Positions 1 to 64,000 of a DNA stretch of 64,000 nucleotides are shown here, in pieces (position 1 is the stretch's first letter; each line of letters starts with the position of its first letter). Both the position numbers and the translations under genes were made by a program. This stretch comes from Limisphaerales bacterium. GTDB lineage: Bacteria; Verrucomicrobiota; Verrucomicrobiia; Limisphaerales; UBA1096. Under the pieces are notes generated by a model. It searched no databases, had not been told where the DNA came from, and saw nothing but the letters and a program-made list of their open reading frames with translations. The stretch is from assembly GCA_004213515.1 (NCBI GenBank), contig SHAK01000002.1, positions 1 to 64,000 on the forward strand. Reading direction: 5' to 3'.

Positions 1-2
1 AG

Positions 3-1001
3 CTCATGATGAATACCGGATCACCATTATTTGGCAGACCAAGTATGGGCTCATGGTTAGCCTATGGACTAGGAAGTGCATCAAAAAATTTACCATCATA
101 TGTTGTACTAACAGCTGGGAGAGGATCAAGCGGGGGAGCCTCTCTTTGGTCGAGTGGATTTTTACCATCAAACTATCAGGGGGTATTGTTCCGTAATCAA
201 GGGGATCCCGTATTAAATCTAGGTAATCCTCCAGGAATAAGCCGCGAAATGCAGCATTATGGATTGGATGCAATTAACGATCTCAATCGGATGAGACACT
301 CAGCTGTAGGGGACCCCGAAATTGCGAGTCGAATTGCAAGTTACGAATTAGCATTCCGAATGCAATCAGCGGCACCAGAATTAATGGACCTTTCTGGAGA
401 AAGCCAATCAGTACTCGACCTGTATGGCGCTGAACGAAAGGACACACTATCGCCTGGTCGAGGGGGGCCAGCTGGTCAATATACTAAATTTGCTCGAAAC
501 TGCATCTTAGCTCGGAGACTTATTGAACGCGGAGTTCGTTTTGTAAATTTATACCACGCGTCTTGGGATCATCATAGTAATCTTGATAAAGAAATTTCAT
601 ACAATGCAACAATGGCAGACCAACCGGTCGCCGCATTAATTAAAGATTTAAAACAACGTGGTCTACTCGATGAAACTCTTGTAGTTTGGGGAGCTGAGTT
701 CGGTCGAACTCCACTCGGAGAAAATAGAGGCGGAAGTAAAATGAATACTGGACGAGATCATCATCCTTTCGCCTTTTCAATGTTTATGGCAGGTGGCGGC
801 ATCAAAGGAGGGCAAGTTTATGGTCAGACTGATGAAATTGGTTGGGGCATCAATGAAAATCCAGTACACATAAATGATTTACACGCAACTTTGCTCCATC
901 AATTTGGCATTGAACATACTAAATTGACTTACCGTTTTCAGGGAAGAGATTTCAGGCTAACCGACGTTGGCGGCAATCTTATCCAACCTCTAATTAGTTA
1001 A
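3..1001 (+). CDS. DUF1501 family secreted protein (sulfatase-like fold), 5' end truncated by the window edge
   Basis: Translation contains DUF1501-type motifs (SYVVLTAGRGSSGGASLWSSGFLPSNYQGV, GGPAGQYTKFARNCILARRLIERGVRFVNLYHASWDHHSNLD, VVWGAEFGRTP, GRDHHPFAFSMFMAGGGIKGG). Frame stays open to the window edge. Confidence 0.88.
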   Translation, partial: LMMNTGSPLFGRPSMGSWLAYGLGSASKNLPSYVVLTAGRGSSGGASLWSSGFLPSNYQGVLFRNQGDPVLNLGNPPGISREMQHYGLDAINDLNRMRHSAVGDPEIASRIASYELAFRMQSAAPELMDLSGESQSVLDLYGAERKDTLSPGRGGPAGQYTKFARNCILARRLIERGVRFVNLYHASWDHHSNLDKEISYNATMADQPVAALIKDLKQRGLLDETLVVWGAEFGRTPLGENRGGSKMNTGRDHHPFAFSMFMAGGGIKGGQVYGQTDEIGWGINENPVHINDLHATLLHQFGIEHTKLTYRFQGRDFRLTDVGGNLIQPLIS

Positions 1002-1014
1002 TTTTAGCACTCGG

Positions 1015-2508
1015 TTAGTAGTCTTTAAGCACCTCAAACCTTTGACTACCGTTGCTTTTTAAATGAACTAAAACACCCTTTTTAAGATCCTCATTTTCAT
1101 ATGATTTTCTGAAAGATTCTATAGAATTTATTTCAGCACTATTGATGCGAGTGACAATATCTCCGGGTGAAATATTCTTCTCTTCTGATACACTACCTTT
1201 TTCAACAGAAACTACAATAACACCTTCATCTTCATCTATCATAAATCTTTTTGCTAAATCTTCGCTTATTTCCTGAACTTTCATGCCAAGTAACTCGGCC
1301 TTTAATGGTTCTTTAGATTTTTTTTCTTCTGCACGCCGAACTCGTGTTACAGGTGTGAATTCCTCAGGAAACGCCCCAGTTTCGAAAAGAATTTCTTGGG
1401 GATTACCATCACGCATCAATCCAATTTTTACAGAATCACCTGCATTTTTAAAACGAATAGCTCGTTTAAGCTCCTCAGCAGACTTTACCTTCTTACCGTC
1501 AACACTTGTTATAATATCAGCCAATTCGAGATCGGATTTTTCTGCTGGACCACCCGGAATAAACTGCCTAACTACAACCCCGTCTTCAACGCCTACAGCT
1601 AAATCTCGAAGTTCCACATCTTCGCGAAGAGTTGTAATACTCACACCCAACCAAGCGCGAGTTACTTTTCCGTCCTTTATCAACATATCAGATATTCGTT
1701 TTGCTAAATTGATTGGAACAGCAAAACCTATTCCAGTATTCATCCCGCGAATCAAAGTGTTAATACCAATCACTTCCCCATAAATATTTACTAAAGGACC
1801 ACCGCTGTTGCCAGGGTTTATACTTGCGTCAGTCTGTATGAAATCTTGATCAAACATTTGTTGATCAGTTAAAACTCGTCTACCTTTGGCGCTAATATGT
1901 CCAATGGTAACGCTGTACTTGAGTCCAAAAGGAGAACCAATTGCTATTGCAAATTCACCAGCTTTTGTTCTGTTAGAGTCTCCTATTTTGACAGCTTGCA
2001 ATCCAGTTGCTTCAATTTTAATTATAGCAATGTCAGATTCTCGATCGACTCCGAGAATTTCTCCGTCGTATTCTCTGCCATCTTTGAAGACAATTTTAAT
2101 TTTGTCAGAATTTTCAACAACATGACGATTTGTCATGATAATTCCATCCTCTCGATAAACTAAACCCGATCCTTGACCATCATAAATGGGTTCACGCGAA
2201 CGATTAGGCTGTTTACGACCTTGGGGTTGTTGTTGTTCAAAAAATCTTCGAAAATCTTCGGGTAATTGATCGAAAAACGGGCTATTTCGAAATTGTTCAC
2301 CCTGCATTTCATAATTTCCTGATTTTTTAGAGACTCGGACTTCAACTACTGATTTTGAAACACTTTCTGCAACCTCAACGAATGCCTGATTCAATTGTTG
2401 AGCAAGTTTCAAAGCCTCAGACGGCTCAACTGCTTTGACTTGAGTCATTCCCAGCAAAGAAAATAGAAACGAAGTAAATATGGAGTATTTTAAGTTTATT
2501 TTCATCAA
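1015..2508 (-). CDS. Do/HtrA family periplasmic serine protease with PDZ domains
   Basis: Signal-like N-terminus; GSGLVYREDGIIMTNRHVV, D-S-D-I-A-I-I-K, DASINPGNSGGPLVN catalytic Ser motif; two PDZ-like regions at the C-terminus. Confidence 0.95.
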   Translation of the reverse strand: MMKINLKYSIFTSFLFSLLGMTQVKAVEPSEALKLAQQLNQAFVEVAESVSKSVVEVRVSKKSGNYEMQGEQFRNSPFFDQLPEDFRRFFEQQQPQGRKQPNRSREPIYDGQGSGLVYREDGIIMTNRHVVENSDKIKIVFKDGREYDGEILGVDRESDIAIIKIEATGLQAVKIGDSNRTKAGEFAIAIGSPFGLKYSVTIGHISAKGRRVLTDQQMFDQDFIQTDASINPGNSGGPLVNIYGEVIGINTLIRGMNTGIGFAVPINLAKRISDMLIKDGKVTRAWLGVSITTLREDVELRDLAVGVEDGVVVRQFIPGGPAEKSDLELADIITSVDGKKVKSAEELKRAIRFKNAGDSVKIGLMRDGNPQEILFETGAFPEEFTPVTRVRRAEEKKSKEPLKAELLGMKVQEISEDLAKRFMIDEDEGVIVVSVEKGSVSEEKNISPGDIVTRINSAEINSIESFRKSYENEDLKKGVLVHLKSNGSQRFEVLKDY

Positions 2509-2660
2509 AAAATTAATATAACAATAAATCTATAGATTCTTAATATAGAAAAATGTTCAACAACTTATTTTAAAAGTCAAATAAATAGAATCACTCGACA
2601 CGTCCCATGGTTTATGGATTACTGTGTTGAGTTTACCTGATTCAATTGGGGTTTTAAGAA

Positions 2661-4451
2661 ATGGAAAAAGATTTGTTAACCAAGGCCAAGTCGCTCGGAT
2701 TTTCCGATCGACAAATTGCATACCTCACGAAAAGCACGGAAAATGAAATACGAGCTAAACGAATGGCTATTGGTTTAGAACCCAGCTATAGACTAGTCGA
2801 CACCTGCGCTGCAGAATTTGAAGCCTATACACCCTATTACTATTCATCCTACGATCGTGACGATGATGAAGTATCTCTCAGCGAAAAGAAAAAAGTCCTA
2901 ATTCTTGGAGGAGGTCCTAATCGAATTGGCCAAGGTATTGAGTTTGATTATTGCTGCGTCCATGCCTCTTTTGCACTTAAAGAAGCGGGATTCGAAACTA
3001 TAATGGTAAACTCCAATCCTGAAACAGTTTCCACTGACTATGATACAAGTGATAAACTTTTTTTTGAACCACTTACTCTTGAAGATGTTTTGCATATTTA
3101 TCATCGGGAAAAATGCTGGGGTGCAATTGCTCAGTTCGGAGGGCAAACACCTCTAAACCTTGCACTTGGGTTGCAAGCTAATGGCGTTAACATTATTGGA
3201 ACTTCCCCTCAAAGTATTGAAATGGCTGAAGATCGTGAAATGTTTGCGAAGATGCTTCACAAATTAAAGATACCACAACCGCCCAATGGACTAGCCATCA
3301 ATGAGGAGCAAGCACTCGCTGCGGCAAGTGAACTTAGCTATCCCGTATTAGTACGACCTTCATTTGTTTTAGGTGGACGTGCCATGCAAATCGTTTATTC
3401 TGATAAAGAACTTTGTGAATATATGCGCTCAGCAGTTGAAGCCTCACCAGAACGACCAATTTTGGTGGACAAATTTCTTGAAGATGCAATTGAAGTGGAT
3501 GTTGACTGTATTGCAGATGTTGGCAACTACAATACCCCAAGTGAAGCAACCGTAGTCATTGGAGGTATGCTTGAGCACGTAGAATTTGCTGGCGTCCACT
3601 CCGGGGATGCTGCAATGGTCCTACCACCAAACACACTATCGGAAGAAGTCAAAAATACTATAAGGCAATATACAGATTCAATGGCTCGAGAATTGAAAGT
3701 CACTGGGCTAATGAATGTTCAATATGCTATCAAGGATAAGACTGTTTACGTTTTAGAAGTAAACCCTCGAGCTTCACGCACTGTGCCTTTTACAAGCAAA
3801 GCTATTGGGAAACCTTTAGCAAAGTTAGCTGCTAAGGTAATGGCTGGAAACAAATTGAAAGATCTCAATTTCACAAAAGAAATAATTCCTAGTTACTGGG
3901 CAGTAAAGGAATCGGTATTTCCATTTAATCGATTCCAAGGACAAGACATACTTTTATCTCCAGAAATGAAATCTACTGGAGAAGTTATGGGACTTGATGC
4001 CGATCTTGGGGCAGCATACGCAAAATCTCAGATGGCTGCAGGTGCAGCACTTCCTTTAGAGGGTCAAGTGTTTATTAGTGTAAGTGACACGCATAAAAAT
4101 TCTGCTATAGAATTGGCGAAACGATTTATCGATTTAGATTTCGAAATAATATCTACTAGCGGGACAGCAAAAATTCTTAAAAGTGCAGGAGTTAAAGTTG
4201 AGAGTATTCATAAGATCTCTGAGGGCAGACCTAATGCAGTCGACCTTCTTAAAAACAATGAAATTCAATTAGTTATAAACACACCCTCCGGACAGATTCC
4301 TCGAGAAGATGAAATCAAAATTAGAACAACTGCTGTTTACACCAATACTCCTATAATAACCACTATCGGTAGCGCTATGGCAGCTTTAGATGGTATAGCA
4401 GCTCTTAAAAACAAGGGATATAGTGTAAAACCTCTACAGGAATTTCTATAA
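2661..4451 (+). CDS. carB: Carbamoyl-phosphate synthase large subunit, C-terminal half only (oligomerisation, second ATP-grasp and MGS-like domains)
   Basis: Begins at the oligomerisation domain (AKSLGFSDRQIAYL...YRLVDTCAAEFEAYTPYYYSSY), then VLILGGGPNRIGQGIEFDYCCVHA, SNPETVSTDYDTSD, RPSFVLGGRAMQIVY, NVQYAIKDKTVYVLEVNPRASRTVPF; 596 aa against about 1070 aa for full-length CarB. An in-frame TAA stop sits two codons upstream of the ATG. Confidence 0.93.
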   Translation: MEKDLLTKAKSLGFSDRQIAYLTKSTENEIRAKRMAIGLEPSYRLVDTCAAEFEAYTPYYYSSYDRDDDEVSLSEKKKVLILGGGPNRIGQGIEFDYCCVHASFALKEAGFETIMVNSNPETVSTDYDTSDKLFFEPLTLEDVLHIYHREKCWGAIAQFGGQTPLNLALGLQANGVNIIGTSPQSIEMAEDREMFAKMLHKLKIPQPPNGLAINEEQALAAASELSYPVLVRPSFVLGGRAMQIVYSDKELCEYMRSAVEASPERPILVDKFLEDAIEVDVDCIADVGNYNTPSEATVVIGGMLEHVEFAGVHSGDAAMVLPPNTLSEEVKNTIRQYTDSMARELKVTGLMNVQYAIKDKTVYVLEVNPRASRTVPFTSKAIGKPLAKLAAKVMAGNKLKDLNFTKEIIPSYWAVKESVFPFNRFQGQDILLSPEMKSTGEVMGLDADLGAAYAKSQMAAGAALPLEGQVFISVSDTHKNSAIELAKRFIDLDFEIISTSGTAKILKSAGVKVESIHKISEGRPNAVDLLKNNEIQLVINTPSGQIPREDEIKIRTTAVYTNTPIITTIGSAMAALDGIAALKNKGYSVKPLQEFL

Positions 4452-4548
4452 CATTTATTCTTTTTTAAATCACTATTGCTACAATGACTTATACGTTTTA
4501 CCACGGGTGTGAAAAATTTATTATTTAAACATTAGAAAAACTATAAAG

Positions 4549-4575
4549 TTGACCCGTTTAGGTAAGCCTTATAAT
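4549..4575 (+). promoter_or_regulatory. Candidate sigma70-type promoter for the triple metal-binding repeat protein
   Basis: TTGACC (4549-4554), 15-bp spacer, TATAAT (4570-4575), about 38 bp before the ATG. Spacing is suboptimal. Confidence 0.35.
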
Positions 4576-4613
4576 TTTTCTTTAGCCAAAATTAGGCCTT
4601 AACAAGATATATT

Positions 4614-5120
4614 ATGAATTCAAAAGCAATAAAATGGCTCGCAACTTTACTCGGTTGTCTAAGTCTTATTTTTGTAATTAGCGCAATTGCTGCGCCTGTC
4701 AACGAAAAGTGCCCATTAAGCGGCAATGCGATTAGTAAAGATGCCACCTACTCTGTAGGTTTCTGTTGCGGAAATTGCCAAGGGAAATTCAGTAGCGATC
4801 CAGCGAAAAGTATCGCAAAGGTAAAAGCTGCTCCAATCAATAACGAATGCCCTTTCAGCGGAGAAGCTATAAAAGCAACAGCCACCTACAAAGGTGATCT
4901 CATCGGCTTTTGCTGCAATAATTGCAAAGGTAAATTTGAAAAAGATGCAGCTAACCTTATTAAGAAAGTTAAAGTTGCTCGCACAACTGTAAACGATAAA
5001 TGTCCTCTTAGTGGAAAAGCAATTAATCCAAAAAAGACCTATACGGTTGGATTTTGCTGTAACAACTGCTCTGGCAAATTCAAGAAGGATCCTGTTAAGA
5101 ATATTGCTAAAGTTAAATAA
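4614..5120 (+). CDS. Secreted protein with three TRASH/YHS-like CPxSG...GFCCxNCxGKF repeats
   Basis: Signal peptide-like N-terminus, then three repeats: CPLSGNAISKDATYSVGFCCGNCQGKF, CPFSGEAIKATATYKGDLIGFCCNNCKGKF, CPLSGKAINPKKTYTVGFCCNNCSGKF. Confidence 0.8.
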   Translation: MNSKAIKWLATLLGCLSLIFVISAIAAPVNEKCPLSGNAISKDATYSVGFCCGNCQGKFSSDPAKSIAKVKAAPINNECPFSGEAIKATATYKGDLIGFCCNNCKGKFEKDAANLIKKVKVARTTVNDKCPLSGKAINPKKTYTVGFCCNNCSGKFKKDPVKNIAKVK

Positions 5121-5148
5121 GTTATTAGCAAGTTTAATCTAATTAATT

Positions 5149-5179
5149 ACTGCCTTCTTTTTGGAGGCAGTTTTTTTTT
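5149..5179 (+). terminator. Rho-independent terminator
   Basis: ACTGCCttctttttggaGGCAGT hairpin followed by a run of 9 T. Confidence 0.85.
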
Positions 5180-5234
5180 GATATAATTAATCAGAGGATC
5201 TAAAAAAATATAATCTGTTTTAAGAGTCTGAATT

Positions 5235-6008
5235 TTATCTAGTAACTCCTCGACTACTATTCTCAACAAACTTTATAAAATGTTGCACCTCTGGCAATGC
5301 TGGCAACTCAGATCGTATAGCTTCGATTGCACTACTCGCAGATAACCCTTTACGAAAATATAATCTGTGCAATCGACTAATAGCCTCCCTACTCTCTTCG
5401 GTAACCTTATTTCGCTCTAATCCAATCTTGTTCGGCATTCGAGTTCTAGCAGGATTACCGTCAACCATCATATAGGGAGCTATATCACTAACAATTTTTG
5501 AGCAGCCACCAATAATTGACATTTTCCCTAATCTACAAAATTGGTGCACAGCCGCCAACCCCCCTACAATAGCATAATCTTCTACTATAACGTGACCTGC
5601 TAAAGTTCCATTATTAGACATAATAACATGATTCCCCAACTCAACGTTGTGAGCAATATGACAATAGGCAAGAATATAGTTATTAGAACCAATTAATGTA
5701 GCCTCTCCGTCACTAGTGCCACTGTGCACAGTAACATTTTCTCGAAATGTATTATGATCACCAATGCGCGTCCAAGTTACCCCTCCACTCCACTTTAGAT
5801 CTTGAGTCTTTAGTCCAACTGACGCAAATGGGAAAAATTCATTGCCAACTCCTATATCAGTGTGGCCATCAATCACAACATGCGAATGCAATCGATTACC
5901 TTGGTTAAGAGTCACATGCTCACCGATAACACAGTAAGGACCAATAGAACAATCATCGCCAATGCTTGCTTGAGGGTGAATGATTGCACTTGGATGAATC
6001 TCTGACAT
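5235..6008 (-). CDS. lpxA: UDP-N-acetylglucosamine acyltransferase
   Basis: Left-handed beta-helix hexapeptide pattern; IHPSAIIHPQASIGDDCSIGPYCVIGEHV; FRENVTVHSGT; CHIAHNVELGNHVIMSNNGTLAGHV. Confidence 0.95.
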   Translation of the reverse strand: MSEIHPSAIIHPQASIGDDCSIGPYCVIGEHVTLNQGNRLHSHVVIDGHTDIGVGNEFFPFASVGLKTQDLKWSGGVTWTRIGDHNTFRENVTVHSGTSDGEATLIGSNNYILAYCHIAHNVELGNHVIMSNNGTLAGHVIVEDYAIVGGLAAVHQFCRLGKMSIIGGCSKIVSDIAPYMMVDGNPARTRMPNKIGLERNKVTEESREAISRLHRLYFRKGLSASSAIEAIRSELPALPEVQHFIKFVENSSRGVTR

Positions 6009-6018
6009 TTAATGTTCT

Positions 6019-6468
6019 TTAATTTTGATCGACTAAAGCAAAAGTAATCTCAGCTTCACTAACCATTTGCTGTCCAACCGTACACTTTGCTTTTGCTTTT
6101 CCTATTTTAGTCCCTGCCTTGATTAATTCGATATCAATTTGCAAAACATCCCCAGGTTGGACCGGCTTACGCCACTTCACTTTGTCTGCAGCCATAAAAT
6201 AAGCAATTTTCCCGGCGTTACCAGCCTTCTTCAACATTAATATTCCTGCAACTTGAGCCATCGCCTCAAGTTGTAATACCCCTGGCATTACAGGATGACC
6301 TGGAAAATGTCCCTGAAAAAAAGGCTCATTTATAGTGACATTCTTTTCTGCAGTTATCTCATTTCCTTCAATTCGAGTTACACGATCCACCATCAAAAAA
6401 GGATAGCGGTGCGGTAAAATTTGCATAATTTTTTCAGAGTCCATTGGTAGTATAGTTAAATCGCTCAT
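6019..6468 (-). CDS. fabZ: 3-hydroxyacyl-[ACP] dehydratase FabZ
   Basis: ILPHRYPFLMVDRV, FFQGHFPGHPVMPGVLQLEAMAQ. Confidence 0.96.
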   Translation of the reverse strand: MSDLTILPMDSEKIMQILPHRYPFLMVDRVTRIEGNEITAEKNVTINEPFFQGHFPGHPVMPGVLQLEAMAQVAGILMLKKAGNAGKIAYFMAADKVKWRKPVQPGDVLQIDIELIKAGTKIGKAKAKCTVGQQMVSEAEITFALVDQN

Positions 6469-6554
6469 ATTAAATAGATTAGATTTTTTTAAGCAAATAC
6501 TTAGTCAAAGTCATTTGGACAAAAGTAAATATGGTAAAAATAAATATCATTTGA

Positions 6555-7403
6555 CTAGCAAGTCTTTTCAGTTTTTTGGAGAATAAGTTTAGCTAATTCA
6601 CAGTTTGCGGCATGTCCCGGTTTAATCGCTACTATATGGCATTTTAACGGCCGCCCAACAAGACTAAGGTCACCGATAATATCTAAAATTTTATGACGCA
6701 CAAATTCCTCACGATATCTCATAGGTTCGGTAGTCAAAACCGCATCTTCTCTAATCACAATTGCATTCTCAAGACTTCCTCCTCGAATTAAACCATTTTT
6801 TATCAAGAATTCAATTTCCTCATAAAAACAAAAAGTTCGAGCATGTGAAATTTCTTTTTCCCAAGACTTAACCGTCAAATCTATACTAAAGAACTGAGTG
6901 AATCGGCCCGCATTGTCAGAACTTGTGCAGGAGATTTTAAATCCGTCGTAAGGCAAAGCGCTCATCATAGTATCTCCAAGCAAATATTCGATTGTATCTG
7001 TTATTGCCACAGGCTCAACTTTCTCAACCTGCTTTTCTATACCTGCCTCTTCAATCATTCTACAAAACTGCCGCGAACTTCCGTCAGCGATAGGAGGTTC
7101 ATTTGAATCAATCTCAATAATAGCATTATTGATTCCAAACCCTGCTAGCGAGGCAAGAACATGCTCAACAGTCTGAACTTTAACTTTTCCATTTGCTAAG
7201 GTTGTAGAGCGAGAGGTATCTGTAACATATTTAACTTGAGCTGGAATTTCAAAACGGCTTTCAAGATCTACACGACGAAAGATAATACCCGTGTTAACTG
7301 GCGCAGGTAATAATGTCATTGATACCTCATTACCACTGTGCAATCCGATCCCGGAATAGCTGACTAGTTTAGCTAAGGTTTGCTGCTGTAACACGGAAGG
7401 CAT
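6555..7403 (-). CDS. lpxC: UDP-3-O-acyl-N-acetylglucosamine deacetylase
   Basis: SYSGIGLHSGNEVSMTLLPA, VQTVEHVLASLAGFGINN, DGSSRQF, FVRHKILDIIGDLSLVGRPLKCHIVAIKPGHAANCELAK. Confidence 0.96.
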   Translation of the reverse strand: MPSVLQQQTLAKLVSYSGIGLHSGNEVSMTLLPAPVNTGIIFRRVDLESRFEIPAQVKYVTDTSRSTTLANGKVKVQTVEHVLASLAGFGINNAIIEIDSNEPPIADGSSRQFCRMIEEAGIEKQVEKVEPVAITDTIEYLLGDTMMSALPYDGFKISCTSSDNAGRFTQFFSIDLTVKSWEKEISHARTFCFYEEIEFLIKNGLIRGGSLENAIVIREDAVLTTEPMRYREEFVRHKILDIIGDLSLVGRPLKCHIVAIKPGHAANCELAKLILQKTEKTC

Positions 7404-7443
7404 TAAATAACGCAGTGACGACTGTTGGCAAGGTCAACGCTCC

Positions 7444-10242
7444 TTAATTGTCTGGACTCTCTTCAATAGAAACTTCTAAACCAGGGGCTCCGGGGCGCTG
7501 GAGGTTATATATTGTTATAGCCTGTGCAGCATTGTCGGCAGCAGGATTAGCTCGGCGAGCGTTGGAAACCGCAATATCCCGGGCATTATCATCTGGACGA
7601 TATTTTTCATGCAAAAGCCTGTGCTTGGATGCCAAATCCTGATTATCTAACTGAGCATAAATAAGAGATAAATTATAATGCGCAGTCAGATTTTCAGAAT
7701 CAAACGTTAATGTTTCTTTAAATCGCTTTATTGCTCGACTAAGAAAATCATTTCGCTTGGTCTCATTGACACGCTCTAATTTGGACCGCTCAAATAAAGT
7801 TTGACCAAGTGCATTTAATAATACGTAGTCCTGCGAAAAGTCAAAACCTCGATCGATCTGCTCCTGAGAGCGATCTTCGATTAGACTTCGAAAGTTTTCT
7901 ATTGACTCATCTAGAAATCCATTTTGCTTGTTAACGATACCATTAAACCAAGTGATCGTCCAAGGAGGCGCCGGTATTTTAGCCTTAGCAGCTCTAGCAA
8001 GTGCCTCGACGGCATCCTCTAAGCGGCCTTCCTTAACATATACACGGGCCAAATTGAGCGCTCCACTACCATAACCAAGCTCTTCAACTTTCTTGAATGC
8101 ATCCTCAGCTTGAATCAATTCTCCTTTTTCACTTCCTTTGTCTCCTTTGAGTAATAATCCTATACCGTAGTCGTTCCATCTCTGCCATTCAGGTTTGTCA
8201 GGCACTTGGCCAATTGCTGGATTACCATCAACAGGAAATGTCACTTTGTCACTCGACATTAAAGTGATTGGAAGATCGTTTTCTGACTTATTAGGGTAAA
8301 CATAACTCATGTATTTCGCATCAAACTTTCGGTACTGTAATTTGACAGAAACATTGATTTTTTCTTGAGCATCTTGCGGAACTTTAAATCGATAGTGAAC
8401 GACCTGACCAGAACCTGGAGGCATTTGGTTATTATATAATGGAGTGAAAATATCCTCAGCGTTACGACGATCAATCCTATTACCATCCTTATCTAACATA
8501 TAAACATTAATAAAATGTGACCAAGGATCAACCTCTAGACCATTTCCTAAACCTCCACTACGCCCGATAGTCTTTCCACTATTCTCTAATTCAACATCTA
8601 GCCATATTTCATTTGAGTCAACCGTACCTTGTGAGAACAAATGGCCGACCTTCATTGTTCGAACAACAACCTCAAGCAAATATTCTTTTCCAGACTTAAG
8701 GCTAGGTATCTTTGGCCTAATTGGTGCAATCAACTTTCCATCAACTTTTCCTTCTTCCTTAATACCAAATATTTCCACAACTACAGAGTCCTTCAAAAAA
8801 TCTTGATGGGCTTTGACTATATCAGGCTTATTTCGAATATGTGCAATTGCTGTATTAGCTCCATGAAAAAGATGATCATGAACCTGCAACCCGTTATCTT
8901 TACCACTAAAAAAGTCCGCTCCAAAATCATTAGAATCTTTCAAAGGCATATGACATTGATTGCAATCTCCAACGGCTTTGGGTGGGTAATAAAAACTGCG
9001 AACCCCATGACCGGAAACCCCACTTAAATGATAATTATCGTAATGATTCTGCCCCCGCAACCATTCTTTATAATGATTTAATTCAAACGGTAAACTCACC
9101 TTATGACAGGTGGAACAAAACTCCGGAGTCTTATGGAGCTCCTTTAGGAAAGTCTTTTTATGAAATTCCGGCTTAGCCTTTACCATCTGGCGATTAATAA
9201 ACCTTAAGATCGAGTTATCGCTTTTTGAAAAAGGATAATGAACCGGTTCCTCTATAGTGTAATCAGCATTTCCTTTAGTCGAATTAACGTGAGTAATAGC
9301 ATGACAAACAGTACAGGTAATTCCAGCATGTGCGGTTGGATGATTTCGCGTATCAAACTTAGGATCATCAAAAGCACCACTAAAAAATGGAACTGGATCA
9401 TGACAACCAGCACACCAACGTGAAGCATTCACATTTCCATCACGTTCAAGAAGCTTTTCCCGAGTTTCTGATATACTAAAATGATAAGGCTCATTATTGA
9501 ACGAACTAAAATGATGAACACTATGAAACCATCCCTCATAAACGTCGGGATGACACTCTTGGCAATATTTATCCATCATTAATGTGTCAGCTGGAATAAA
9601 ATTACCAGAAGCTGTTCTTGCCAAAGAAGGTTCAAAGTATTTTGCACCCTCTTTAGGCCCAACAACATTCCAATTTCTGGGGTCTTGTGTATGCAAAGCA
9701 ACTAGTGCAACTACTACTACACCAAATGAAACCGCCCAACTTACTCCAGTCTTCCACTTTATCTTAGGCCCAGCTAATCGATGCAAAATATAAAGCCAAA
9801 CTGCTAATAAAGGCGAAATCACATGTGCCCAATACATCCAATCCCTCAGATTCGGGTTTTTAATTTCAAAACCATCAACCCTCATTAACGCTAGACCACT
9901 TAATAATAAAATAATACTTATCGAAAAAAGCGCATAACCGACTGAAGCAGCACGTTTATTTGGCCGATTCCAAGCATTTTTAATATGAAAAATCCCAAAA
10001 AATATGACTGGTAAAATAATTAATAGCCCCAGAACTAAATGCCCCAAGAACATCAACTGGTAAAAATAATTTTGATATGTCTCCCCCCGAGACCACTCAA
10101 GAAATGTAATACTGGAAAGATAAGCAGAATTAGCCCCTAGCAAGGCAAATAAAACAAATATAACGAATAGCACAATCCGTAAACGCGGACCAACTGCACG
10201 AACATATTTTCTTTTGAGCGGTGTTTTTTTCTCCGAATCCAT
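7444..10242 (-). CDS. Membrane-anchored multiheme (five CXXCH) cytochrome c with C-terminal TPR repeats
   Basis: N-terminal hydrophobic segments; CQECH, CAGCH, CTVCH, CSTCH, CNQCH haem-attachment motifs; C-terminal TPR-like region (DAFKKVEELGYGSGALNLARVYVKEGRLEDAVEAL, AHYNLSLIYAQLDNQDLA). Confidence 0.9.
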   Translation of the reverse strand: MDSEKKTPLKRKYVRAVGPRLRIVLFVIFVLFALLGANSAYLSSITFLEWSRGETYQNYFYQLMFLGHLVLGLLIILPVIFFGIFHIKNAWNRPNKRAASVGYALFSISIILLLSGLALMRVDGFEIKNPNLRDWMYWAHVISPLLAVWLYILHRLAGPKIKWKTGVSWAVSFGVVVVALVALHTQDPRNWNVVGPKEGAKYFEPSLARTASGNFIPADTLMMDKYCQECHPDVYEGWFHSVHHFSSFNNEPYHFSISETREKLLERDGNVNASRWCAGCHDPVPFFSGAFDDPKFDTRNHPTAHAGITCTVCHAITHVNSTKGNADYTIEEPVHYPFSKSDNSILRFINRQMVKAKPEFHKKTFLKELHKTPEFCSTCHKVSLPFELNHYKEWLRGQNHYDNYHLSGVSGHGVRSFYYPPKAVGDCNQCHMPLKDSNDFGADFFSGKDNGLQVHDHLFHGANTAIAHIRNKPDIVKAHQDFLKDSVVVEIFGIKEEGKVDGKLIAPIRPKIPSLKSGKEYLLEVVVRTMKVGHLFSQGTVDSNEIWLDVELENSGKTIGRSGGLGNGLEVDPWSHFINVYMLDKDGNRIDRRNAEDIFTPLYNNQMPPGSGQVVHYRFKVPQDAQEKINVSVKLQYRKFDAKYMSYVYPNKSENDLPITLMSSDKVTFPVDGNPAIGQVPDKPEWQRWNDYGIGLLLKGDKGSEKGELIQAEDAFKKVEELGYGSGALNLARVYVKEGRLEDAVEALARAAKAKIPAPPWTITWFNGIVNKQNGFLDESIENFRSLIEDRSQEQIDRGFDFSQDYVLLNALGQTLFERSKLERVNETKRNDFLSRAIKRFKETLTFDSENLTAHYNLSLIYAQLDNQDLASKHRLLHEKYRPDDNARDIAVSNARRANPAADNAAQAITIYNLQRPGAPGLEVSIEESPDN

Positions 10243-10349
10243 TAAGCAAAACTCACATCAAATAGCGGACAGAAAAATTAATATAACTCTTATCACATCA
10301 AATTTGCAACAATACTTAACTGTATGACAGTAAAGACTTCAAAGTGTCA

Positions 10350-11150
10350 TCACATTGAAGATCTTAGTTTTAATCTATATCGACCATCAATTCTTGCTAC
10401 ACGAGCCTCGTCACGAAATACTTTTGATAACTTTTGGCTTGTAAGCATTTTTCTTATTGGCCCGCTATCAAAGACTCGTCCATCAAGTAATAATAATGCA
10501 TGAGTATAAATGGGGGTAATCTCTTCTATATGATGAGTTACATAAATGAACGTAGGAGTATTTTTTGCTCGGCCTAGATCGTCTATAAATTTTAAGAAAT
10601 TTTCACGAGCTGCAGGATCGAGGCCTGCACAGGGTTCGTCTAGGAGCAATAAACTAGGATTAGCCATAAGCGATCGAGCAATTAAAACTCGCTGTCGCTC
10701 GCCTTGCGATAAGACTGACCAAAGGCGATCTGCTAAATAACTGCAACGAATACGGCGCAATATCTTTTTTGCCTCTTTGCAGTCGGATGGTTTAGGTCGA
10801 CCCCAAAGATCAATCATTCCGTACTTACCAGTAATCACAGAAATCAATGCTGGTTCATCTTCCGCCATCATTTGACGGAGACTAGAACTAACTAGTCCTA
10901 TTTTTTTTCGAAGTGTCGGCCAATGAGCTTGTCCGTAGCGTTGACTCAGTAAATCAATTTCTCCTTTAGTTGGAGAGAAGTATCCGGTTATAGCGCTAAG
11001 TAATGTAGTCTTACCGGAACCATTCCCTCCTAGCACGACCCAATGCTCACCTTGGTTAACTTGCCAATTAATGCTTTTTAAAATTACTTTTTGATCTCGC
11101 TGTATTGTGAGATTAGACAACTTTATAATTGGGTTGTCAGACTTCATCAT
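10350..11150 (-). CDS. ABC transporter ATP-binding protein (ModF-like, standalone)
   Basis: Walker A GGNGSGKTT, signature LSQGERQRVLIARSL, Walker B LLLLDEPCAGLD, H-loop YVTHH. Confidence 0.94.
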   Translation of the reverse strand: MMKSDNPIIKLSNLTIQRDQKVILKSINWQVNQGEHWVVLGGNGSGKTTLLSAITGYFSPTKGEIDLLSQRYGQAHWPTLRKKIGLVSSSLRQMMAEDEPALISVITGKYGMIDLWGRPKPSDCKEAKKILRRIRCSYLADRLWSVLSQGERQRVLIARSLMANPSLLLLDEPCAGLDPAARENFLKFIDDLGRAKNTPTFIYVTHHIEEITPIYTHALLLLDGRVFDSGPIRKMLTSQKLSKVFRDEARVARIDGRYRLKLRSSM

Positions 11151-11156
11151 AGAAAA

Positions 11157-11930
11157 TTAGATTTCCGAGATTGCATCATTAACACCATCCCAAAAAATAA
11201 TACGTGCCTGCAATGCCTTTTGAGCAGCTTCCAGCGCTTCTTCTATTAACTTGAAATTTTCATAACAAAGGCAAGACAACATTTGCATTGCCATCGGTCC
11301 ATGAGACTCCTCATCGAGTTGAGTATGCCGATTTAAATAATAATGGAATAATGGAGCCTCTGCCTCCATAATTTTAATGTCTTTAAGAAGTGATTTGAAC
11401 ATTCTCGGGACAATATCCTCACGTCCAAGCGCAAATGCAGCGGCAACACAATGTGCTTGTCCTCCTTCAATAACCTCGAAGGTTGAATGCATAAATTCCC
11501 TTGCAGGCTCAGGAACCTCTTCTCTTTCCAATGCCTTACTCAAACCGTTTGATAAAACACAAGAGATGAAATTATTAATACCACTAGAGTCTGCTCCTAA
11601 CTCCTTCATTGATTTTCGATACATATCGAAATGGCTAATATATTGATATTCGCTATTATGAAGCGCCTTATCAGACTCCTCTTCTGTAACTATCTCATTA
11701 ATAAAACGACGTATGTCAGCATTCCCATCTGGCAACCAAGGCGAACCATGAGGTGCAAAATTATTCTGTAAATTTTTAAGCAGCGACATGAAATCCCATA
11801 CCGGATACACATGGTGCTCCATAAAAACCCGCAAACGAGGCAATGTCGTTACTGATCGGAAAACTGGATGCTTAAACAACTTTTCACGAAGGGGATCTAG
11901 GGAAGACGAATCAAATGTACTACTCATCAA
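11157..11930 (-). CDS. DUF3050-like (haem-oxygenase/TenA-like fold) protein
   Basis: LREKLFKHPVFRSVTTLPRLRVFMEHHVYPVWDFMSLLKNLQ...INEIVTEEESD...FYYLNRHTQLDEESHGPMAMQML pattern. Confidence 0.75.
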   Translation of the reverse strand: MMSSTFDSSSLDPLREKLFKHPVFRSVTTLPRLRVFMEHHVYPVWDFMSLLKNLQNNFAPHGSPWLPDGNADIRRFINEIVTEEESDKALHNSEYQYISHFDMYRKSMKELGADSSGINNFISCVLSNGLSKALEREEVPEPAREFMHSTFEVIEGGQAHCVAAAFALGREDIVPRMFKSLLKDIKIMEAEAPLFHYYLNRHTQLDEESHGPMAMQMLSCLCYENFKLIEEALEAAQKALQARIIFWDGVNDAISEI

Positions 11931-11987
11931 ATAAACAAAATATACAGTTCTACAGTCGACTAATCAAATGTTCACTTTACTAACATA

Positions 11988-14417
11988 TTACCCTCTAATA
12001 GTTGCATTTAGATCATTACTCAATTGATCAATGACTTTTTTATGAATGGCATCAATTTGCTTATCTTTCAAGGTACTATCATCAGATCGATAGTGGAATG
12101 CATATGCAACGCTCTTATTACCATCTTCAACACCTTCTCCTCGATAAACATCGAACAATTCTACCTCTTTAAGATATTTTGGCTTTGCCTTACTAGCACA
12201 GGCCAAAACTGAATCATGAGTAACATCTTCAGCAACAATCATTGCAACATCTCGGCGTGTTCCAGGGAACTCAGGTAAAGACTTAAAACTACGCTTCGTT
12301 GTACGGCGTTTAAGCACTATATCCAAGTCTAATTCAGCTAAAAAAACAGGGTTCTTTAAATCATAACGACGTGAAATTAAAGGAGACAATTGCCCTAAAG
12401 TTCCAACAGCTATATTCCCAATGCGAACACTACCTGACTCAACAAAAAAATCTCCTGAAGAACCCTCACGAATGTATCCTACTCCACGCATGCCAAATTG
12501 ATCAGCAAACTCTTCAATAATCCCCTTCAAATCAGTAAACTCATTGATATCATCTCTATTTTCTCCTTCATGGAATGGAAGAAACCTTCGCCCAGTTAAG
12601 GCAATCCCTAGACGCCACCCTTCTACTGGTGATCCACCCTCTTCACGGAAAACTCGACCAATTTCAAACATTCCTAAATCGGGCACTTCATGGTTCGCAT
12701 TATGTTTTAGGACATTAATCAAGCCAGGCAATAAACTTGTTCGCAACTTATCCTGTTCGCTACTAAGCGGATACTCCAATCCGATCTGATTAATTTCAAG
12801 CAACTCCAGAACCTTACCTGAAACAAGCGTCTGAGTTTGTGCTTCATACAAACCGAAGCCGATTAAAATGGAGCGAATCTCTTCAAAGGCGTCGTGAGTC
12901 TTGTCGAACGAGTGAGATCCAACACAACCACGCGGAGGGGTAGATGGCACTTTATCAACACCAAAAATCCTAATAACTTCTTCAATCAAATCAACCTCTC
13001 GCTTCAAATCAACCCTAGCAGTCGGAATTCGAAATAATGCAGAGGTATCTCCATTTCGTGAAATCACTTCAAGTCCAAGTCCTGTTAAATTGACAACCTG
13101 CTGATCTGCATCAATAGAAATCCCTAACAATTGATCAGTTTTACCAAAACGCAAAGAAATCTCATTCGGCTGAACCGGCTCTGGATAAGCATCGATATTT
13201 CCCTTAACTAAAAGGCCTCCTGCTGTATCAATGATTAATTGCGCTGCCCGTCGACTAACCAAATCACAACAGTTAGGATCACATCCACGCTCAAAACGAT
13301 ATGAAGCATCAGTACTTATTGCCAACTTCTTAGCGGTAGCACGAATATTTTTAGGGTTAAAATAAGCACACTCAATTAATACATCTTCAGTCTCAACACC
13401 AATTTCACTGTTTAAGCCGCCCATAATTCCAGCCAAAGCTACACCCCTTGTTTGATCTGCTATTAGCAAATCACTACTTGCTAAATTATGCTCTTTCTCA
13501 TCTAGTGTTGTGAACTTCTCTTCTTCTGCAGCACTTCTGACTACAATAATTGGTTTTTCAGCCTCCTCTTTTTTTTCAAGCAAATTGAAATCAAAAGCAT
13601 GTAAAGGCTGTCCAGTTTCCAACATAACAAAATTAGTCACGTCGACAACATTGTTAATACTACGAACACCGACCATTTCAAGTTTGTTACGAAGCCAATC
13701 CGGACTTGGGCCAACCTGAACACCTCGTAATATTCGAGCATTGTATCGTGGACATTGTTCAGTATTATCAAGCAAAACATCAAAAACATCCGAAGCCTCC
13801 TCATCGTTAGTGGGCAGCTCAGGTATTTGCGGCATGCGAAGAGGATTGCCAGTTAAAGCGCTCAATTCACGAGCAATCCCAATAACACTATTCCAATCGG
13901 GCCTATTTGGAGTCACTTCTAAATCGTAAACCACATCATCACCAGTTCGGCCAAGATGCTCAGCAAAAGGCTGACCAACCTTAGAATTTTCAGAAAGAAT
14001 AAGTAGTCCACTAGCATCATCAGCAATTCCAAGCTCTTTGCCAGAACACATCATACCGCAGGACTCTACTCCGCGAATTTTGCCAACTTTGATCTTGAAA
14101 GGTTTCTCACCTGGTTCAACAGGCATTTCACAGCCGGGTAATGCTAAAGGCACCTTGCTACCTATATCAAAATTTGTTGCCCCACAAACAATCTGCCGCA
14201 CCTCTTTTCCATCATTTACTTTACATAAAGACAATCTATCAGCATCTGGATGCTGCTCTTTTTCCAATACCTCAGCGACAACAATACCATCAAACCCACC
14301 AGATACTTTCTCAACGCTTTCAACCTCTAATCCGACCATGGTCAATAGCTCTGTAAGCTCATCAGGGGACGCATCAAAGTCGACATATTCTCTCAACCAA
14401 TTGTAGGTAACTTTCAT
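11988..14417 (-). CDS. pheT: Phenylalanyl-tRNA synthetase beta subunit
   Basis: MKVTYNWLREYVDFD, tRNA-binding domain (VAEVLEKEQHPDADRLSLCKVNDG), DVTPNRPDWNSVIGIARE, NVVDVTNFVMLETGQPLHAFD, anticodon-binding C-terminus (PEFPGTRRDVAMIV). Confidence 0.97.
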   Translation of the reverse strand: MKVTYNWLREYVDFDASPDELTELLTMVGLEVESVEKVSGGFDGIVVAEVLEKEQHPDADRLSLCKVNDGKEVRQIVCGATNFDIGSKVPLALPGCEMPVEPGEKPFKIKVGKIRGVESCGMMCSGKELGIADDASGLLILSENSKVGQPFAEHLGRTGDDVVYDLEVTPNRPDWNSVIGIARELSALTGNPLRMPQIPELPTNDEEASDVFDVLLDNTEQCPRYNARILRGVQVGPSPDWLRNKLEMVGVRSINNVVDVTNFVMLETGQPLHAFDFNLLEKKEEAEKPIIVVRSAAEEEKFTTLDEKEHNLASSDLLIADQTRGVALAGIMGGLNSEIGVETEDVLIECAYFNPKNIRATAKKLAISTDASYRFERGCDPNCCDLVSRRAAQLIIDTAGGLLVKGNIDAYPEPVQPNEISLRFGKTDQLLGISIDADQQVVNLTGLGLEVISRNGDTSALFRIPTARVDLKREVDLIEEVIRIFGVDKVPSTPPRGCVGSHSFDKTHDAFEEIRSILIGFGLYEAQTQTLVSGKVLELLEINQIGLEYPLSSEQDKLRTSLLPGLINVLKHNANHEVPDLGMFEIGRVFREEGGSPVEGWRLGIALTGRRFLPFHEGENRDDINEFTDLKGIIEEFADQFGMRGVGYIREGSSGDFFVESGSVRIGNIAVGTLGQLSPLISRRYDLKNPVFLAELDLDIVLKRRTTKRSFKSLPEFPGTRRDVAMIVAEDVTHDSVLACASKAKPKYLKEVELFDVYRGEGVEDGNKSVAYAFHYRSDDSTLKDKQIDAIHKKVIDQLSNDLNATIRG

Positions 14418-14533
14418 TTACTCAGGAAAACCGGGAAAAACCGGGAAAAACAAAACTAAACCAAAATCAGCAAAATGCGATTGAATTTTTAATAAGATCA
14501 TAACCAAAAATTCTTTGCCACAACTATGTAGAG

Positions 14534-16885
14534 ATGAAACACTTCGTCCCCATGATTTTAGGAAAAACAATTCAATCTTTTCGGAAACAAGCCGGACTGC
14601 TTTTTACTATCGTCATAAGTTTACAGCCTATTACTGCCAAGCAGGCTGAATCCGAAGAAAAAAAATTACCCGAAGGACATTCTTTTCACGGGGAAGCTTT
14701 TAACGAAGGACCACGCCAAAAAGCATACCTCATGAAAGGCATGGGACGTGTTCGCTTTCCTATCACAACAAACAAACAAGAAGCGCAATTATTTTTTACG
14801 CAAGGGGTCTCGCAATTGCATGGATTTTGGTACTTTGAAGCTGAACGCAGTTTTAGGCAGGCGGCTATGCTTGATCCTGATTGTGCAATGGCATATTGGG
14901 GCATGGCGGTTGCAAACCGTAATAATTCTGAACGCGCAAAAAAATTTATCACCGCCGCAAAAGAACGTCGTAAAAACACAAGTAAAAGGGAAAGACTTTG
15001 GATAGACTCTGAAGTCAATTATTGGGCTGATACAAAAAAGAAAGAAAAAGATCGGAGGCGTAAAATGGTTCGTGACCTTGAATCTATTATTTTCGATTTT
15101 CCAGAAGACATTGAAGCAAAAGCATTTCTAGCAGTTTGGCTATGGCAGAGCTCACATAAAGGACTTACCATCAGTAGTCACATGACAATTAATATGTTAA
15201 TTGAAGATGTTCTGGATATTGAACCCATGCATCCATGCCATCACTATCGAATACATCTTTGGGATAGTGAAAAACCAGAAAGAGCTATTCTCTCAGCCGC
15301 CAATTGCGGCCAAGCCTCTCCTGGAATAGCACACATGTGGCATATGCCTGGGCATATTTATTCTAAACTTAAGCGCTATCAGGATGCTGTTTGGCAGCAG
15401 GAAGCAAGCGCTCGTGTAGATCACTCACACATGATTCGAGATCTTATTTTACCTGATCAAATTCACAACTTTGCTCATAATAATGAATGGCTCATACGTA
15501 ATCTCAATTTTCTTGGACGCATAAATGATGCAGTAGCGCTTGCTAAGAACATGATTGAATTACCTCGCCATCCAAAGATTAACACTTTAGCTAAACCCGA
15601 TTCCCCAACCGAGTACGGAAAACGAGGCAGCGCCAGATATGGCCGTTCACGATTAATTGAAACTTTATTAAGATACGAAATGTGGGAGGAAATAATTCAA
15701 CTCTCACAAACAGTTTATCTTGCTGATACGACTATTCCAGAAGAACAAGCCAAGCGTTTGGCCGCTCTAGGAGCTGCACATTATTCGCTTGGACAAGAAG
15801 ATAAAGGGTCCGAAGCATTAAAAGAGATAGAAAATATTAGCATCAAACTTAAACAACTTAAACTCGAAGCTAGCGCAAAAGCAGAAGAAAAAGCACGAGC
15901 TGAAAAGAAAAGCGATAACGATATTAATAAGGCTATGGTTGAAGCAATGAACAAATTCAACAATCGCTTTAAAACTATTAATCAATATAAAGCCGAACTT
16001 CTTGTATATGATTCTATTCACAATAAGGATGAAGATACTTTTAAAAATCAGCTTAAAAAAGCAACTCGTATTGCTCGTGAACGAAAAGCCCAACTTCAAT
16101 TAAAAATTGGTAATGAAAAGGAGGCACTAAAGCTTGCTAGCGAATCAGCTAAATCCGCCAAAGAAGTGCAACCGTTAGCTAATTATGCAGATTTACTCTG
16201 GAAGGCTGGAAAAGAAAAAGAAGCGATAGAGCAGTTCAAATCACTGCGAAAGATTTCTGGAAATATAGATATCGAACATGCTCTTTTTCAAAGGCTAAAC
16301 CCAATAGCACAAAAACTTAAACTACCTGAAGATTGGCGTGTTCAAAATAAATCTTCAAACGATGTTGGAGAACGCCCATCGCTAGACTTGCTTGGCCCAT
16401 TCCGTTGGTCTCCTTCACTGGCTCCGCATTGGTCTCTTACTGACGGGCAAGGAAAAAAACACTCTCTAACTGACTACACAGGCAGGCCCGTTATAGTTGT
16501 TTTTTATCTAGGTAAAGGTTGTGTTCATTGCATCGAACAACTAAGTGCATTTGCACCTGAAGTTGATTCTTTCAAGCAAGCCGGAATCGATCTTATTGCT
16601 ATAAGCACAGATAACATTGGAGGCCTGCGTGAAACGTTTCAATTGAATAAAGACAAACCATTCCCCTTTCCTCTTGTTTCTGACACCTCATTAAAAGTTT
16701 TTAAAAAGTATAAAGCATACGACGATTTTGAGAAAAAACCACTGCACGGAACATTCCTTATAGACCGCGGCGGCCACATAAGATGGCAAGATATTAGCTT
16801 TGAGCCCTTCACCGAGCTACAATTCTTAATAAAGGAATCAAAACGACTCCTAGCTCAGGAACCTCCTCAAGTCACTAGGCGCTAA
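14534..16885 (+). CDS. TPR protein fused to a C-terminal thioredoxin/peroxiredoxin (redoxin) domain
   Basis: N-terminal TPR region (FFTQGVSQLHGFWYFEAERSFRQAAMLDPDCAMAYWGMA); C-terminal TDYTGRPVIVVFYLGKGCVHCIEQLSAFAPEVDSFKQAGIDLIAISTD. Confidence 0.88.
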   Translation: MKHFVPMILGKTIQSFRKQAGLLFTIVISLQPITAKQAESEEKKLPEGHSFHGEAFNEGPRQKAYLMKGMGRVRFPITTNKQEAQLFFTQGVSQLHGFWYFEAERSFRQAAMLDPDCAMAYWGMAVANRNNSERAKKFITAAKERRKNTSKRERLWIDSEVNYWADTKKKEKDRRRKMVRDLESIIFDFPEDIEAKAFLAVWLWQSSHKGLTISSHMTINMLIEDVLDIEPMHPCHHYRIHLWDSEKPERAILSAANCGQASPGIAHMWHMPGHIYSKLKRYQDAVWQQEASARVDHSHMIRDLILPDQIHNFAHNNEWLIRNLNFLGRINDAVALAKNMIELPRHPKINTLAKPDSPTEYGKRGSARYGRSRLIETLLRYEMWEEIIQLSQTVYLADTTIPEEQAKRLAALGAAHYSLGQEDKGSEALKEIENISIKLKQLKLEASAKAEEKARAEKKSDNDINKAMVEAMNKFNNRFKTINQYKAELLVYDSIHNKDEDTFKNQLKKATRIARERKAQLQLKIGNEKEALKLASESAKSAKEVQPLANYADLLWKAGKEKEAIEQFKSLRKISGNIDIEHALFQRLNPIAQKLKLPEDWRVQNKSSNDVGERPSLDLLGPFRWSPSLAPHWSLTDGQGKKHSLTDYTGRPVIVVFYLGKGCVHCIEQLSAFAPEVDSFKQAGIDLIAISTDNIGGLRETFQLNKDKPFPFPLVSDTSLKVFKKYKAYDDFEKKPLHGTFLIDRGGHIRWQDISFEPFTELQFLIKESKRLLAQEPPQVTRR

Positions 16886-17889
16886 TCATTATTGGATTTA
16901 TTTTCAAGAATTTTTTTAGCTGCCTCACGTACAGACTGAATTAGTTCAGGCGGTTTGATGACTTTTGCATTTCCGCACCAATTCATAACCCATCGCTGAA
17001 CTTCTGTTAAACTATTCAAACGCATTGTTAACTCTACTCCTCCGTCTACCATCTCACGCTGAGTCTGAGTTTGATGCCAATTTTTTTCACGAATATAATC
17101 TGCCACTAGCTCATTAAATTGAATTACAACCTCCTGCTCCTTATCACCTGTTACTACAGCAAAACTTCCCCGTAAACGCTGCTCGAGTGAAAATTTTTTA
17201 GGAGGCTCAAAGAAAACACCTGTCTCTTTAAAGTCTTTAATTCTAGCCGGAGAGAATGTTCGTATATCACCACGTAAATGACAGTGCGCAAACAGAAACC
17301 ATTCACCATTAACATTGGCAAGGTGATAGGGATCTACCACTCTTAATTCAGCTTCAGTTGCAGCAGGCTTACGATAGTTAAATTGTAATTGTCGATTGCT
17401 AGCAGCAGCTTTCGCAAGAGCGTCAATAACTTCGAGGTTTAAAATCGGTTCAGCACTCCTCCGAAACGAAATGCTTTGATCAAATTCATCTAGATTAAAA
17501 GATATAGTATCTGTTAATCCATCAGCAATTTTTCTAAAAGCACTCATTAAAGGTTTTTCAAAGTTTGTTCCTTTGTACTGTTGCATTGCTTTTTCAGAAA
17601 CAAGCATCGCAAATAATTCTCCTTCAGTAATATTAACTGTAGGGAATTGGCCAACCTCTTCAGTATAATGGTAACCATTGTAAGCTGGTTCGAATTCAAC
17701 TGGTAAATTCATACGATCCCGCATAAATGCAATATCACGATAAATTGTCTTTGTTGTAACTTCCAATTCACGAGACAAGCGAGATGCATTAGGATGAAGT
17801 CCTCTTTTCAAAAGATTGTGAACCTTTAACATTCTTTCGATAGGAGGACGCGCTGCCTGCTTAGCCGAATCTTTGCGAAGCATTTCCAT
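16882..17889 (-). CDS. HTH/WYL-domain transcriptional regulator (YafY-like)
   Basis: N-terminal HTH (NASRLSRELEVTTKTIYRDIAFMRDRMNLPVEF) and WYL-type region (LQFNYRKPAATEAELRVVDPYHLANVNGEWFLFAHC). Confidence 0.9.
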   Translation of the reverse strand: MEMLRKDSAKQAARPPIERMLKVHNLLKRGLHPNASRLSRELEVTTKTIYRDIAFMRDRMNLPVEFEPAYNGYHYTEEVGQFPTVNITEGELFAMLVSEKAMQQYKGTNFEKPLMSAFRKIADGLTDTISFNLDEFDQSISFRRSAEPILNLEVIDALAKAAASNRQLQFNYRKPAATEAELRVVDPYHLANVNGEWFLFAHCHLRGDIRTFSPARIKDFKETGVFFEPPKKFSLEQRLRGSFAVVTGDKEQEVVIQFNELVADYIREKNWHQTQTQREMVDGGVELTMRLNSLTEVQRWVMNWCGNAKVIKPPELIQSVREAAKKILENKSNND

Positions 17890-17942
17890 GAAGAAACAAA
17901 AAATAAGCTAAGTATCAACAAGCATCCAGCAAAAGTAGGAAA

Positions 17943-17970
17943 CAAAAAAACGAGCCTAATTAGGCCCGTT
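17943..17970 (-). terminator. Rho-independent terminator downstream of rho
   Basis: On the minus strand AACGGGCCTAATTAGGCTCGTTTTTTT: hairpin plus T-tract right after the rho stop. Confidence 0.75.
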
Positions 17971-17992
17971 ATAAAAATATAAAATTTATGCC

Positions 17993-19150
17993 CTACTTCA
18001 GTGTAGACAAAAACTCTTCGTTAGTTTTGAACTTAGTCAAAGCCTGTTTAATAGTCTCCATTGCATCAATAGGATTCATGTCCATCATAGTTCTGCGAAG
18101 TTTATGAACCGCATCCAAATGATGAGGAGGGAATAATTTTTCCTCTTTTCGAGTCCCACTCTTAGGAATATCAATAGCCGGGTATATACGCCGTTCTGAT
18201 AGCTTACGATCAAGAACAAGCTCCATATTACCAGTACCCTTAAATTCTTGAAAAATAAGTTCATCCATTCTCGAGCCAGTATCTATCAATGCTGTAGCAA
18301 TGATTGTTAGCGATCCAGACTCTTCAGTTTTACGAGCAGAGGCAAAAATTTTCCTAGGAATTTCTAATGCTCGCGCATCAACACCACCAGTCATCGTTCG
18401 CCCGGAACCCCCATGTACAGAATTATAAGCACGAGCTACACGAGTAATAGAATCGAGTAAAACAAATACATCCTTACCGGCCTCCACTAATCGTCGACAA
18501 CGATCAATAACAAGACGAGAAAGACGAACGTGCGTTTCTAAGTCCTGATCGTTGGAAGAAGCAATAACTTCTGCATCCACTGATCGAGTGAAATCCGTCA
18601 CCTCTTCAGGCCTTTCGTCAATTAACAAAACAATAGCATGAACCTCAGGATGATTAGTAGTTACTGCATTAGCAATTTGCTTAAGAATAGTTGTTTTACC
18701 AGTCCGAGGAGGAGCAACAATTAAACCTCGAGTCCCCTTTCCAATCGGCGTTACCAAATCAATAATTCGGGTCTCAAGAATATCTGGTGTAGTTTCTAGC
18801 TTGAACTTTTCTATTGGATCAATGGTAGTAAGATTCTCAAATCGCATTACTCCACTATATTCTTCAAAAGGTATACCGTTGACGGTAATAACCTCTTTGA
18901 GCTGTGGACTAGTGCCTCGATGAGGAGGCTGCAATTTACCCTCAATAAATGCACCTTCACGAATACCATTGCGCTTAATGGTATCAGGTGTCACAAAAAT
19001 ATCAGAAGGTTTAGGCTGATAATTATGATCTTCCGAACGAAGGAAGCCAAAACCCTTATCAGAAATTTCTAAAAAACCAGAACCTGTTTCAGGAACTTTA
19101 ATCTGTGGTTTTTTCCGTCTAGGCCGCCTATTATTATTGTAATGAGCCAT
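17993..19150 (-). CDS. rho: Transcription termination factor Rho
   Basis: GSGFLEISDKGFGFLRS, GKGTRGLIVAPPRTGKTTILKQIA, VLLIDERPEEVTDF, SITRVARAYNSVHGGSGRTMTGGVDARAL, FKGTGNMELVLDRKLSERRIYPAIDI. Confidence 0.97.
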   Translation of the reverse strand: MAHYNNNRRPRRKKPQIKVPETGSGFLEISDKGFGFLRSEDHNYQPKPSDIFVTPDTIKRNGIREGAFIEGKLQPPHRGTSPQLKEVITVNGIPFEEYSGVMRFENLTTIDPIEKFKLETTPDILETRIIDLVTPIGKGTRGLIVAPPRTGKTTILKQIANAVTTNHPEVHAIVLLIDERPEEVTDFTRSVDAEVIASSNDQDLETHVRLSRLVIDRCRRLVEAGKDVFVLLDSITRVARAYNSVHGGSGRTMTGGVDARALEIPRKIFASARKTEESGSLTIIATALIDTGSRMDELIFQEFKGTGNMELVLDRKLSERRIYPAIDIPKSGTRKEEKLFPPHHLDAVHKLRRTMMDMNPIDAMETIKQALTKFKTNEEFLSTLK

Positions 19151-19335
19151 TATTGTTATAATTGAGATTGAATAAATTCAGGAATTCTTAAAGTCAAACG
19201 TACTAAGAGAACACCGAGAATCAAACTAAAAGGGCGAATGTCTGGAATGACGATAAAAACCCTCCCGCGGAAGAAGCCCGCTAAGAGAAAGATTCTATCA
19301 GGCGTCTAAAAATGCAAACTCTTTTTAATTAAATC

Positions 19336-22300
19336 TTATTTAGCTAACTCTCCAGCAATTAATTTTATTTGTTTTAAATCTAATTTTCCAGTTCCAAGAT
19401 AGGGAAGAGTATCCACCTTGAAAAACAGATTACTGCGAGGCTTCCAAATATTTGGTAAATCGGTAGTAATAAGCTTTTCATTAATAACCTCAATCACTTC
19501 CGCTTCAATATTCTGATATAAAACAACTAACCTTTCCCCCTTCTTTTCATCAGGAACACCCGTTACAACAAATGTCTGTTCTGTTAAATCACCTAACTCA
19601 TGCAACTTTTCCTCCACCTTAATATGTGGGACCATCTCGCCTCCTATCTTACTAAAACGACTTAAACGATCTGTTATTTTGAGAAATCCGTCCTCATCCA
19701 TCGCCGCTATGTCGCCTGTAGTATACCAGCCTTCATTGAGAACCTCAGCAGTTTTCTCTTCTTGGCCAAGGTATCCTTGCATGACGTTAGGCCCCTTCAC
19801 CAATAACAAACCAGGCTCACCATTCTCCATAGGTTCCTCGTTATCAGGATCAACAATGCGAGCAACAATTCCGGGTAGAGGGTGCCCTATACTACCTCTT
19901 TTTCCACCAACCTGCCTAAAACCAGCCGAACGATAATCCCATGTATTAATTGTGACAACCGGAGATGTCTCTGTAGTTCCATAACCTTCCATGGGCCGCA
20001 AACCAAACTTATCTTCAAATGAAGCAGCCAAACGCTCTGGTAATTTTTCTGCTCCCACTAATGCAAATTGCACACTTCCAAACTGCTCAGGAGTACACGA
20101 TCGCATGTAAATTTGTAGAAAAGTAGGAGTGGCAAGGAGAAATGTGACGTTGTACTTTGAAATCAGCGCTCCGATGCCTCTCCCATCAACTGGATTAGGA
20201 TGATATACCGCACCAGAACCTAGAATTCCTGGTAACCATAGTGTTCCAGTAAAACCAAATGAATGGAAGAATGGTAAAATTCCTAATATACGATCGTCTT
20301 TACCCAATGCAAATGTTTGACCTACTTGTTGAATATTTGATGCAATATTGTAGTGCGAAAGCTTCACTCCTTTAGGTGACCCAGTACTACCACTGGAAAA
20401 AATCACGGTAGCTAAATCATCCATAGAAACCTTCTTTTTATTACCTAAATATCTCTCAAGTAAAACAATTGGCAAAAGATATCCTGCCATAATAGCACAC
20501 ATTTTACTTATTATACTAACTGATTTAGCTAATTCTTCCATTAAGATAGTCTCACTTGGCACCTTAAGTTTAATCTGCTTAAGAAACTCTCCAGAAGTCA
20601 CAACCTTTTTAATGTTACACTGATCAATGCATGATTTTAGAGCCTCCTCAGAAAGAGTATAATTTAAATTAACAGGTACTTTTCCTGAAAGAGCAGCTGC
20701 ATAATTAACCAATGCTCCCGCCACTGTGGGAGGCATTAAGATCCCAACCATCTGCTGCCCTTCCCATTCCTTTCGGAGTACTCGAGCAATTGCAACTAAA
20801 CCAGTCAACGCTCCAAAGCAGCTTACGATCCCTCGTTTAGAGTCAGCAGCGAACATCCGAAATGGATGTTTCTTAAAAGAGCGAACCAAACTTCGGTGCA
20901 AGGGTTTCATATACTTTTTGCGATGCACCCAAGCATCCGCACCCAGTTCTTGAACTGCCCCTCTTACCCTATTTGAAGGAGCATCGTGAGGCAAAGGCTC
21001 ACCATAACTCACTGTTATTCGATAAGGAATACGCTGAGGCATTTTGAAAAAGAATTTACTCCGAGAATAACTAAAAATACTGCCCCACACACCATCGAGA
21101 TGCACAGGGATAATCGGCGCATCAACTTCTTTCATGATTTTTTCGTAACCACGCCTAAATGGAAGCATTTGTCCGATACGAGTTATCTGCCCTTCCGCAA
21201 AAATACACACAACTTCACCTTCTTTGACCGCCTGACTTGCAACCTTAAGCGACTTGATCAAGTCACGCGGGCGCGACTCAGAATCGATTGGAATACACTT
21301 CATGATTCTAGCAAAAATTCCTAAGATACTTTTTTTCATGTAAGCTGCATACATAATAAAACGGATTGGTCGATCAGTAGAAGCCTGTAGCAAAAGAGCA
21401 TCGATAAAAGATAAATGATTACAAACGAATAACGCGCCACCACGCTCGGGGATATTGTCTCGACCAACGATTTTAATTCTATAGATAGTTCTAGTAACAA
21501 TTATTCCGATTAATCGAATCAAAGAATCTGGAAGGACCCACAAAATACATATTCCTATAGCTAGTGTCATGAAACCACATAACATGAAGATTTCCAGTAA
21601 TTCCCATTCTAAATAAACCTTACAAATATAATAGATTACTGATGCCAACGCTACAGCTACAAAAGAAATCGTAGAATTAAATGCAATAACAGCTCCCTTT
21701 AACTTAGGATCTGGACGTTGTTGGATCATGGTCGCTAATGGAACTAGATAAAACCCTCCAAAAAAACCGACTGCACCCAGACAAATCACTAATGAAATAG
21801 AGTTATTTAATTCAAAAATCGGGATAAAGAAAATAGATGTCGCTAATCCAATGACTCCGATAGGAACAAAACCATATTCGATTTTATTAGCAGACAAATA
21901 TCCCGCAAGAAAACAGCCTAAACCTATTCCACCAGCCAATGCCCCCATTATATAGCTAATCTCTGCTTCGGGTAATTCCAATTGTTTACCATAAAAAAGG
22001 ATGCAAAATTGCATCAACGCTCCAAGCAACCAAAAAGTAGACTCCGCAATAATAGCTAAAAACAAAGGTCGATCTTTTCTAATCATGAAAAACCTATCTA
22101 CTAATTCAGGTATTGGATTGAAAACGATTCGGTGTCCTGGCACTGCAGGCTCGACCTTATCAATTCGCAACGAAAAATTAAGACCAATTAAAGAAAAAAC
22201 CAAAAGCACTACTCCCGAAAAATATTGATAGTCTTCAAATATTCCAAAAAGAATTCCAGCTAATACTGTCCCTATAATAATCGCAATCGTTGTTCCAAAC

Positions 22301-22764
22301 TGGATGATACCATTACCCCAGGATAATCGCTTTTCAGGTAATAGTTCTGGAAGTAGCCCATATTTTGAAGGGCCAAAAAAAGCGCTTTGAGTTGAAAGTA
22401 AAAAAACTACTATAATCAGCATAGTATCCGATTTAAAAAACAAGCCGATAGTAGCTAAAATCATTATTAGCACTTCTGCATACTTAGTCCAAACAGCAAC
22501 TTGGCGTTTGCTAAAACGAGTTGCTAGTTGCCCTGCAAATGCTGAAAATAAAATAAATGGAAGTGCAAAAACAAATCCAATTAAAGGCGCCCACTCATCA
22601 GCGGCAGCTTTTCCCAACACCATAAAAATGACAATGAACTTGAATGCATTATCATTAAAAGCTCCCTGAAATTGAGTGAGGAAAAGACTCCAAAACCCTT
22701 TTAAAGAACTCTTTGTGGAGATATTAGAATTATCCATTTTTTGAGCGAAGAGAAAATATACCAA
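19336..22764 (-). CDS. MFS transporter - PlsC acyltransferase - AMP-dependent acyl ligase fusion (LplT/Aas-like)
   Basis: N-terminal MFS (LTQFQGAFNDNAFKFIVIFMVLG), central acyltransferase (FVCNHLSFIDALLL, FAEGQITRIGQMLPFRRGYEKI), C-terminal AMP-binding (VIFSSGSTGSPKGVKLSH, EGYGTTETSPVVTIN, WYTTGDIAAMDEDGFLKITDRLSRFSKIGGEMV). Confidence 0.95.
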   Translation of the reverse strand: MVYFLFAQKMDNSNISTKSSLKGFWSLFLTQFQGAFNDNAFKFIVIFMVLGKAAADEWAPLIGFVFALPFILFSAFAGQLATRFSKRQVAVWTKYAEVLIMILATIGLFFKSDTMLIIVVFLLSTQSAFFGPSKYGLLPELLPEKRLSWGNGIIQFGTTIAIIIGTVLAGILFGIFEDYQYFSGVVLLVFSLIGLNFSLRIDKVEPAVPGHRIVFNPIPELVDRFFMIRKDRPLFLAIIAESTFWLLGALMQFCILFYGKQLELPEAEISYIMGALAGGIGLGCFLAGYLSANKIEYGFVPIGVIGLATSIFFIPIFELNNSISLVICLGAVGFFGGFYLVPLATMIQQRPDPKLKGAVIAFNSTISFVAVALASVIYYICKVYLEWELLEIFMLCGFMTLAIGICILWVLPDSLIRLIGIIVTRTIYRIKIVGRDNIPERGGALFVCNHLSFIDALLLQASTDRPIRFIMYAAYMKKSILGIFARIMKCIPIDSESRPRDLIKSLKVASQAVKEGEVVCIFAEGQITRIGQMLPFRRGYEKIMKEVDAPIIPVHLDGVWGSIFSYSRSKFFFKMPQRIPYRITVSYGEPLPHDAPSNRVRGAVQELGADAWVHRKKYMKPLHRSLVRSFKKHPFRMFAADSKRGIVSCFGALTGLVAIARVLRKEWEGQQMVGILMPPTVAGALVNYAAALSGKVPVNLNYTLSEEALKSCIDQCNIKKVVTSGEFLKQIKLKVPSETILMEELAKSVSIISKMCAIMAGYLLPIVLLERYLGNKKKVSMDDLATVIFSSGSTGSPKGVKLSHYNIASNIQQVGQTFALGKDDRILGILPFFHSFGFTGTLWLPGILGSGAVYHPNPVDGRGIGALISKYNVTFLLATPTFLQIYMRSCTPEQFGSVQFALVGAEKLPERLAASFEDKFGLRPMEGYGTTETSPVVTINTWDYRSAGFRQVGGKRGSIGHPLPGIVARIVDPDNEEPMENGEPGLLLVKGPNVMQGYLGQEEKTAEVLNEGWYTTGDIAAMDEDGFLKITDRLSRFSKIGGEMVPHIKVEEKLHELGDLTEQTFVVTGVPDEKKGERLVVLYQNIEAEVIEVINEKLITTDLPNIWKPRSNLFFKVDTLPYLGTGKLDLKQIKLIAGELAK

Positions 22765-22897
22765 ATTTAGTAAATTTGTACCATTTCATATTATCTAAAT
22801 GTTATTATTGATCAGATTTATCAATACGATACTATATTGGAAGCAACTTGCTTTCTCAAGCAGGATTCAATTGTTGAGAAATTGATTTTAATAAAGG

Positions 22898-23743
22898 ATG
22901 AAAAGTAAACCGTGTGTAATTTTGATGGATAATGGCTCGCATAGAGCAGAGTCGACAATGAACTTGCGCCGAATAGCGCAATCGCTCAGTCAAAAAATTA
23001 ATACAGAAGTCCGTCCTATCTCTTTACTTCATTCCACAAAAGTCGAGCCTTCTAAACTCGAAGGTAAAAAGGCAGAAATACTGGAGCCTTTCATTAGATC
23101 AAGATGTGAAGAAGGCAAAAATTCATTCTTTATAATTCCATTTTTCTTTGGTCAAAGTGCTGCACTTAGCGATTACTTACCAAAAAGAATAAAAGATATT
23201 CGCTCCAAATGGCCAACAACAGAAGTTAAACTCGCTCCAACTTTAGTAAACCTTGAAGATAAAAATGACTATTGTGTTTCAAATATTATAAGCGATCTTG
23301 TTCTAGAGAAAATTGATGAAAAAAAATTGAAAAATCCGCATGTCACTCTTGTGGATCATGGCACACCCTTAAAAGAAGTTAATAAGGTGAGAAATCATAT
23401 TAGCCAACAATTAAATGAAACTCTCAACGGACGGGTAGCCAAAGTAATAGCTTCATCAATGGAAAGAAGAGAAGGCAAAGAATATGAATTTAATGAACCT
23501 CTATTAGAAAATTTGCTCGGTCATAATGATTTTGTAAGAAATGTTGTATTAGCAATGCTATTTATTTCGCCTGGAAGACATGCAGGAGATGGAGGCGATA
23601 TTGACCAAATTTGCCAATCCGCGGAGAGCGAATGTGATACATTACGCACTTTTAAAAGTAATCTTTTTGCCATGCATCCAAAAGTTATAGATTTACTAGC
23701 CTCAAGGTATAATGAAGGATTAGCATCAAGTCCAATAGCTTAA
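22898..23743 (+). CDS. CbiX/sirohydrochlorin chelatase-like protein
   Basis: VILMDNGSHRAESTMNLRRIA, IIPFFFGQSAALSDYLP, VTLVDHGTPLKEVNKVRNHI, FISPGRHAGDGGDIDQIC. Confidence 0.75.
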   Translation: MKSKPCVILMDNGSHRAESTMNLRRIAQSLSQKINTEVRPISLLHSTKVEPSKLEGKKAEILEPFIRSRCEEGKNSFFIIPFFFGQSAALSDYLPKRIKDIRSKWPTTEVKLAPTLVNLEDKNDYCVSNIISDLVLEKIDEKKLKNPHVTLVDHGTPLKEVNKVRNHISQQLNETLNGRVAKVIASSMERREGKEYEFNEPLLENLLGHNDFVRNVVLAMLFISPGRHAGDGGDIDQICQSAESECDTLRTFKSNLFAMHPKVIDLLASRYNEGLASSPIA

Positions 23744-23865
23744 TAACTAGCAAGGCATGCATTTCAATGCCTACAAATTCTTATCTAACTTGAAAAATTA
23801 GATTTTCTTTGTCCCCCTACCAAACCGCTTGTCCACTTGGGCTAGCTGCTTTACTTTGTCTGTGC

Positions 23866-24120
23866 GTGGCTGAAAAAAAACAAAAACCTCTCAATCCATT
23901 AGATCTACCTTTCGAAGATGGGTTAAAAAAGCTCGAAGCAATAGTAGAGGAAATGGAAAGAGATGAATTACCTTTAGAAGATCTACTTAAGCACTACGAA
24001 GAAGGCATACAGTTATCTAAAGGATGCCAAAAAAAGCTCCAATCTGCCGAATTGAAGATTAAAAAACTTCAACCTAATGCAAATGGTGAAGATGAACTTA
24101 CCGACGAAAAAATCAGCTGA
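23866..24120 (+). CDS. xseB: Exodeoxyribonuclease VII small subunit
   Basis: LPFEDGLKKLEAIVEEMERDELPLEDLLKHYEEGIQLSKGCQKKLQSAELKIKKL. The ORF track starts at TTG 23809; GTG at 23866 (VAEKKQKP) is the more likely start. Confidence 0.9.
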   Translation: MAEKKQKPLNPLDLPFEDGLKKLEAIVEEMERDELPLEDLLKHYEEGIQLSKGCQKKLQSAELKIKKLQPNANGEDELTDEKIS

Positions 24121-24128
24121 ATTATAAT

Positions 24129-26141
24129 ATGTCTAAACCTGGAACACCCAATAGCTATCTCGACATGGTTGACCACCCTGCTCACGTCAAAAAATTAACA
24201 GTTAAGCAACTAGAGCAATTGGCAAAAGAACTTAGGCATGAACTAATTGAAGGCTTAGCAACAAACGGAGGCCACCTTGGACCGAATCTTGGTGTGGTAG
24301 AATTAACGGTAGCAATGCATAAAGTGTTTGAAACACCAAAGGATAAATTTGTATGGGATGTTAGCCATCAATCTTACGTGCATAAACTACTAACAGGACG
24401 AAAAAAACAGTTTCGCACAATAAGAACAACCGGTGGTCTAAATGGTTTTTCACTACGAACTGAAAGTGAACACGACTCCTATGGAGCTGGCCATGCCGGC
24501 ACTGCCTTATCTGCAGCACTTGGAATGGCTGCAGCACGCGATCAAAAAGGGGGCAAAGAGAATGTAGTATGCGTATTTGGAGATGCCGCACTGACTAACG
24601 GGTGCTCATTTGAAGCACTAAATAACATTGCTCAAACAACAAAAAAATTCATTGGAATCCTTAATGATAATGAATGGTCAATCGCAAAAAATGTTGGCGC
24701 AATTCCAAACTATCTAAATAAGCTAATTACCAACCCAAGCTACAATAAAATTACGACTGATCTTCAAAAATTTCTCGAAAAAATTCCAACCGGAAAACTA
24801 GCCGTTCGATTAGGACTGAAAGGCCAAGAAGCCTTAAAAGGAACCGTTACACAGGCTGTTCTTGAGCATAACGAAGAAACAATGGGTGCAGATGGTCGAG
24901 GTGGTTTCGGCAGCAGTATGATCTTTGAGGAATTTGGCATTCGCTATCTCGGACCCATCGATGGACATGATTTGCCATTACTTATAGAAACTCTCGAATT
25001 TGCCAAGAGCTGTGATCAGCCTGTGGTTCTTCACGTAATCACAAAGAAAGGCAAAGGCTTCAACGCCGCGGTTGAACATCCGGAAAAATTTCATGGAACC
25101 GGACCATACAACCCTAAATCAGGCGAAAGCAGGCCTGAAAAAGCCGATAATCCACCAAAATATCAGGATGTTTTCGGTGAAACAATGGTCAAGATTTGTC
25201 AAAAAGATAAATCAGTTATTGGCATTACTGCTGCTATGCCAAGCGGCACAGGATTAAAGGCCCTAGAAGCTGCGATCCCTAAGCAATACTATGATGTCGG
25301 GATTGCAGAGGAACATGCTGTGCTATTTGCATCAGGCATGGCCACGATGGGATATCGTCCCGTTTGCGCAATTTACTCCACTTTTCTGCAGCGCTCCTAT
25401 GACATGATAATTCACGATGTAGCACTTCAAAATTTGCCTGTCATTTTTTGTATGGACCGCTCTGGTCTTTCCGCAAACGATGGGCCAACTCACCATGGCT
25501 TATTCGATATTGCCTACTTAAATTGTGTGCCAAATATAATTGCAATGGCACCTAAAGATGAAGACGAGTTAGCAGATATGATGTTTACCGCAACTCATCA
25601 AAATCAGCCGGTATTTATTCGATACCCTAGAGGTAATGGAGAAGGTGTTGTTATTAAAGATCAACCATCACTCATCGAAATCTGTAAAGCAGAAGTACTT
25701 CAGAATTTTTCCAACAGCGGAAAAACTAAAATCGCATTTTTTGTATTAGGACCACTACGCGCTATTGCAGACCGAGCGATTGAAGATCTTGGAACTAAAA
25801 ATATTGATGCAGCTATTATAAACCCACGATTCACCAAACCAATTGATATTGGAATCACTGATTTTTTTGCTAAAGCAGCAGATGTTATCGTAACAATTGA
25901 GGACCACGTATTAAAAGGCGGTTACGGAAGTATCGTCCGAGACCACTTAGCTGACCAACAAATTAACACACCTGTCGTTCGCATTGGATGGCCTGACAAA
26001 TTTATTGAACACGCATCTTCGGTTGACTACTTACGTCAAAAACACGGTCTTACAGGGGAAGCAGCAGTAGAAAAAATCAAACGAGTGATGGGCCACTCAA
26101 ACAAAGAATTGCAAGCAATTGAAAATGCTAATTCCAATTAA
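24129..26141 (+). CDS. dxs: 1-deoxy-D-xylulose-5-phosphate synthase
   Basis: GHLGPNLGVVELTVAMHKVF, KFVWDVSHQSYVHKLLTGR, SYGAGHAGTALSAALGMA, DGHDLPLLIETLEFAK, DVGIAEEHAVLFASGMA, MDRSGLSANDGPTHHGLFDIAYL. Confidence 0.95.
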   Translation: MSKPGTPNSYLDMVDHPAHVKKLTVKQLEQLAKELRHELIEGLATNGGHLGPNLGVVELTVAMHKVFETPKDKFVWDVSHQSYVHKLLTGRKKQFRTIRTTGGLNGFSLRTESEHDSYGAGHAGTALSAALGMAAARDQKGGKENVVCVFGDAALTNGCSFEALNNIAQTTKKFIGILNDNEWSIAKNVGAIPNYLNKLITNPSYNKITTDLQKFLEKIPTGKLAVRLGLKGQEALKGTVTQAVLEHNEETMGADGRGGFGSSMIFEEFGIRYLGPIDGHDLPLLIETLEFAKSCDQPVVLHVITKKGKGFNAAVEHPEKFHGTGPYNPKSGESRPEKADNPPKYQDVFGETMVKICQKDKSVIGITAAMPSGTGLKALEAAIPKQYYDVGIAEEHAVLFASGMATMGYRPVCAIYSTFLQRSYDMIIHDVALQNLPVIFCMDRSGLSANDGPTHHGLFDIAYLNCVPNIIAMAPKDEDELADMMFTATHQNQPVFIRYPRGNGEGVVIKDQPSLIEICKAEVLQNFSNSGKTKIAFFVLGPLRAIADRAIEDLGTKNIDAAIINPRFTKPIDIGITDFFAKAADVIVTIEDHVLKGGYGSIVRDHLADQQINTPVVRIGWPDKFIEHASSVDYLRQKHGLTGEAAVEKIKRVMGHSNKELQAIENANSN

Positions 26142-26150
26142 TCTTTTTTT

Positions 26151-26447
26151 GTGACTAAACACTGTTACCAATGTGGAAAAGAATGGAAACTCGACGGACA
26201 ACCTGGACGTAGTGAAAGTTGTCATAATTGCAATGAAGATCTTCGTATTTGCTTAAATTGCATATTTTATGATTCCAGAGTTGCACATCAATGCAAAGAG
26301 CGAAGAGCAGAACCAATAATCGAAAAAAATAGATCTAATTTTTGCGAACACTTCGATTTTATAATTCGTGATTGGACAGGAGAAGAAAGTGATCTTTCTT
26401 CTTCCAAAAAGGCAAAGGAAGCGTTTCAAAAACTCTTCAACAACTGA
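26151..26447 (+). CDS. Small zinc-ribbon-like Cys-rich protein of unknown function
   Basis: CYQCGKEW...CHNCNEDLRICLNCIFYD...HQCKERRAEPI...RSNFCEHFDF; GTG start, directly follows dxs. Confidence 0.75.
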   Translation: MTKHCYQCGKEWKLDGQPGRSESCHNCNEDLRICLNCIFYDSRVAHQCKERRAEPIIEKNRSNFCEHFDFIIRDWTGEESDLSSSKKAKEAFQKLFNN

Positions 26448-26554
26448 ATAATTAAAAAGATCCATTAAATTTAATTATTTACTTTAAAAAAAGTAATCTT
26501 TTTTTGGCAATTGTTTTTTTTATAATTTAAAAAAAGCTGTTGTCAAAAAATTAA

Positions 26555-26938
<384 letters not shown>

Positions 26939-27044
26939 TAAAATCGGGACTAGTTCTTAAGTTCGTGCACTTTTAGCCTTTTTAAAAAGAAGGTTTTTTG
27001 ATTTTTTTTGGGTTTTTTGACTATTTTTTGGTCAGGTAGAAAAC

Positions 27045-27353
27045 CGTTGGATAATGCCTGTGAATAATGTGTTGATAACAGTTAATAGCTTAAGCTGGAA
27101 ATTATCTAGCTTCGTTAATACTTTTTCTCAACATTTTTTGGTGTTGTGCTACTTAGATCAATTAGTTCTAAAGTTTACAAGTAAGACGAAAAATTAAATA
27201 TAAACCACTAATAAACAAAGATTTATGAATTTTAAAAGACTTCGATTTTATAAACAAACTCACTTTTTTCTCGATGATTTTTATAACCAAATTCAATTAA
27301 TTAATTCAAACGAAACCTCAACAGTTCTTAACTCCATATTAGTCAGTGAATAA
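27045..27353. promoter_or_regulatory. Candidate DnaA-box cluster upstream of dnaA (possible oriC or dnaA autoregulatory region)
   Basis: TGTGAATAA at 27059-27067 (reverse complement TTATTCACA, exact match to TTATNCACA); TGTTGATAA at 27070-27078 (TTATCAACA); AGTGAATAA at 27345-27353 (TTATTCACT); weaker GTTGGATAA at 27046-27054. AT-rich 400-bp intergenic region before dnaA. Confidence 0.5.
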
Positions 27354-28773
27354 AACTGAAACAAATTCACTGTTATCTTCCAGAATGACCGCATCAACCG
27401 AAGCAATCTGGACACAAGCAAAGGAAACTTTGCAAAGCATGGTTAATCCAGACTTGTTTAACCTTTGGTTTGATCCAATTAAATTGGTTACCATTAAAAA
27501 ATCCACAGCAATCTTGCTAGCGCCCAATGAATTTTGTGCTGTATGGCTTAAGGACAATTACAAAGAAATATTGCAAGACGTTCTTTCTCATATCACCAGT
27601 TCAAAGTTAACTGTTCAATTTGAAATCGGCTTGGACACTGCCTCTAAACAATGTTCCAGTGAGTCAACCGATACAGAATCTAAATTTAAGAGAAATACAA
27701 AAGCAACTAAGACAAAAACTACATCTAGAACTAAAAGTGCAGATTCGTCGGAAAAACTTTTCAACCCAAAAAATACATTTTCTACATTTGTAGTCGGAGA
27801 TAACAATAGCTTTGCACACGCTGCCGCTTTAGCGGTAGCTCAATCTCCTGGCCGTTCTTATAATCCCCTTTTTCTTTATGGTGGAGTTGGTTTAGGTAAA
27901 ACACATCTTCTACATGCTATCGGGCATTATGCATTAGAAGAAAACCCAAGACTCAAGGTTTCCTATCTATCGTCTGAAAAATTTACTAACAAATATATTG
28001 ATGCCATACAAAACAACGAACTAGCCAAGTTCAGGCGAACATATCGTAAAACTGATATTTTACTAATTGATGATATTCAGTTTCTTGCTGGTAAAGAGCG
28101 AATTCAAGAGGAGTTCTTTCACACCTTCAATGCGCTTCATGAAGCACACAAACAAATTGTAATGACTTGCGATCGTCCAGCTAATGAAATTAAGAATCTT
28201 GAAAATCGTTTAGTTTCTCGTTTCGAATGGGGACTAGTTACCGACATGCAGCCTCCTGATTACGAAACACGCTTAGCAATATTACGTAAAAAAGCAGCGT
28301 CAATTAATATTCAAGTACCAGAAGATATTGTAACTTTTTTGGCGAAACGCATTCGCACTAATATTCGTAGACTTGAAGGAGCATTGATAAGGGTTTCTTC
28401 CTATCAATCTTTGACTGGAAAATCTATGACAACCAGTACTGTCGAAGGCCTACTAAAGGATGTTCTTCATGAAGAAGGCCGCACAATCATTTCTATTGAA
28501 CAAATACAAAAAAGAGTAGCAGATCATTATGATATTAGATTAGCTGACATGACTAGCCGTCGACGCCCAGAGAACATTGCGTTTCCACGACAAGTAGCAA
28601 TGTTTCTATCACGTGAATTAACAGGCAAGTCGTTAAACTCTATTGGCGAAGCATTTGGGGGACGAGATCATGGAACAGTTCTTCATGCTTGCCGCCTAGT
28701 CCGCGACCGAATGGAAGTCGATACAGATGTCAGACAGGCAGTCAGATACCTTGAAGGACAAATTTCTAGATAA
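27346..28773 (+). CDS. dnaA: Chromosomal replication initiator DnaA
   Basis: NPLFLYGGVGLGKTHLLHAIGHY Walker A, DILLIDDIQFLAGKERIQEEFFHTFN, C-terminal DNA-binding SRRRPENIAFPRQVAMFLSRELTGKSLNSIGEAFGGRDHGTVLHA. GTG start used by the track; ATG at 27385 is a plausible alternative. Confidence 0.97.
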   Translation: MNKTETNSLLSSRMTASTEAIWTQAKETLQSMVNPDLFNLWFDPIKLVTIKKSTAILLAPNEFCAVWLKDNYKEILQDVLSHITSSKLTVQFEIGLDTASKQCSSESTDTESKFKRNTKATKTKTTSRTKSADSSEKLFNPKNTFSTFVVGDNNSFAHAAALAVAQSPGRSYNPLFLYGGVGLGKTHLLHAIGHYALEENPRLKVSYLSSEKFTNKYIDAIQNNELAKFRRTYRKTDILLIDDIQFLAGKERIQEEFFHTFNALHEAHKQIVMTCDRPANEIKNLENRLVSRFEWGLVTDMQPPDYETRLAILRKKAASINIQVPEDIVTFLAKRIRTNIRRLEGALIRVSSYQSLTGKSMTTSTVEGLLKDVLHEEGRTIISIEQIQKRVADHYDIRLADMTSRRRPENIAFPRQVAMFLSRELTGKSLNSIGEAFGGRDHGTVLHACRLVRDRMEVDTDVRQAVRYLEGQISR

Positions 28774-28797
28774 TCAAATTTTAGAAGTTTTTTAACT

Positions 28798-29949
28798 TCA
28801 CCAATTGATTCCAAAAAACTCTTGGGGTTTTGTGAAGATTTCAGAGGAAACCCCGAGTGCCTCCTTCAATGCTACATCTCGATCCCATGGATTATCGATT
28901 GCGCTGATGGACTTCATTTGTGCTCGAGTCAAGTTAAGTGGAAAATACCATGGTGACACAGCTGCAGTATTAATCAGGGGAAAATCTGAACCATAAAGTA
29001 ATTTCCCTTTAAACCTTTTTTCTTTAAGTGCCTGCCGTAAATAACCAGGCTTATTAATTTGTGTCATGCTAGAAATATCTGAATAAAGATTTGGATAGGA
29101 TTCAAGCATTCCAATTAAACGATCAATATCTTTTTCACCTTCATTTTGCCCAGTTGATGCTGCATGCGCAACAATCACTTTAACTCCCAAACTAAGAGGT
29201 AATTTAAGCCGTACTGGATCTGCAAGCTCGTCTCTAGCATGAGTAAACGACCGTTCTTGCCCAGCATGTGTCAACAAAGGTAACTTCAACTCCACCAATT
29301 TTCTGTAAAAGGGCTCGAATGATTTTTCTTCAGGATTGATATATTGAATCGAAGGCAACCACTTAATAAGTAACGCTCCATTATCTTTAGCCCACTGTAG
29401 ACGATCCAATGCATCAGGACGATTCGGATTAACACTCGCCCCAAAATACAAGTTTGAATATTTTGATGTCTCTTTAGCTACAAATTCATTAGGAACAAAA
29501 AATTCAGTTTTTTCTCGATCTAAATTACCTCGATCATCAATCACACCATCCATTGCGAGAATAATAGCTGCTCCAACTCTACGACTCTCTTTTAAATGAC
29601 TAGCTAAGCGTTCCAATAAAACTTTATCACCTTTAGCCTCTATTTCAGGCAACGTTACTCCGAATGCTTTTAGATATACTTTAAAACGGAAATTATTCTT
29701 TAGTTCTTTAGACACAAAACAGCCACTTCCACCCGCTCCAACACCAGCAGTATGGCAATGCATATCAAAAATAGGCCTTTCATAGGACTTTTCTACAACT
29801 AGATACGATCCTGAAAAAAACAACTCACGCAAAATCAAAAGTAACACAATTGAAAAAGCAGTTAACTTGGACATAAATCTGATCCATCTCCAGATACTTC
29901 TCTTCGGTTTTTTGCTGTTTTCTAATTTAGATATTTCAGTCACGATCAA
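28798..29949 (-). CDS. Membrane-anchored amidohydrolase (metal-dependent hydrolase, TIM-barrel)
   Basis: N-terminal TM segment; FDMHCHTAG, LLTHAGQERSFTHARDELADP, VIVAHAAST, LLYGSDFPL. Confidence 0.85.
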   Translation of the reverse strand: MIVTEISKLENSKKPKRSIWRWIRFMSKLTAFSIVLLLILRELFFSGSYLVVEKSYERPIFDMHCHTAGVGAGGSGCFVSKELKNNFRFKVYLKAFGVTLPEIEAKGDKVLLERLASHLKESRRVGAAIILAMDGVIDDRGNLDREKTEFFVPNEFVAKETSKYSNLYFGASVNPNRPDALDRLQWAKDNGALLIKWLPSIQYINPEEKSFEPFYRKLVELKLPLLTHAGQERSFTHARDELADPVRLKLPLSLGVKVIVAHAASTGQNEGEKDIDRLIGMLESYPNLYSDISSMTQINKPGYLRQALKEKRFKGKLLYGSDFPLINTAAVSPWYFPLNLTRAQMKSISAIDNPWDRDVALKEALGVSSEIFTKPQEFFGINW

Positions 29950-29987
29950 TCCTTGAGTTTTAACTTTTTAAGTCACACGATATTGCT

Positions 29988-30392
29988 ATGTCGGAAATTG
30001 TAGAATTTCTCCATCATGGCGCTGAACAAATCACACCGAAAATCTTGCGTGGAATCCACAAAAAACTTCCATCACTTAAATTACAATTTGCTCAAATTAA
30101 TGCACCAAAATTCCCCCACTTAGTTGAACAACTTGAGTTTCTTGCAGATGTTGTAGAGGATTTTGTAGAGGGCGTAGAGGATAATCTGCCTTATGTAGCT
30201 ATTGCAGAAGCTGCTTATGCCTTAGTTTATAGCCATAAAGATTCAGGACTAATTCCGAGTCATATTAACCATATTGGTAGGGCAGATGATTCTGCTTTGG
30301 TCCGAGCTGTATTAATTGAAAACGAAAGAGTGCTTTCAGAATACGCGGAACGACACGAGTTCGAATGGTCAACAATTACAGTGAAACCTTAA
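29988..30392 (+). CDS. DUF1232/YkvA-like small protein
   Basis: YVAIAEAAYALVYSHKDSGLIPSHINHIGRADDSALVRAVL resembles the DUF1232 core; single clean ORF. Confidence 0.55.
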   Translation: MSEIVEFLHHGAEQITPKILRGIHKKLPSLKLQFAQINAPKFPHLVEQLEFLADVVEDFVEGVEDNLPYVAIAEAAYALVYSHKDSGLIPSHINHIGRADDSALVRAVLIENERVLSEYAERHEFEWSTITVKP

Positions 30393-30405
30393 TTATTCAA
30401 AATAT

Positions 30406-31620
30406 TTAGAAGTTAGTCTTTTTAGCAATTTTCCAAATACGAAGGTTACTACGTACATACAATGCTCCATTAGCAAGCGCCGGAGAACACTGAATCATTT
30501 CACCCAAATCCATTTTACCTGAAATAGCACCTTCTGGTGCAGTCAAGTCAACAACCTGTGCAAGACCTTCTTCACTGAAGACGTAAAGGTGATTGTCTGC
30601 TACAACAGGTGAGCCCCCAAAAGGTCCGTCCAATCGTAATTGCCATAGGCGCTTGCCACTGTCTATATCAGCACATGCAAGAACACCTGCATTATTTAGA
30701 CTATAAATGTGATTTCGATATGCTAAAGGACTGGCTGTACCAGGACGTAAACGACTAGAACGCCACTTCTGTTTAAAAGATTTGCCATCTTTGGATAACT
30801 CAAGAGCCGTCAAACCTTGAGACGGAACATATAACATATTCCCCAATAGCGCGCTTGATGGAATTGTCGAGGCCCCATCAGAATAGTGCCAAATAATCTT
30901 TCCACTGATAGGGTCAATTGCATGGATCCCTTGCCCGGATTGTAAAAACACCCTTTCTTTTCCGGATTTACTTTTATGCACAGTGGCTGTTGTCCAGTTA
31001 GCAGATTTTGGTCTATTAATTTTCCAAATATTACCACCAGTACCTTTGTCCAATCCGACAACAAAAGATTCACTATCATTTTCCACCTGTGCAACAAGAA
31101 CCCCATTTGCTAGCACTAGTGAAGAAGCCATACCTAAACTGTTGCGTGCATTTGGATAATCTACAGTCAGCCCTCGCAGCCATTTCAATTTACCGTCAAG
31201 ATCAAAACAAAAAAGATCATTGGATGAAAAAATTGCGAAGAGCGATTCCCCATCAGTCACAGGAGTTGGTGCTGCAATACTAGTCTTCGAATGACACATT
31301 GTGCTACCCATTGCCCAAAATTGCCGTTTCCAAATTAATGAACCGTCAATAGAGCTAAGACAAAGAATCTGTAATCTGTCTTGTCTTGTTCCACCACTAG
31401 CCGTTACAAAAACTCGATTACCTACTACCAAAGGACTCGAAAGCCCCTTTCCTGGCAAATCAATTTTCCAAGCAATATGCTTTTCTATATCAAGCTTTAC
31501 TGGCAATCCAACTTCATCCGAAATACCGTTACCAAACGGTCCACGGAAACCGGTCCAATCCCCTGCCAAAACTCTTCCACTAAGAACAACCAAACCAATT
31601 ATCAATAAATATTTTTTCAT
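30406..31620 (-). CDS. Secreted PQQ-binding-like beta-propeller protein
   Basis: Signal peptide; DWTGFRGPFGNGISDE; repeated blades (GLSSPLVVGNRVFVTASGG, IDPISGKIIWHYSDG, DIDSGKRLWQLRLDGPFGGSPVVADNHLYVFSEEG). Confidence 0.9.
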   Translation of the reverse strand: MKKYLLIIGLVVLSGRVLAGDWTGFRGPFGNGISDEVGLPVKLDIEKHIAWKIDLPGKGLSSPLVVGNRVFVTASGGTRQDRLQILCLSSIDGSLIWKRQFWAMGSTMCHSKTSIAAPTPVTDGESLFAIFSSNDLFCFDLDGKLKWLRGLTVDYPNARNSLGMASSLVLANGVLVAQVENDSESFVVGLDKGTGGNIWKINRPKSANWTTATVHKSKSGKERVFLQSGQGIHAIDPISGKIIWHYSDGASTIPSSALLGNMLYVPSQGLTALELSKDGKSFKQKWRSSRLRPGTASPLAYRNHIYSLNNAGVLACADIDSGKRLWQLRLDGPFGGSPVVADNHLYVFSEEGLAQVVDLTAPEGAISGKMDLGEMIQCSPALANGALYVRSNLRIWKIAKKTNF

Positions 31621-31630
31621 TATTTTAAAG

Positions 31631-32788
31631 TTAATTAACTACAACTTCTGAGCTGGCTTTAATATTAGAATGAATCGCTGTACCGGTTGCGTCGCAAACT
31701 CGCAATTGGAATTGCCATTCTACTGTCCACTCCTCTTTTTGTTCATTTTGACAAGCCTTTATTAAAATAATATTAGCCCCTTTCTTAAGCTGTACTGGCA
31801 GCTTGTACTGATCAATACGCATACCGCGATGATATTCATCACGACCAAAAACCAGCTTACCATTTAACCAAATCTTCCAAGCATTTTTACATCCCAACCG
31901 TAACTCTGCGGGTTGATCAGAGGCTGAAATAAAAGTCGTATGCGCATAACCCGTTACCTCTTTTAATGATCCATATGGTTCATTGAAATCCACCATACCA
32001 TACTCGTCATTTGTAGAATATTTTTTCCAAGTAATACTTCCATCAATACCTTTGTATTCAGTATTTAGATCAAAATCCTTTTCAGGCCCAAATACTTCTC
32101 CAAATCCTGCGCGGTCCTTATTGTGAAACGGACCAACAAGATTCCAATTAGTTAAAAAACCAAAGTGTTGTGTTAAATTCACATTGCGTCCAAGTTCCCT
32201 TAATTCTGATGAAATAATTTGAATCTGATCTAAATCTCGAGACGCATCTAGAGCTTGCCTATACATAAGAACAGCAGCTGGCTTTTTATTTTGCTTAACC
32301 AAATCGCTAGCATTAATAAGTAACTTTGCAATTGCCTCACGACGAAGATCAACACTAGGGTCTCCTAGGAATCCAGGAATTAATCGATTGGCAACACCAG
32401 TGTCAGTCCTCTTGATTAAGTCAAAGGCCATTGCCCTTGGTTTAGTATCATGGCTTTTATTTAACAAAAACTCACCCAACTCAACTAATGGCAAAGCTCC
32501 ACCTTCCGATAAAGACTTATTAAAAATAAACTCAATTGCTCCACGAAGATAATTTACCGCAAAAGGGTTAGCTTCATCCATAGCAGAAAGCAGAACAGGA
32601 ATTATCTCCTTATCACTTTTAGATAAATATTCCATCGCTTGGCTAGCAGCAATGTTACCTTTACCTTCACTACCGACTTCACGAAGTACCTTCACCGCCT
32701 TGGAAAACTTAATATCAGCAGATTGAACAATCTCACTCCCCCCTAATTCTAAGGTTAAAATAGCTAATAAAATTCGAGTGTGTTTCAC
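31631..32788 (-). CDS. Secreted HEAT-repeat-like protein with C-terminal carbohydrate-binding/PA14-like beta-domain
   Basis: Alpha-helical repeats then NWNLVGPFHNKDRAGFGEVFGPEKD..., WKIWLNGKLVFGRDEYHRGMRIDQYKLPVQLKKGANIILIKACQNEQKEEWTVEWQFQLRV. Confidence 0.7.
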   Translation of the reverse strand: MKHTRILLAILTLELGGSEIVQSADIKFSKAVKVLREVGSEGKGNIAASQAMEYLSKSDKEIIPVLLSAMDEANPFAVNYLRGAIEFIFNKSLSEGGALPLVELGEFLLNKSHDTKPRAMAFDLIKRTDTGVANRLIPGFLGDPSVDLRREAIAKLLINASDLVKQNKKPAAVLMYRQALDASRDLDQIQIISSELRELGRNVNLTQHFGFLTNWNLVGPFHNKDRAGFGEVFGPEKDFDLNTEYKGIDGSITWKKYSTNDEYGMVDFNEPYGSLKEVTGYAHTTFISASDQPAELRLGCKNAWKIWLNGKLVFGRDEYHRGMRIDQYKLPVQLKKGANIILIKACQNEQKEEWTVEWQFQLRVCDATGTAIHSNIKASSEVVVN

Positions 32789-32864
32789 GCAGATAAAATA
32801 CCTTTTACATCATATTGACGAAAGTTTTTTTCCAAAAAACGGTAACCCCGAAGTCTTACTTGCT

Positions 32865-32894
32865 TAAAAAAAAGAGTAACCAACTGGCTACTCT
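32865..32894 (-). terminator. Rho-independent terminator after the ThuA gene
   Basis: Minus strand AGAGTAGCCAGTTGGTTACTCTTTTTTTT: 10-bp imperfect stem plus T8. Confidence 0.75.
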
Positions 32895-32928
32895 TGATAA
32901 AAAATTAGGTTTTAATTAAAAAAATAGA

Positions 32929-33852
32929 CTATTTTTTCTTACTTCCAGTAGCTGATTTCGGAGCAGGCTTTTTACCTCTTTTTCCATCAAGATTTGCATA
33001 AAGATCTTCCTTGGTAACCTTAGATGGAACCCCGTTCTTTGGAACTTTAGCCTTCGCTACCCAAAGAATTGCATTTAATACAGTTGTCCTAAAATCGTCG
33101 TTACCCCAATTCAAATGGTTATGCCCACCAGTAAAACCAAAACCTCTACCGCCATCCTCACGACGATAAGCCCAAGCAACATGTTGAGCTTCATCAGCAG
33201 CAACCGCTTTTCTAACATCCGGATTACCACTGTGTGCACCATCACCACGTTTCATTGTTTCCTTGGGTGGAACATCGCTCAAGATTGGAATCAGCTTGCC
33301 TTTATTATCATCCCGAAAACGCATGTGAAAATACCATTCATCATTAGCTTTAAAGGGTTTTACTCCACGAGTAATTGGGTGCTTGGGCAGTTTAGTGAAA
33401 TTTCCAACCCAATGCGGATTGACTGACCAATGAGTTTCAAAACAGCCTCCCTGCCAATCAAGAAATTCTTTGTTACCCTTATTAGTAGTTGGCTCAACTG
33501 CATAGTGAATGGTAAGAAAACCAGCTCCTGTTTTCATTATTTTATCTAGCTTCTCAAGATTATTCCCTTGAATCGCCGGATGTCTACCTCCCCCATCAGC
33601 ATAAATGACTACTGCATCCGCATCCTCAAAAACTGATTCGTCACTTGGCCAACCATTTAATTGAACGATTGCAGTTACTTGTTTCGAAGCACCTTCGTTT
33701 AAACACTTAGCTAAAAGTTGAATTCCAGCATTATGTTCATGTGAAAGAAGGCCGTGACTCTGTTTTCCGGCAATCATAACCACCTTCTTAGGGGCGGCAG
33801 ATGCTCCAAAAGCCATTCCAATCACACAGGCGATTGCAAATAATTTTCTCAT
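32929..33852 (-). CDS. ThuA domain-containing protein
   Basis: KKVVMIAGKQSHGLLSHEHNAGIQLL, DADAVVIYADGGGRHP, GAGFLTIHYAVEP, HPITRGVKPFKANDEWYFHMRF, GGRGFGFTGGHNHLNWGNDDFRTTVLNAILW. Confidence 0.92.
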   Translation of the reverse strand: MRKLFAIACVIGMAFGASAAPKKVVMIAGKQSHGLLSHEHNAGIQLLAKCLNEGASKQVTAIVQLNGWPSDESVFEDADAVVIYADGGGRHPAIQGNNLEKLDKIMKTGAGFLTIHYAVEPTTNKGNKEFLDWQGGCFETHWSVNPHWVGNFTKLPKHPITRGVKPFKANDEWYFHMRFRDDNKGKLIPILSDVPPKETMKRGDGAHSGNPDVRKAVAADEAQHVAWAYRREDGGRGFGFTGGHNHLNWGNDDFRTTVLNAILWVAKAKVPKNGVPSKVTKEDLYANLDGKRGKKPAPKSATGSKKK

Positions 33853-33876
33853 GTGATTAAAATTTAATTGGGTATT

Positions 33877-34632
33877 TTATTTCTTAGCCTTGGCCTTCTT
33901 TCCACCGCCAGCTTTACGAACGCGCTTTGGTAATTCCTTAATACGCATATTCTTGAATTGAACATTCATTGGAGGTCCCGCATGAAGCTGTAATGCAAGC
34001 AAACCATCTGCTCGACGCGTCTTTTTGTCTCGATCAATTACTTGTGTGGTTTTCACACCATTGATGTACTGTGTCAAATTGTAACCCCGAGCAACAATAC
34101 GATAGCTGTTCCATTTTTCCTTTTTAATTGCCTTTGCCACATCAGCATCCTTAGCAAACTCCTCTTCATTCTTTTTCAATTTACCATCGTCACCTACGGT
34201 TAATGTTGTCTTTTTACCCCGTAAAGATAGGATTCCCCGAAATGCCTCCCCATAGCAGATTCCAGAAAAAGTTGGGCTAGAATCAATATCAGCCTGATAT
34301 CCCCCAACACGCCACTTGTCAGCTTTGTTCTTCAAATTAAAACTTCTGTATTGAATACCACTGTTGCCACCGACAATCTTGTAATCCAGCCGTAAATCAA
34401 AGTCACCAGTTTTACCCCCATTCCAAATGATGAAGGTATTCCCTTTCGTTGGATTTTCTTTTGTTGTTTTGCCAGTAATAGCTCCGTCTTCAACTGACCA
34501 AAATTTTGGGTTTCCATCCCAACCATCCAAAGTTTTACCATCGAAGATCGATTTAAACCCTTTCTCGGCAGCGACTGCCTGACCGAAAAATGCAAATGCG
34601 GCCAGGCCCAATAGAATAACAATTTTTTTCAT
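33877..34632 (-). CDS. DUF1080 (3-keto-disaccharide/glycoside hydrolase family) secreted protein
   Basis: GFKSIFDGKTLDGWDGNPKFWSVEDGAITGKTT, GDFDLRLDYKIVGGNSGIQYRS, WNSYRIVARGYNLTQYINGVKTTQVID, GLLALQLHAGPPMNVQFKNMRIKEL. Confidence 0.93.
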   Translation of the reverse strand: MKKIVILLGLAAFAFFGQAVAAEKGFKSIFDGKTLDGWDGNPKFWSVEDGAITGKTTKENPTKGNTFIIWNGGKTGDFDLRLDYKIVGGNSGIQYRSFNLKNKADKWRVGGYQADIDSSPTFSGICYGEAFRGILSLRGKKTTLTVGDDGKLKKNEEEFAKDADVAKAIKKEKWNSYRIVARGYNLTQYINGVKTTQVIDRDKKTRRADGLLALQLHAGPPMNVQFKNMRIKELPKRVRKAGGGKKAKAKK

Positions 34633-34646
34633 GATTTAAATTTAAC

Positions 34647-35492
34647 TTACTTGAAAACTTTTTTCAAAAACTTGAGCCCTTTCGTGGCGATCTCTTCACG
34701 AGTCGGTTCCATCTTACGCCATATAGCTGCTGCACGAGCGATCACTTTTACGTCTGTAGTAAATGATTCAATAACAACGTCTCCCTTATATTTGACAGAC
34801 TTAAGCGCAGCCACTATCGGTTTCCATTCAATATGATCATTTCCAGGAGTGCCTCGGTCACTACCACATGCATGGAAGTGCCCTAAGTGTTTACCAGCAG
34901 CTCGAATTGCCTTGGCCTGATTCTTTTCCTCGATGTTCATGTGGAAAGTATCGAGATGAAGTTTTAGTGCAGGACTGCCAACAGCCTTTATAAGGCGAAG
35001 ACCTTTTTCGCATGTGTTTAAAAAGTCAGTTTCAAAGCGGTTCAAAGGTTCAACACAAATCACCTTACCCCGATCCTCAGCATATTTTGCGAGCACCTTA
35101 AGATTCTTAACTACAAGGGCAAACTCTTTCTTCTGATCTTTAGGTTCAACAGCATCAGCTTTACCAACAACAGAATAAACAGGACCAATTAGCGAAGGGC
35201 AATCGAGATTCACCATGTGATCTATAAGTGCCTTGCAATACTTCATGGCTTCACGCTGATCTTTAGCTGATCCTCGGAAATCACGGCCAGGGCCCATACA
35301 GGCGCATACCGAACCACAAGCCAATCCGGCACGATCTAGCCCAGCCTTAACCTTAAGAGAGTCAATATGCTCTGGTGCCTCAATAGGAAGCTCGACAGTG
35401 TCAAATCCCCATTTTTTGAATTTAGAAAAAAGACGAGTACTCTGTGTCGTGAATGGCGACACAAACAAAAATGAATTAATGCCAAATCTCAT
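34647..35492 (-). CDS. Sugar phosphate isomerase/epimerase (AP endonuclease family 2, D-tagatose 3-epimerase-like)
   Basis: MRFGINSFLFVSPF, KWGFDTVELPIEAPE, ICVEPLNRFETDFLNTCEKGLRLIKAVGSPALKLHLDTFHMNIEEKN, GHFHACGSDRGTPGNDHIEW, GDVVIESF. Confidence 0.9.
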   Translation of the reverse strand: MRFGINSFLFVSPFTTQSTRLFSKFKKWGFDTVELPIEAPEHIDSLKVKAGLDRAGLACGSVCACMGPGRDFRGSAKDQREAMKYCKALIDHMVNLDCPSLIGPVYSVVGKADAVEPKDQKKEFALVVKNLKVLAKYAEDRGKVICVEPLNRFETDFLNTCEKGLRLIKAVGSPALKLHLDTFHMNIEEKNQAKAIRAAGKHLGHFHACGSDRGTPGNDHIEWKPIVAALKSVKYKGDVVIESFTTDVKVIARAAAIWRKMEPTREEIATKGLKFLKKVFK

Positions 35493-35568
35493 GATATAAT
35501 TGCTTAAAAAAAGAAACTACGGAAACAAAACCTTTGGTTCAATGCCGAAATCTTTTGTTAAACCAAAA

Positions 35569-36732
35569 TCATCGCCAGTCGAGATGATCTGGAAGTCGGT
35601 TAAAGTTAATCGGACCGTCTGCCGTGACAGCAACCATATCCTCAACTCGAACCCCTCCAAACTTAGCCGAATACAGCCCCGGTTCAACTGTAAACACCTC
35701 ATTGTTCAGGATTTCACTCCCTCCATCAGACAATAAAATAGGCTCGTGGACATCCAATCCAATTCCGTGCCCGGTTCCATGCCGCATCGATATGAAATCA
35801 TCTCCTGATCCCTTCGGAGGCAATCCCATTAAATAGCCACTTCCAGTAATTGATGCCACTGTTGACTGATGAACAGCATTACCAGTAGTCCCAACTTGAA
35901 GTGACAAGATTGCATCGTCCTTGGCCTTCACCACTGCCTCATGCATTTTTAATATTTGTGAAGATGGCTCTCCATTAACAGCTGTACGAGTGCAATCCCC
36001 CCAATACCCAGTGGCATTCATACGTGGAAAAATATCAATAATAACTGGTAACCCAGTCCGTAATGGGCCTGAACCGTGGTGATGACAATCCGCTACATGC
36101 GGTACTGTCACTACAATCGAGTCGTTATGATTGGAGCAATTTTTTGTAATCAAAAAACTTGTTATGCGCTGGCGCATTAACTCGGAAGTTAATGCCGTGT
36201 TACCTTCATGCAGAACACCTTTCACATCGGGAGTGGCCTTGCAAATGGTTCGGCAAGCAAACTCCATTGCCTCTTCTGTAATAGACTGAGCCTCACGCAG
36301 ATACTCCAACTCCTTATCCGACTTCGTGCGTCTATCAAGGACTGCAAGATTTGGATCGTACTCAACCTCTATTCCAGCATCTCGCAGATGAGAAACAAAA
36401 ATCATTGGCAACGAACTATCTGTTCTAACCATTTTGATTCCATTTTGACGAAGGCACTCGGCCCCAGCTTGTGCCAATGCAGTATCTCGATCGCCAGATA
36501 AACCATCCTGTGGAACATAATCAGCTGCACAGCCAATCTCATCAGCATTCGCTAACTTCTCAGCACGCCCCATCTCAATATCTCGAACTAATAAAACCGA
36601 TCGACTCCCACCACCTGACTGCGGAAGGCTGATATAAAACACAGCATCACCAACCGAAAAATTAATTCTATGCCGTACGTTCATGTTGACGGCGGGGACA
36701 CCGCCAAGAACAAATGCTGGAATATGATTCAT
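35569..36732 (-). CDS. M24 family aminopeptidase (Xaa-Pro aminopeptidase-like)
   Basis: PVIIDIFPRMNATGYWGDCTRT, MRHGTGHGIGLDVHEPIL, NEVFTVEPGLYSAKFGGVRVEDMVAVT. Confidence 0.9.
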   Translation of the reverse strand: MNHIPAFVLGGVPAVNMNVRHRINFSVGDAVFYISLPQSGGGSRSVLLVRDIEMGRAEKLANADEIGCAADYVPQDGLSGDRDTALAQAGAECLRQNGIKMVRTDSSLPMIFVSHLRDAGIEVEYDPNLAVLDRRTKSDKELEYLREAQSITEEAMEFACRTICKATPDVKGVLHEGNTALTSELMRQRITSFLITKNCSNHNDSIVVTVPHVADCHHHGSGPLRTGLPVIIDIFPRMNATGYWGDCTRTAVNGEPSSQILKMHEAVVKAKDDAILSLQVGTTGNAVHQSTVASITGSGYLMGLPPKGSGDDFISMRHGTGHGIGLDVHEPILLSDGGSEILNNEVFTVEPGLYSAKFGGVRVEDMVAVTADGPINFNRLPDHLDWR

Positions 36733-37766
36733 TCTCCAGACTTGGTTCCGGCATCTTTATCCAAATTTTTTTGGATCCAATTAGCCAAGGTACTGCTTCC
36801 AAAACCGTAGCCTCTTGGAAGCTTACGATAATCACGTGTCTGAAGTTTTGGCGGCGAACCCCAATGAGCGGGAAATTCTTTGAGCTTTTGCTTAACCGAT
36901 GGTTTCGAATACTTACTTCCCTTTAATTTAGTAAGCATGAACTTGGTCAGTTGCTCCCGATCGTTGCTGATTGTCACATTTGCCTTAACCTCCTTGGCTC
37001 TGTTAACTAAAACATCAACAAATCTCTGGCTATGGACTCCTTTGTCTGGAGTGCCATTGGTGAACATCATTGGAGGGTCGTTCTTGTCCATGTTGGCAAG
37101 CATATCCAAGTCTTTTCTAAGTTCATTAAAACGCTTTTCTGGAAGCATTGCTTTCCAAAATTTCACAAATTTCCAATAAGGTGTTTTCTCCTCAGGTAAA
37201 TCAAGAATTACAGGCCACTGAATCACGTCATATGTTGCCTGCACCCAGAATCCAGCAGCCGCAGTCAGTCGACTTGACTCACGCAATACTGGATCTTCAG
37301 CTTCCGGATCAGCCAAGTCATCATGCGTGGCCAGCCAAAGGCTCGCTCCAGCACCAGCTGACTCCCCATAAGAACCCACTCTTTTTTTGTCCAAATTATA
37401 TTTCTTCGAATTATAACGCAGGAACTGTAACGCTCGAGCACAATCGCGCATGATATCCTGCAACATAGCAGTATCAAGCAACCTATATTCAACGTCGGCA
37501 TAAGCTACTCCTTCTGCATTGAGCATTTCAGCAGTTCGATTGCGAGTCTTTTCACGAATATCACCAGCTAAAAACCCACCACCGTGAAAGTGTAACACTA
37601 AAGGTGCAGGGGATTTAGTTTTTGGCAACCAAAGATGTAACACCTGTCTTGGTTCCTTTCCATATGGAACAAGAATGTGATCCGCTTTTTTAAACTCCTT
37701 ATTTTGGGCCAAGCCATAGGCAACGAAAGCCACTAGACATATATTAATAATTATAAACCTCATCAC
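36729..37766 (-). CDS. Secreted alpha/beta hydrolase (esterase/lipase-like)
   Basis: APLVLHFHGGGFLAGD oxyanion HGGG, VGSYGESAGAGASLWLA nucleophile elbow; 4-bp overlaps with both neighbours. Confidence 0.88.
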   Translation of the reverse strand: MMRFIIINICLVAFVAYGLAQNKEFKKADHILVPYGKEPRQVLHLWLPKTKSPAPLVLHFHGGGFLAGDIREKTRNRTAEMLNAEGVAYADVEYRLLDTAMLQDIMRDCARALQFLRYNSKKYNLDKKRVGSYGESAGAGASLWLATHDDLADPEAEDPVLRESSRLTAAAGFWVQATYDVIQWPVILDLPEEKTPYWKFVKFWKAMLPEKRFNELRKDLDMLANMDKNDPPMMFTNGTPDKGVHSQRFVDVLVNRAKEVKANVTISNDREQLTKFMLTKLKGSKYSKPSVKQKLKEFPAHWGSPPKLQTRDYRKLPRGYGFGSSTLANWIQKNLDKDAGTKSGE

Positions 37767-39475
37767 TCACCAAAAATAGATTTATGAAAAAATAGTAGAA
37801 AAATCCAAATACCCCAAGCTGCTATACAAAACATAGAATATAGAGCACAACGAAATCCAAGGTCACGCCGAATGGCAAACCCATAAATTGCCGGAGCCCA
37901 TGGAGAAAAGAAAATATTCAAACATCCCCAAAGAGTACTCCCACGAAAACCGACCACAATTCCCCATATCCAGCCGATCGACTGAAGAAACATCAAAACT
38001 AACGCACTAATAATCCACGGATAGTAGGGAACTAGATCAGGGAACCCACCAAATCCCACAGATTGGCCGAGGGATGAGCCATCCAACTGTGCACGGATCG
38101 ATTCATGTCGAACCTTTACGAAATACTTTAGAGGATGCTGTTCAAACATAGATGGATTATCTGCCAAAACCTGATCAAATTTTGACTCAGCATCACTACC
38201 ATTGAGATTAACCATGGGCCGGACAAATGACCCAACCAATTCAATCTTCTTTAACATCACTGACTCATCAAAAATCGTGTTCGTATATTCTTTAATATAA
38301 GCGTGATACTTTTCCTTATTTCCTGACACTTGAAGCACTCGATCTATGATGGGCCGTTTATCTTGAACAGGGCGATCAATACTAAGCCTACGACGAGCAT
38401 TTGGATCTCCCATCATGGTGAAAGCTCCAAATGAAATATCCATATCCCATGGCAAAAACTGAAACTTTCTCGATTCCGGTTCAAGATATATGTAATGGTT
38501 TTGGGAGCCACTAAGAAAGCTATCCAAGTTGGATAATATTACATTACAGGCCAAAAACCTTAAATACTGATCAACATCAAGATATTCTTCATATCGTTTT
38601 TTGAACTCGTCAAAATCGGCTTCATGAATAAGCCAAGCGAACTCCATCACACGTTTTTTTTGTTCTTCGGTTGGATCTGTTTTGGGGACAAATCCAATTT
38701 GATACTCGGCCCATTCCTCACCTAAATAACGAAACAACCCAAAAGTGCTCGGCTTCATTAGAAGGCCCTTAGACGAACCGTAGTTACGCCTCAAAAATCG
38801 TTTGTCTTTTTGCTCAACCAAAGTGAAAAGGCCAATGGGTTCTCGTTTAATCTCGCGCTTGGTCTCATCGGATATCGTTAAATACACCCTTGCATAACCA
38901 ATACGCGATGCAGGTATTTTCGCATCACGAAATAAATCATAAGACAACGCCTCGCGCATGAGCGACGGATCAAATAGATTGCTATTTAAATTAATCTTTG
39001 TCATGCCGCGAAACTCCTGCCCTTCTACATACTCATTAAAATCAATCTTAAACGAATATCGATCAGACATAAGACCTCCAATGTATGTCCCGTTACCTTT
39101 ATGCCTAATACCCACATTCTGGACTGTCTCGCCATCAATCTCAATATCGGCCTTAACATACTTATGATCAACCCCAAGATAACCAGCCAAACCAGGACGA
39201 GTAGATTTCTGGCTTCGAAAATGACCTCCCTTGCCAACATCCTCTATCACACCGGCAAATGCTTCACCAAAAGGATCACTCAATTTCGCTACATTGTCTG
39301 GCGGCTTTAATTTATCGAACTCTTTCTCTTTGATGGTAATATGGACATCCACAACATTGTCCAAACCAAAAAGAGAAGCTGAAGGGTCTTCTTGTCCAAA
39401 TGCCTGACCAATGCAAGAGGCTAAAATCAAGGCATAAGTAAAATTATTGTTTAAAAACAAGAATCTCATGGACAA
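37763..39475 (-). CDS. CotH-type protein kinase-fold protein with C-terminal transmembrane segments
   Basis: VVDVHITIKEKEFDKL, GIRHKGNGTYIGGLMSDRYSFKIDFNEYVEGQEFRGMTKINLNSNLFDPSLMREALSYDLFRD, NHYIYLEPESRKFQFLPWDMDISFG; hydrophobic C-terminus. Confidence 0.88.
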   Translation of the reverse strand: MSMRFLFLNNNFTYALILASCIGQAFGQEDPSASLFGLDNVVDVHITIKEKEFDKLKPPDNVAKLSDPFGEAFAGVIEDVGKGGHFRSQKSTRPGLAGYLGVDHKYVKADIEIDGETVQNVGIRHKGNGTYIGGLMSDRYSFKIDFNEYVEGQEFRGMTKINLNSNLFDPSLMREALSYDLFRDAKIPASRIGYARVYLTISDETKREIKREPIGLFTLVEQKDKRFLRRNYGSSKGLLMKPSTFGLFRYLGEEWAEYQIGFVPKTDPTEEQKKRVMEFAWLIHEADFDEFKKRYEEYLDVDQYLRFLACNVILSNLDSFLSGSQNHYIYLEPESRKFQFLPWDMDISFGAFTMMGDPNARRRLSIDRPVQDKRPIIDRVLQVSGNKEKYHAYIKEYTNTIFDESVMLKKIELVGSFVRPMVNLNGSDAESKFDQVLADNPSMFEQHPLKYFVKVRHESIRAQLDGSSLGQSVGFGGFPDLVPYYPWIISALVLMFLQSIGWIWGIVVGFRGSTLWGCLNIFFSPWAPAIYGFAIRRDLGFRCALYSMFCIAAWGIWIFLLFFHKSIFGE

Positions 39476-39600
39476 GTGAGCGTTTCAGTTCAAAGCCTCT
39501 CGGTCAACACTTCGAATCTCTCAAAGCATTCGAAACGCCATCAAAAAACTTGATAAACCAAAAGGGCTGCGCAGACTCTTTCCCGTCATTCTTTGCGTTT

Positions 39601-41193
39601 ATGTTATTCCAAAAAAACAACTTTCTAAAAGCTGCATCTCACGAAAACGGTATAAGCAGGCGACTATTTCTCGGCTATGCTGCCGCCCTCTATAGCATTC
39701 CAACTATTGGCCAAACTGCCAACATCAAGCACCGAATGAAATTCGCAAGCAACCCATTTTCACTTGGTGTTGCATCTGGTGATTCTAATAGCACTAGCAC
39801 TGTACTGTGGACAAGGCTTGCCCCGGAACCTTTGGATCCAAATGGCGGCATGCCAAATCTTGCTGTACCAGTAAAATGGCGAGTATCTACGGACGGCAAT
39901 ATGAAAAATATAGTCGCCTCCGGCCAACAACTTGCAACACCCCAGCTAGGCCATTCAGTGCATGTAACCGTAGGACAATTAAAACCCGACAATTGGTACT
40001 GGTACCAATTCAGTGTAAACGGCGAAGAGAGTGTTGTGGGCAGAACACGCACAATGCCCAAGAAATTCGCATCTCCCGAACAAATGTCGTTTGCATTCGC
40101 ATCATGCCAGAGTCTTGAACAGGGGTACTTCACTGCCTATGACAGCATGGCGCAAGATGAACTAGATTTGGTCTTTCACTTAGGTGACTATATTTACGAA
40201 TACACCGCCGGCAATCAGGGAACAATTAGGAAACATCACGGCAAAGAAATTGAGTCGCTATCTGACTATCGAGTGCGGCATGCACAATACAAAATGGATC
40301 CACTATTGCAGAAGATGCATGCTCGTTGCCCGTGGTTTGTTACATGGGACGATCACGAATTGGATAACAACTGTGCAGACGACATATCCGAACAAAAAAA
40401 TGTGAAGCCAGTTGACTTTCTAATTCGACGCGCAGCCGCCTATCAGGCGTATTATGAAAATATGCCATTGCGCCGTACCTCCATCCCTTCAGGGCCATCG
40501 ATGCAACTTTATCGAAAGGGATCCTTCGGCCAGCTGGCAGAATTCACCGTTCTCGACGGCCGCCAATATCGCAGCAATCAACCTAATAACGATGTTCGAT
40601 CACCTATAAACGAAGCTGCTTTAAATCCTGGCAGCACTATGCTTGGTACAGAGCAAAGGAACTGGTTAAAGCAGTCGCTAATTCAATCTCGTGGCACGTG
40701 GAACATTATCGCTCAGCAGGTAATGATGGGTATGGTGGGCACTTCCAATAATAAAAACTCGATGAACTACTCAATGGACCAGTGGCCCGGCTACACTCAT
40801 GAAAGAATGGATTTGCTTCGATTCATGGAAGACCGAAAAATCTCAAATCCAGTTGTACTGACCGGAGATATCCATAGTAATTGGGCCAACGAACTTCGCA
40901 CAGATGACCGAAAAATGGACACACCTACAGTGGCAGCAGAGTTTGTTGGCACATCAATTGCCAGCGGTGGCGATGGACAGGATCGCATCAAAAACCAAGA
41001 CAAACTGATTTCTGATAATCCATTCATTAAATTCCATAATCGCCAACGTGGTTATGTCAAATGCACTCTCACCCAAAAAACATGGACAACCGACTATATG
41101 GTAGCAGATAAAGTCACAACGCCGGATGGCAAGATAACTAAACGCACCTCACTTGTTCTCGAGAATGGAAGCTCAACAATTCAACAAGCATAG
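39601..41193 (+). CDS. phoD: PhoD-like alkaline phosphatase with Tat-type signal
   Basis: SRRLFLGYAAALYS Tat motif; FSLGVASGDSNSTSTVLWTRLAPEP, FAFASCQSLEQGYFTAYDSMAQDELDLVFHLGDYIYEY, FVTWDDHELDNN, VVLTGDIHSNW. ATG at 39601 preferred over the track's upstream start. Confidence 0.93.
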   Translation: MLFQKNNFLKAASHENGISRRLFLGYAAALYSIPTIGQTANIKHRMKFASNPFSLGVASGDSNSTSTVLWTRLAPEPLDPNGGMPNLAVPVKWRVSTDGNMKNIVASGQQLATPQLGHSVHVTVGQLKPDNWYWYQFSVNGEESVVGRTRTMPKKFASPEQMSFAFASCQSLEQGYFTAYDSMAQDELDLVFHLGDYIYEYTAGNQGTIRKHHGKEIESLSDYRVRHAQYKMDPLLQKMHARCPWFVTWDDHELDNNCADDISEQKNVKPVDFLIRRAAAYQAYYENMPLRRTSIPSGPSMQLYRKGSFGQLAEFTVLDGRQYRSNQPNNDVRSPINEAALNPGSTMLGTEQRNWLKQSLIQSRGTWNIIAQQVMMGMVGTSNNKNSMNYSMDQWPGYTHERMDLLRFMEDRKISNPVVLTGDIHSNWANELRTDDRKMDTPTVAAEFVGTSIASGGDGQDRIKNQDKLISDNPFIKFHNRQRGYVKCTLTQKTWTTDYMVADKVTTPDGKITKRTSLVLENGSSTIQQA

Positions 41194-41226
41194 TTTTTGT
41201 TTATCGTCTAAATCACAATAAGACTC

Positions 41227-42630
41227 ATGAATTTAATTTTCAGAATGACAATATTCATGTCGTTAATGAAAACAAGTTTGGCATTAATTTTTTCAGCTCT
41301 TCTGCTTCACCCTGTTTCTTCCATTGCTGCAAAACTGACCTCGCCAAATTTTGTGATCATCTTAAGCGATGACCAAAGCTGGGTAGGCTCTTCAATTAAA
41401 ATGAAGCCCGAAGATTCCCAAACAAAAAGCGACTACTTTAAAACACCATACCTCGAACGACTGGCAAAACGTGGAATGCTCTTTACACAAGGTTATGCTC
41501 CAGCACCATTTTGCTGTCCAACCCGCCGCAGCCTGCTCATTGGCCAAACTCCAGCTCGCCACATTTATCAGAAAGATCAACAAAAATGGACAAGTAATTA
41601 TAGAAAACAGTTAAGTCTCCCAAAGATGCTTAAACGAGCAAATGACAACTACCAAACAGCACACTTCGGTAAGTGGGATATGCGGTTTGACAATGTCTCT
41701 CCTAAGGAAATGGGCTACGATATAAGCGACGGCATAACTGGTAACAACACTGGGGGAGGAAAAGGTTCGGGCGGCCCATCAGCAAAGAATGATCCAAAAC
41801 TAATTCATTCTATTACAGATCGAGCTAATAATTTCATGAAATTACAGGTGCAGCGTAAAAAACCGTTTTTCATTCAACTTTCTCATTATGCTGTGCATCT
41901 TGATATTTTTTACTCAAAAGATTCTCTTCAAAAGACGAGAGGCATCGTAAAAGGAAAAAAACACACTCTACCAGAATTCGCTGCCATGACTGCCGACTTA
42001 GATAACGGTGTGGGCTCCCTCATCAAGCAAATTGATAAGCTAGGCATAGCTGAAAAAACTTACATTTTTTTTCTGTCAGATAATGGAGGTCGCCTGACCA
42101 TGCCAGGACAAAAAAATAAAAAAATTTCAAGAAATCATCCACTTCGTGATGGAAAGGGATCAATGTATGAGGGAGGTTTACGCGTCCCCTTCATAGCAGT
42201 TGGTCCAAATATTAAACCGGGCAGTATTTGCCGCAAACCAGTAACCGGTTTAGACCTTTTTCCTACCATGGCAGATCTGGCTAGTTATTCTCTTGAGCTA
42301 CCCAATAACCTCGACGGAGGCAGCCTAAAAAACTTACTTCAAAACCAAGGTCGAGGAAACATTCAAAGAATAAATCCTTTTCTAATCTTCCATCAAGCTG
42401 TAGCTCGAAAGGCTCAAACTAGTCTTCGACTTGGAGACTTTAAGCTGATAAAAACTTGGGATGGAGGTCGGTTAGAATTGTTTAACATGTCCAAAAGCTT
42501 GAGTGAAAAAAATAATATAGCAAAAAAGTTACCATCCAAGACCGATGAACTTCATCAAATGATGATCCAATTCCTTGGTGAAGTCGGTGCCGAAACAAGT
42601 AAGACAACCTTCAAGAAAAAGAACCAATGA
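41227..42630 (+). CDS. Sulfatase (formylglycine-dependent, family S1)
   Basis: NFVIILSDDQSW, APAPFCCPTRRSLLIGQTPARH (CxPxR motif), HFGKWDMRF, FFLSDNGGR. Confidence 0.93.
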   Translation: MNLIFRMTIFMSLMKTSLALIFSALLLHPVSSIAAKLTSPNFVIILSDDQSWVGSSIKMKPEDSQTKSDYFKTPYLERLAKRGMLFTQGYAPAPFCCPTRRSLLIGQTPARHIYQKDQQKWTSNYRKQLSLPKMLKRANDNYQTAHFGKWDMRFDNVSPKEMGYDISDGITGNNTGGGKGSGGPSAKNDPKLIHSITDRANNFMKLQVQRKKPFFIQLSHYAVHLDIFYSKDSLQKTRGIVKGKKHTLPEFAAMTADLDNGVGSLIKQIDKLGIAEKTYIFFLSDNGGRLTMPGQKNKKISRNHPLRDGKGSMYEGGLRVPFIAVGPNIKPGSICRKPVTGLDLFPTMADLASYSLELPNNLDGGSLKNLLQNQGRGNIQRINPFLIFHQAVARKAQTSLRLGDFKLIKTWDGGRLELFNMSKSLSEKNNIAKKLPSKTDELHQMMIQFLGEVGAETSKTTFKKKNQ

Positions 42631-43373
42631 TACCAAAAGTTTATCTCAGCCTGCTCACCTTCCTTCTCTTTCTTACCGGGTGCGGAGAAGCGCATAATCA
42701 ACCTTCACCCAAAGGTGGCAATGAAACCCAAGATATGCTCGATGCAGCTGAGGCTGGCGACCTTGATGCGATCAAAAAACTAATCGATAACGGAGTTTCT
42801 GTTAATGGGCTAGGTGATGACCAGAGCACTGCTCTACATTTTGCAGCGCAAGAAGGCCACGTAGATGTAGCTAAGCTACTGATTGAAAAAGGTGCCGATA
42901 TAAATGCAAAAGATGATATCGACCAAACCCCAGTCGACCGAGCTCGATTCTGGAAACAAGAAAAGATTATTGCCTTATTGGAAAGCAGTTCTATCCATGA
43001 AGCTGCTAAAGAAGGCAACCTGAATACCGTAATTCAACAACTCAACACCGGAGTGGATGTAAATCATCCTAATGAAAGTGGTGACACCCCTCTCACTTAT
43101 GCGGCGTTCATGGGACACTTAGAAATAGTCGATTTACTTATAGATAAGGGCGCCAAAGTTAGTGCCAAAGGTTTAGGTGGATGGACTCCACTCCATCTAG
43201 CTACTCAACGGGGTCATAAAAAAATTTCCCAACTACTGATTGAAAAAGGTGCAGAAATAAATGCCACGACCGATGAAGGGTTTGGAGGTACTCCGCTTGA
43301 TGTTGCCAAAGGCGACTTGGTAGATTTAATAAAGCAAAATGGCGGCAAAACTTTTGCCGAAATAAATAAATGA
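42627..43373 (+). CDS. Ankyrin-repeat lipoprotein
   Basis: Lipobox-like LTGCG; ankyrin repeats (STALHFAAQEGHVDVAKLLIEKGADINAKD, DTPLTYAAFMGHLEIVDLLIDKGAKVSAKG, WTPLHLATQRGHKKISQLLIEKGAEINA); ATGA overlap with the sulfatase. Confidence 0.93.
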   Translation: MIPKVYLSLLTFLLFLTGCGEAHNQPSPKGGNETQDMLDAAEAGDLDAIKKLIDNGVSVNGLGDDQSTALHFAAQEGHVDVAKLLIEKGADINAKDDIDQTPVDRARFWKQEKIIALLESSSIHEAAKEGNLNTVIQQLNTGVDVNHPNESGDTPLTYAAFMGHLEIVDLLIDKGAKVSAKGLGGWTPLHLATQRGHKKISQLLIEKGAEINATTDEGFGGTPLDVAKGDLVDLIKQNGGKTFAEINK

Positions 43374-43489
43374 ATTATTTTTCAGGCTATTAATGCTTGA
43401 ATCCCTTTGCCCATTAAGGGCAGCTTCTTTTCCTAACAATTCCATTTAACAAATCTTCCCCTGGCAGAATCAACTGCTAAGGTCGATTA

Positions 43490-44266
43490 TTGTATTATCT
43501 CTTGATGAAAAACTTTAGACAGCAACTAAAGAGCGGTAAACCACTAATTGGTACTATGGTAACGCTCCCTACCGCTGCAACTGCAGAAATCCTAGCAGAC
43601 ATCGGTTTTGACTGGCTCTTTCTTGATGCAGAGCACAGCTCTTTAAGTTATAATGATATACAAGGCATTCTTCAGGCTGTTGGGGACAAAGTCTCGTGCG
43701 TAGTACGTCTTTCTTCCGCTGAAGAAGTGCCAATAAAGAAAGTCCTCGATCTTGGGGCAGTTGGTATTATTGCTCCTCAGGTTAATACAGTAGAACAAGC
43801 CAAAGATGTGGTTCGCTTTTCACGCTACTCACCGGATGGAACTCGTGGTGTAGGTCTAGGGAGAGCTCACGGCTACGGCATGCAATTTGAAGATTACATG
43901 AAAAAAGCCAATGATAATGTTGCAGTAATTGTTCAGGCGGAGCATATACAGGCTGTCGAATGCATTGAGTCTATAGTCAAAGTCAAAGGTATCGATGGTA
44001 TTATGCTTGGACCATATGACCTTTCAGCAAGCCTTGGTAAAATGGGTAAGATTAGGGATGAAGAAGTCACTAATGCTATGGATCGCGTCTTCAAGGCATG
44101 CAAATCATCCAAACTTTCCATTGGTTACTTTGGGGTAAGCACCACGGCAGTCGAACCTTACATTAAAAAAGGATACAATTTAATTTTGGCAGGTGTTGAC
44201 ACACTACACTTAGGAAACGCCGCTAAGGATTTATTCAATGAACTCAAAGCAATATCAAAGGATTGA
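43490..44266 (+). CDS. HpcH/HpaI family aldolase
   Basis: GTMVTLPTAATAEILADIGFDWLFLDAEHSSLSYNDIQ, VIAPQVNTVEQAKDVVRFSRYSPDGTRGVG, GIDGIMLGPYDLSASLG. Confidence 0.94.
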   Translation: MYYLLMKNFRQQLKSGKPLIGTMVTLPTAATAEILADIGFDWLFLDAEHSSLSYNDIQGILQAVGDKVSCVVRLSSAEEVPIKKVLDLGAVGIIAPQVNTVEQAKDVVRFSRYSPDGTRGVGLGRAHGYGMQFEDYMKKANDNVAVIVQAEHIQAVECIESIVKVKGIDGIMLGPYDLSASLGKMGKIRDEEVTNAMDRVFKACKSSKLSIGYFGVSTTAVEPYIKKGYNLILAGVDTLHLGNAAKDLFNELKAISKD

Positions 44267-44269
44267 TCT

Positions 44270-45517
44270 ATGAGCGGATACCTTTTTAAAAATGTAATTA
44301 TACTAAATTGTACAGGAGAAAATCCATTCCCAGGAGATGTATTAATTGAAGGCAATAAGATTATCAAAATCGCTCGTAACGGCGGGTCCCTTAAACAGAA
44401 AAATATCCAGATAATCGATGGAGAAAACCGGATGACTCTAATGCCCGGACTAATTGAATCGCATGCACATTTGAGCATTAATAATACCGACGATCTGACA
44501 GCATTGGGTCGCATTCCACCTGAAGAGCACACTTTGTTAACTATGCAAAACGCTCGACTCTACCTTGACCATGGCATTACCAGTTGTATTAGCGCAGCAT
44601 CAGCTAAACCACGTTTGGACATAGTAATTCGTAACGCCATTGAAAATGGCGAAATCCCAGGGCCTCGCCTCCTTGCTGCCACTCCTTGGCTTACAGTCAC
44701 TGGCGGATTAGGCGACATGAGAACACTTCATATGCCTAAAGTTGATTCGATGGCAATTATGGCAGACGGCCCAGAAGAATACCGCCGCCTCACAAGAGAA
44801 TTGATTCGTGAGGGCGTAGATATAATCAAACTAGTAATCTCAGGGGACTCTTTTGTACCGCATGCAGGTTCTGAAACAACGATAATGAGTGAGGAGGAAG
44901 TGGAAGCAGCGGCAAAAGTGACACATGCACATGGTAAAAGGTTAAGCGCTCACGCTCGTAGTGCTAAGTCGGTCAAGCTCTGCGTTCGCCACGGCATAAA
45001 AGTAATTTATCACGCCAACTATGCAGACGAGGAGGCTTTCGACTTATTAGAAGCTAACAAAGACTGGTTATTTGTAAGCCCTAATATCGGATTTACTGCA
45101 ATTGCAGCATATGAGGGTTCAGATTGGTTTACAGAGGAACAAGTTCAAAGTATGGGATTTCGCGAAGAACTCGATAGTGCGATTAAAGGAATTCAAGAAT
45201 TGATGAAACGTGGTGTGAGGATTTTAGGAGGTGGAGATTATGGATTTATGATTACTCCACATGGTCAAAACGCTCGAGATTTGGACCACTTCGTTCGTCA
45301 CTGCGGAATGACAAACATGGAGGCAATTCTCACAATGACAAAAAACGGAGGAGAAGCAATGGATATGCCGAACGAAATAGGGCAAGTGAAGGAAGGGTTT
45401 CTTGCTGATCTTTTATTGGTTAATGGCGACCCCCTTTCAAATTCCAAGTTACTGCTTAACAAAAATAACCTTCATACCATTATGAAGGGTGGCGTTATCC
45501 ATAAGCTTTCCTCATAA
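44270..45517 (+). CDS. Amidohydrolase family protein (imidazolonepropionase-like)
   Basis: MPGLIESHAHLSINN, KRLSAHARSAKSVKLCVRHGIKVIYHANYADEE, LGGGDYGF, GQVKEGFLADLLLVNGDPL. Confidence 0.92.
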   Translation: MSGYLFKNVIILNCTGENPFPGDVLIEGNKIIKIARNGGSLKQKNIQIIDGENRMTLMPGLIESHAHLSINNTDDLTALGRIPPEEHTLLTMQNARLYLDHGITSCISAASAKPRLDIVIRNAIENGEIPGPRLLAATPWLTVTGGLGDMRTLHMPKVDSMAIMADGPEEYRRLTRELIREGVDIIKLVISGDSFVPHAGSETTIMSEEEVEAAAKVTHAHGKRLSAHARSAKSVKLCVRHGIKVIYHANYADEEAFDLLEANKDWLFVSPNIGFTAIAAYEGSDWFTEEQVQSMGFREELDSAIKGIQELMKRGVRILGGGDYGFMITPHGQNARDLDHFVRHCGMTNMEAILTMTKNGGEAMDMPNEIGQVKEGFLADLLLVNGDPLSNSKLLLNKNNLHTIMKGGVIHKLSS

Positions 45518-45613
45518 ATAAAACTTATTAAACTAAAAGACAATAAGCCAATAATTATATTAAAGTCTTGAACGGAGCTACCCCTTACCTCCAATTTAAG
45601 CACTGACAATTTC

Positions 45614-46270
45614 ATGAAATCATTAAAAATATTTTTAGGACCAAAAACATTCTGGTTTAGCTTATTACTTACAATCGCAACTGGATTAGGCTGTGTTAAT
45701 GGAAGACAAAAAATCTCACCGAAATTATTTAATGGCACAGATCTAACCGGCTGGGAAATTACCGATTTTGCTGGCAGCGGAGAAATCAAAGTCAAAGATG
45801 GCGAGCTTCAAATAGCTATGGGTGAATTAATATCTGGAATAAATCTAGCTCACGACAATATTCCTCGAACTAATTATGAATTGGAAGCTGAGGCATTGAA
45901 AGTTGATGGAGATGATTTTTTCTGTGCGATAACGTTCCCATTAGGTGAAACTTACGCAACGTTTATACCAGGAGGCTGGGGAGGAAGTTTAGTTGGTATA
46001 TCTAGCATTGACGGAATGGATGCAGCAGAAAATGAAACAGCTTCATTCAAAAAATTTGAGAAAAACCAATGGTACCGATTTAAGATACGCGTCACCGATA
46101 AAAAACTTCAGTGCTTCATTGATGAAGAAATGGTCGTAGATCTACCTTTAGAAGATCGAAATATCGCACTTCGGCCAGGCCCTATCGAGCTTTCAGTACC
46201 AATTGGATTTTCTTCGTTTCAGTGCATCTCAAAAATTCGTAAAATAAATCTTCGTTCAATTAAACCGTAA
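45614..46270 (+). CDS. DUF1080-like (3-keto-disaccharide hydrolase-like) secreted protein
   Basis: PKLFNGTDLTGWEITDFAGSGEIKVKDGELQIAMGE, NYELEAEALKVDGDDFFCAITFP, WYRFKIRVTDKKLQCFIDEEMVVDL. Confidence 0.78.
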   Translation: MKSLKIFLGPKTFWFSLLLTIATGLGCVNGRQKISPKLFNGTDLTGWEITDFAGSGEIKVKDGELQIAMGELISGINLAHDNIPRTNYELEAEALKVDGDDFFCAITFPLGETYATFIPGGWGGSLVGISSIDGMDAAENETASFKKFEKNQWYRFKIRVTDKKLQCFIDEEMVVDLPLEDRNIALRPGPIELSVPIGFSSFQCISKIRKINLRSIKP

Positions 46271-46281
46271 AATTACTGCTT

Positions 46282-46968
46282 TTGGTCAAAACAATTGTCA
46301 TTACTGGAGTTACCCGCGGAATCGGGCGTGGTTTAGTCGAGGAGTTTGACCTTCTTGGGCACAAGATTATTGGGTGCGGTCGAACTGGAGAACTAATCGA
46401 AAAATTACAAAAAAAACTTGGAGCGAAACATCAATTTTCATGTCTAGATGTCACCAACGATAAACTCGTCGCCGACTGGGCAAACAGAAGTCTAGCAAAG
46501 CATGGATCTCCAGATCTGCTAATTAATAATGCTGCGATTATCAACTCTAATAGTTCACTTGTAAACGTCTCAGCCGCTGATTTCGATACTGTCATTGATA
46601 TTAACATTAAGGGAGTCGCTAACGTTATTAGGCATTTCGCTCCAGAGATGATTAAGTGCAACCATGGTATAATAGTAAACCTTAGCTCAGGATGGGGGCG
46701 GAGCACTTCACCCGAAGTGGCACCCTATTGCGCCACAAAATGGGCTATAGAGGGGCTGAGTAAAGCAATGGCAGAAGAACTTCCTGGCGGCATGGCATGT
46801 GTCCCATTAAGCCCTGGCGTAGTGAACACCGAAATGCTACAAAGCTGCTTTAGCAATGGAGCTAATACAGCTATAAAACCAAAAGAATTTGCAAAAATTG
46901 CCGCTCCTTTTCTACTTGGCTTGAGACCAAAAGATAACGGCCAGTCACTCTCTGTACCTAACGTTTAG
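46282..46968 (+). CDS. Short-chain dehydrogenase/reductase
   Basis: VITGVTRGIGRGLVEEF, LINNAAIINSN, GIIVNLSSGWGRSTSPEVAPYCATKWAIEGLSKAMAEEL; TTG start. Confidence 0.92.
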   Translation: MVKTIVITGVTRGIGRGLVEEFDLLGHKIIGCGRTGELIEKLQKKLGAKHQFSCLDVTNDKLVADWANRSLAKHGSPDLLINNAAIINSNSSLVNVSAADFDTVIDINIKGVANVIRHFAPEMIKCNHGIIVNLSSGWGRSTSPEVAPYCATKWAIEGLSKAMAEELPGGMACVPLSPGVVNTEMLQSCFSNGANTAIKPKEFAKIAAPFLLGLRPKDNGQSLSVPNV

Positions 46969-46978
46969 AAACTTAATA

Positions 46979-47296
46979 TTAATTAAAACTTTCAAAGCGA
47001 TCTGTGTCCGCCATGATATCACTCAGCACTGATAAACCAGTAAAGATTGCTGAATCATTTAGAGGAAGCTTGCGCTGTCGGACGCTATAGGCACATCCAA
47101 AAAGATTTAACCCGTTAGACTTTAATTTAATTAGACGAGAATCACTTAATCCTTCAACCGCGTCGTCTATACAATATAGATAAACTTTGTCCCCATTCGC
47201 TAAAGCCTTTTCTGCTTGAGTAAGTGCTTGAGCGAATCCTGGCTTATCTGGAGAAACAGAAACCATCAAACCCAATTTTTTTTGGTCATTAAGCAA
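46979..47296 (-). CDS. DsrE/F-like sulfur-relay family protein
   Basis: FAQALTQAEKALANGDKVYLYCIDDAVEGLSDSRLIKLKSNGLNLFGCAYSVRQR. Confidence 0.55.
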   Translation of the reverse strand: MLNDQKKLGLMVSVSPDKPGFAQALTQAEKALANGDKVYLYCIDDAVEGLSDSRLIKLKSNGLNLFGCAYSVRQRKLPLNDSAIFTGLSVLSDIMADTDRFESFN

Positions 47297-47308
47297 CCTT
47301 GTTAATTC

Positions 47309-48250
47309 CTATTTACTCAAGCTATTAAGATGCTCCTTAACTTTTGGCACGCCTTTTAAATATTTAATAGATTTTAGAAATTGGTGCATTCTGGTGACGG
47401 TTTTCCGGAACATTTGATTGTCATAACGTCCCAGATTAAAAAAACCATGAGGCATATTCTCATAACCTTCTAAATCTACCCGTAAACCCATTTTAGCAGC
47501 CTTTTCTGAATATGCTTTAGCATTAGAGTAGGGAACTGTTGTATCCGCCGTCCCGTGAAGAATAAGTGTAGGTGGTAGACCCTTTCGAATATTGTGAAAA
47601 GGTGAAATCGTTTTTGGATCTTCCACACCAAGTCTCGTCTTAAGTTTATCTGCCTGGGCTCCCCCAAATGTCTTTAAACCCTTCGCCATAGCCGTGATAA
47701 GCACAGGATTATAAAGAATCATAGCATTCGGGACAGAACTGACCTTAATATCCTCACCGGGTTCTTCATACTTAGATAATGTTCCAGTGCTAGCTGCCAC
47801 ATGCCCTCCAGCTGAACCCCCTCCAGAAACAATCCTGTCCGGGTCAATTCCTAGTCGATTAGCGTTTTTTCGAATCCATCGAATAGCTGATTTACCATCA
47901 CGAACACAATGAAAAGGCTTAGTTCCTTGCCTGCTAAAAACTCTATAATCCGCTGTCATTGCTACCATACCCATTGAAGCGAGATATCTACAATGCTCCT
48001 GGAATTGTTTCGGCGTACCACCCCGCCAACCGCCACCAAAGAAAAACACTATTGCAGGCCGATTTGAATTGGCCTTGTGCGACTTAGGTTCATAAATATA
48101 AACCTTTAGCTTAGTGCTACCAATAGTTTTATACACTTCAGATCGAGAGCCAGGCAGATCGAAAGCACTTTCGTAAGAACTTTTTTTCTCCTGTCCAAAT
48201 AACGACAGTGAAAACAATATAGCTGCAGTTAATAAAATATTTTTTTTCAT
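47309..48250 (-). CDS. Secreted alpha/beta hydrolase (esterase)
   Basis: PAIVFFFGGGWRGGTPKQF, RIVSGGGSAGGHVAAST, LILHGTADTTVPY, MPHGFFNLG. Confidence 0.9.
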   Translation of the reverse strand: MKKNILLTAAILFSLSLFGQEKKSSYESAFDLPGSRSEVYKTIGSTKLKVYIYEPKSHKANSNRPAIVFFFGGGWRGGTPKQFQEHCRYLASMGMVAMTADYRVFSRQGTKPFHCVRDGKSAIRWIRKNANRLGIDPDRIVSGGGSAGGHVAASTGTLSKYEEPGEDIKVSSVPNAMILYNPVLITAMAKGLKTFGGAQADKLKTRLGVEDPKTISPFHNIRKGLPPTLILHGTADTTVPYSNAKAYSEKAAKMGLRVDLEGYENMPHGFFNLGRYDNQMFRKTVTRMHQFLKSIKYLKGVPKVKEHLNSLSK

Positions 48251-48256
48251 TAATAA

Positions 48257-49390
48257 TTAAATATCAAACTTAATGATCTGCCTCGCAACTTCTCCTTGGG
48301 CAAGTGCATCAAAACCCTCATTCACTTGATCCAAAGTAATGAAACGACTATTTAAAACATCAATCTGAAGATGACCCTCACGGGACAACTCCAAGAATCG
48401 AGGTATATCTCTTTTAGGAACACAAGACCCCATGTATGAACCTAAAAGCTGGCGTTCCTCTGCAACTAAAGATAGTGCAGGAATTCTTAATTCACTTCCT
48501 GGACTTGGCAGCCCGACAGTAATTGTCCGTCCACCCTTACATGTAGCGGAGTAGGCCTGTCCAAGCGCTTTCTCACTTCCAACTGCTTCAAAGACATCTG
48601 TCGCACCACCACCTGTCAAATCTCGAAGAGCTGACACTGGATCAACCTCCGAAGCATTAATTGCATGCGTTGCTCCAGCCTCCTTGGCTAAGTCTAACTT
48701 ATTCTGCAGTGTGTCTACCGCAATAATGGGATACGCCCCGACTAATTTTAAACCAAGAACGACACTCAACCCAACCCCTCCGACACCAAATACAGCTGCT
48801 GTTGTTCCCTGTTGCACCTTGGCAGTGTTCACAACCGCACCTACACCAGTCATTATTGCACAACCGAATAATGCAGCCATTTCAATTGGATACGACTTTT
48901 CAATTTTAATCAGCGACTCAGGAGCCGCAACAGTGTATTCTGAATAACCTGAAACACCCTGATGATGATTAATCACTTCACCTCCAGGAACACTGAATCT
49001 TCGACCGCCATTAAGAAGTTGGCCTGTTATTGCAGCCTCATAAGCCGGTTCACAAAGAGGAGCTCGCCCCACTGCACACATTGAACAGCCTCCACAACAA
49101 GGCACAAAAGAAAAAACCACATGATCATCAGGCTTCAAATTTTTTACGCCAGAGCCAACATCTCGAACAACACCAGCTGCCTCATGTCCCATAACCATTG
49201 GTACTGGACGCGGTCGTGATCCATTTATTACTGACAAATCAGAATGACAAAGCCCTGCCCCAGCTACTTGAACCAAAACCTCACCATGCTTTGGCCCATC
49301 AAGCTCTACCTCCTCAATAGAAAGAGGAAGCGAATTAACGTAAGGCCTAGGCAATTCCATTTGCCGAATGACTGCTGCCTTGGTTTTCAC
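48257..49390 (-). CDS. Zinc-dependent alcohol dehydrogenase
   Basis: GLCHSDLSVINGSRPRPVPMVMGHEAAGVVRDVGSGVKNLKPDDHVVFSFVPCCGGCSMCAVGRAPLC, VFGVGGVGLSVVLGLK. Confidence 0.94.
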   Translation of the reverse strand: MKTKAAVIRQMELPRPYVNSLPLSIEEVELDGPKHGEVLVQVAGAGLCHSDLSVINGSRPRPVPMVMGHEAAGVVRDVGSGVKNLKPDDHVVFSFVPCCGGCSMCAVGRAPLCEPAYEAAITGQLLNGGRRFSVPGGEVINHHQGVSGYSEYTVAAPESLIKIEKSYPIEMAALFGCAIMTGVGAVVNTAKVQQGTTAAVFGVGGVGLSVVLGLKLVGAYPIIAVDTLQNKLDLAKEAGATHAINASEVDPVSALRDLTGGGATDVFEAVGSEKALGQAYSATCKGGRTITVGLPSPGSELRIPALSLVAEERQLLGSYMGSCVPKRDIPRFLELSREGHLQIDVLNSRFITLDQVNEGFDALAQGEVARQIIKFDI

Positions 49391-49502
49391 GCCCCAAAAC
49401 TAACGTCGTGCTAGAATTAGGGCAAACATGGAGTCAATAAATTAGCGACTTAAGCTTGAACCAAAGTGGATGATATTGGCAACTTGGTGAGGAATTCATA
49501 AA

Positions 49503-50474
49503 GTGGTTGGAGAACTTTTAGAAAATGAGCCGAAATCAACTGTAGTTATAATACAGGAAACGTTGACTAATGAACGACTTGACCGTTATCTCACAACAAT
49601 GTTGCCTAATGTTTCGAGAGGTACCATTCAGCGACTTTTACGTGAAGGACACATCTTCGTTAATGATAAAAAAGCCAAGAACACTCAACATCCAGTTGCC
49701 GGGCAAACAATCAAAATTAATTGGCCAATCCCAAAAGATGTAAAAGCAAAACCCGAAGATTTGCCCATAAATATTCTTTTTGAGGATGATGATCTAATAG
49801 TAGTAAACAAGGCTTCTGGCATGCCAACCCACCCAAGTAACGGCCATGATTGCGGCACCCTCGTAAACGCACTTCTGTATCATTGTGCTAGTAGCCTTAG
49901 CGGGGTTGGCGGAGTAGTTCGTCCAGGTATTGTACATAGGTTAGATATGAATACCTCAGGTTGCCTAGTTGCTGCAAAAAATGATGCAGCGCATCTGGGC
50001 TTAGCCTCCCAATTTAAAAATCGTGAAGTTGATAAAATTTATCATGCCATTGTCGCAGGAAAATTAGAGAAAGACGAAGGCAAAATCGATGCCCCTATCG
50101 CTAGACATCCTAAGAATAGAAAAATGATGTCCGTACAAACAGATGCAAGCCGTGAAGCACAAACTAGTTGGAGTGTGATTGAACGCATGAATAAATGCAC
50201 ACTTGTTGAGGTGAAAATTCATACCGGACGCACTCACCAGATTCGTGTACACTTTAAACATATCGGGTTCCCTATAATTGGAGATACAACTTACGGACCA
50301 AAAGCTGCATCGCAACTAAGCAGCAATACTGGAATAAACCCGCAACGGCAAATGTTGCATGCTAAACAACTCTCATTCGCACACCCTAAAACAGGGAAAG
50401 CAAAATCATTTGAAGCCCCTTGGCCTATCGACTTTGAGCAAACGGTAAATATATTACGAAATAATAAATTATAA
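49503..50474 (+). CDS. RluA-family pseudouridine synthase
   Basis: N-terminal S4 domain (RLDRYLTTMLPNVSRGTIQRLLREGHIFVNDK); RPGIVHRLDMNTSGCLVAAK; IHTGRTHQIRVHFKHIGFPIIGDTTYG. Confidence 0.96.
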   Translation: MVGELLENEPKSTVVIIQETLTNERLDRYLTTMLPNVSRGTIQRLLREGHIFVNDKKAKNTQHPVAGQTIKINWPIPKDVKAKPEDLPINILFEDDDLIVVNKASGMPTHPSNGHDCGTLVNALLYHCASSLSGVGGVVRPGIVHRLDMNTSGCLVAAKNDAAHLGLASQFKNREVDKIYHAIVAGKLEKDEGKIDAPIARHPKNRKMMSVQTDASREAQTSWSVIERMNKCTLVEVKIHTGRTHQIRVHFKHIGFPIIGDTTYGPKAASQLSSNTGINPQRQMLHAKQLSFAHPKTGKAKSFEAPWPIDFEQTVNILRNNKL

Positions 50475-50481
50475 TTAAGTT

Positions 50482-51105
50482 ATGTTAGAACTTTGGATTG
50501 GTTTTGGGTTGATTATATTGGTGATGTTTATTGGTATGATTGGAAATCTTATTCCCGGCGTACCTGGCACATCGCTAATCTTTACTGCTGGACTTATACA
50601 CCAAATTTATTTTGGAGACGGTGGTGGAATAGGATGGTTTTGGATTTTTGCACTAGGAATACTAACGTTAGCTTCATTCTTAATTGACTACATAGCTTCA
50701 CTTCTTGGAGCAAAAACACTGGGAGCCACTTGGCGCGGAATGCTTGGAGCATTTGTCGGAATCATTCTTGGATTAATTTTGTTACCTCCCTTTGGAATTA
50801 TTATTGGCCCATTTGTTGGAGCGATTGTTTTTGAATGGGCCTTCGGTCGGGAAGTCAGAGAAGCTAGTAAAGCTGGAGTTGGCGCAGTTGTGGGAGTCTT
50901 ACTTGGCATGGTTGGTTCAGCTATTTGCGGCATGGTAATGTTGGGCATATTTTTGGTTGCAGCCTTACCATATGAACACACAAAAACAGGCTCTCAAAAA
51001 ATTGAATCCCAACAGAAAAAAATGCTTCCTCAAATAGTTAAAACAAATTTAATTCCTAGTAAGGAAAATTCGGAAAACAACGAATCAGCTAACTTAGCCA
51101 ATTAG
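50482..51105 (+). CDS. DUF456 domain integral membrane protein
   Basis: GLIILVMFIGMIGNLIPGVPGTSLIF, FLIDYIASLLGAKTLGATWRGMLGAFVGIILGLILLPPFGIIIGPFVGA. Confidence 0.9.
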   Translation: MLELWIGFGLIILVMFIGMIGNLIPGVPGTSLIFTAGLIHQIYFGDGGGIGWFWIFALGILTLASFLIDYIASLLGAKTLGATWRGMLGAFVGIILGLILLPPFGIIIGPFVGAIVFEWAFGREVREASKAGVGAVVGVLLGMVGSAICGMVMLGIFLVAALPYEHTKTGSQKIESQQKKMLPQIVKTNLIPSKENSENNESANLAN

Positions 51106-51305
51106 TTAGAATCTGACTGATCATTTTTTACTAGAGATTTCATTGCTTCAATTGCTTCAACTCCCAGTTCATCATTTTTCGCCTCAACCCCAAGCGATGC
51201 ATTGCTTTTGGCCAAATCCTCACCAAGTAATTCCATATCTTGGCCATAAAGCTCGGTCGTTTTTTTTTGTTGCTCACCGTTCATGAAAATAAAGTGCCTA
51301 AACAC
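51102..51305 (-). CDS. Small hypothetical protein
   Basis: 67-aa ORF convergent with the DUF456 gene, filling the gap; charged composition, no recognised domain. Start could be internal (MNGEQQ). Confidence 0.35.
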   Translation of the reverse strand: MFRHFIFMNGEQQKKTTELYGQDMELLGEDLAKSNASLGVEAKNDELGVEAIEAMKSLVKNDQSDSN

Positions 51306-51390
51306 TAAGAAAAAAGCAACAAACAGAAATCAGAAATAATCTTCGAATTCCATTGCCAAAGCCTTATTTCAGGAGTAACAAGACCTATCA

Positions 51391-52326
51391 ATGAACCTGT
51401 TTTATTCTATCACTAGAGGGGCAGCGCTTACTGTTGCAGCTACCGCTATATTACTAATTCCTGCTGCCGGCCAAACCGCCGAAGGATGGCTGGTTGATTT
51501 TGAAAAAGCCAAGACTCAAGCTGCTAAGGAAGGTAAAAGTCTTTTAATGGAGTTTACCGGTTCAGATTGGTGCCCCCCCTGTAAGTCACTCGCAAAAAGT
51601 GTACTAACGCAAGATGTGTTCAAAAACGAGATTCCAAAAGATTTCGTTTTACTAAAGCTCGACAATCCTCGGGATAAATCTAAGCAAACGCCTGAGGAAA
51701 TAGAACAATACAAAACGCTTAGCAAAAAATATGGTATTCAAGGTGTTCCAACAATTTTTCTCGCAGACGCCAAAGGACGCCCTTATTGGCAGACAGTGGG
51801 TTATAGTGGTGATCCTGCCGATAAATATGTGGCGAACCTTAAAGATCAGCTTAAAACTTTAGCAAAAAGGGATGCAGCCTTTGCAAAAGCCGCAGACTCC
51901 TCTGGTTCCGAAAAAGCCAAGTATATAGCCGAGGGACTTTCCCTTGTATCTAGCGAATTAGCTCTTAATACCTACAGTGATGAAATAGCAGAGATCATCA
52001 AACTCGACGCCAAAAATGAAGCCGGACTAAAAGGCAAATACGAAGGATTAAAAAATAGTGTTAACTTTAAATCAGAACTTGAAAAAGTTATGAGATCCGG
52101 AGGTGATGATCCTAAGGCTGTCCTAGCTGCAATAGACAAGTTAATCGAAGAAAAGAAACCAACTGGCGAAGCTAAGCAAGAGGCTCTTTTCTATAAAGGA
52201 TCTATATACTTCCGAGATGATAAGCCTAAAGCGAAAGTCACTTTGCTTGAAGCTCAAAAATTAGCGCCTGAAAGTGAAACTGCTAAGCGAATTACCGGAA
52301 TACTAGACCGTTTCTTTAAAGAATAA
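51391..52326 (+). CDS. Secreted thioredoxin-family protein
   Basis: Signal peptide; KSLLMEFTGSDWCPPCKSLAKSVL (CPPC), YGIQGVPTIFLADAKGRPYW. Confidence 0.9.
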   Translation: MNLFYSITRGAALTVAATAILLIPAAGQTAEGWLVDFEKAKTQAAKEGKSLLMEFTGSDWCPPCKSLAKSVLTQDVFKNEIPKDFVLLKLDNPRDKSKQTPEEIEQYKTLSKKYGIQGVPTIFLADAKGRPYWQTVGYSGDPADKYVANLKDQLKTLAKRDAAFAKAADSSGSEKAKYIAEGLSLVSSELALNTYSDEIAEIIKLDAKNEAGLKGKYEGLKNSVNFKSELEKVMRSGGDDPKAVLAAIDKLIEEKKPTGEAKQEALFYKGSIYFRDDKPKAKVTLLEAQKLAPESETAKRITGILDRFFKE

Positions 52327-52460
52327 GTCCTTCAATTTAAAAACAGATTCTAAAATACAACTTTTTACAAAGGCACGTTCAGCTTCTGCTGCCGTGTCTT
52401 TCTTATTATAAAAACTATTAATTTTATTCATTTTCAGCCTAAAAAGTAAAAAAAAAGGCG

Positions 52461-52489
52461 TTGACACTCGGTGTGTACCACGCTGTGAT
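52461..52489 (+). promoter_or_regulatory. Candidate sigma70-type promoter for the Gfo/Idh-MFS gene pair
   Basis: TTGACA (52461-52466), 17-bp spacer, TGTGAT (52484-52489; 4/6 to TATAAT), about 65 bp before the ATG. Confidence 0.45.
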
Positions 52490-52553
52490 CCCCCTTTGTC
52501 CGTTACTAGCAACCCTGCTTCAAAATTAAACGGTCTAAATGCGCACATCCTGA

Positions 52554-53666
52554 ATGAGCGACAAAAAATTTAATATTGCCATCGTTGGCCTCGGATTCGG
52601 GGCTGAGTTTATTCCCATTCATCAGGCACACCCAAATGCCAACCTTATTGCTGTATGTCGGCGCAATGAACTAGAGATGAATGCTGTAGCAGATCAGTTC
52701 GGGATCGAAAAACGCTACACCGACTATGATGAATTGCTTAAAGATCCTGAAATCGATGCAGTTCATATCAACTCCCCTATTCCAGATCATGCCCCACAAT
52801 CCCTAAAAGCTCTTCGTGCTGGCAAACACGTTATGTGCACTGTGCCTATGGCAACAACTATCGAGGAATGTGAAGAGTTGTGTAAAGCAGTCGACGAAAC
52901 GGGCCTCAAGTACATGATGGCCGAAACAGTCGTTTATAGCCGTGAATTTCTTTTTATTAAGGATCTTTATGATAAAGGCGAATTAGGTAAACTCCAATAT
53001 CTTGCCGCAAGTCACCCTCAAGATATGGATGGATGGCCTAGTTACTGGGAAAAGATGATACCTATGCACTACGCCACTCACGTTGTTAGCCCTTGCCTTG
53101 GTATGGTAAATGGATTGGCGGAATACGTAAGTTGTTTTGGAAGCGGCACCGTTAGAGACGATATAGCTCAAAAAAGTGGTAACAAGTTTGCTGTAGAGAG
53201 TTGCCATATCAAAATTAAAGATAGTGACCTGTCAGCACATATATGGCGCTTCCTTTACGATGTAGCCCGTCAATACCGTGAAAGCATCGATGTATATGGA
53301 AGCAAAAAGAGCTTTGAGTGGACGCTCGTCGAAGGTGAACCTAGCGTCTTACATGTAGCCAAACGTCCAGAAGCTGAAATTCCTGAAAAAGTAGAAATTC
53401 CTGACTTCGCACATTTATTACCTGAGCCAATACAAAAATTCACTCAAAGTATTGAGGATGCAGATCATCTTTCCTTTGTACAAGGTGGGGGCCATGGAGG
53501 AAGTCATCCTCATATGGTAAATGAATTCTTTAGTGCTCTAGTCGAAGACCGAGATCCTTGGCCAAACGCCAAGACATCCGCTAACTGGACCTGTGTAGGC
53601 ATTTGCGCCCACCAAAGTGCAGAACAAGGAGGTACTCGCATCAATCTCCCATCTTTTACTATATAA
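52554..53666 (+). CDS. Gfo/Idh/MocA family oxidoreductase
   Basis: [108 protein letters not shown]. Confidence 0.94.
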
Positions 53667-53691
53667 ATTTTTACTCTTAAATCTAAAAACT

Positions 53692-55257
53692 ATGACTAAC
53701 GAAAACACTATAAGTGAAGTGAATGCCAAGCGGCTCCTATGGGCTGGTTTCATGGCCATTCTAGCAGCCGGTGTCGGGTTCGCCATTCGTGGCGGCATCT
53801 TCGATAATTGGGGAGACGAATATGGATTCACTGGATTACAGCTGGGTGCAATTGGCGGAATGGGATTCTCAGGATTCTGTTTTGGCATCATCATTGGAGG
53901 CGTTGTTTGCGATAAAATAGGATACGGAAAACTAGTTTTTGTTGCATTCGCTTTTCACATCCTGTCTGCAATTATAACTTTTACTGCAGGCGGAGATACA
54001 GCGTACACTAGCTTGTATTGGGGAATGTTCTGCTTTGCTTTTGCTAATGGCACTTTGGAGGCTGTTGCTAATCCTTTGGTGGCTACATTATTCCCTGAAA
54101 AACGAAACCATTACTTAAACATATTACATGCTTCTTGGCCTGCTGGAATGGTTATTGGAGGTGTGATTGGATGGGTTTTAGACGATAAACTTAATTGGAG
54201 TTGGCAACTTCAATTATCACTATATTTAATACCTACCGTTATTTATGGAATAATGTTTCTAGGTCAAAAATATCCAAAATCCGAAGCGGCTGAAAAAGGA
54301 CTTAGTCTCGGAGAAATGTTCAAAGATGTCGGCATACTTGGCGGATTAATTATTTGCTATTTATTAGTATTATTTTTCCAAGGAATTCTACCTGCTGATT
54401 TAAGCTGGGTTGCGTGGATTATCGGCGGAGGGCTTTTGATCTCAATTGCTGTAATAACAGGATTTGCAGTTGGGCATTGGTTAATATTCGTACTTTTTAT
54501 TGCACATGCTCTAGTCGGCGCGGTCGAATTAGGTACTGACGGTTGGATTCAAAATATCACCGGAAACATTCTAAGTTCAGAAGAAGGAAAGATTCTTTTC
54601 GTTTGGACATCATTAATGATGTTTGGCCTTCGTTTCTGTGCTCATTGGATGGAAAAAACTCTTAATCTTAAACCTGTCACTCTTCTTTTTGTTTGTGCTG
54701 TTTTAGCATGTATAGGATTAAATTTAGTTAGTACAGCAACTGCTTTCACGGGAGCCATTATTGCTTTAAGCGTATATGCTTTTGGTAAAACGTTCTTCTG
54801 GCCTACTATGTTAGCAGTTGCATCTGACAGATTTCCTAGATCAGGAGCTATTGCAATTAGTATTATGGGCGGAATTGGTATGATGTCATCGGGCTTACTA
54901 GGTTCACCTGGATTAGGTTATGCAAAAGATCGTTTTTCAGGAGAAGCACTTAACGAGAGTAATCCTGCTCTTTACCAAGAGTATAAAGCAGAAACCCCTA
55001 GCAAGTGGTTATTCTTGAATGAAGTGAACGGTATAGATGCAACAAAACTCGGTGAGATTTCAAAGAAGGAAACAGCTGAAAGAACAGACAATGAAAAAGC
55101 TGTAGCTCAAGCTTCAATTGAAGGAGATCGAAGAACGCTTAAAGCTGATTCATTTATACCGGCAGCAATGGCTGTTATTTATTTATTACTATTCTTTTAC
55201 TTCAAAGGTATTGGAGGATACAAGCCACTTACCATTGATGATCTTAAAAAGGAATAA
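53692..55257 (+). CDS. MFS transporter (sugar permease-like)
   Basis: Polytopic membrane protein with MFS pattern ([23 protein letters not shown]). The track start 53617 overlaps the upstream gene; ATG at 53692 ([20 protein letters not shown]) is more likely. Confidence 0.9.
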
Positions 55258-55275
55258 ATGAGATTTTAAGTTCAC

Positions 55276-55307
55276 AAAAAGGGCGACCGAAAGGTCGCCC
55301 TTTTTTT
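55276..55307. terminator. Bidirectional Rho-independent terminator between the MFS gene and the BMC operon
   Basis: AAAAA-GGGCGACC-GAAA-GGTCGCCC-TTTTTTT: perfect 8-bp stem, GNRA tetraloop, A/T tracts on both sides, between convergent genes. Confidence 0.93.
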
Positions 55308-55321
55308 ATAATCTTATAAAG

Positions 55322-56578
55322 TTAAAGACCTAGCCTTCGAGTATGATAAGCAAGCCGTTGATCTGCTGTCATCGATGAAAAATCAGGACGTCCATTAACA
55401 TCTTTTGGCCAGTCAGAATTGGTGACACTTTTAGATTTAGTTTCAGATCTGCTTTGTTTGGCTATGGGGTTTTTTGTTACATTTATGCTAGTTTTGCACC
55501 CATCATCCCCATAACGCATAGATTGTTCAGTAAGCTCAAGATCCTTTTCTAGTGTCCGGTTTGGAATAATACCTTTGCCCTGTAATACACCATGATAGGC
55601 ATGAACAGCTTCCTCTGGTAAAATCTTATCTTCAGAAATAAGCCTCAAAAACTCAATAAACGCCAACTGATGTTCGGCGTTATTAATCTTGCGACCAAAG
55701 AGAGCCAATCTTGCTCCATATTTTTTAGCATCATGCAATAATCTAAAAGCGTCATATGTAGTCCCAGCACTACCCCCCAACACGCCAACAGCCATATTTG
55801 AATCGTACTGGCAAATCTCTTCCATATATCGTGGGCCATGATAAACAATTTTAAGAAAAACAGGCCTACCAACTTCTGTTATTCCAGCGAGTGTTCTTAA
55901 GATCTGATCATTAATAAACTCACCCAATTTATTCTCTGGAATTCCACTATCAGTATTAGGGTCAAAAACTTCTAAAAAGTATCGAAATTTTTTGCGCTCA
56001 GCCTCTTTACGAAATTCATGAAACATCTCTATTGTTCTTTTATCCTTCTCAAGATCATTGAGATAAGTAACCGAGTAAAGTCCCAGATTTGCACCAGGAA
56101 ATTCATCAGTACTGCGATCACAATCAAGTTGACCGCACTGAATATGGTCAATACTAGCAGACCGAAATGGCTGAGCAGGCTGACTCAAATAATTGCCATG
56201 CCGTACAGCCCACACATCAGTTGCATCATTTGCCCTAGCAGCTGGAGTAATGTGTGAATTACTAAAGAGCCCCTCCTTAATAGTAAGCTGTTCATTAACA
56301 TGGGCTGACATAAGCATAATATCAACCAAACCTTGCGCCACAACTTCACGAATAATGTCTAAAAATTCGGGTAAATTACGATGACCAAACTCGTCACGAG
56401 TCCAGATTTCAGGCGAAAACTGTGCTGGATGTAATCCCAACTTTGAAAGATAACGGCGCTTACCAAGTGCTGGAATACCAAAAGCCATATCCGGATCCTT
56501 CGCATCGGCAATGATGAATGAATCTCGCGCCGCAGGGTTTTCCCTGTAAGCTGCAAGCTTGGAGTCTAGCGATTTCAT
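55322..56578 (-). CDS. BMC-associated TIM-barrel (class I aldolase-like) protein of unknown function with linker and C-terminal tail
   Basis: Last gene of the BMC operon; TIM-barrel-like phosphate-site pattern (MAVGVLGGSAGTTYDAFRLLHDAKKYGARLALFGRKI); low-complexity linker then DFSSMTADQRLAYHTRRLGL tail. Confidence 0.7.
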   Translation of the reverse strand: MKSLDSKLAAYRENPAARDSFIIADAKDPDMAFGIPALGKRRYLSKLGLHPAQFSPEIWTRDEFGHRNLPEFLDIIREVVAQGLVDIMLMSAHVNEQLTIKEGLFSNSHITPAARANDATDVWAVRHGNYLSQPAQPFRSASIDHIQCGQLDCDRSTDEFPGANLGLYSVTYLNDLEKDKRTIEMFHEFRKEAERKKFRYFLEVFDPNTDSGIPENKLGEFINDQILRTLAGITEVGRPVFLKIVYHGPRYMEEICQYDSNMAVGVLGGSAGTTYDAFRLLHDAKKYGARLALFGRKINNAEHQLAFIEFLRLISEDKILPEEAVHAYHGVLQGKGIIPNRTLEKDLELTEQSMRYGDDGCKTSINVTKNPIAKQSRSETKSKSVTNSDWPKDVNGRPDFSSMTADQRLAYHTRRLGL

Positions 56579-56605
56579 TAGGCTCTCATCATAGAGCTAA
56601 AAAAC

Positions 56606-57682
56606 TCAACCCTTAAGGCGATTAAGAATTTCATCTGTAACTGCTTTCACAACTGTTTCAGCCTCTGGATCAGTTGCTTGATTAGCATTCCCTACAGATT
56701 GATTAGGCACCTCACATGTAACACCTGGGCGCCACTCATTATTATCACACAACTCACATTCCTTTAAACCAATTCTTGGGTCAGGAACGCCCAACTTTTG
56801 TTTTATGTCCAGAAGATCCTTTAAGTGTTTAGGTGAGAATTGTTTTGGCTTAACCCCTAGCTGAGTCGTAACAAGTACAGTTCGGCAATAGGCTTCAACA
56901 ATCTCCATCTTGAAATATGCATCCTCAATGGTATTACTCCAAGAAACAACACCGTGATTCTCCATTAAAATAGTGTTATGCTGATCAACTAACTCTGCAA
57001 CCTTAAGTCCCATCTCAGGAGTGCCCGGTGTTTCATAAGGTGCAATCGGAACACGACCAATAAAAACTTCTATCTCAGGAATCATACAAGTTGGTGGTTG
57101 TACTCCCGCCACTGCAAATCCGGTTGCATAAGGAGGATGCGCATGGGAAACAGCTCTTGCCTTTGGCTGTGCCTTCATGATCGAAAGGTGCATTAGAATT
57201 TCACTAGTGCGATTCTTAATGCCTGCTAATTGATTTCCTTCAAGATCTACCAAACATAAATCTTCGGGTTTCATAAAACCTTTGGAGACAAGAGTAGGAG
57301 TGCAAAGCACGACATCTTCAGTTAAACGAATAGAAAGATTACCACCATTTCCATCAACATATGCCCGCTGCCACAAACGACGTCCCACATCACAAATCTG
57401 CTCCTTTAATTCATGTACTGCAGGACTATTAAACAACCTTTCAATATCTGTTTTTGAGGAGTTTGCCCGAACAGATTGATCAATTCCATTTTCGTCTAGC
57501 GCCCCGTTATTTTTAGATGTTGTAGCCGATACATGGCCTCCAGATCTCTTGACGAGCTTCACATCTAATTCATTAAGGCGATCACGTGCTGAAGGAGTAA
57601 TTACCGCATTCGAAGGAATGCTTTCAAGTCCTCCTCCTCGATGTAGTTCTTCAATATCCTTTACACTATAAACTTTCTTCAT
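56606..57682 (-). CDS. Class II aldolase (fuculose/rhamnulose-phosphate aldolase-like) with BMC-type N-terminal module and C-terminal tail
   Basis: GNGGNLSIRLTEDVVLCTPTLVSKGFMKPEDLCLVDLEGN, AVSHAHPPYATGFAVAG, ILMENHGVVSWSNTIEDAYFKMEIVEAYCR; N-terminal VITPSARDRLNELDVKLVKR; C-terminal EAETVVKAVTDEILNRLKG. Confidence 0.92.
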   Translation of the reverse strand: MKKVYSVKDIEELHRGGGLESIPSNAVITPSARDRLNELDVKLVKRSGGHVSATTSKNNGALDENGIDQSVRANSSKTDIERLFNSPAVHELKEQICDVGRRLWQRAYVDGNGGNLSIRLTEDVVLCTPTLVSKGFMKPEDLCLVDLEGNQLAGIKNRTSEILMHLSIMKAQPKARAVSHAHPPYATGFAVAGVQPPTCMIPEIEVFIGRVPIAPYETPGTPEMGLKVAELVDQHNTILMENHGVVSWSNTIEDAYFKMEIVEAYCRTVLVTTQLGVKPKQFSPKHLKDLLDIKQKLGVPDPRIGLKECELCDNNEWRPGVTCEVPNQSVGNANQATDPEAETVVKAVTDEILNRLKG

Positions 57683-57694
57683 TTGATATTTAAA

Positions 57695-57997
57695 TTATTT
57701 CTTTGGTTGATGATTCACACTATCTACAAGAGCAACATTAATTGCGTCTATTGGAGTTCGTTCCGTAAACGGAGATGCCGCTTCCCTCCCCTCAATAAAT
57801 CCAATTGTCTGTCCAACATCTCCACCAAGTGCATCATAAACTACTAAACTCGGTTCTGCTGTAATACCCATTGGAGGATTATCGCCGCTCTGAAACTGAT
57901 CACGGGTATAAGGGTTAACGATTAGCCAACGTCCACCTTCAAAAGCTGAAATTGACTGACTGAAGGTTACACGTCCAATGACTTTACCTAATCTCAT
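57695..57997 (-). CDS. BMC-P (EutN/CcmL-type) shell vertex protein
   Basis: MRLGKVIGRVTFSQSISAFEGGRWLIVNPYT...LVVYDALGGDVGQTIGFIEGREAASPF...PIDAINVALVDSV. Confidence 0.93.
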   Translation of the reverse strand: MRLGKVIGRVTFSQSISAFEGGRWLIVNPYTRDQFQSGDNPPMGITAEPSLVVYDALGGDVGQTIGFIEGREAASPFTERTPIDAINVALVDSVNHQPKK

Positions 57998-58272
57998 GCT
58001 CTTTTTTCTTCCTCCATTCGGTCTATTATTCCTGTTATCATCATTCGAACTGGACTGCGTTTATCTCCTACCACGTTTCTTGCAGCAGCACCATCAGACG
58101 TTACAACCACTCGCTGATGCATTCCTGCACCATAAGGGTCAATGGCAATAATAGGTGTACCATCATTTTCACCCTCGAGATCAATTGGCTGACAAACAAC
58201 CATTCGCCAACCATCAAGGCTTGAATGCTTGCGTGTTGCAACAACGTTACCTTCAACTCGAGCAAGGCGCAT
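57994..58272 (-). CDS. BMC-P (EutN/CcmL-type) shell vertex protein
   Basis: MRLARVEGNVVATRKHSSLDGWRMVVCQPID...IIAIDPYGAGMHQRVVVTSDGAAARNVVGDKRSPVRMMITGIID; 4-bp overlap with the next BMC-P gene. Confidence 0.94.
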   Translation of the reverse strand: MRLARVEGNVVATRKHSSLDGWRMVVCQPIDLEGENDGTPIIAIDPYGAGMHQRVVVTSDGAAARNVVGDKRSPVRMMITGIIDRMEEEKRA

Positions 58273-58274
58273 AT

Positions 58275-59747
58275 CTAGTATATTCTTAAGTTATCAACCA
58301 TAACACAGCGACGCACACGGGTGAATGTTCTCGGATTAGTCACGCCTTCTCCAGTCGGGGTTGCAATTGAAAAACTTAAGTAACCTTCACCTCCCAAACC
58401 TAAGCCAGCCATAGAAGGGCCATTCTTAACAAATAGTGTGGTATCAAGCGCTCGCCCCATAGCTGTCATATTATTGACATCGTGCGAGTGGATGATCGCC
58501 GTATGGCGATAATTGTGCTCTGACTTCTTTGCTGCAGCGATACCTTCATCAATAGTACGAACACGAACTATCGGAAGCATTGGCATCATCTGCTCTTCTT
58601 CAACAAAAAGATGATCAGGACGTGTCTCTGCAAAAAGCAGTTGTGTTCCAGAAGATACATTGACACCGGCAGCCTGAGCCAAAACTGAGACATCCTTACC
58701 TATAAAATCCTTATTCGTTGCAGCATGGCCACACCCTGCGCCTTTTCCTTCTGGAAATACAAATGCAGCTTGCGTCAATGCATCAAGCTGAGAGTTATTT
58801 AATCGGACCGCAGCGTGACGCTCCATTGCGCCCATGAAATCATCAGCGATACTATCCAAAACAAATATCTGTTTTTCACCAATGCAAAGAAGATTATTGT
58901 CATAGCTTGCCCCCTGCACTACACAGCGCGCTGCACGATCTATATCTGCCGTATTATCGACAAGTACAGGAGGGTTGCCTGGTCCTGCACAGATGGCTCG
59001 CTTTCCCGTCTTCATTGCAGCCGCAACAACTCCTGGCCCGCCAGTGACACACAACAAACGAACGTTTTCGTTGCCGCACATTTCCTTAAACGAATCAAAA
59101 GTTGGTTGCTCGATTATACATGCAATGTTTTCGATACCAATTGAACGATAAATTGCTTCATTAAATTTACGAACTGCCATTGCAGCACACTGAGCAGCGG
59201 CTGGATGAGCGTTGAATACCACTGCATTACCTGCTGCAACAATATTAACAATATTCCCAGCAAGTGTAGGGATCGAATGAGTAGAAGGAGTAACTGCACC
59301 AACTACACCAAATGGGGTATACTCTTCCAATGTGATTCCATTATCTCCGCTTCGCCCTTCAGGCCTAAGCCACTCAACACCAGGAACATCACGAATAATA
59401 TGAAGCTTCTCGATCTTATGATCTAATCGTCCGATTTTGGATTCCTCAAGCTCAATTCGCCCCCAATCATCAGCATTGGTCTCACACATGCCTTTAACGA
59501 TTTCAATGATTTTTCGGCGCGCCCCAATACCCTGATTTCGTAGTTGAATAAAAGCCTCTGCAGCTGCTTCGCAGGCGTCATTTGCATTTTTAAAAACACC
59601 AAAATCCTTACTACTGCTGCCTTTGCCGCTGCAGCCACAAGATCCATTATCACTTTTTACATCTTGAATGGAAGAGTCACCACCCAAGCGCCCTAAAACA
59701 TCTTGGATGACATCTTTGATCAACGCTTCGTTAACTGCATTAGCCAT
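58275..59747 (-). CDS. CoA-acylating aldehyde dehydrogenase (PduP/EutE-like) with N-terminal encapsulation-peptide-like helix
   Basis: MANAVNEALIKDVIQDVLGRLGG N-terminal helix; TPSTHSIPTLAGNIVNIVAAGNAVVFNAHPAA, ICAGPGNPPVLVDNTADIDRAARCVVQGASYDNNLLCIGEKQIFV. Confidence 0.94.
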   Translation of the reverse strand: MANAVNEALIKDVIQDVLGRLGGDSSIQDVKSDNGSCGCSGKGSSSKDFGVFKNANDACEAAAEAFIQLRNQGIGARRKIIEIVKGMCETNADDWGRIELEESKIGRLDHKIEKLHIIRDVPGVEWLRPEGRSGDNGITLEEYTPFGVVGAVTPSTHSIPTLAGNIVNIVAAGNAVVFNAHPAAAQCAAMAVRKFNEAIYRSIGIENIACIIEQPTFDSFKEMCGNENVRLLCVTGGPGVVAAAMKTGKRAICAGPGNPPVLVDNTADIDRAARCVVQGASYDNNLLCIGEKQIFVLDSIADDFMGAMERHAAVRLNNSQLDALTQAAFVFPEGKGAGCGHAATNKDFIGKDVSVLAQAAGVNVSSGTQLLFAETRPDHLFVEEEQMMPMLPIVRVRTIDEGIAAAKKSEHNYRHTAIIHSHDVNNMTAMGRALDTTLFVKNGPSMAGLGLGGEGYLSFSIATPTGEGVTNPRTFTRVRRCVMVDNLRIY

Positions 59748-59790
59748 ATTGATTCCTATAAGTTATATTATTTATTATGATCAATCAGAT

Positions 59791-60114
59791 TTAGATATGA
59801 TCGTCTTTTTTTGCATCAAAAATTATCTGACCTAATACATCCACAGTGTCAACAATGCCCACAACTACAGCATCCACAGGTGCGCTCTTCATATTTGGCG
59901 CCAACCGCGCAGAACTGCCTTGGGTAAACATTATTAACTCCCCTTCTCCGGCACCAACAGAGTCGACTGCTATAATTGTATTTTTTCCGGGGCGAAATTT
60001 GGCTGGATCGCTTTCGTCAACCAATTGAGGACGAACAAGAAGTAACTTTCGGCCACTCAATGCTTCATCCTTCTTGGTCGCGACAACTGACCCCTCTACT
60101 CGGGCAAGGAACAT
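59791..60114 (-). CDS. BMC-P (EutN/CcmL-type) shell vertex protein
   Basis: MFLARVEGSVVATKKDEALSGRKLLLVRPQL...IIAVDSVGAGEGELIMFTQGSSARLAPNMKSAPVDAVVVGIVDTVD. Confidence 0.95.
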   Translation of the reverse strand: MFLARVEGSVVATKKDEALSGRKLLLVRPQLVDESDPAKFRPGKNTIIAVDSVGAGEGELIMFTQGSSARLAPNMKSAPVDAVVVGIVDTVDVLGQIIFDAKKDDHI

Positions 60115-60126
60115 TCCTGTACCTCC

Positions 60127-60414
60127 TTATTTCTTGGTTTTTGGTAAAACCGTAGCGACGTCACTATGTGGACGCGCTATTACGTGCACACTTACAACTT
60201 CACCTCCAATGGCTTTAACGGCTTCCGCACCAGCATCAGTTGCGGCTTTCACTGCAGCAACATCTCCGGTAACACAGGCGCTAACGAGAGCATTGCCAAC
60301 TTGCTGCATCGGCCCAGACAACTCCACATTTGCGGATTTTAGCATGGCGTCGGTTCCTTCAACCAAGGCAACAAGGCCTCGAGTTTCTATCAATCCTATA
60401 GCTTGTTGAGACAT
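60127..60414 (-). CDS. BMC-H hexameric shell protein (pore-region motif GNA)
   Basis: [81 protein letters not shown]. Confidence 0.96.
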   Translation of the reverse strand: MSQQAIGLIETRGLVALVEGTDAMLKSANVELSGPMQQVGNALVSACVTGDVAAVKAATDAGAEAVKAIGGEVVSVHVIARPHSDVATVLPKTKK

Positions 60415-60447
60415 ATTATTTCTTTGTTTTTGTTATTTTAAAAAAAG

Positions 60448-61638
60448 TTAGTTTTGTTTGTTTTCTAAAAATCGCTTCACTTCACGAGCCACCACTAGCT
60501 CCTCATTAGTTGGTATTACCAACACCTTAACTGTAGAATTTTCCGAGCTAATAATGGCTTCTTCTGCTTTTATGGAACCATTCTTGGATGGATCCAATTC
60601 AATTCCTATCTGGTCCATATTTGCACAAATTTCTGCACGAATTTCTGCACGGTTTTCACCAATTCCAGCAGTAAACACGAGAGCATCTAGTCCATTGAGT
60701 TGAGCCATGTATGCTCCAATCCAGTGGCGTACTGATTTCACAAATACTTCCAAAGCCAATCGAGCATTTGCATCTCCACTGTCTGCCGCAGATTGTATAT
60801 CGCGAATATCATTGTACTTTCCGCTCAATCCCTTAAGCCCACTCTCATTACACAACGCATGTTCAACTTCATCAACCGAGAGACCGTCTCGTCGCATCAT
60901 GTGAAGCACAGCCATAGAGTCTAGATCCCCTACACGATTATTATGTGGTAAACCAGACTGAGGGCTTAGGCCCATACTATTACCAATTGCCGCTCCATTG
61001 AGAATACCAGTAACAGAAGAACTACCACCAAGGTGACATGAAACCACTCTGAACATTGAACCCTCAACTTGTGAACTCACCTCATCAACATAAAGATTAC
61101 GCGCACGGCTAGCCACGTCTTCTCGACCTAGAATTTCTGCTGACCTTTCCGCAATAAACTTGTGACTTGCTCCATGAAAACCCCATCGCCGGACTCCAGC
61201 ATCATACCAACTTTTAGGTACTGCATAGCGGCGGGATGACTCTGGCATCCATTGGTAAAAAGCCGTTTCAAATAGACCCACTAAAGGTGTCTCTGGCATC
61301 TTCTCCGCAAATAACCTTATACCACTAATATAAGGCGGATTATGAGCGGGCGCGACGTAGTTGCATTTTTCCATGGACTCAACGACTTGTTCCGTTAACT
61401 CAAGACAACCAGTAAGCCCCTCGGCCATAATAGTCTTGAATCCAACCGCATTAAGATCAGCCTCAGAGGTAATCCACCCTCCCTCCTTCAATTCAGACTG
61501 CACTTGCTCAATTGCCGCAGAGTGATCATTGACACGTTCAATGCCACCCTTAACTAACAGCTCTCCTTCACCGCTTGAAAAATCAAACAAGCGATATTTC
61601 ATAGAAGTAGATCCGAGGTTAGCAATGAGAATTTTCAC
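60448..61638 (-). CDS. ackA: Acetate/propionate kinase family protein
   Basis: MKILIANLGSTSMKYRLFDF, RRWGFHGASHKFIAERSAEIL, VVSCHLGGSSSVTGILNGAAIGNSMGLSPQSGLPHNNRVGDLD, DALVFTAGIGENRAEIR. Confidence 0.95.
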   Translation of the reverse strand: MKILIANLGSTSMKYRLFDFSSGEGELLVKGGIERVNDHSAAIEQVQSELKEGGWITSEADLNAVGFKTIMAEGLTGCLELTEQVVESMEKCNYVAPAHNPPYISGIRLFAEKMPETPLVGLFETAFYQWMPESSRRYAVPKSWYDAGVRRWGFHGASHKFIAERSAEILGREDVASRARNLYVDEVSSQVEGSMFRVVSCHLGGSSSVTGILNGAAIGNSMGLSPQSGLPHNNRVGDLDSMAVLHMMRRDGLSVDEVEHALCNESGLKGLSGKYNDIRDIQSAADSGDANARLALEVFVKSVRHWIGAYMAQLNGLDALVFTAGIGENRAEIRAEICANMDQIGIELDPSKNGSIKAEEAIISSENSTVKVLVIPTNEELVVAREVKRFLENKQN

Positions 61639-61676
61639 GACTGTTTAAACCAATCGGTTGGCTATGCAAGAATGTA

Positions 61677-61955
61677 TCAAGTTAACCAATCGCCTAATCC
61701 CTTTAAATCCTCATGAGGACGAGGAATAACTTGAACACTGATAACTTCTCCAACATCTGCCGCAGCGGCCGCACCTGCATCAGTAGCTGCCTTTACTGCT
61801 GCTACGTCTCCTCGATAGAAGCCTGTTACTAAACCACTGCCAACTTTATCCCAGCCGGTCATTGTAACATTTGCCGCTTTTAAAGCAGCGTCGCTAGCTT
61901 CCATTAAGGCACAGAAGCCCTTGCACTCAATCATTCCTATTGCTTGTTCAGCCAT
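61677..61955 (-). CDS. BMC-H hexameric shell protein (pore-region motif GSG)
   Basis: [82 protein letters not shown]. Confidence 0.96.
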
Positions 61956-61977
61956 AATATTTTTTTCGTTTTAAGTT

Positions 61978-62268
61978 TTATTTGTTAGCTTTACCGGGTG
62001 CTGTACTAAAAGCCTTTAATAATTCCTCGTGAGGACGAGCAATAACATGCGAACTAACCAATTCGCCCACTCGTGCTGCAGCATTGGTTCCCGCATCAAC
62101 GGCTGCCTTAATACTGCCTACGTCTCCTTTGGCTAACACGGTAATTAATCCGCCACCAATTGGGACGGTCTTTACCAAACTCACGTTAGCTGCCTTGACC
62201 ATTGCATCGCTGGCTTCAACACTGCCAACGTATCCCTTGGTCTCGATCATTCCTAGTGCTTCACTCAT
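61978..62268 (-). CDS. BMC-H hexameric shell protein (pore-region motif GGG)
   Basis: SEALGMIETKGYVGSVEASDAMVKAANVSLVKTVPIGGGLITVLAKGDVGSIKAAVDAGTNAAARVGELVSSHVIARPHEEL. Confidence 0.96.
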   Translation of the reverse strand: MSEALGMIETKGYVGSVEASDAMVKAANVSLVKTVPIGGGLITVLAKGDVGSIKAAVDAGTNAAARVGELVSSHVIARPHEELLKAFSTAPGKANK

Positions 62269-62297
62269 AATGTTTTTATTTTACGTTTAAAATTTGA

Positions 62298-62975
62298 TTA
62301 TTTAACCAGCTCACAAGGTGTGTCCGGTTTTAAATTCACAGAGTTGCCTTCGTCAGTATCAATATGCACCTCAAGTTTAAAACTATCATCTACTCGCACT
62401 AACATCTCATCAAAGGTTACCGCGCATGGTCCGCCGACTTTTAACTTCATTCGGTCACCAGCCGACACGCTATAAAATGCTGCATCGTCAGAATTCATAT
62501 GTACATGGCGCTCAGCTCTTATTATACCATCAGGCATTTCAAAAAAACCTTCAGGACCCATAAGCATACCACCAGGAGTTCCTTCTATCTTGCCGGACTG
62601 GCACAACGGAATATCAAAGCCAAGCGCAATTGCATCTGTATATGCTAGTTCAACCTGATTTAATGTTCTGCATGGTCCAAGAATACGCAAATTAGATATA
62701 ATACGACTACGGGGACCAACTAAAGTCACTGTCTCTTTAGCAGCAAACTGCCCGTCCTGATATAACCACTTCATCGGCGTAAGTTGATGATCCTTGCCAA
62801 AAAGTGATTCAACCGCTTCCTGAGTAAGATGACAGTGACGCGCGCTAACATTAACCACCAAAGGATTGGGTGCCTGTCCAGTGGCGGGCACTGTCTTACC
62901 CATTCGCTGGTAAACCGCTTGGCGAACTAAATGTTCCACCACTGCGCGATGAACTTTGTTAGACTGACTCTCCAT
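62298..62975 (-). CDS. pduL: PduL-type phosphate propanoyl/acyltransferase (PTAC)
   Basis: PLVVNVSARHCHLTQEAVESLFG, RTLNQVELAYTDAIALGFDIPL, GPEGFFEMPDGIIRAERHVHMNSDDAAFYSVSAGDRMKLKVGG; N-terminal amphipathic segment VHRAVVEHLVRQAVYQRMG. Confidence 0.94.
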   Translation of the reverse strand: MESQSNKVHRAVVEHLVRQAVYQRMGKTVPATGQAPNPLVVNVSARHCHLTQEAVESLFGKDHQLTPMKWLYQDGQFAAKETVTLVGPRSRIISNLRILGPCRTLNQVELAYTDAIALGFDIPLCQSGKIEGTPGGMLMGPEGFFEMPDGIIRAERHVHMNSDDAAFYSVSAGDRMKLKVGGPCAVTFDEMLVRVDDSFKLEVHIDTDEGNSVNLKPDTPCELVK

Positions 62976-63010
62976 ATTTAACTATTCGCGAAGAACAAAA
63001 AACCAATTAC

Positions 63011-63048
63011 ATGATAGTTCGTCAACAAAAAACTTGCAAAATCTATCA
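63011..63048 (-). promoter_or_regulatory. Candidate BMC operon promoter with overlapping inverted repeat
   Basis: Minus strand TTGCAA (63034-63039), 17-bp spacer, TATCAT (63011-63016); 6-bp inverted repeat TGATAG (63012-63017) / CTATCA (63043-63048). Confidence 0.4.
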
Positions 63049-63070
63049 ATTTCTACCAAATTATTTGCTT

Positions 63071-63829
63071 ATGCAGGCGGAAGAACGCCAATTTTTGATC
63101 GAACAACACCTTCAGAAGGTTGAATTTGCCTCGCTTGAAGAACTTTCTGAGAAGGTTGATGTTTCTATTTCTACTGTCAGGCGTGATCTGACCTTACTTG
63201 AAACCAAAGGTACTATTAGAAGAACGCACGGCGGAGCACGCTTAATTACTCCAAAATCTGATGAATTTACCTTTAGCGCGAGGGATACTCATCAATTAAC
63301 CGAAAAGGACTTGATCGGTCATGCTGCGGCGTCATTAATAAAACCTAACCAAGGAGTCATTATAGATGCCGGAACTACTGCTTATCACGTTGCCAAGCAT
63401 TTAGGAGGAAAAGCCTCGCATATTATTACAAACTCATTACCAGTAGCTAATCATTTTGGCTCAGACAACAGTGTCGAAGTACTGGTAACAGGCGGAGTGA
63501 TTTATCCAAGACTTGGAGTACTTGTGGGGCCACTGGCAGTCGAATCTCTCTCAATGATGCATGCCGATATAGCTATTATGAGTGGCGGTGGCATTACACT
63601 TGATGGCGTTACCAATTCCCACGCATTACTAATAGATATACAACGCGCCATGCTGAAGTCCGCACAGCATATAATTTTTTGTCTGGACCACACTAAGTTT
63701 AGCCGCCGCTCAGTCTCTCATCTATGTGAAATAAGTGCCATTGACACTGTAGTTACCGACAAGCAATCTCCAAAAGTTCTTGTCGAACAACTTAAGCAAT
63801 CAAATACAAAAGTAGTTATTGCGGAATAA
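63071..63829 (+). CDS. DeoR-family transcriptional regulator, divergent from the BMC operon
   Basis: MQAEERQFLIEQHLQKVEFASLEELSEKVDVSISTVRRDLTLLETKGTIRRTHGGARL; GVIIDAGTTAYHVAKHL; IIFCLDHTKFSRRS. The track's start at 63011 falls on the candidate promoter; ATG at 63071 preferred. Confidence 0.93.
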   Translation: MQAEERQFLIEQHLQKVEFASLEELSEKVDVSISTVRRDLTLLETKGTIRRTHGGARLITPKSDEFTFSARDTHQLTEKDLIGHAAASLIKPNQGVIIDAGTTAYHVAKHLGGKASHIITNSLPVANHFGSDNSVEVLVTGGVIYPRLGVLVGPLAVESLSMMHADIAIMSGGGITLDGVTNSHALLIDIQRAMLKSAQHIIFCLDHTKFSRRSVSHLCEISAIDTVVTDKQSPKVLVEQLKQSNTKVVIAE

Positions 63830-63922
63830 CAAATTTGGAAATTTGATTACGCTCATTTTTGAATCAAAAAATTAATTTTCTTAACAACGCTTAATTTATA
63901 AAATAATAAACTTTCTTGGATG

Positions 63923-64000
63923 CTAATATCTCAATAACCCAGCGATGCCACCTAGCTGCTTTAACTCAGCAATCTGTTCGCAAAACTCAATTTCAGCACT
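63923..64000 (-). CDS. Partial C-terminus of a CDS running off the window
   Basis: Minus-strand open frame from the edge to TAG at 63923: SAEIEFCEQIAELKQLGGIAGLLRY*. Too short to identify. Confidence 0.35.
   Translation of the reverse strand, partial: SAEIEFCEQIAELKQLGGIAGLLRY

Follow-up and report, generated by a model that had tools for sequence, protein, structure and literature searches.

A class I aldolase-like protein with a conserved C-terminal tail, a probable second aldolase of the PVM compartment in Limisphaerales

Why should an operon for a compartment that is thought to use a single signature enzyme end in a gene for a second protein of aldolase type? The signature aldolase of PVM BMCs (Planctomycetes-Verrucomicrobia, fucose/rhamnose) belongs to PF00596, and this class II aldolase is the only signature enzyme named in the studies compared here (PMC4207490, PMC8217296). 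The window analysed here, a stretch of 64,000 nucleotides from a Limisphaerales bacterium, carries a BMC operon whose final gene, Q, had been set down in a preliminary description as an uncharacterised TIM-barrel/class I aldolase-like protein with an encapsulation tail. We consider it probable that Q is a class I ketose-1-phosphate aldolase recruited by its tail into the PVM lumen as a second aldolase.

Gene Q and the operon that it closes

Q (55322..56578, minus strand; ATG at 56578, stop at 55322) encodes 418 aa and starts 27 bases downstream of the class II aldolase gene. All the sequence stretches quoted for it in the preliminary description, which gave no strand, are present on the minus strand. 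The protein consists of a core reaching to ∼Y356, a variable linker rich in Ser, Thr, Ala, Lys and Pro (residues ∼357-387; 55418..55510, minus strand) with a conserved NPLA-like patch at 370-373, and a conserved tail, the putative encapsulation peptide (residues 388-418, SDWPKDVNGRPDFSSMTADQRLAYHTRRLGL; 55325..55417, minus strand). ALFGRKI (residue 298), earlier taken as the end of the core, is followed by ∼58 more core residues. In an alignment of 59 Q homologues, columns of at least 90% identity account for 219 of 356 positions in the core, 1 of 31 in the linker and 11 of 31 in the tail, and this contrast is not due to chance.

The other genes of the operon lie on the same strand. In the order of transcription they encode a PduL-type phosphotransacylase (PF06130; 62298..62975), two BMC-H shell proteins (61978..62268 and 61677..61955), an acetate/propionate-type kinase, AckA (PF00871; 60448..61638), a third BMC-H (60127..60414), a BMC-P shell protein (59791..60114), a CoA-acylating aldehyde dehydrogenase (AldDH) of the EutE/PduP type with a helical N-terminal extension (58275..59747), two further BMC-P proteins (57994..58272, in an order conserved across loci, and 57695..57997, EutN/CcmL) and the class II aldolase, the PVM signature enzyme, which has N- and C-terminal extensions of its own (PF00596; 56606..57682). 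A DeoR-family regulator is divergent from them (63011..63829, plus strand). The PVM BMC gene set (PF00596 aldolase, AldDH, PduL, AckA, BMC-H, BMC-P and DeoR regulator) is therefore present in the window. No lactate/malate dehydrogenase for NAD+ recycling was found in the window operon (55322-62975) or in the other Q-bearing PVM loci, and the operons of Q-bearing PVM loci have no dedicated Zn alcohol dehydrogenase. In two loci, L156 (8383-10754) and L193 (13931-15193), both dehydrogenase genes immediately follow the class II aldolase gene. PVM loci of the same order that lack Q have an unchanged operon core.

Several neighbouring features were also recorded. An MFS transporter and a GFO/IDH/MocA oxidoreductase (52554-55257) are convergent with the BMC operon, and this pair adjoins it across the genus (L032, L034, L036, L038 and L043). 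Further away, at 43490-45517, an HpaI/GarL-type aldolase (HpcH_HpaI) stands beside an amidohydrolase and other catabolic genes. Two loci from same-order genomes (L183 and L190) represent a different BMC locus, with distant AldDH and shell genes and no class II aldolase match.

Fold and predicted active site

A Pfam search with Q returned no family, neither DeoC (PF01791) nor Aldolase_II (PF00596), and sequence searches of the PDB with Q alone or with its profile gave no match. Among the NCBIfam models, residues 235-325 resembled TIGR01949 (DhnA-type class I aldolases) at an E-value of 0.026, far under the cut-off. As there was no Pfam match and the NCBIfam match was sub-threshold, we call Q superfamily-like and assign it to no named family.

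The AlphaFold2 model, built from 59 homologues of one narrow family and of moderate quality (pLDDT 68.9, pTM 0.67; low-confidence stretches at residues 29-67, 119-131 and 352-387), has eight core strands in the order of a (beta-alpha)8 barrel. Foldseek searches of the PDB with this model gave class I aldolases as the top matches, at a probability of 1.00, with TM scores (target) of at most 0.66 and large rmsd values. The best matches were LsrF, LacD tagatose-1,6-bisphosphate aldolase, the ADH synthase of M. jannaschii, fructose-bisphosphate aldolase and sulfohexulose-1-phosphate aldolase.

A more direct connection came from the phylum itself, where Pfam places two distant matches of Q (L150 and L151) in the DeoC family of aldolases. 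Alignment of the Q family with L150, a DhnA/LsrF-type aldolase, by hhalign gave an E-value of 7.5e-8 and placed K243 (codon at 55850..55852, minus strand) on the lysine of the IKTFYTG motif, which in turn aligns with the same motif of MJ0400 and LsrF. In the model, K243 sits in strand 6 (241-244). The structure paper on LsrF (PMC2728841) assigns the Schiff-base lysine to position K203, the role of general base to D57 and phosphate binding to G226, G227, G253 and R254. By relative position these residues match K243, D25, G268, G269, G295 and R296 of Q, D25 being placed by motif and not by structural superposition. All six are invariant in 77 sequences, tailed and tailless.

The assignment of Q to the class I (Schiff-base) aldolases is therefore well supported, the moderate model points to a barrel fold, and aldol cleavage through an imine would be the likely catalysis. 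The earlier description of the protein as TIM-barrel and class I aldolase-like is borne out by the eight-strand model, the Foldseek matches and the invariant K243 on strand 6; a predicted fold other than a TIM barrel, which would have counted against it, did not emerge. Of the two activities it had offered, aldolase or isomerase, the first is favoured and the second disfavoured.

Distribution of Q and of its C-terminal tail

We analysed the loci of the best 80 homologues, 78 of which are full-length. PVM BMC genes are present at 67 of the 80 loci, and in 64 the class II aldolase gene immediately precedes Q. The tail was found in all 78 full-length proteins. These figures agree with the predicted co-occurrence with PVM BMC loci, and run against the possibility of homologues mostly outside such loci and lacking the tail. 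Across 196 genomes of the same order, 114 have both Q and BMC shell genes, 7 Q only, 19 BMC only and 56 neither, so that shell genes occur in 114 of 121 genomes with Q and in 19 of 75 without it (Fisher p = 1e-24, uncorrected for kinship). Three of the seven Q-only cases are assembly gaps, as PVM operon genes lie on the same contig (the class II aldolase in L032, L033 and L043, with BMC-P and AldDH as well in two of them). Q is a lineage-specific, optional second aldolase of the PVM operon; 19 BMC genomes of the order have no detected Q. In one locus (L059, 9980-12279) Q is tandemly duplicated behind the BMC operon, with the tail retained in the second ORF too.

Thirteen of the 80 loci have no BMC gene, four of them on short contigs (L055, L079, L082 and L084). 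The remaining nine (L057, L061, L062, L070, L078, L094, L096, L102 and L104) carry tailed Q detached from the operon, and BMC shell proteins are encoded elsewhere in all nine genomes. In the tree, seven of these nine form a clade nested within the operon-linked sequences, which indicates that Q left the operon yet kept its tail. Of the indirect evidence for a role of the tail in the compartment, its retention by the detached copies, all in BMC genomes, is the strongest. Seven of the nine adjoin a ketohexokinase, a PfkB kinase or a lyxose isomerase. At locus L203 (6793-11138) a detached tailed Q has an alpha-L-fucosidase (PF01120) and an SSF symporter one gene away.

The tail has the consensus W-P-x4-G-x-P-D-F-x-x-M-x4-R-x-x-Y-x3-R-L, with rare substitutions. 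In the best 80 loci it is preceded by a linker of 21-84 residues rich in A, S, P and T. Within the linker, a patch around P371 (residues 365-373; 55460-55486, minus strand) reads V-x-V-R-N-N-P-L-A in relatives and is missing from the tailless ones. AlphaFold2 predicts a helix at 405-415, with the low-confidence stretch 352-387 ahead of it. The hydrophobic moment of this helix (0.47-0.51) was reached by 822 of 2000 shuffled versions, in a test of little power; as the encapsulation peptides presumed for the enzymes encoded nearby fare no better, the test does not discriminate. Thus, of the encapsulation architecture described earlier, the linker followed by a terminal helix and the contrast in conservation hold, while the amphipathicity is no higher than that of shuffles.

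Homologues of Q without the tail were found in 16 genomes outside the order, in other orders and classes of the phylum sample; they are 47-58% identical to Q and end near residue 357. The sampling covered the order and the phylum Verrucomicrobiota. Tailless Q also favours BMC genomes (13 of 16, against 34 of 278), but it sits outside the BMC operon. The tail is therefore a property of BMC-associated Q, and the tailless state of distant homologues outside the operon supports recruitment. On the tree, which was rooted at its midpoint only, tailed and tailless Q are one change apart, which implies a single gain (or loss) of the tail.

A search for further cargo found the tail on no other protein of the host genome. 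The search was extended to 35 more genomes, which had a BMC and either no Q or tailless Q, together with a few controls; no convincing case was found there either, and the two strong matches were small Q-like fragments. The tail is also unlike any presumed encapsulation peptide of the neighbouring operon enzymes. Together with its rigid invariant residues (W, P, PDF, M, R, Y, RL), which resemble a specific docking motif, and with an amphipathicity not above that of shuffles, this would suit a tail that serves for oligomerisation or partner binding, for instance docking to the class II aldolase, on a Q that works in the cytosol, alongside the BMC. We regard this explanation as unlikely. It does not account for a tail tied to BMC genomes even where Q is detached from the operon and absent from the tailless relatives, and attachment to a lumen enzyme would itself place Q in the lumen. 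The distribution of the tail suggests instead that it carries the enzyme into the shell.

Substrate clues and proposed role

The gene neighbourhoods of the tailless relatives bear on the substrate. At 17 of 18 tailless loci Q adjoins a sugar kinase (PF25270 prokaryotic ketohexokinase or PF00294 PfkB) and/or a D-lyxose/D-mannose isomerase (PF07385), and a DeoR regulator is frequent. Individual loci add an aldehyde dehydrogenase (L140), a glycerate kinase (L146) or mannosidase-type glycosidases (L133 and L134). At two loci, L137 (7940-12575) and L138 (4883-9715), the neighbours of tailless Q are a class II FBP-aldolase-like gene, a PfkB kinase and an isomerase that, among NCBIfam models, comes closest to sulfoquinovose isomerase SftI, though far under the cut-off. 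In one genome (G429; L136-L139) each of four tailless copies has a neighbourhood of its own, which suggests that their substrates have diversified. The isomerase-kinase-aldolase logic of these neighbourhoods points to a ketose-1-phosphate that would be cleaved to DHAP and an aldehyde, and by analogy with the relatives we infer a ketose-1-phosphate as the substrate of Q.

A closer carry-over of the substrate from the tailless relatives was dropped: ketohexokinase and lyxose isomerase were not detected in the genomes of the window genus, including its own genome (77% complete). That genome encodes a rhamnulokinase-like kinase (best family TIGR02627, below cut-off), which makes a 6-deoxyketose-1-phosphate the first candidate and a fructose-1-phosphate-like compound the second. 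A PfkB-type kinase was rejected as a Q-specific marker, because a search of 21 genomes found it in most, some of them without Q.

The preferred reading, a class I ketose-1-phosphate aldolase in the lumen, would work as follows. In Q, a member of a DeoC/LacD/LsrF/FbaB-like superfamily, K243 would form an imine with the C2 carbonyl of the ketose-1-phosphate, D25 would act as general base, and GG268-269 and GR295-296 would hold the phosphate, giving DHAP and a short 2-hydroxyaldehyde. Verrucomicrobiota of the Limisphaerales/Pedosphaerales type would have acquired the linker and tail on Q and placed it last in the PVM operon. Binding of the tail to the inside of the shell or to the enzyme core would bring cleavage into the lumen; the toxic aldehyde would pass to the shared AldDH, PduL and AckA to yield acid and ATP, and DHAP would exit. 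Q would then be a second signature enzyme, with a different chemistry from the class II aldolase and probably a different stereochemistry or substrate. Against this, Q looks redundant where a class II aldolase is already in the operon, a pairing that recurs in L137 and L138; the unusual tail with its unremarkable amphipathicity, the moderate model and the large Foldseek rmsd values also weigh on it.

The same pairing would fit an encapsulated Q that acts on a phosphorylated sugar by a different reaction of the DeoC fold, as a transaldolase, an LsrF-like thiolase or an epimerase, and so complements the class II aldolase; LsrF and ADH synthase, among the nearest folds, are not plain retro-aldolases. 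This explanation, which we judge improbable, would leave the cleavage step missing in several tailless loci, among them L136, L140, L141 and L144, where Q is the sole aldolase-like gene seen beside the isomerase and kinase genes. A catalytically dead structural or regulatory subunit, conceivable because the class II aldolase could cleave alone, is very hard to reconcile with the invariance of K243, D25 and the phosphate-site residues across tailed and tailless Q.

If Q is a second lumen aldolase, an order-wide lineage has added to its compartment a mechanistically unrelated class I enzyme with its own conserved tail. This raises the question of which extra sugars are processed inside the organelle by these abundant polysaccharide degraders, and whether cargo can be addressed by a rigid sequence motif as against a generic amphipathic helix. 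A cytosolic enzyme that gained such a tail would offer a clean natural case of organelle recruitment, and the tail could serve as a cargo tag. More tentatively, Q may cleave a fructose-1-phosphate-like ketose-1-phosphate within the shell, with AldDH, PduL and AckA also handling glyceraldehyde or glycolaldehyde and the tail acting as a new sequence-specific tag; the PVM organelle would then handle a second class of sugars besides 6-deoxyhexoses.

Comparison with known systems

We found no literature description of Q; the original 2014 characterisation of the PVM compartment lay outside this comparison and could mention it as a hypothetical protein. The window operon resembles the PVM BMC in its class II aldolase, AldDH, PduL, AckA, three BMC-H, three BMC-P and DeoR, and differs in having Q at its 3' end and in being without the lactate/malate dehydrogenase described for PVM. 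With LsrF, ADH synthase (MJ0400) and archaeal class I FBP aldolase, Q shares the predicted barrel, the Schiff-base lysine, the Asp base and the GG and GR phosphate site; it differs in its low identity to them (∼10-14%), its long low-confidence stretches, its tail and the lack of a Pfam DeoC match. LacD and the sulfohexulose-1-phosphate aldolases of the SqiA/YihT type are class I, DHAP-forming enzymes matched by the Q model in Foldseek (8tnf, 3jrk), but they have no sequence-level match to Q. The DeoR-aldolase-PfkB kinase neighbourhood of the tailless relatives recalls the yih operon. Encapsulation peptides are defined as a short terminal helix after a flexible linker (PMC8217296). The tail of Q resembles those of BMC cargo in being a predicted short terminal helix behind such a linker, whereas its motif is conserved far more rigidly and is unlike the tails of the enzymes encoded beside it.
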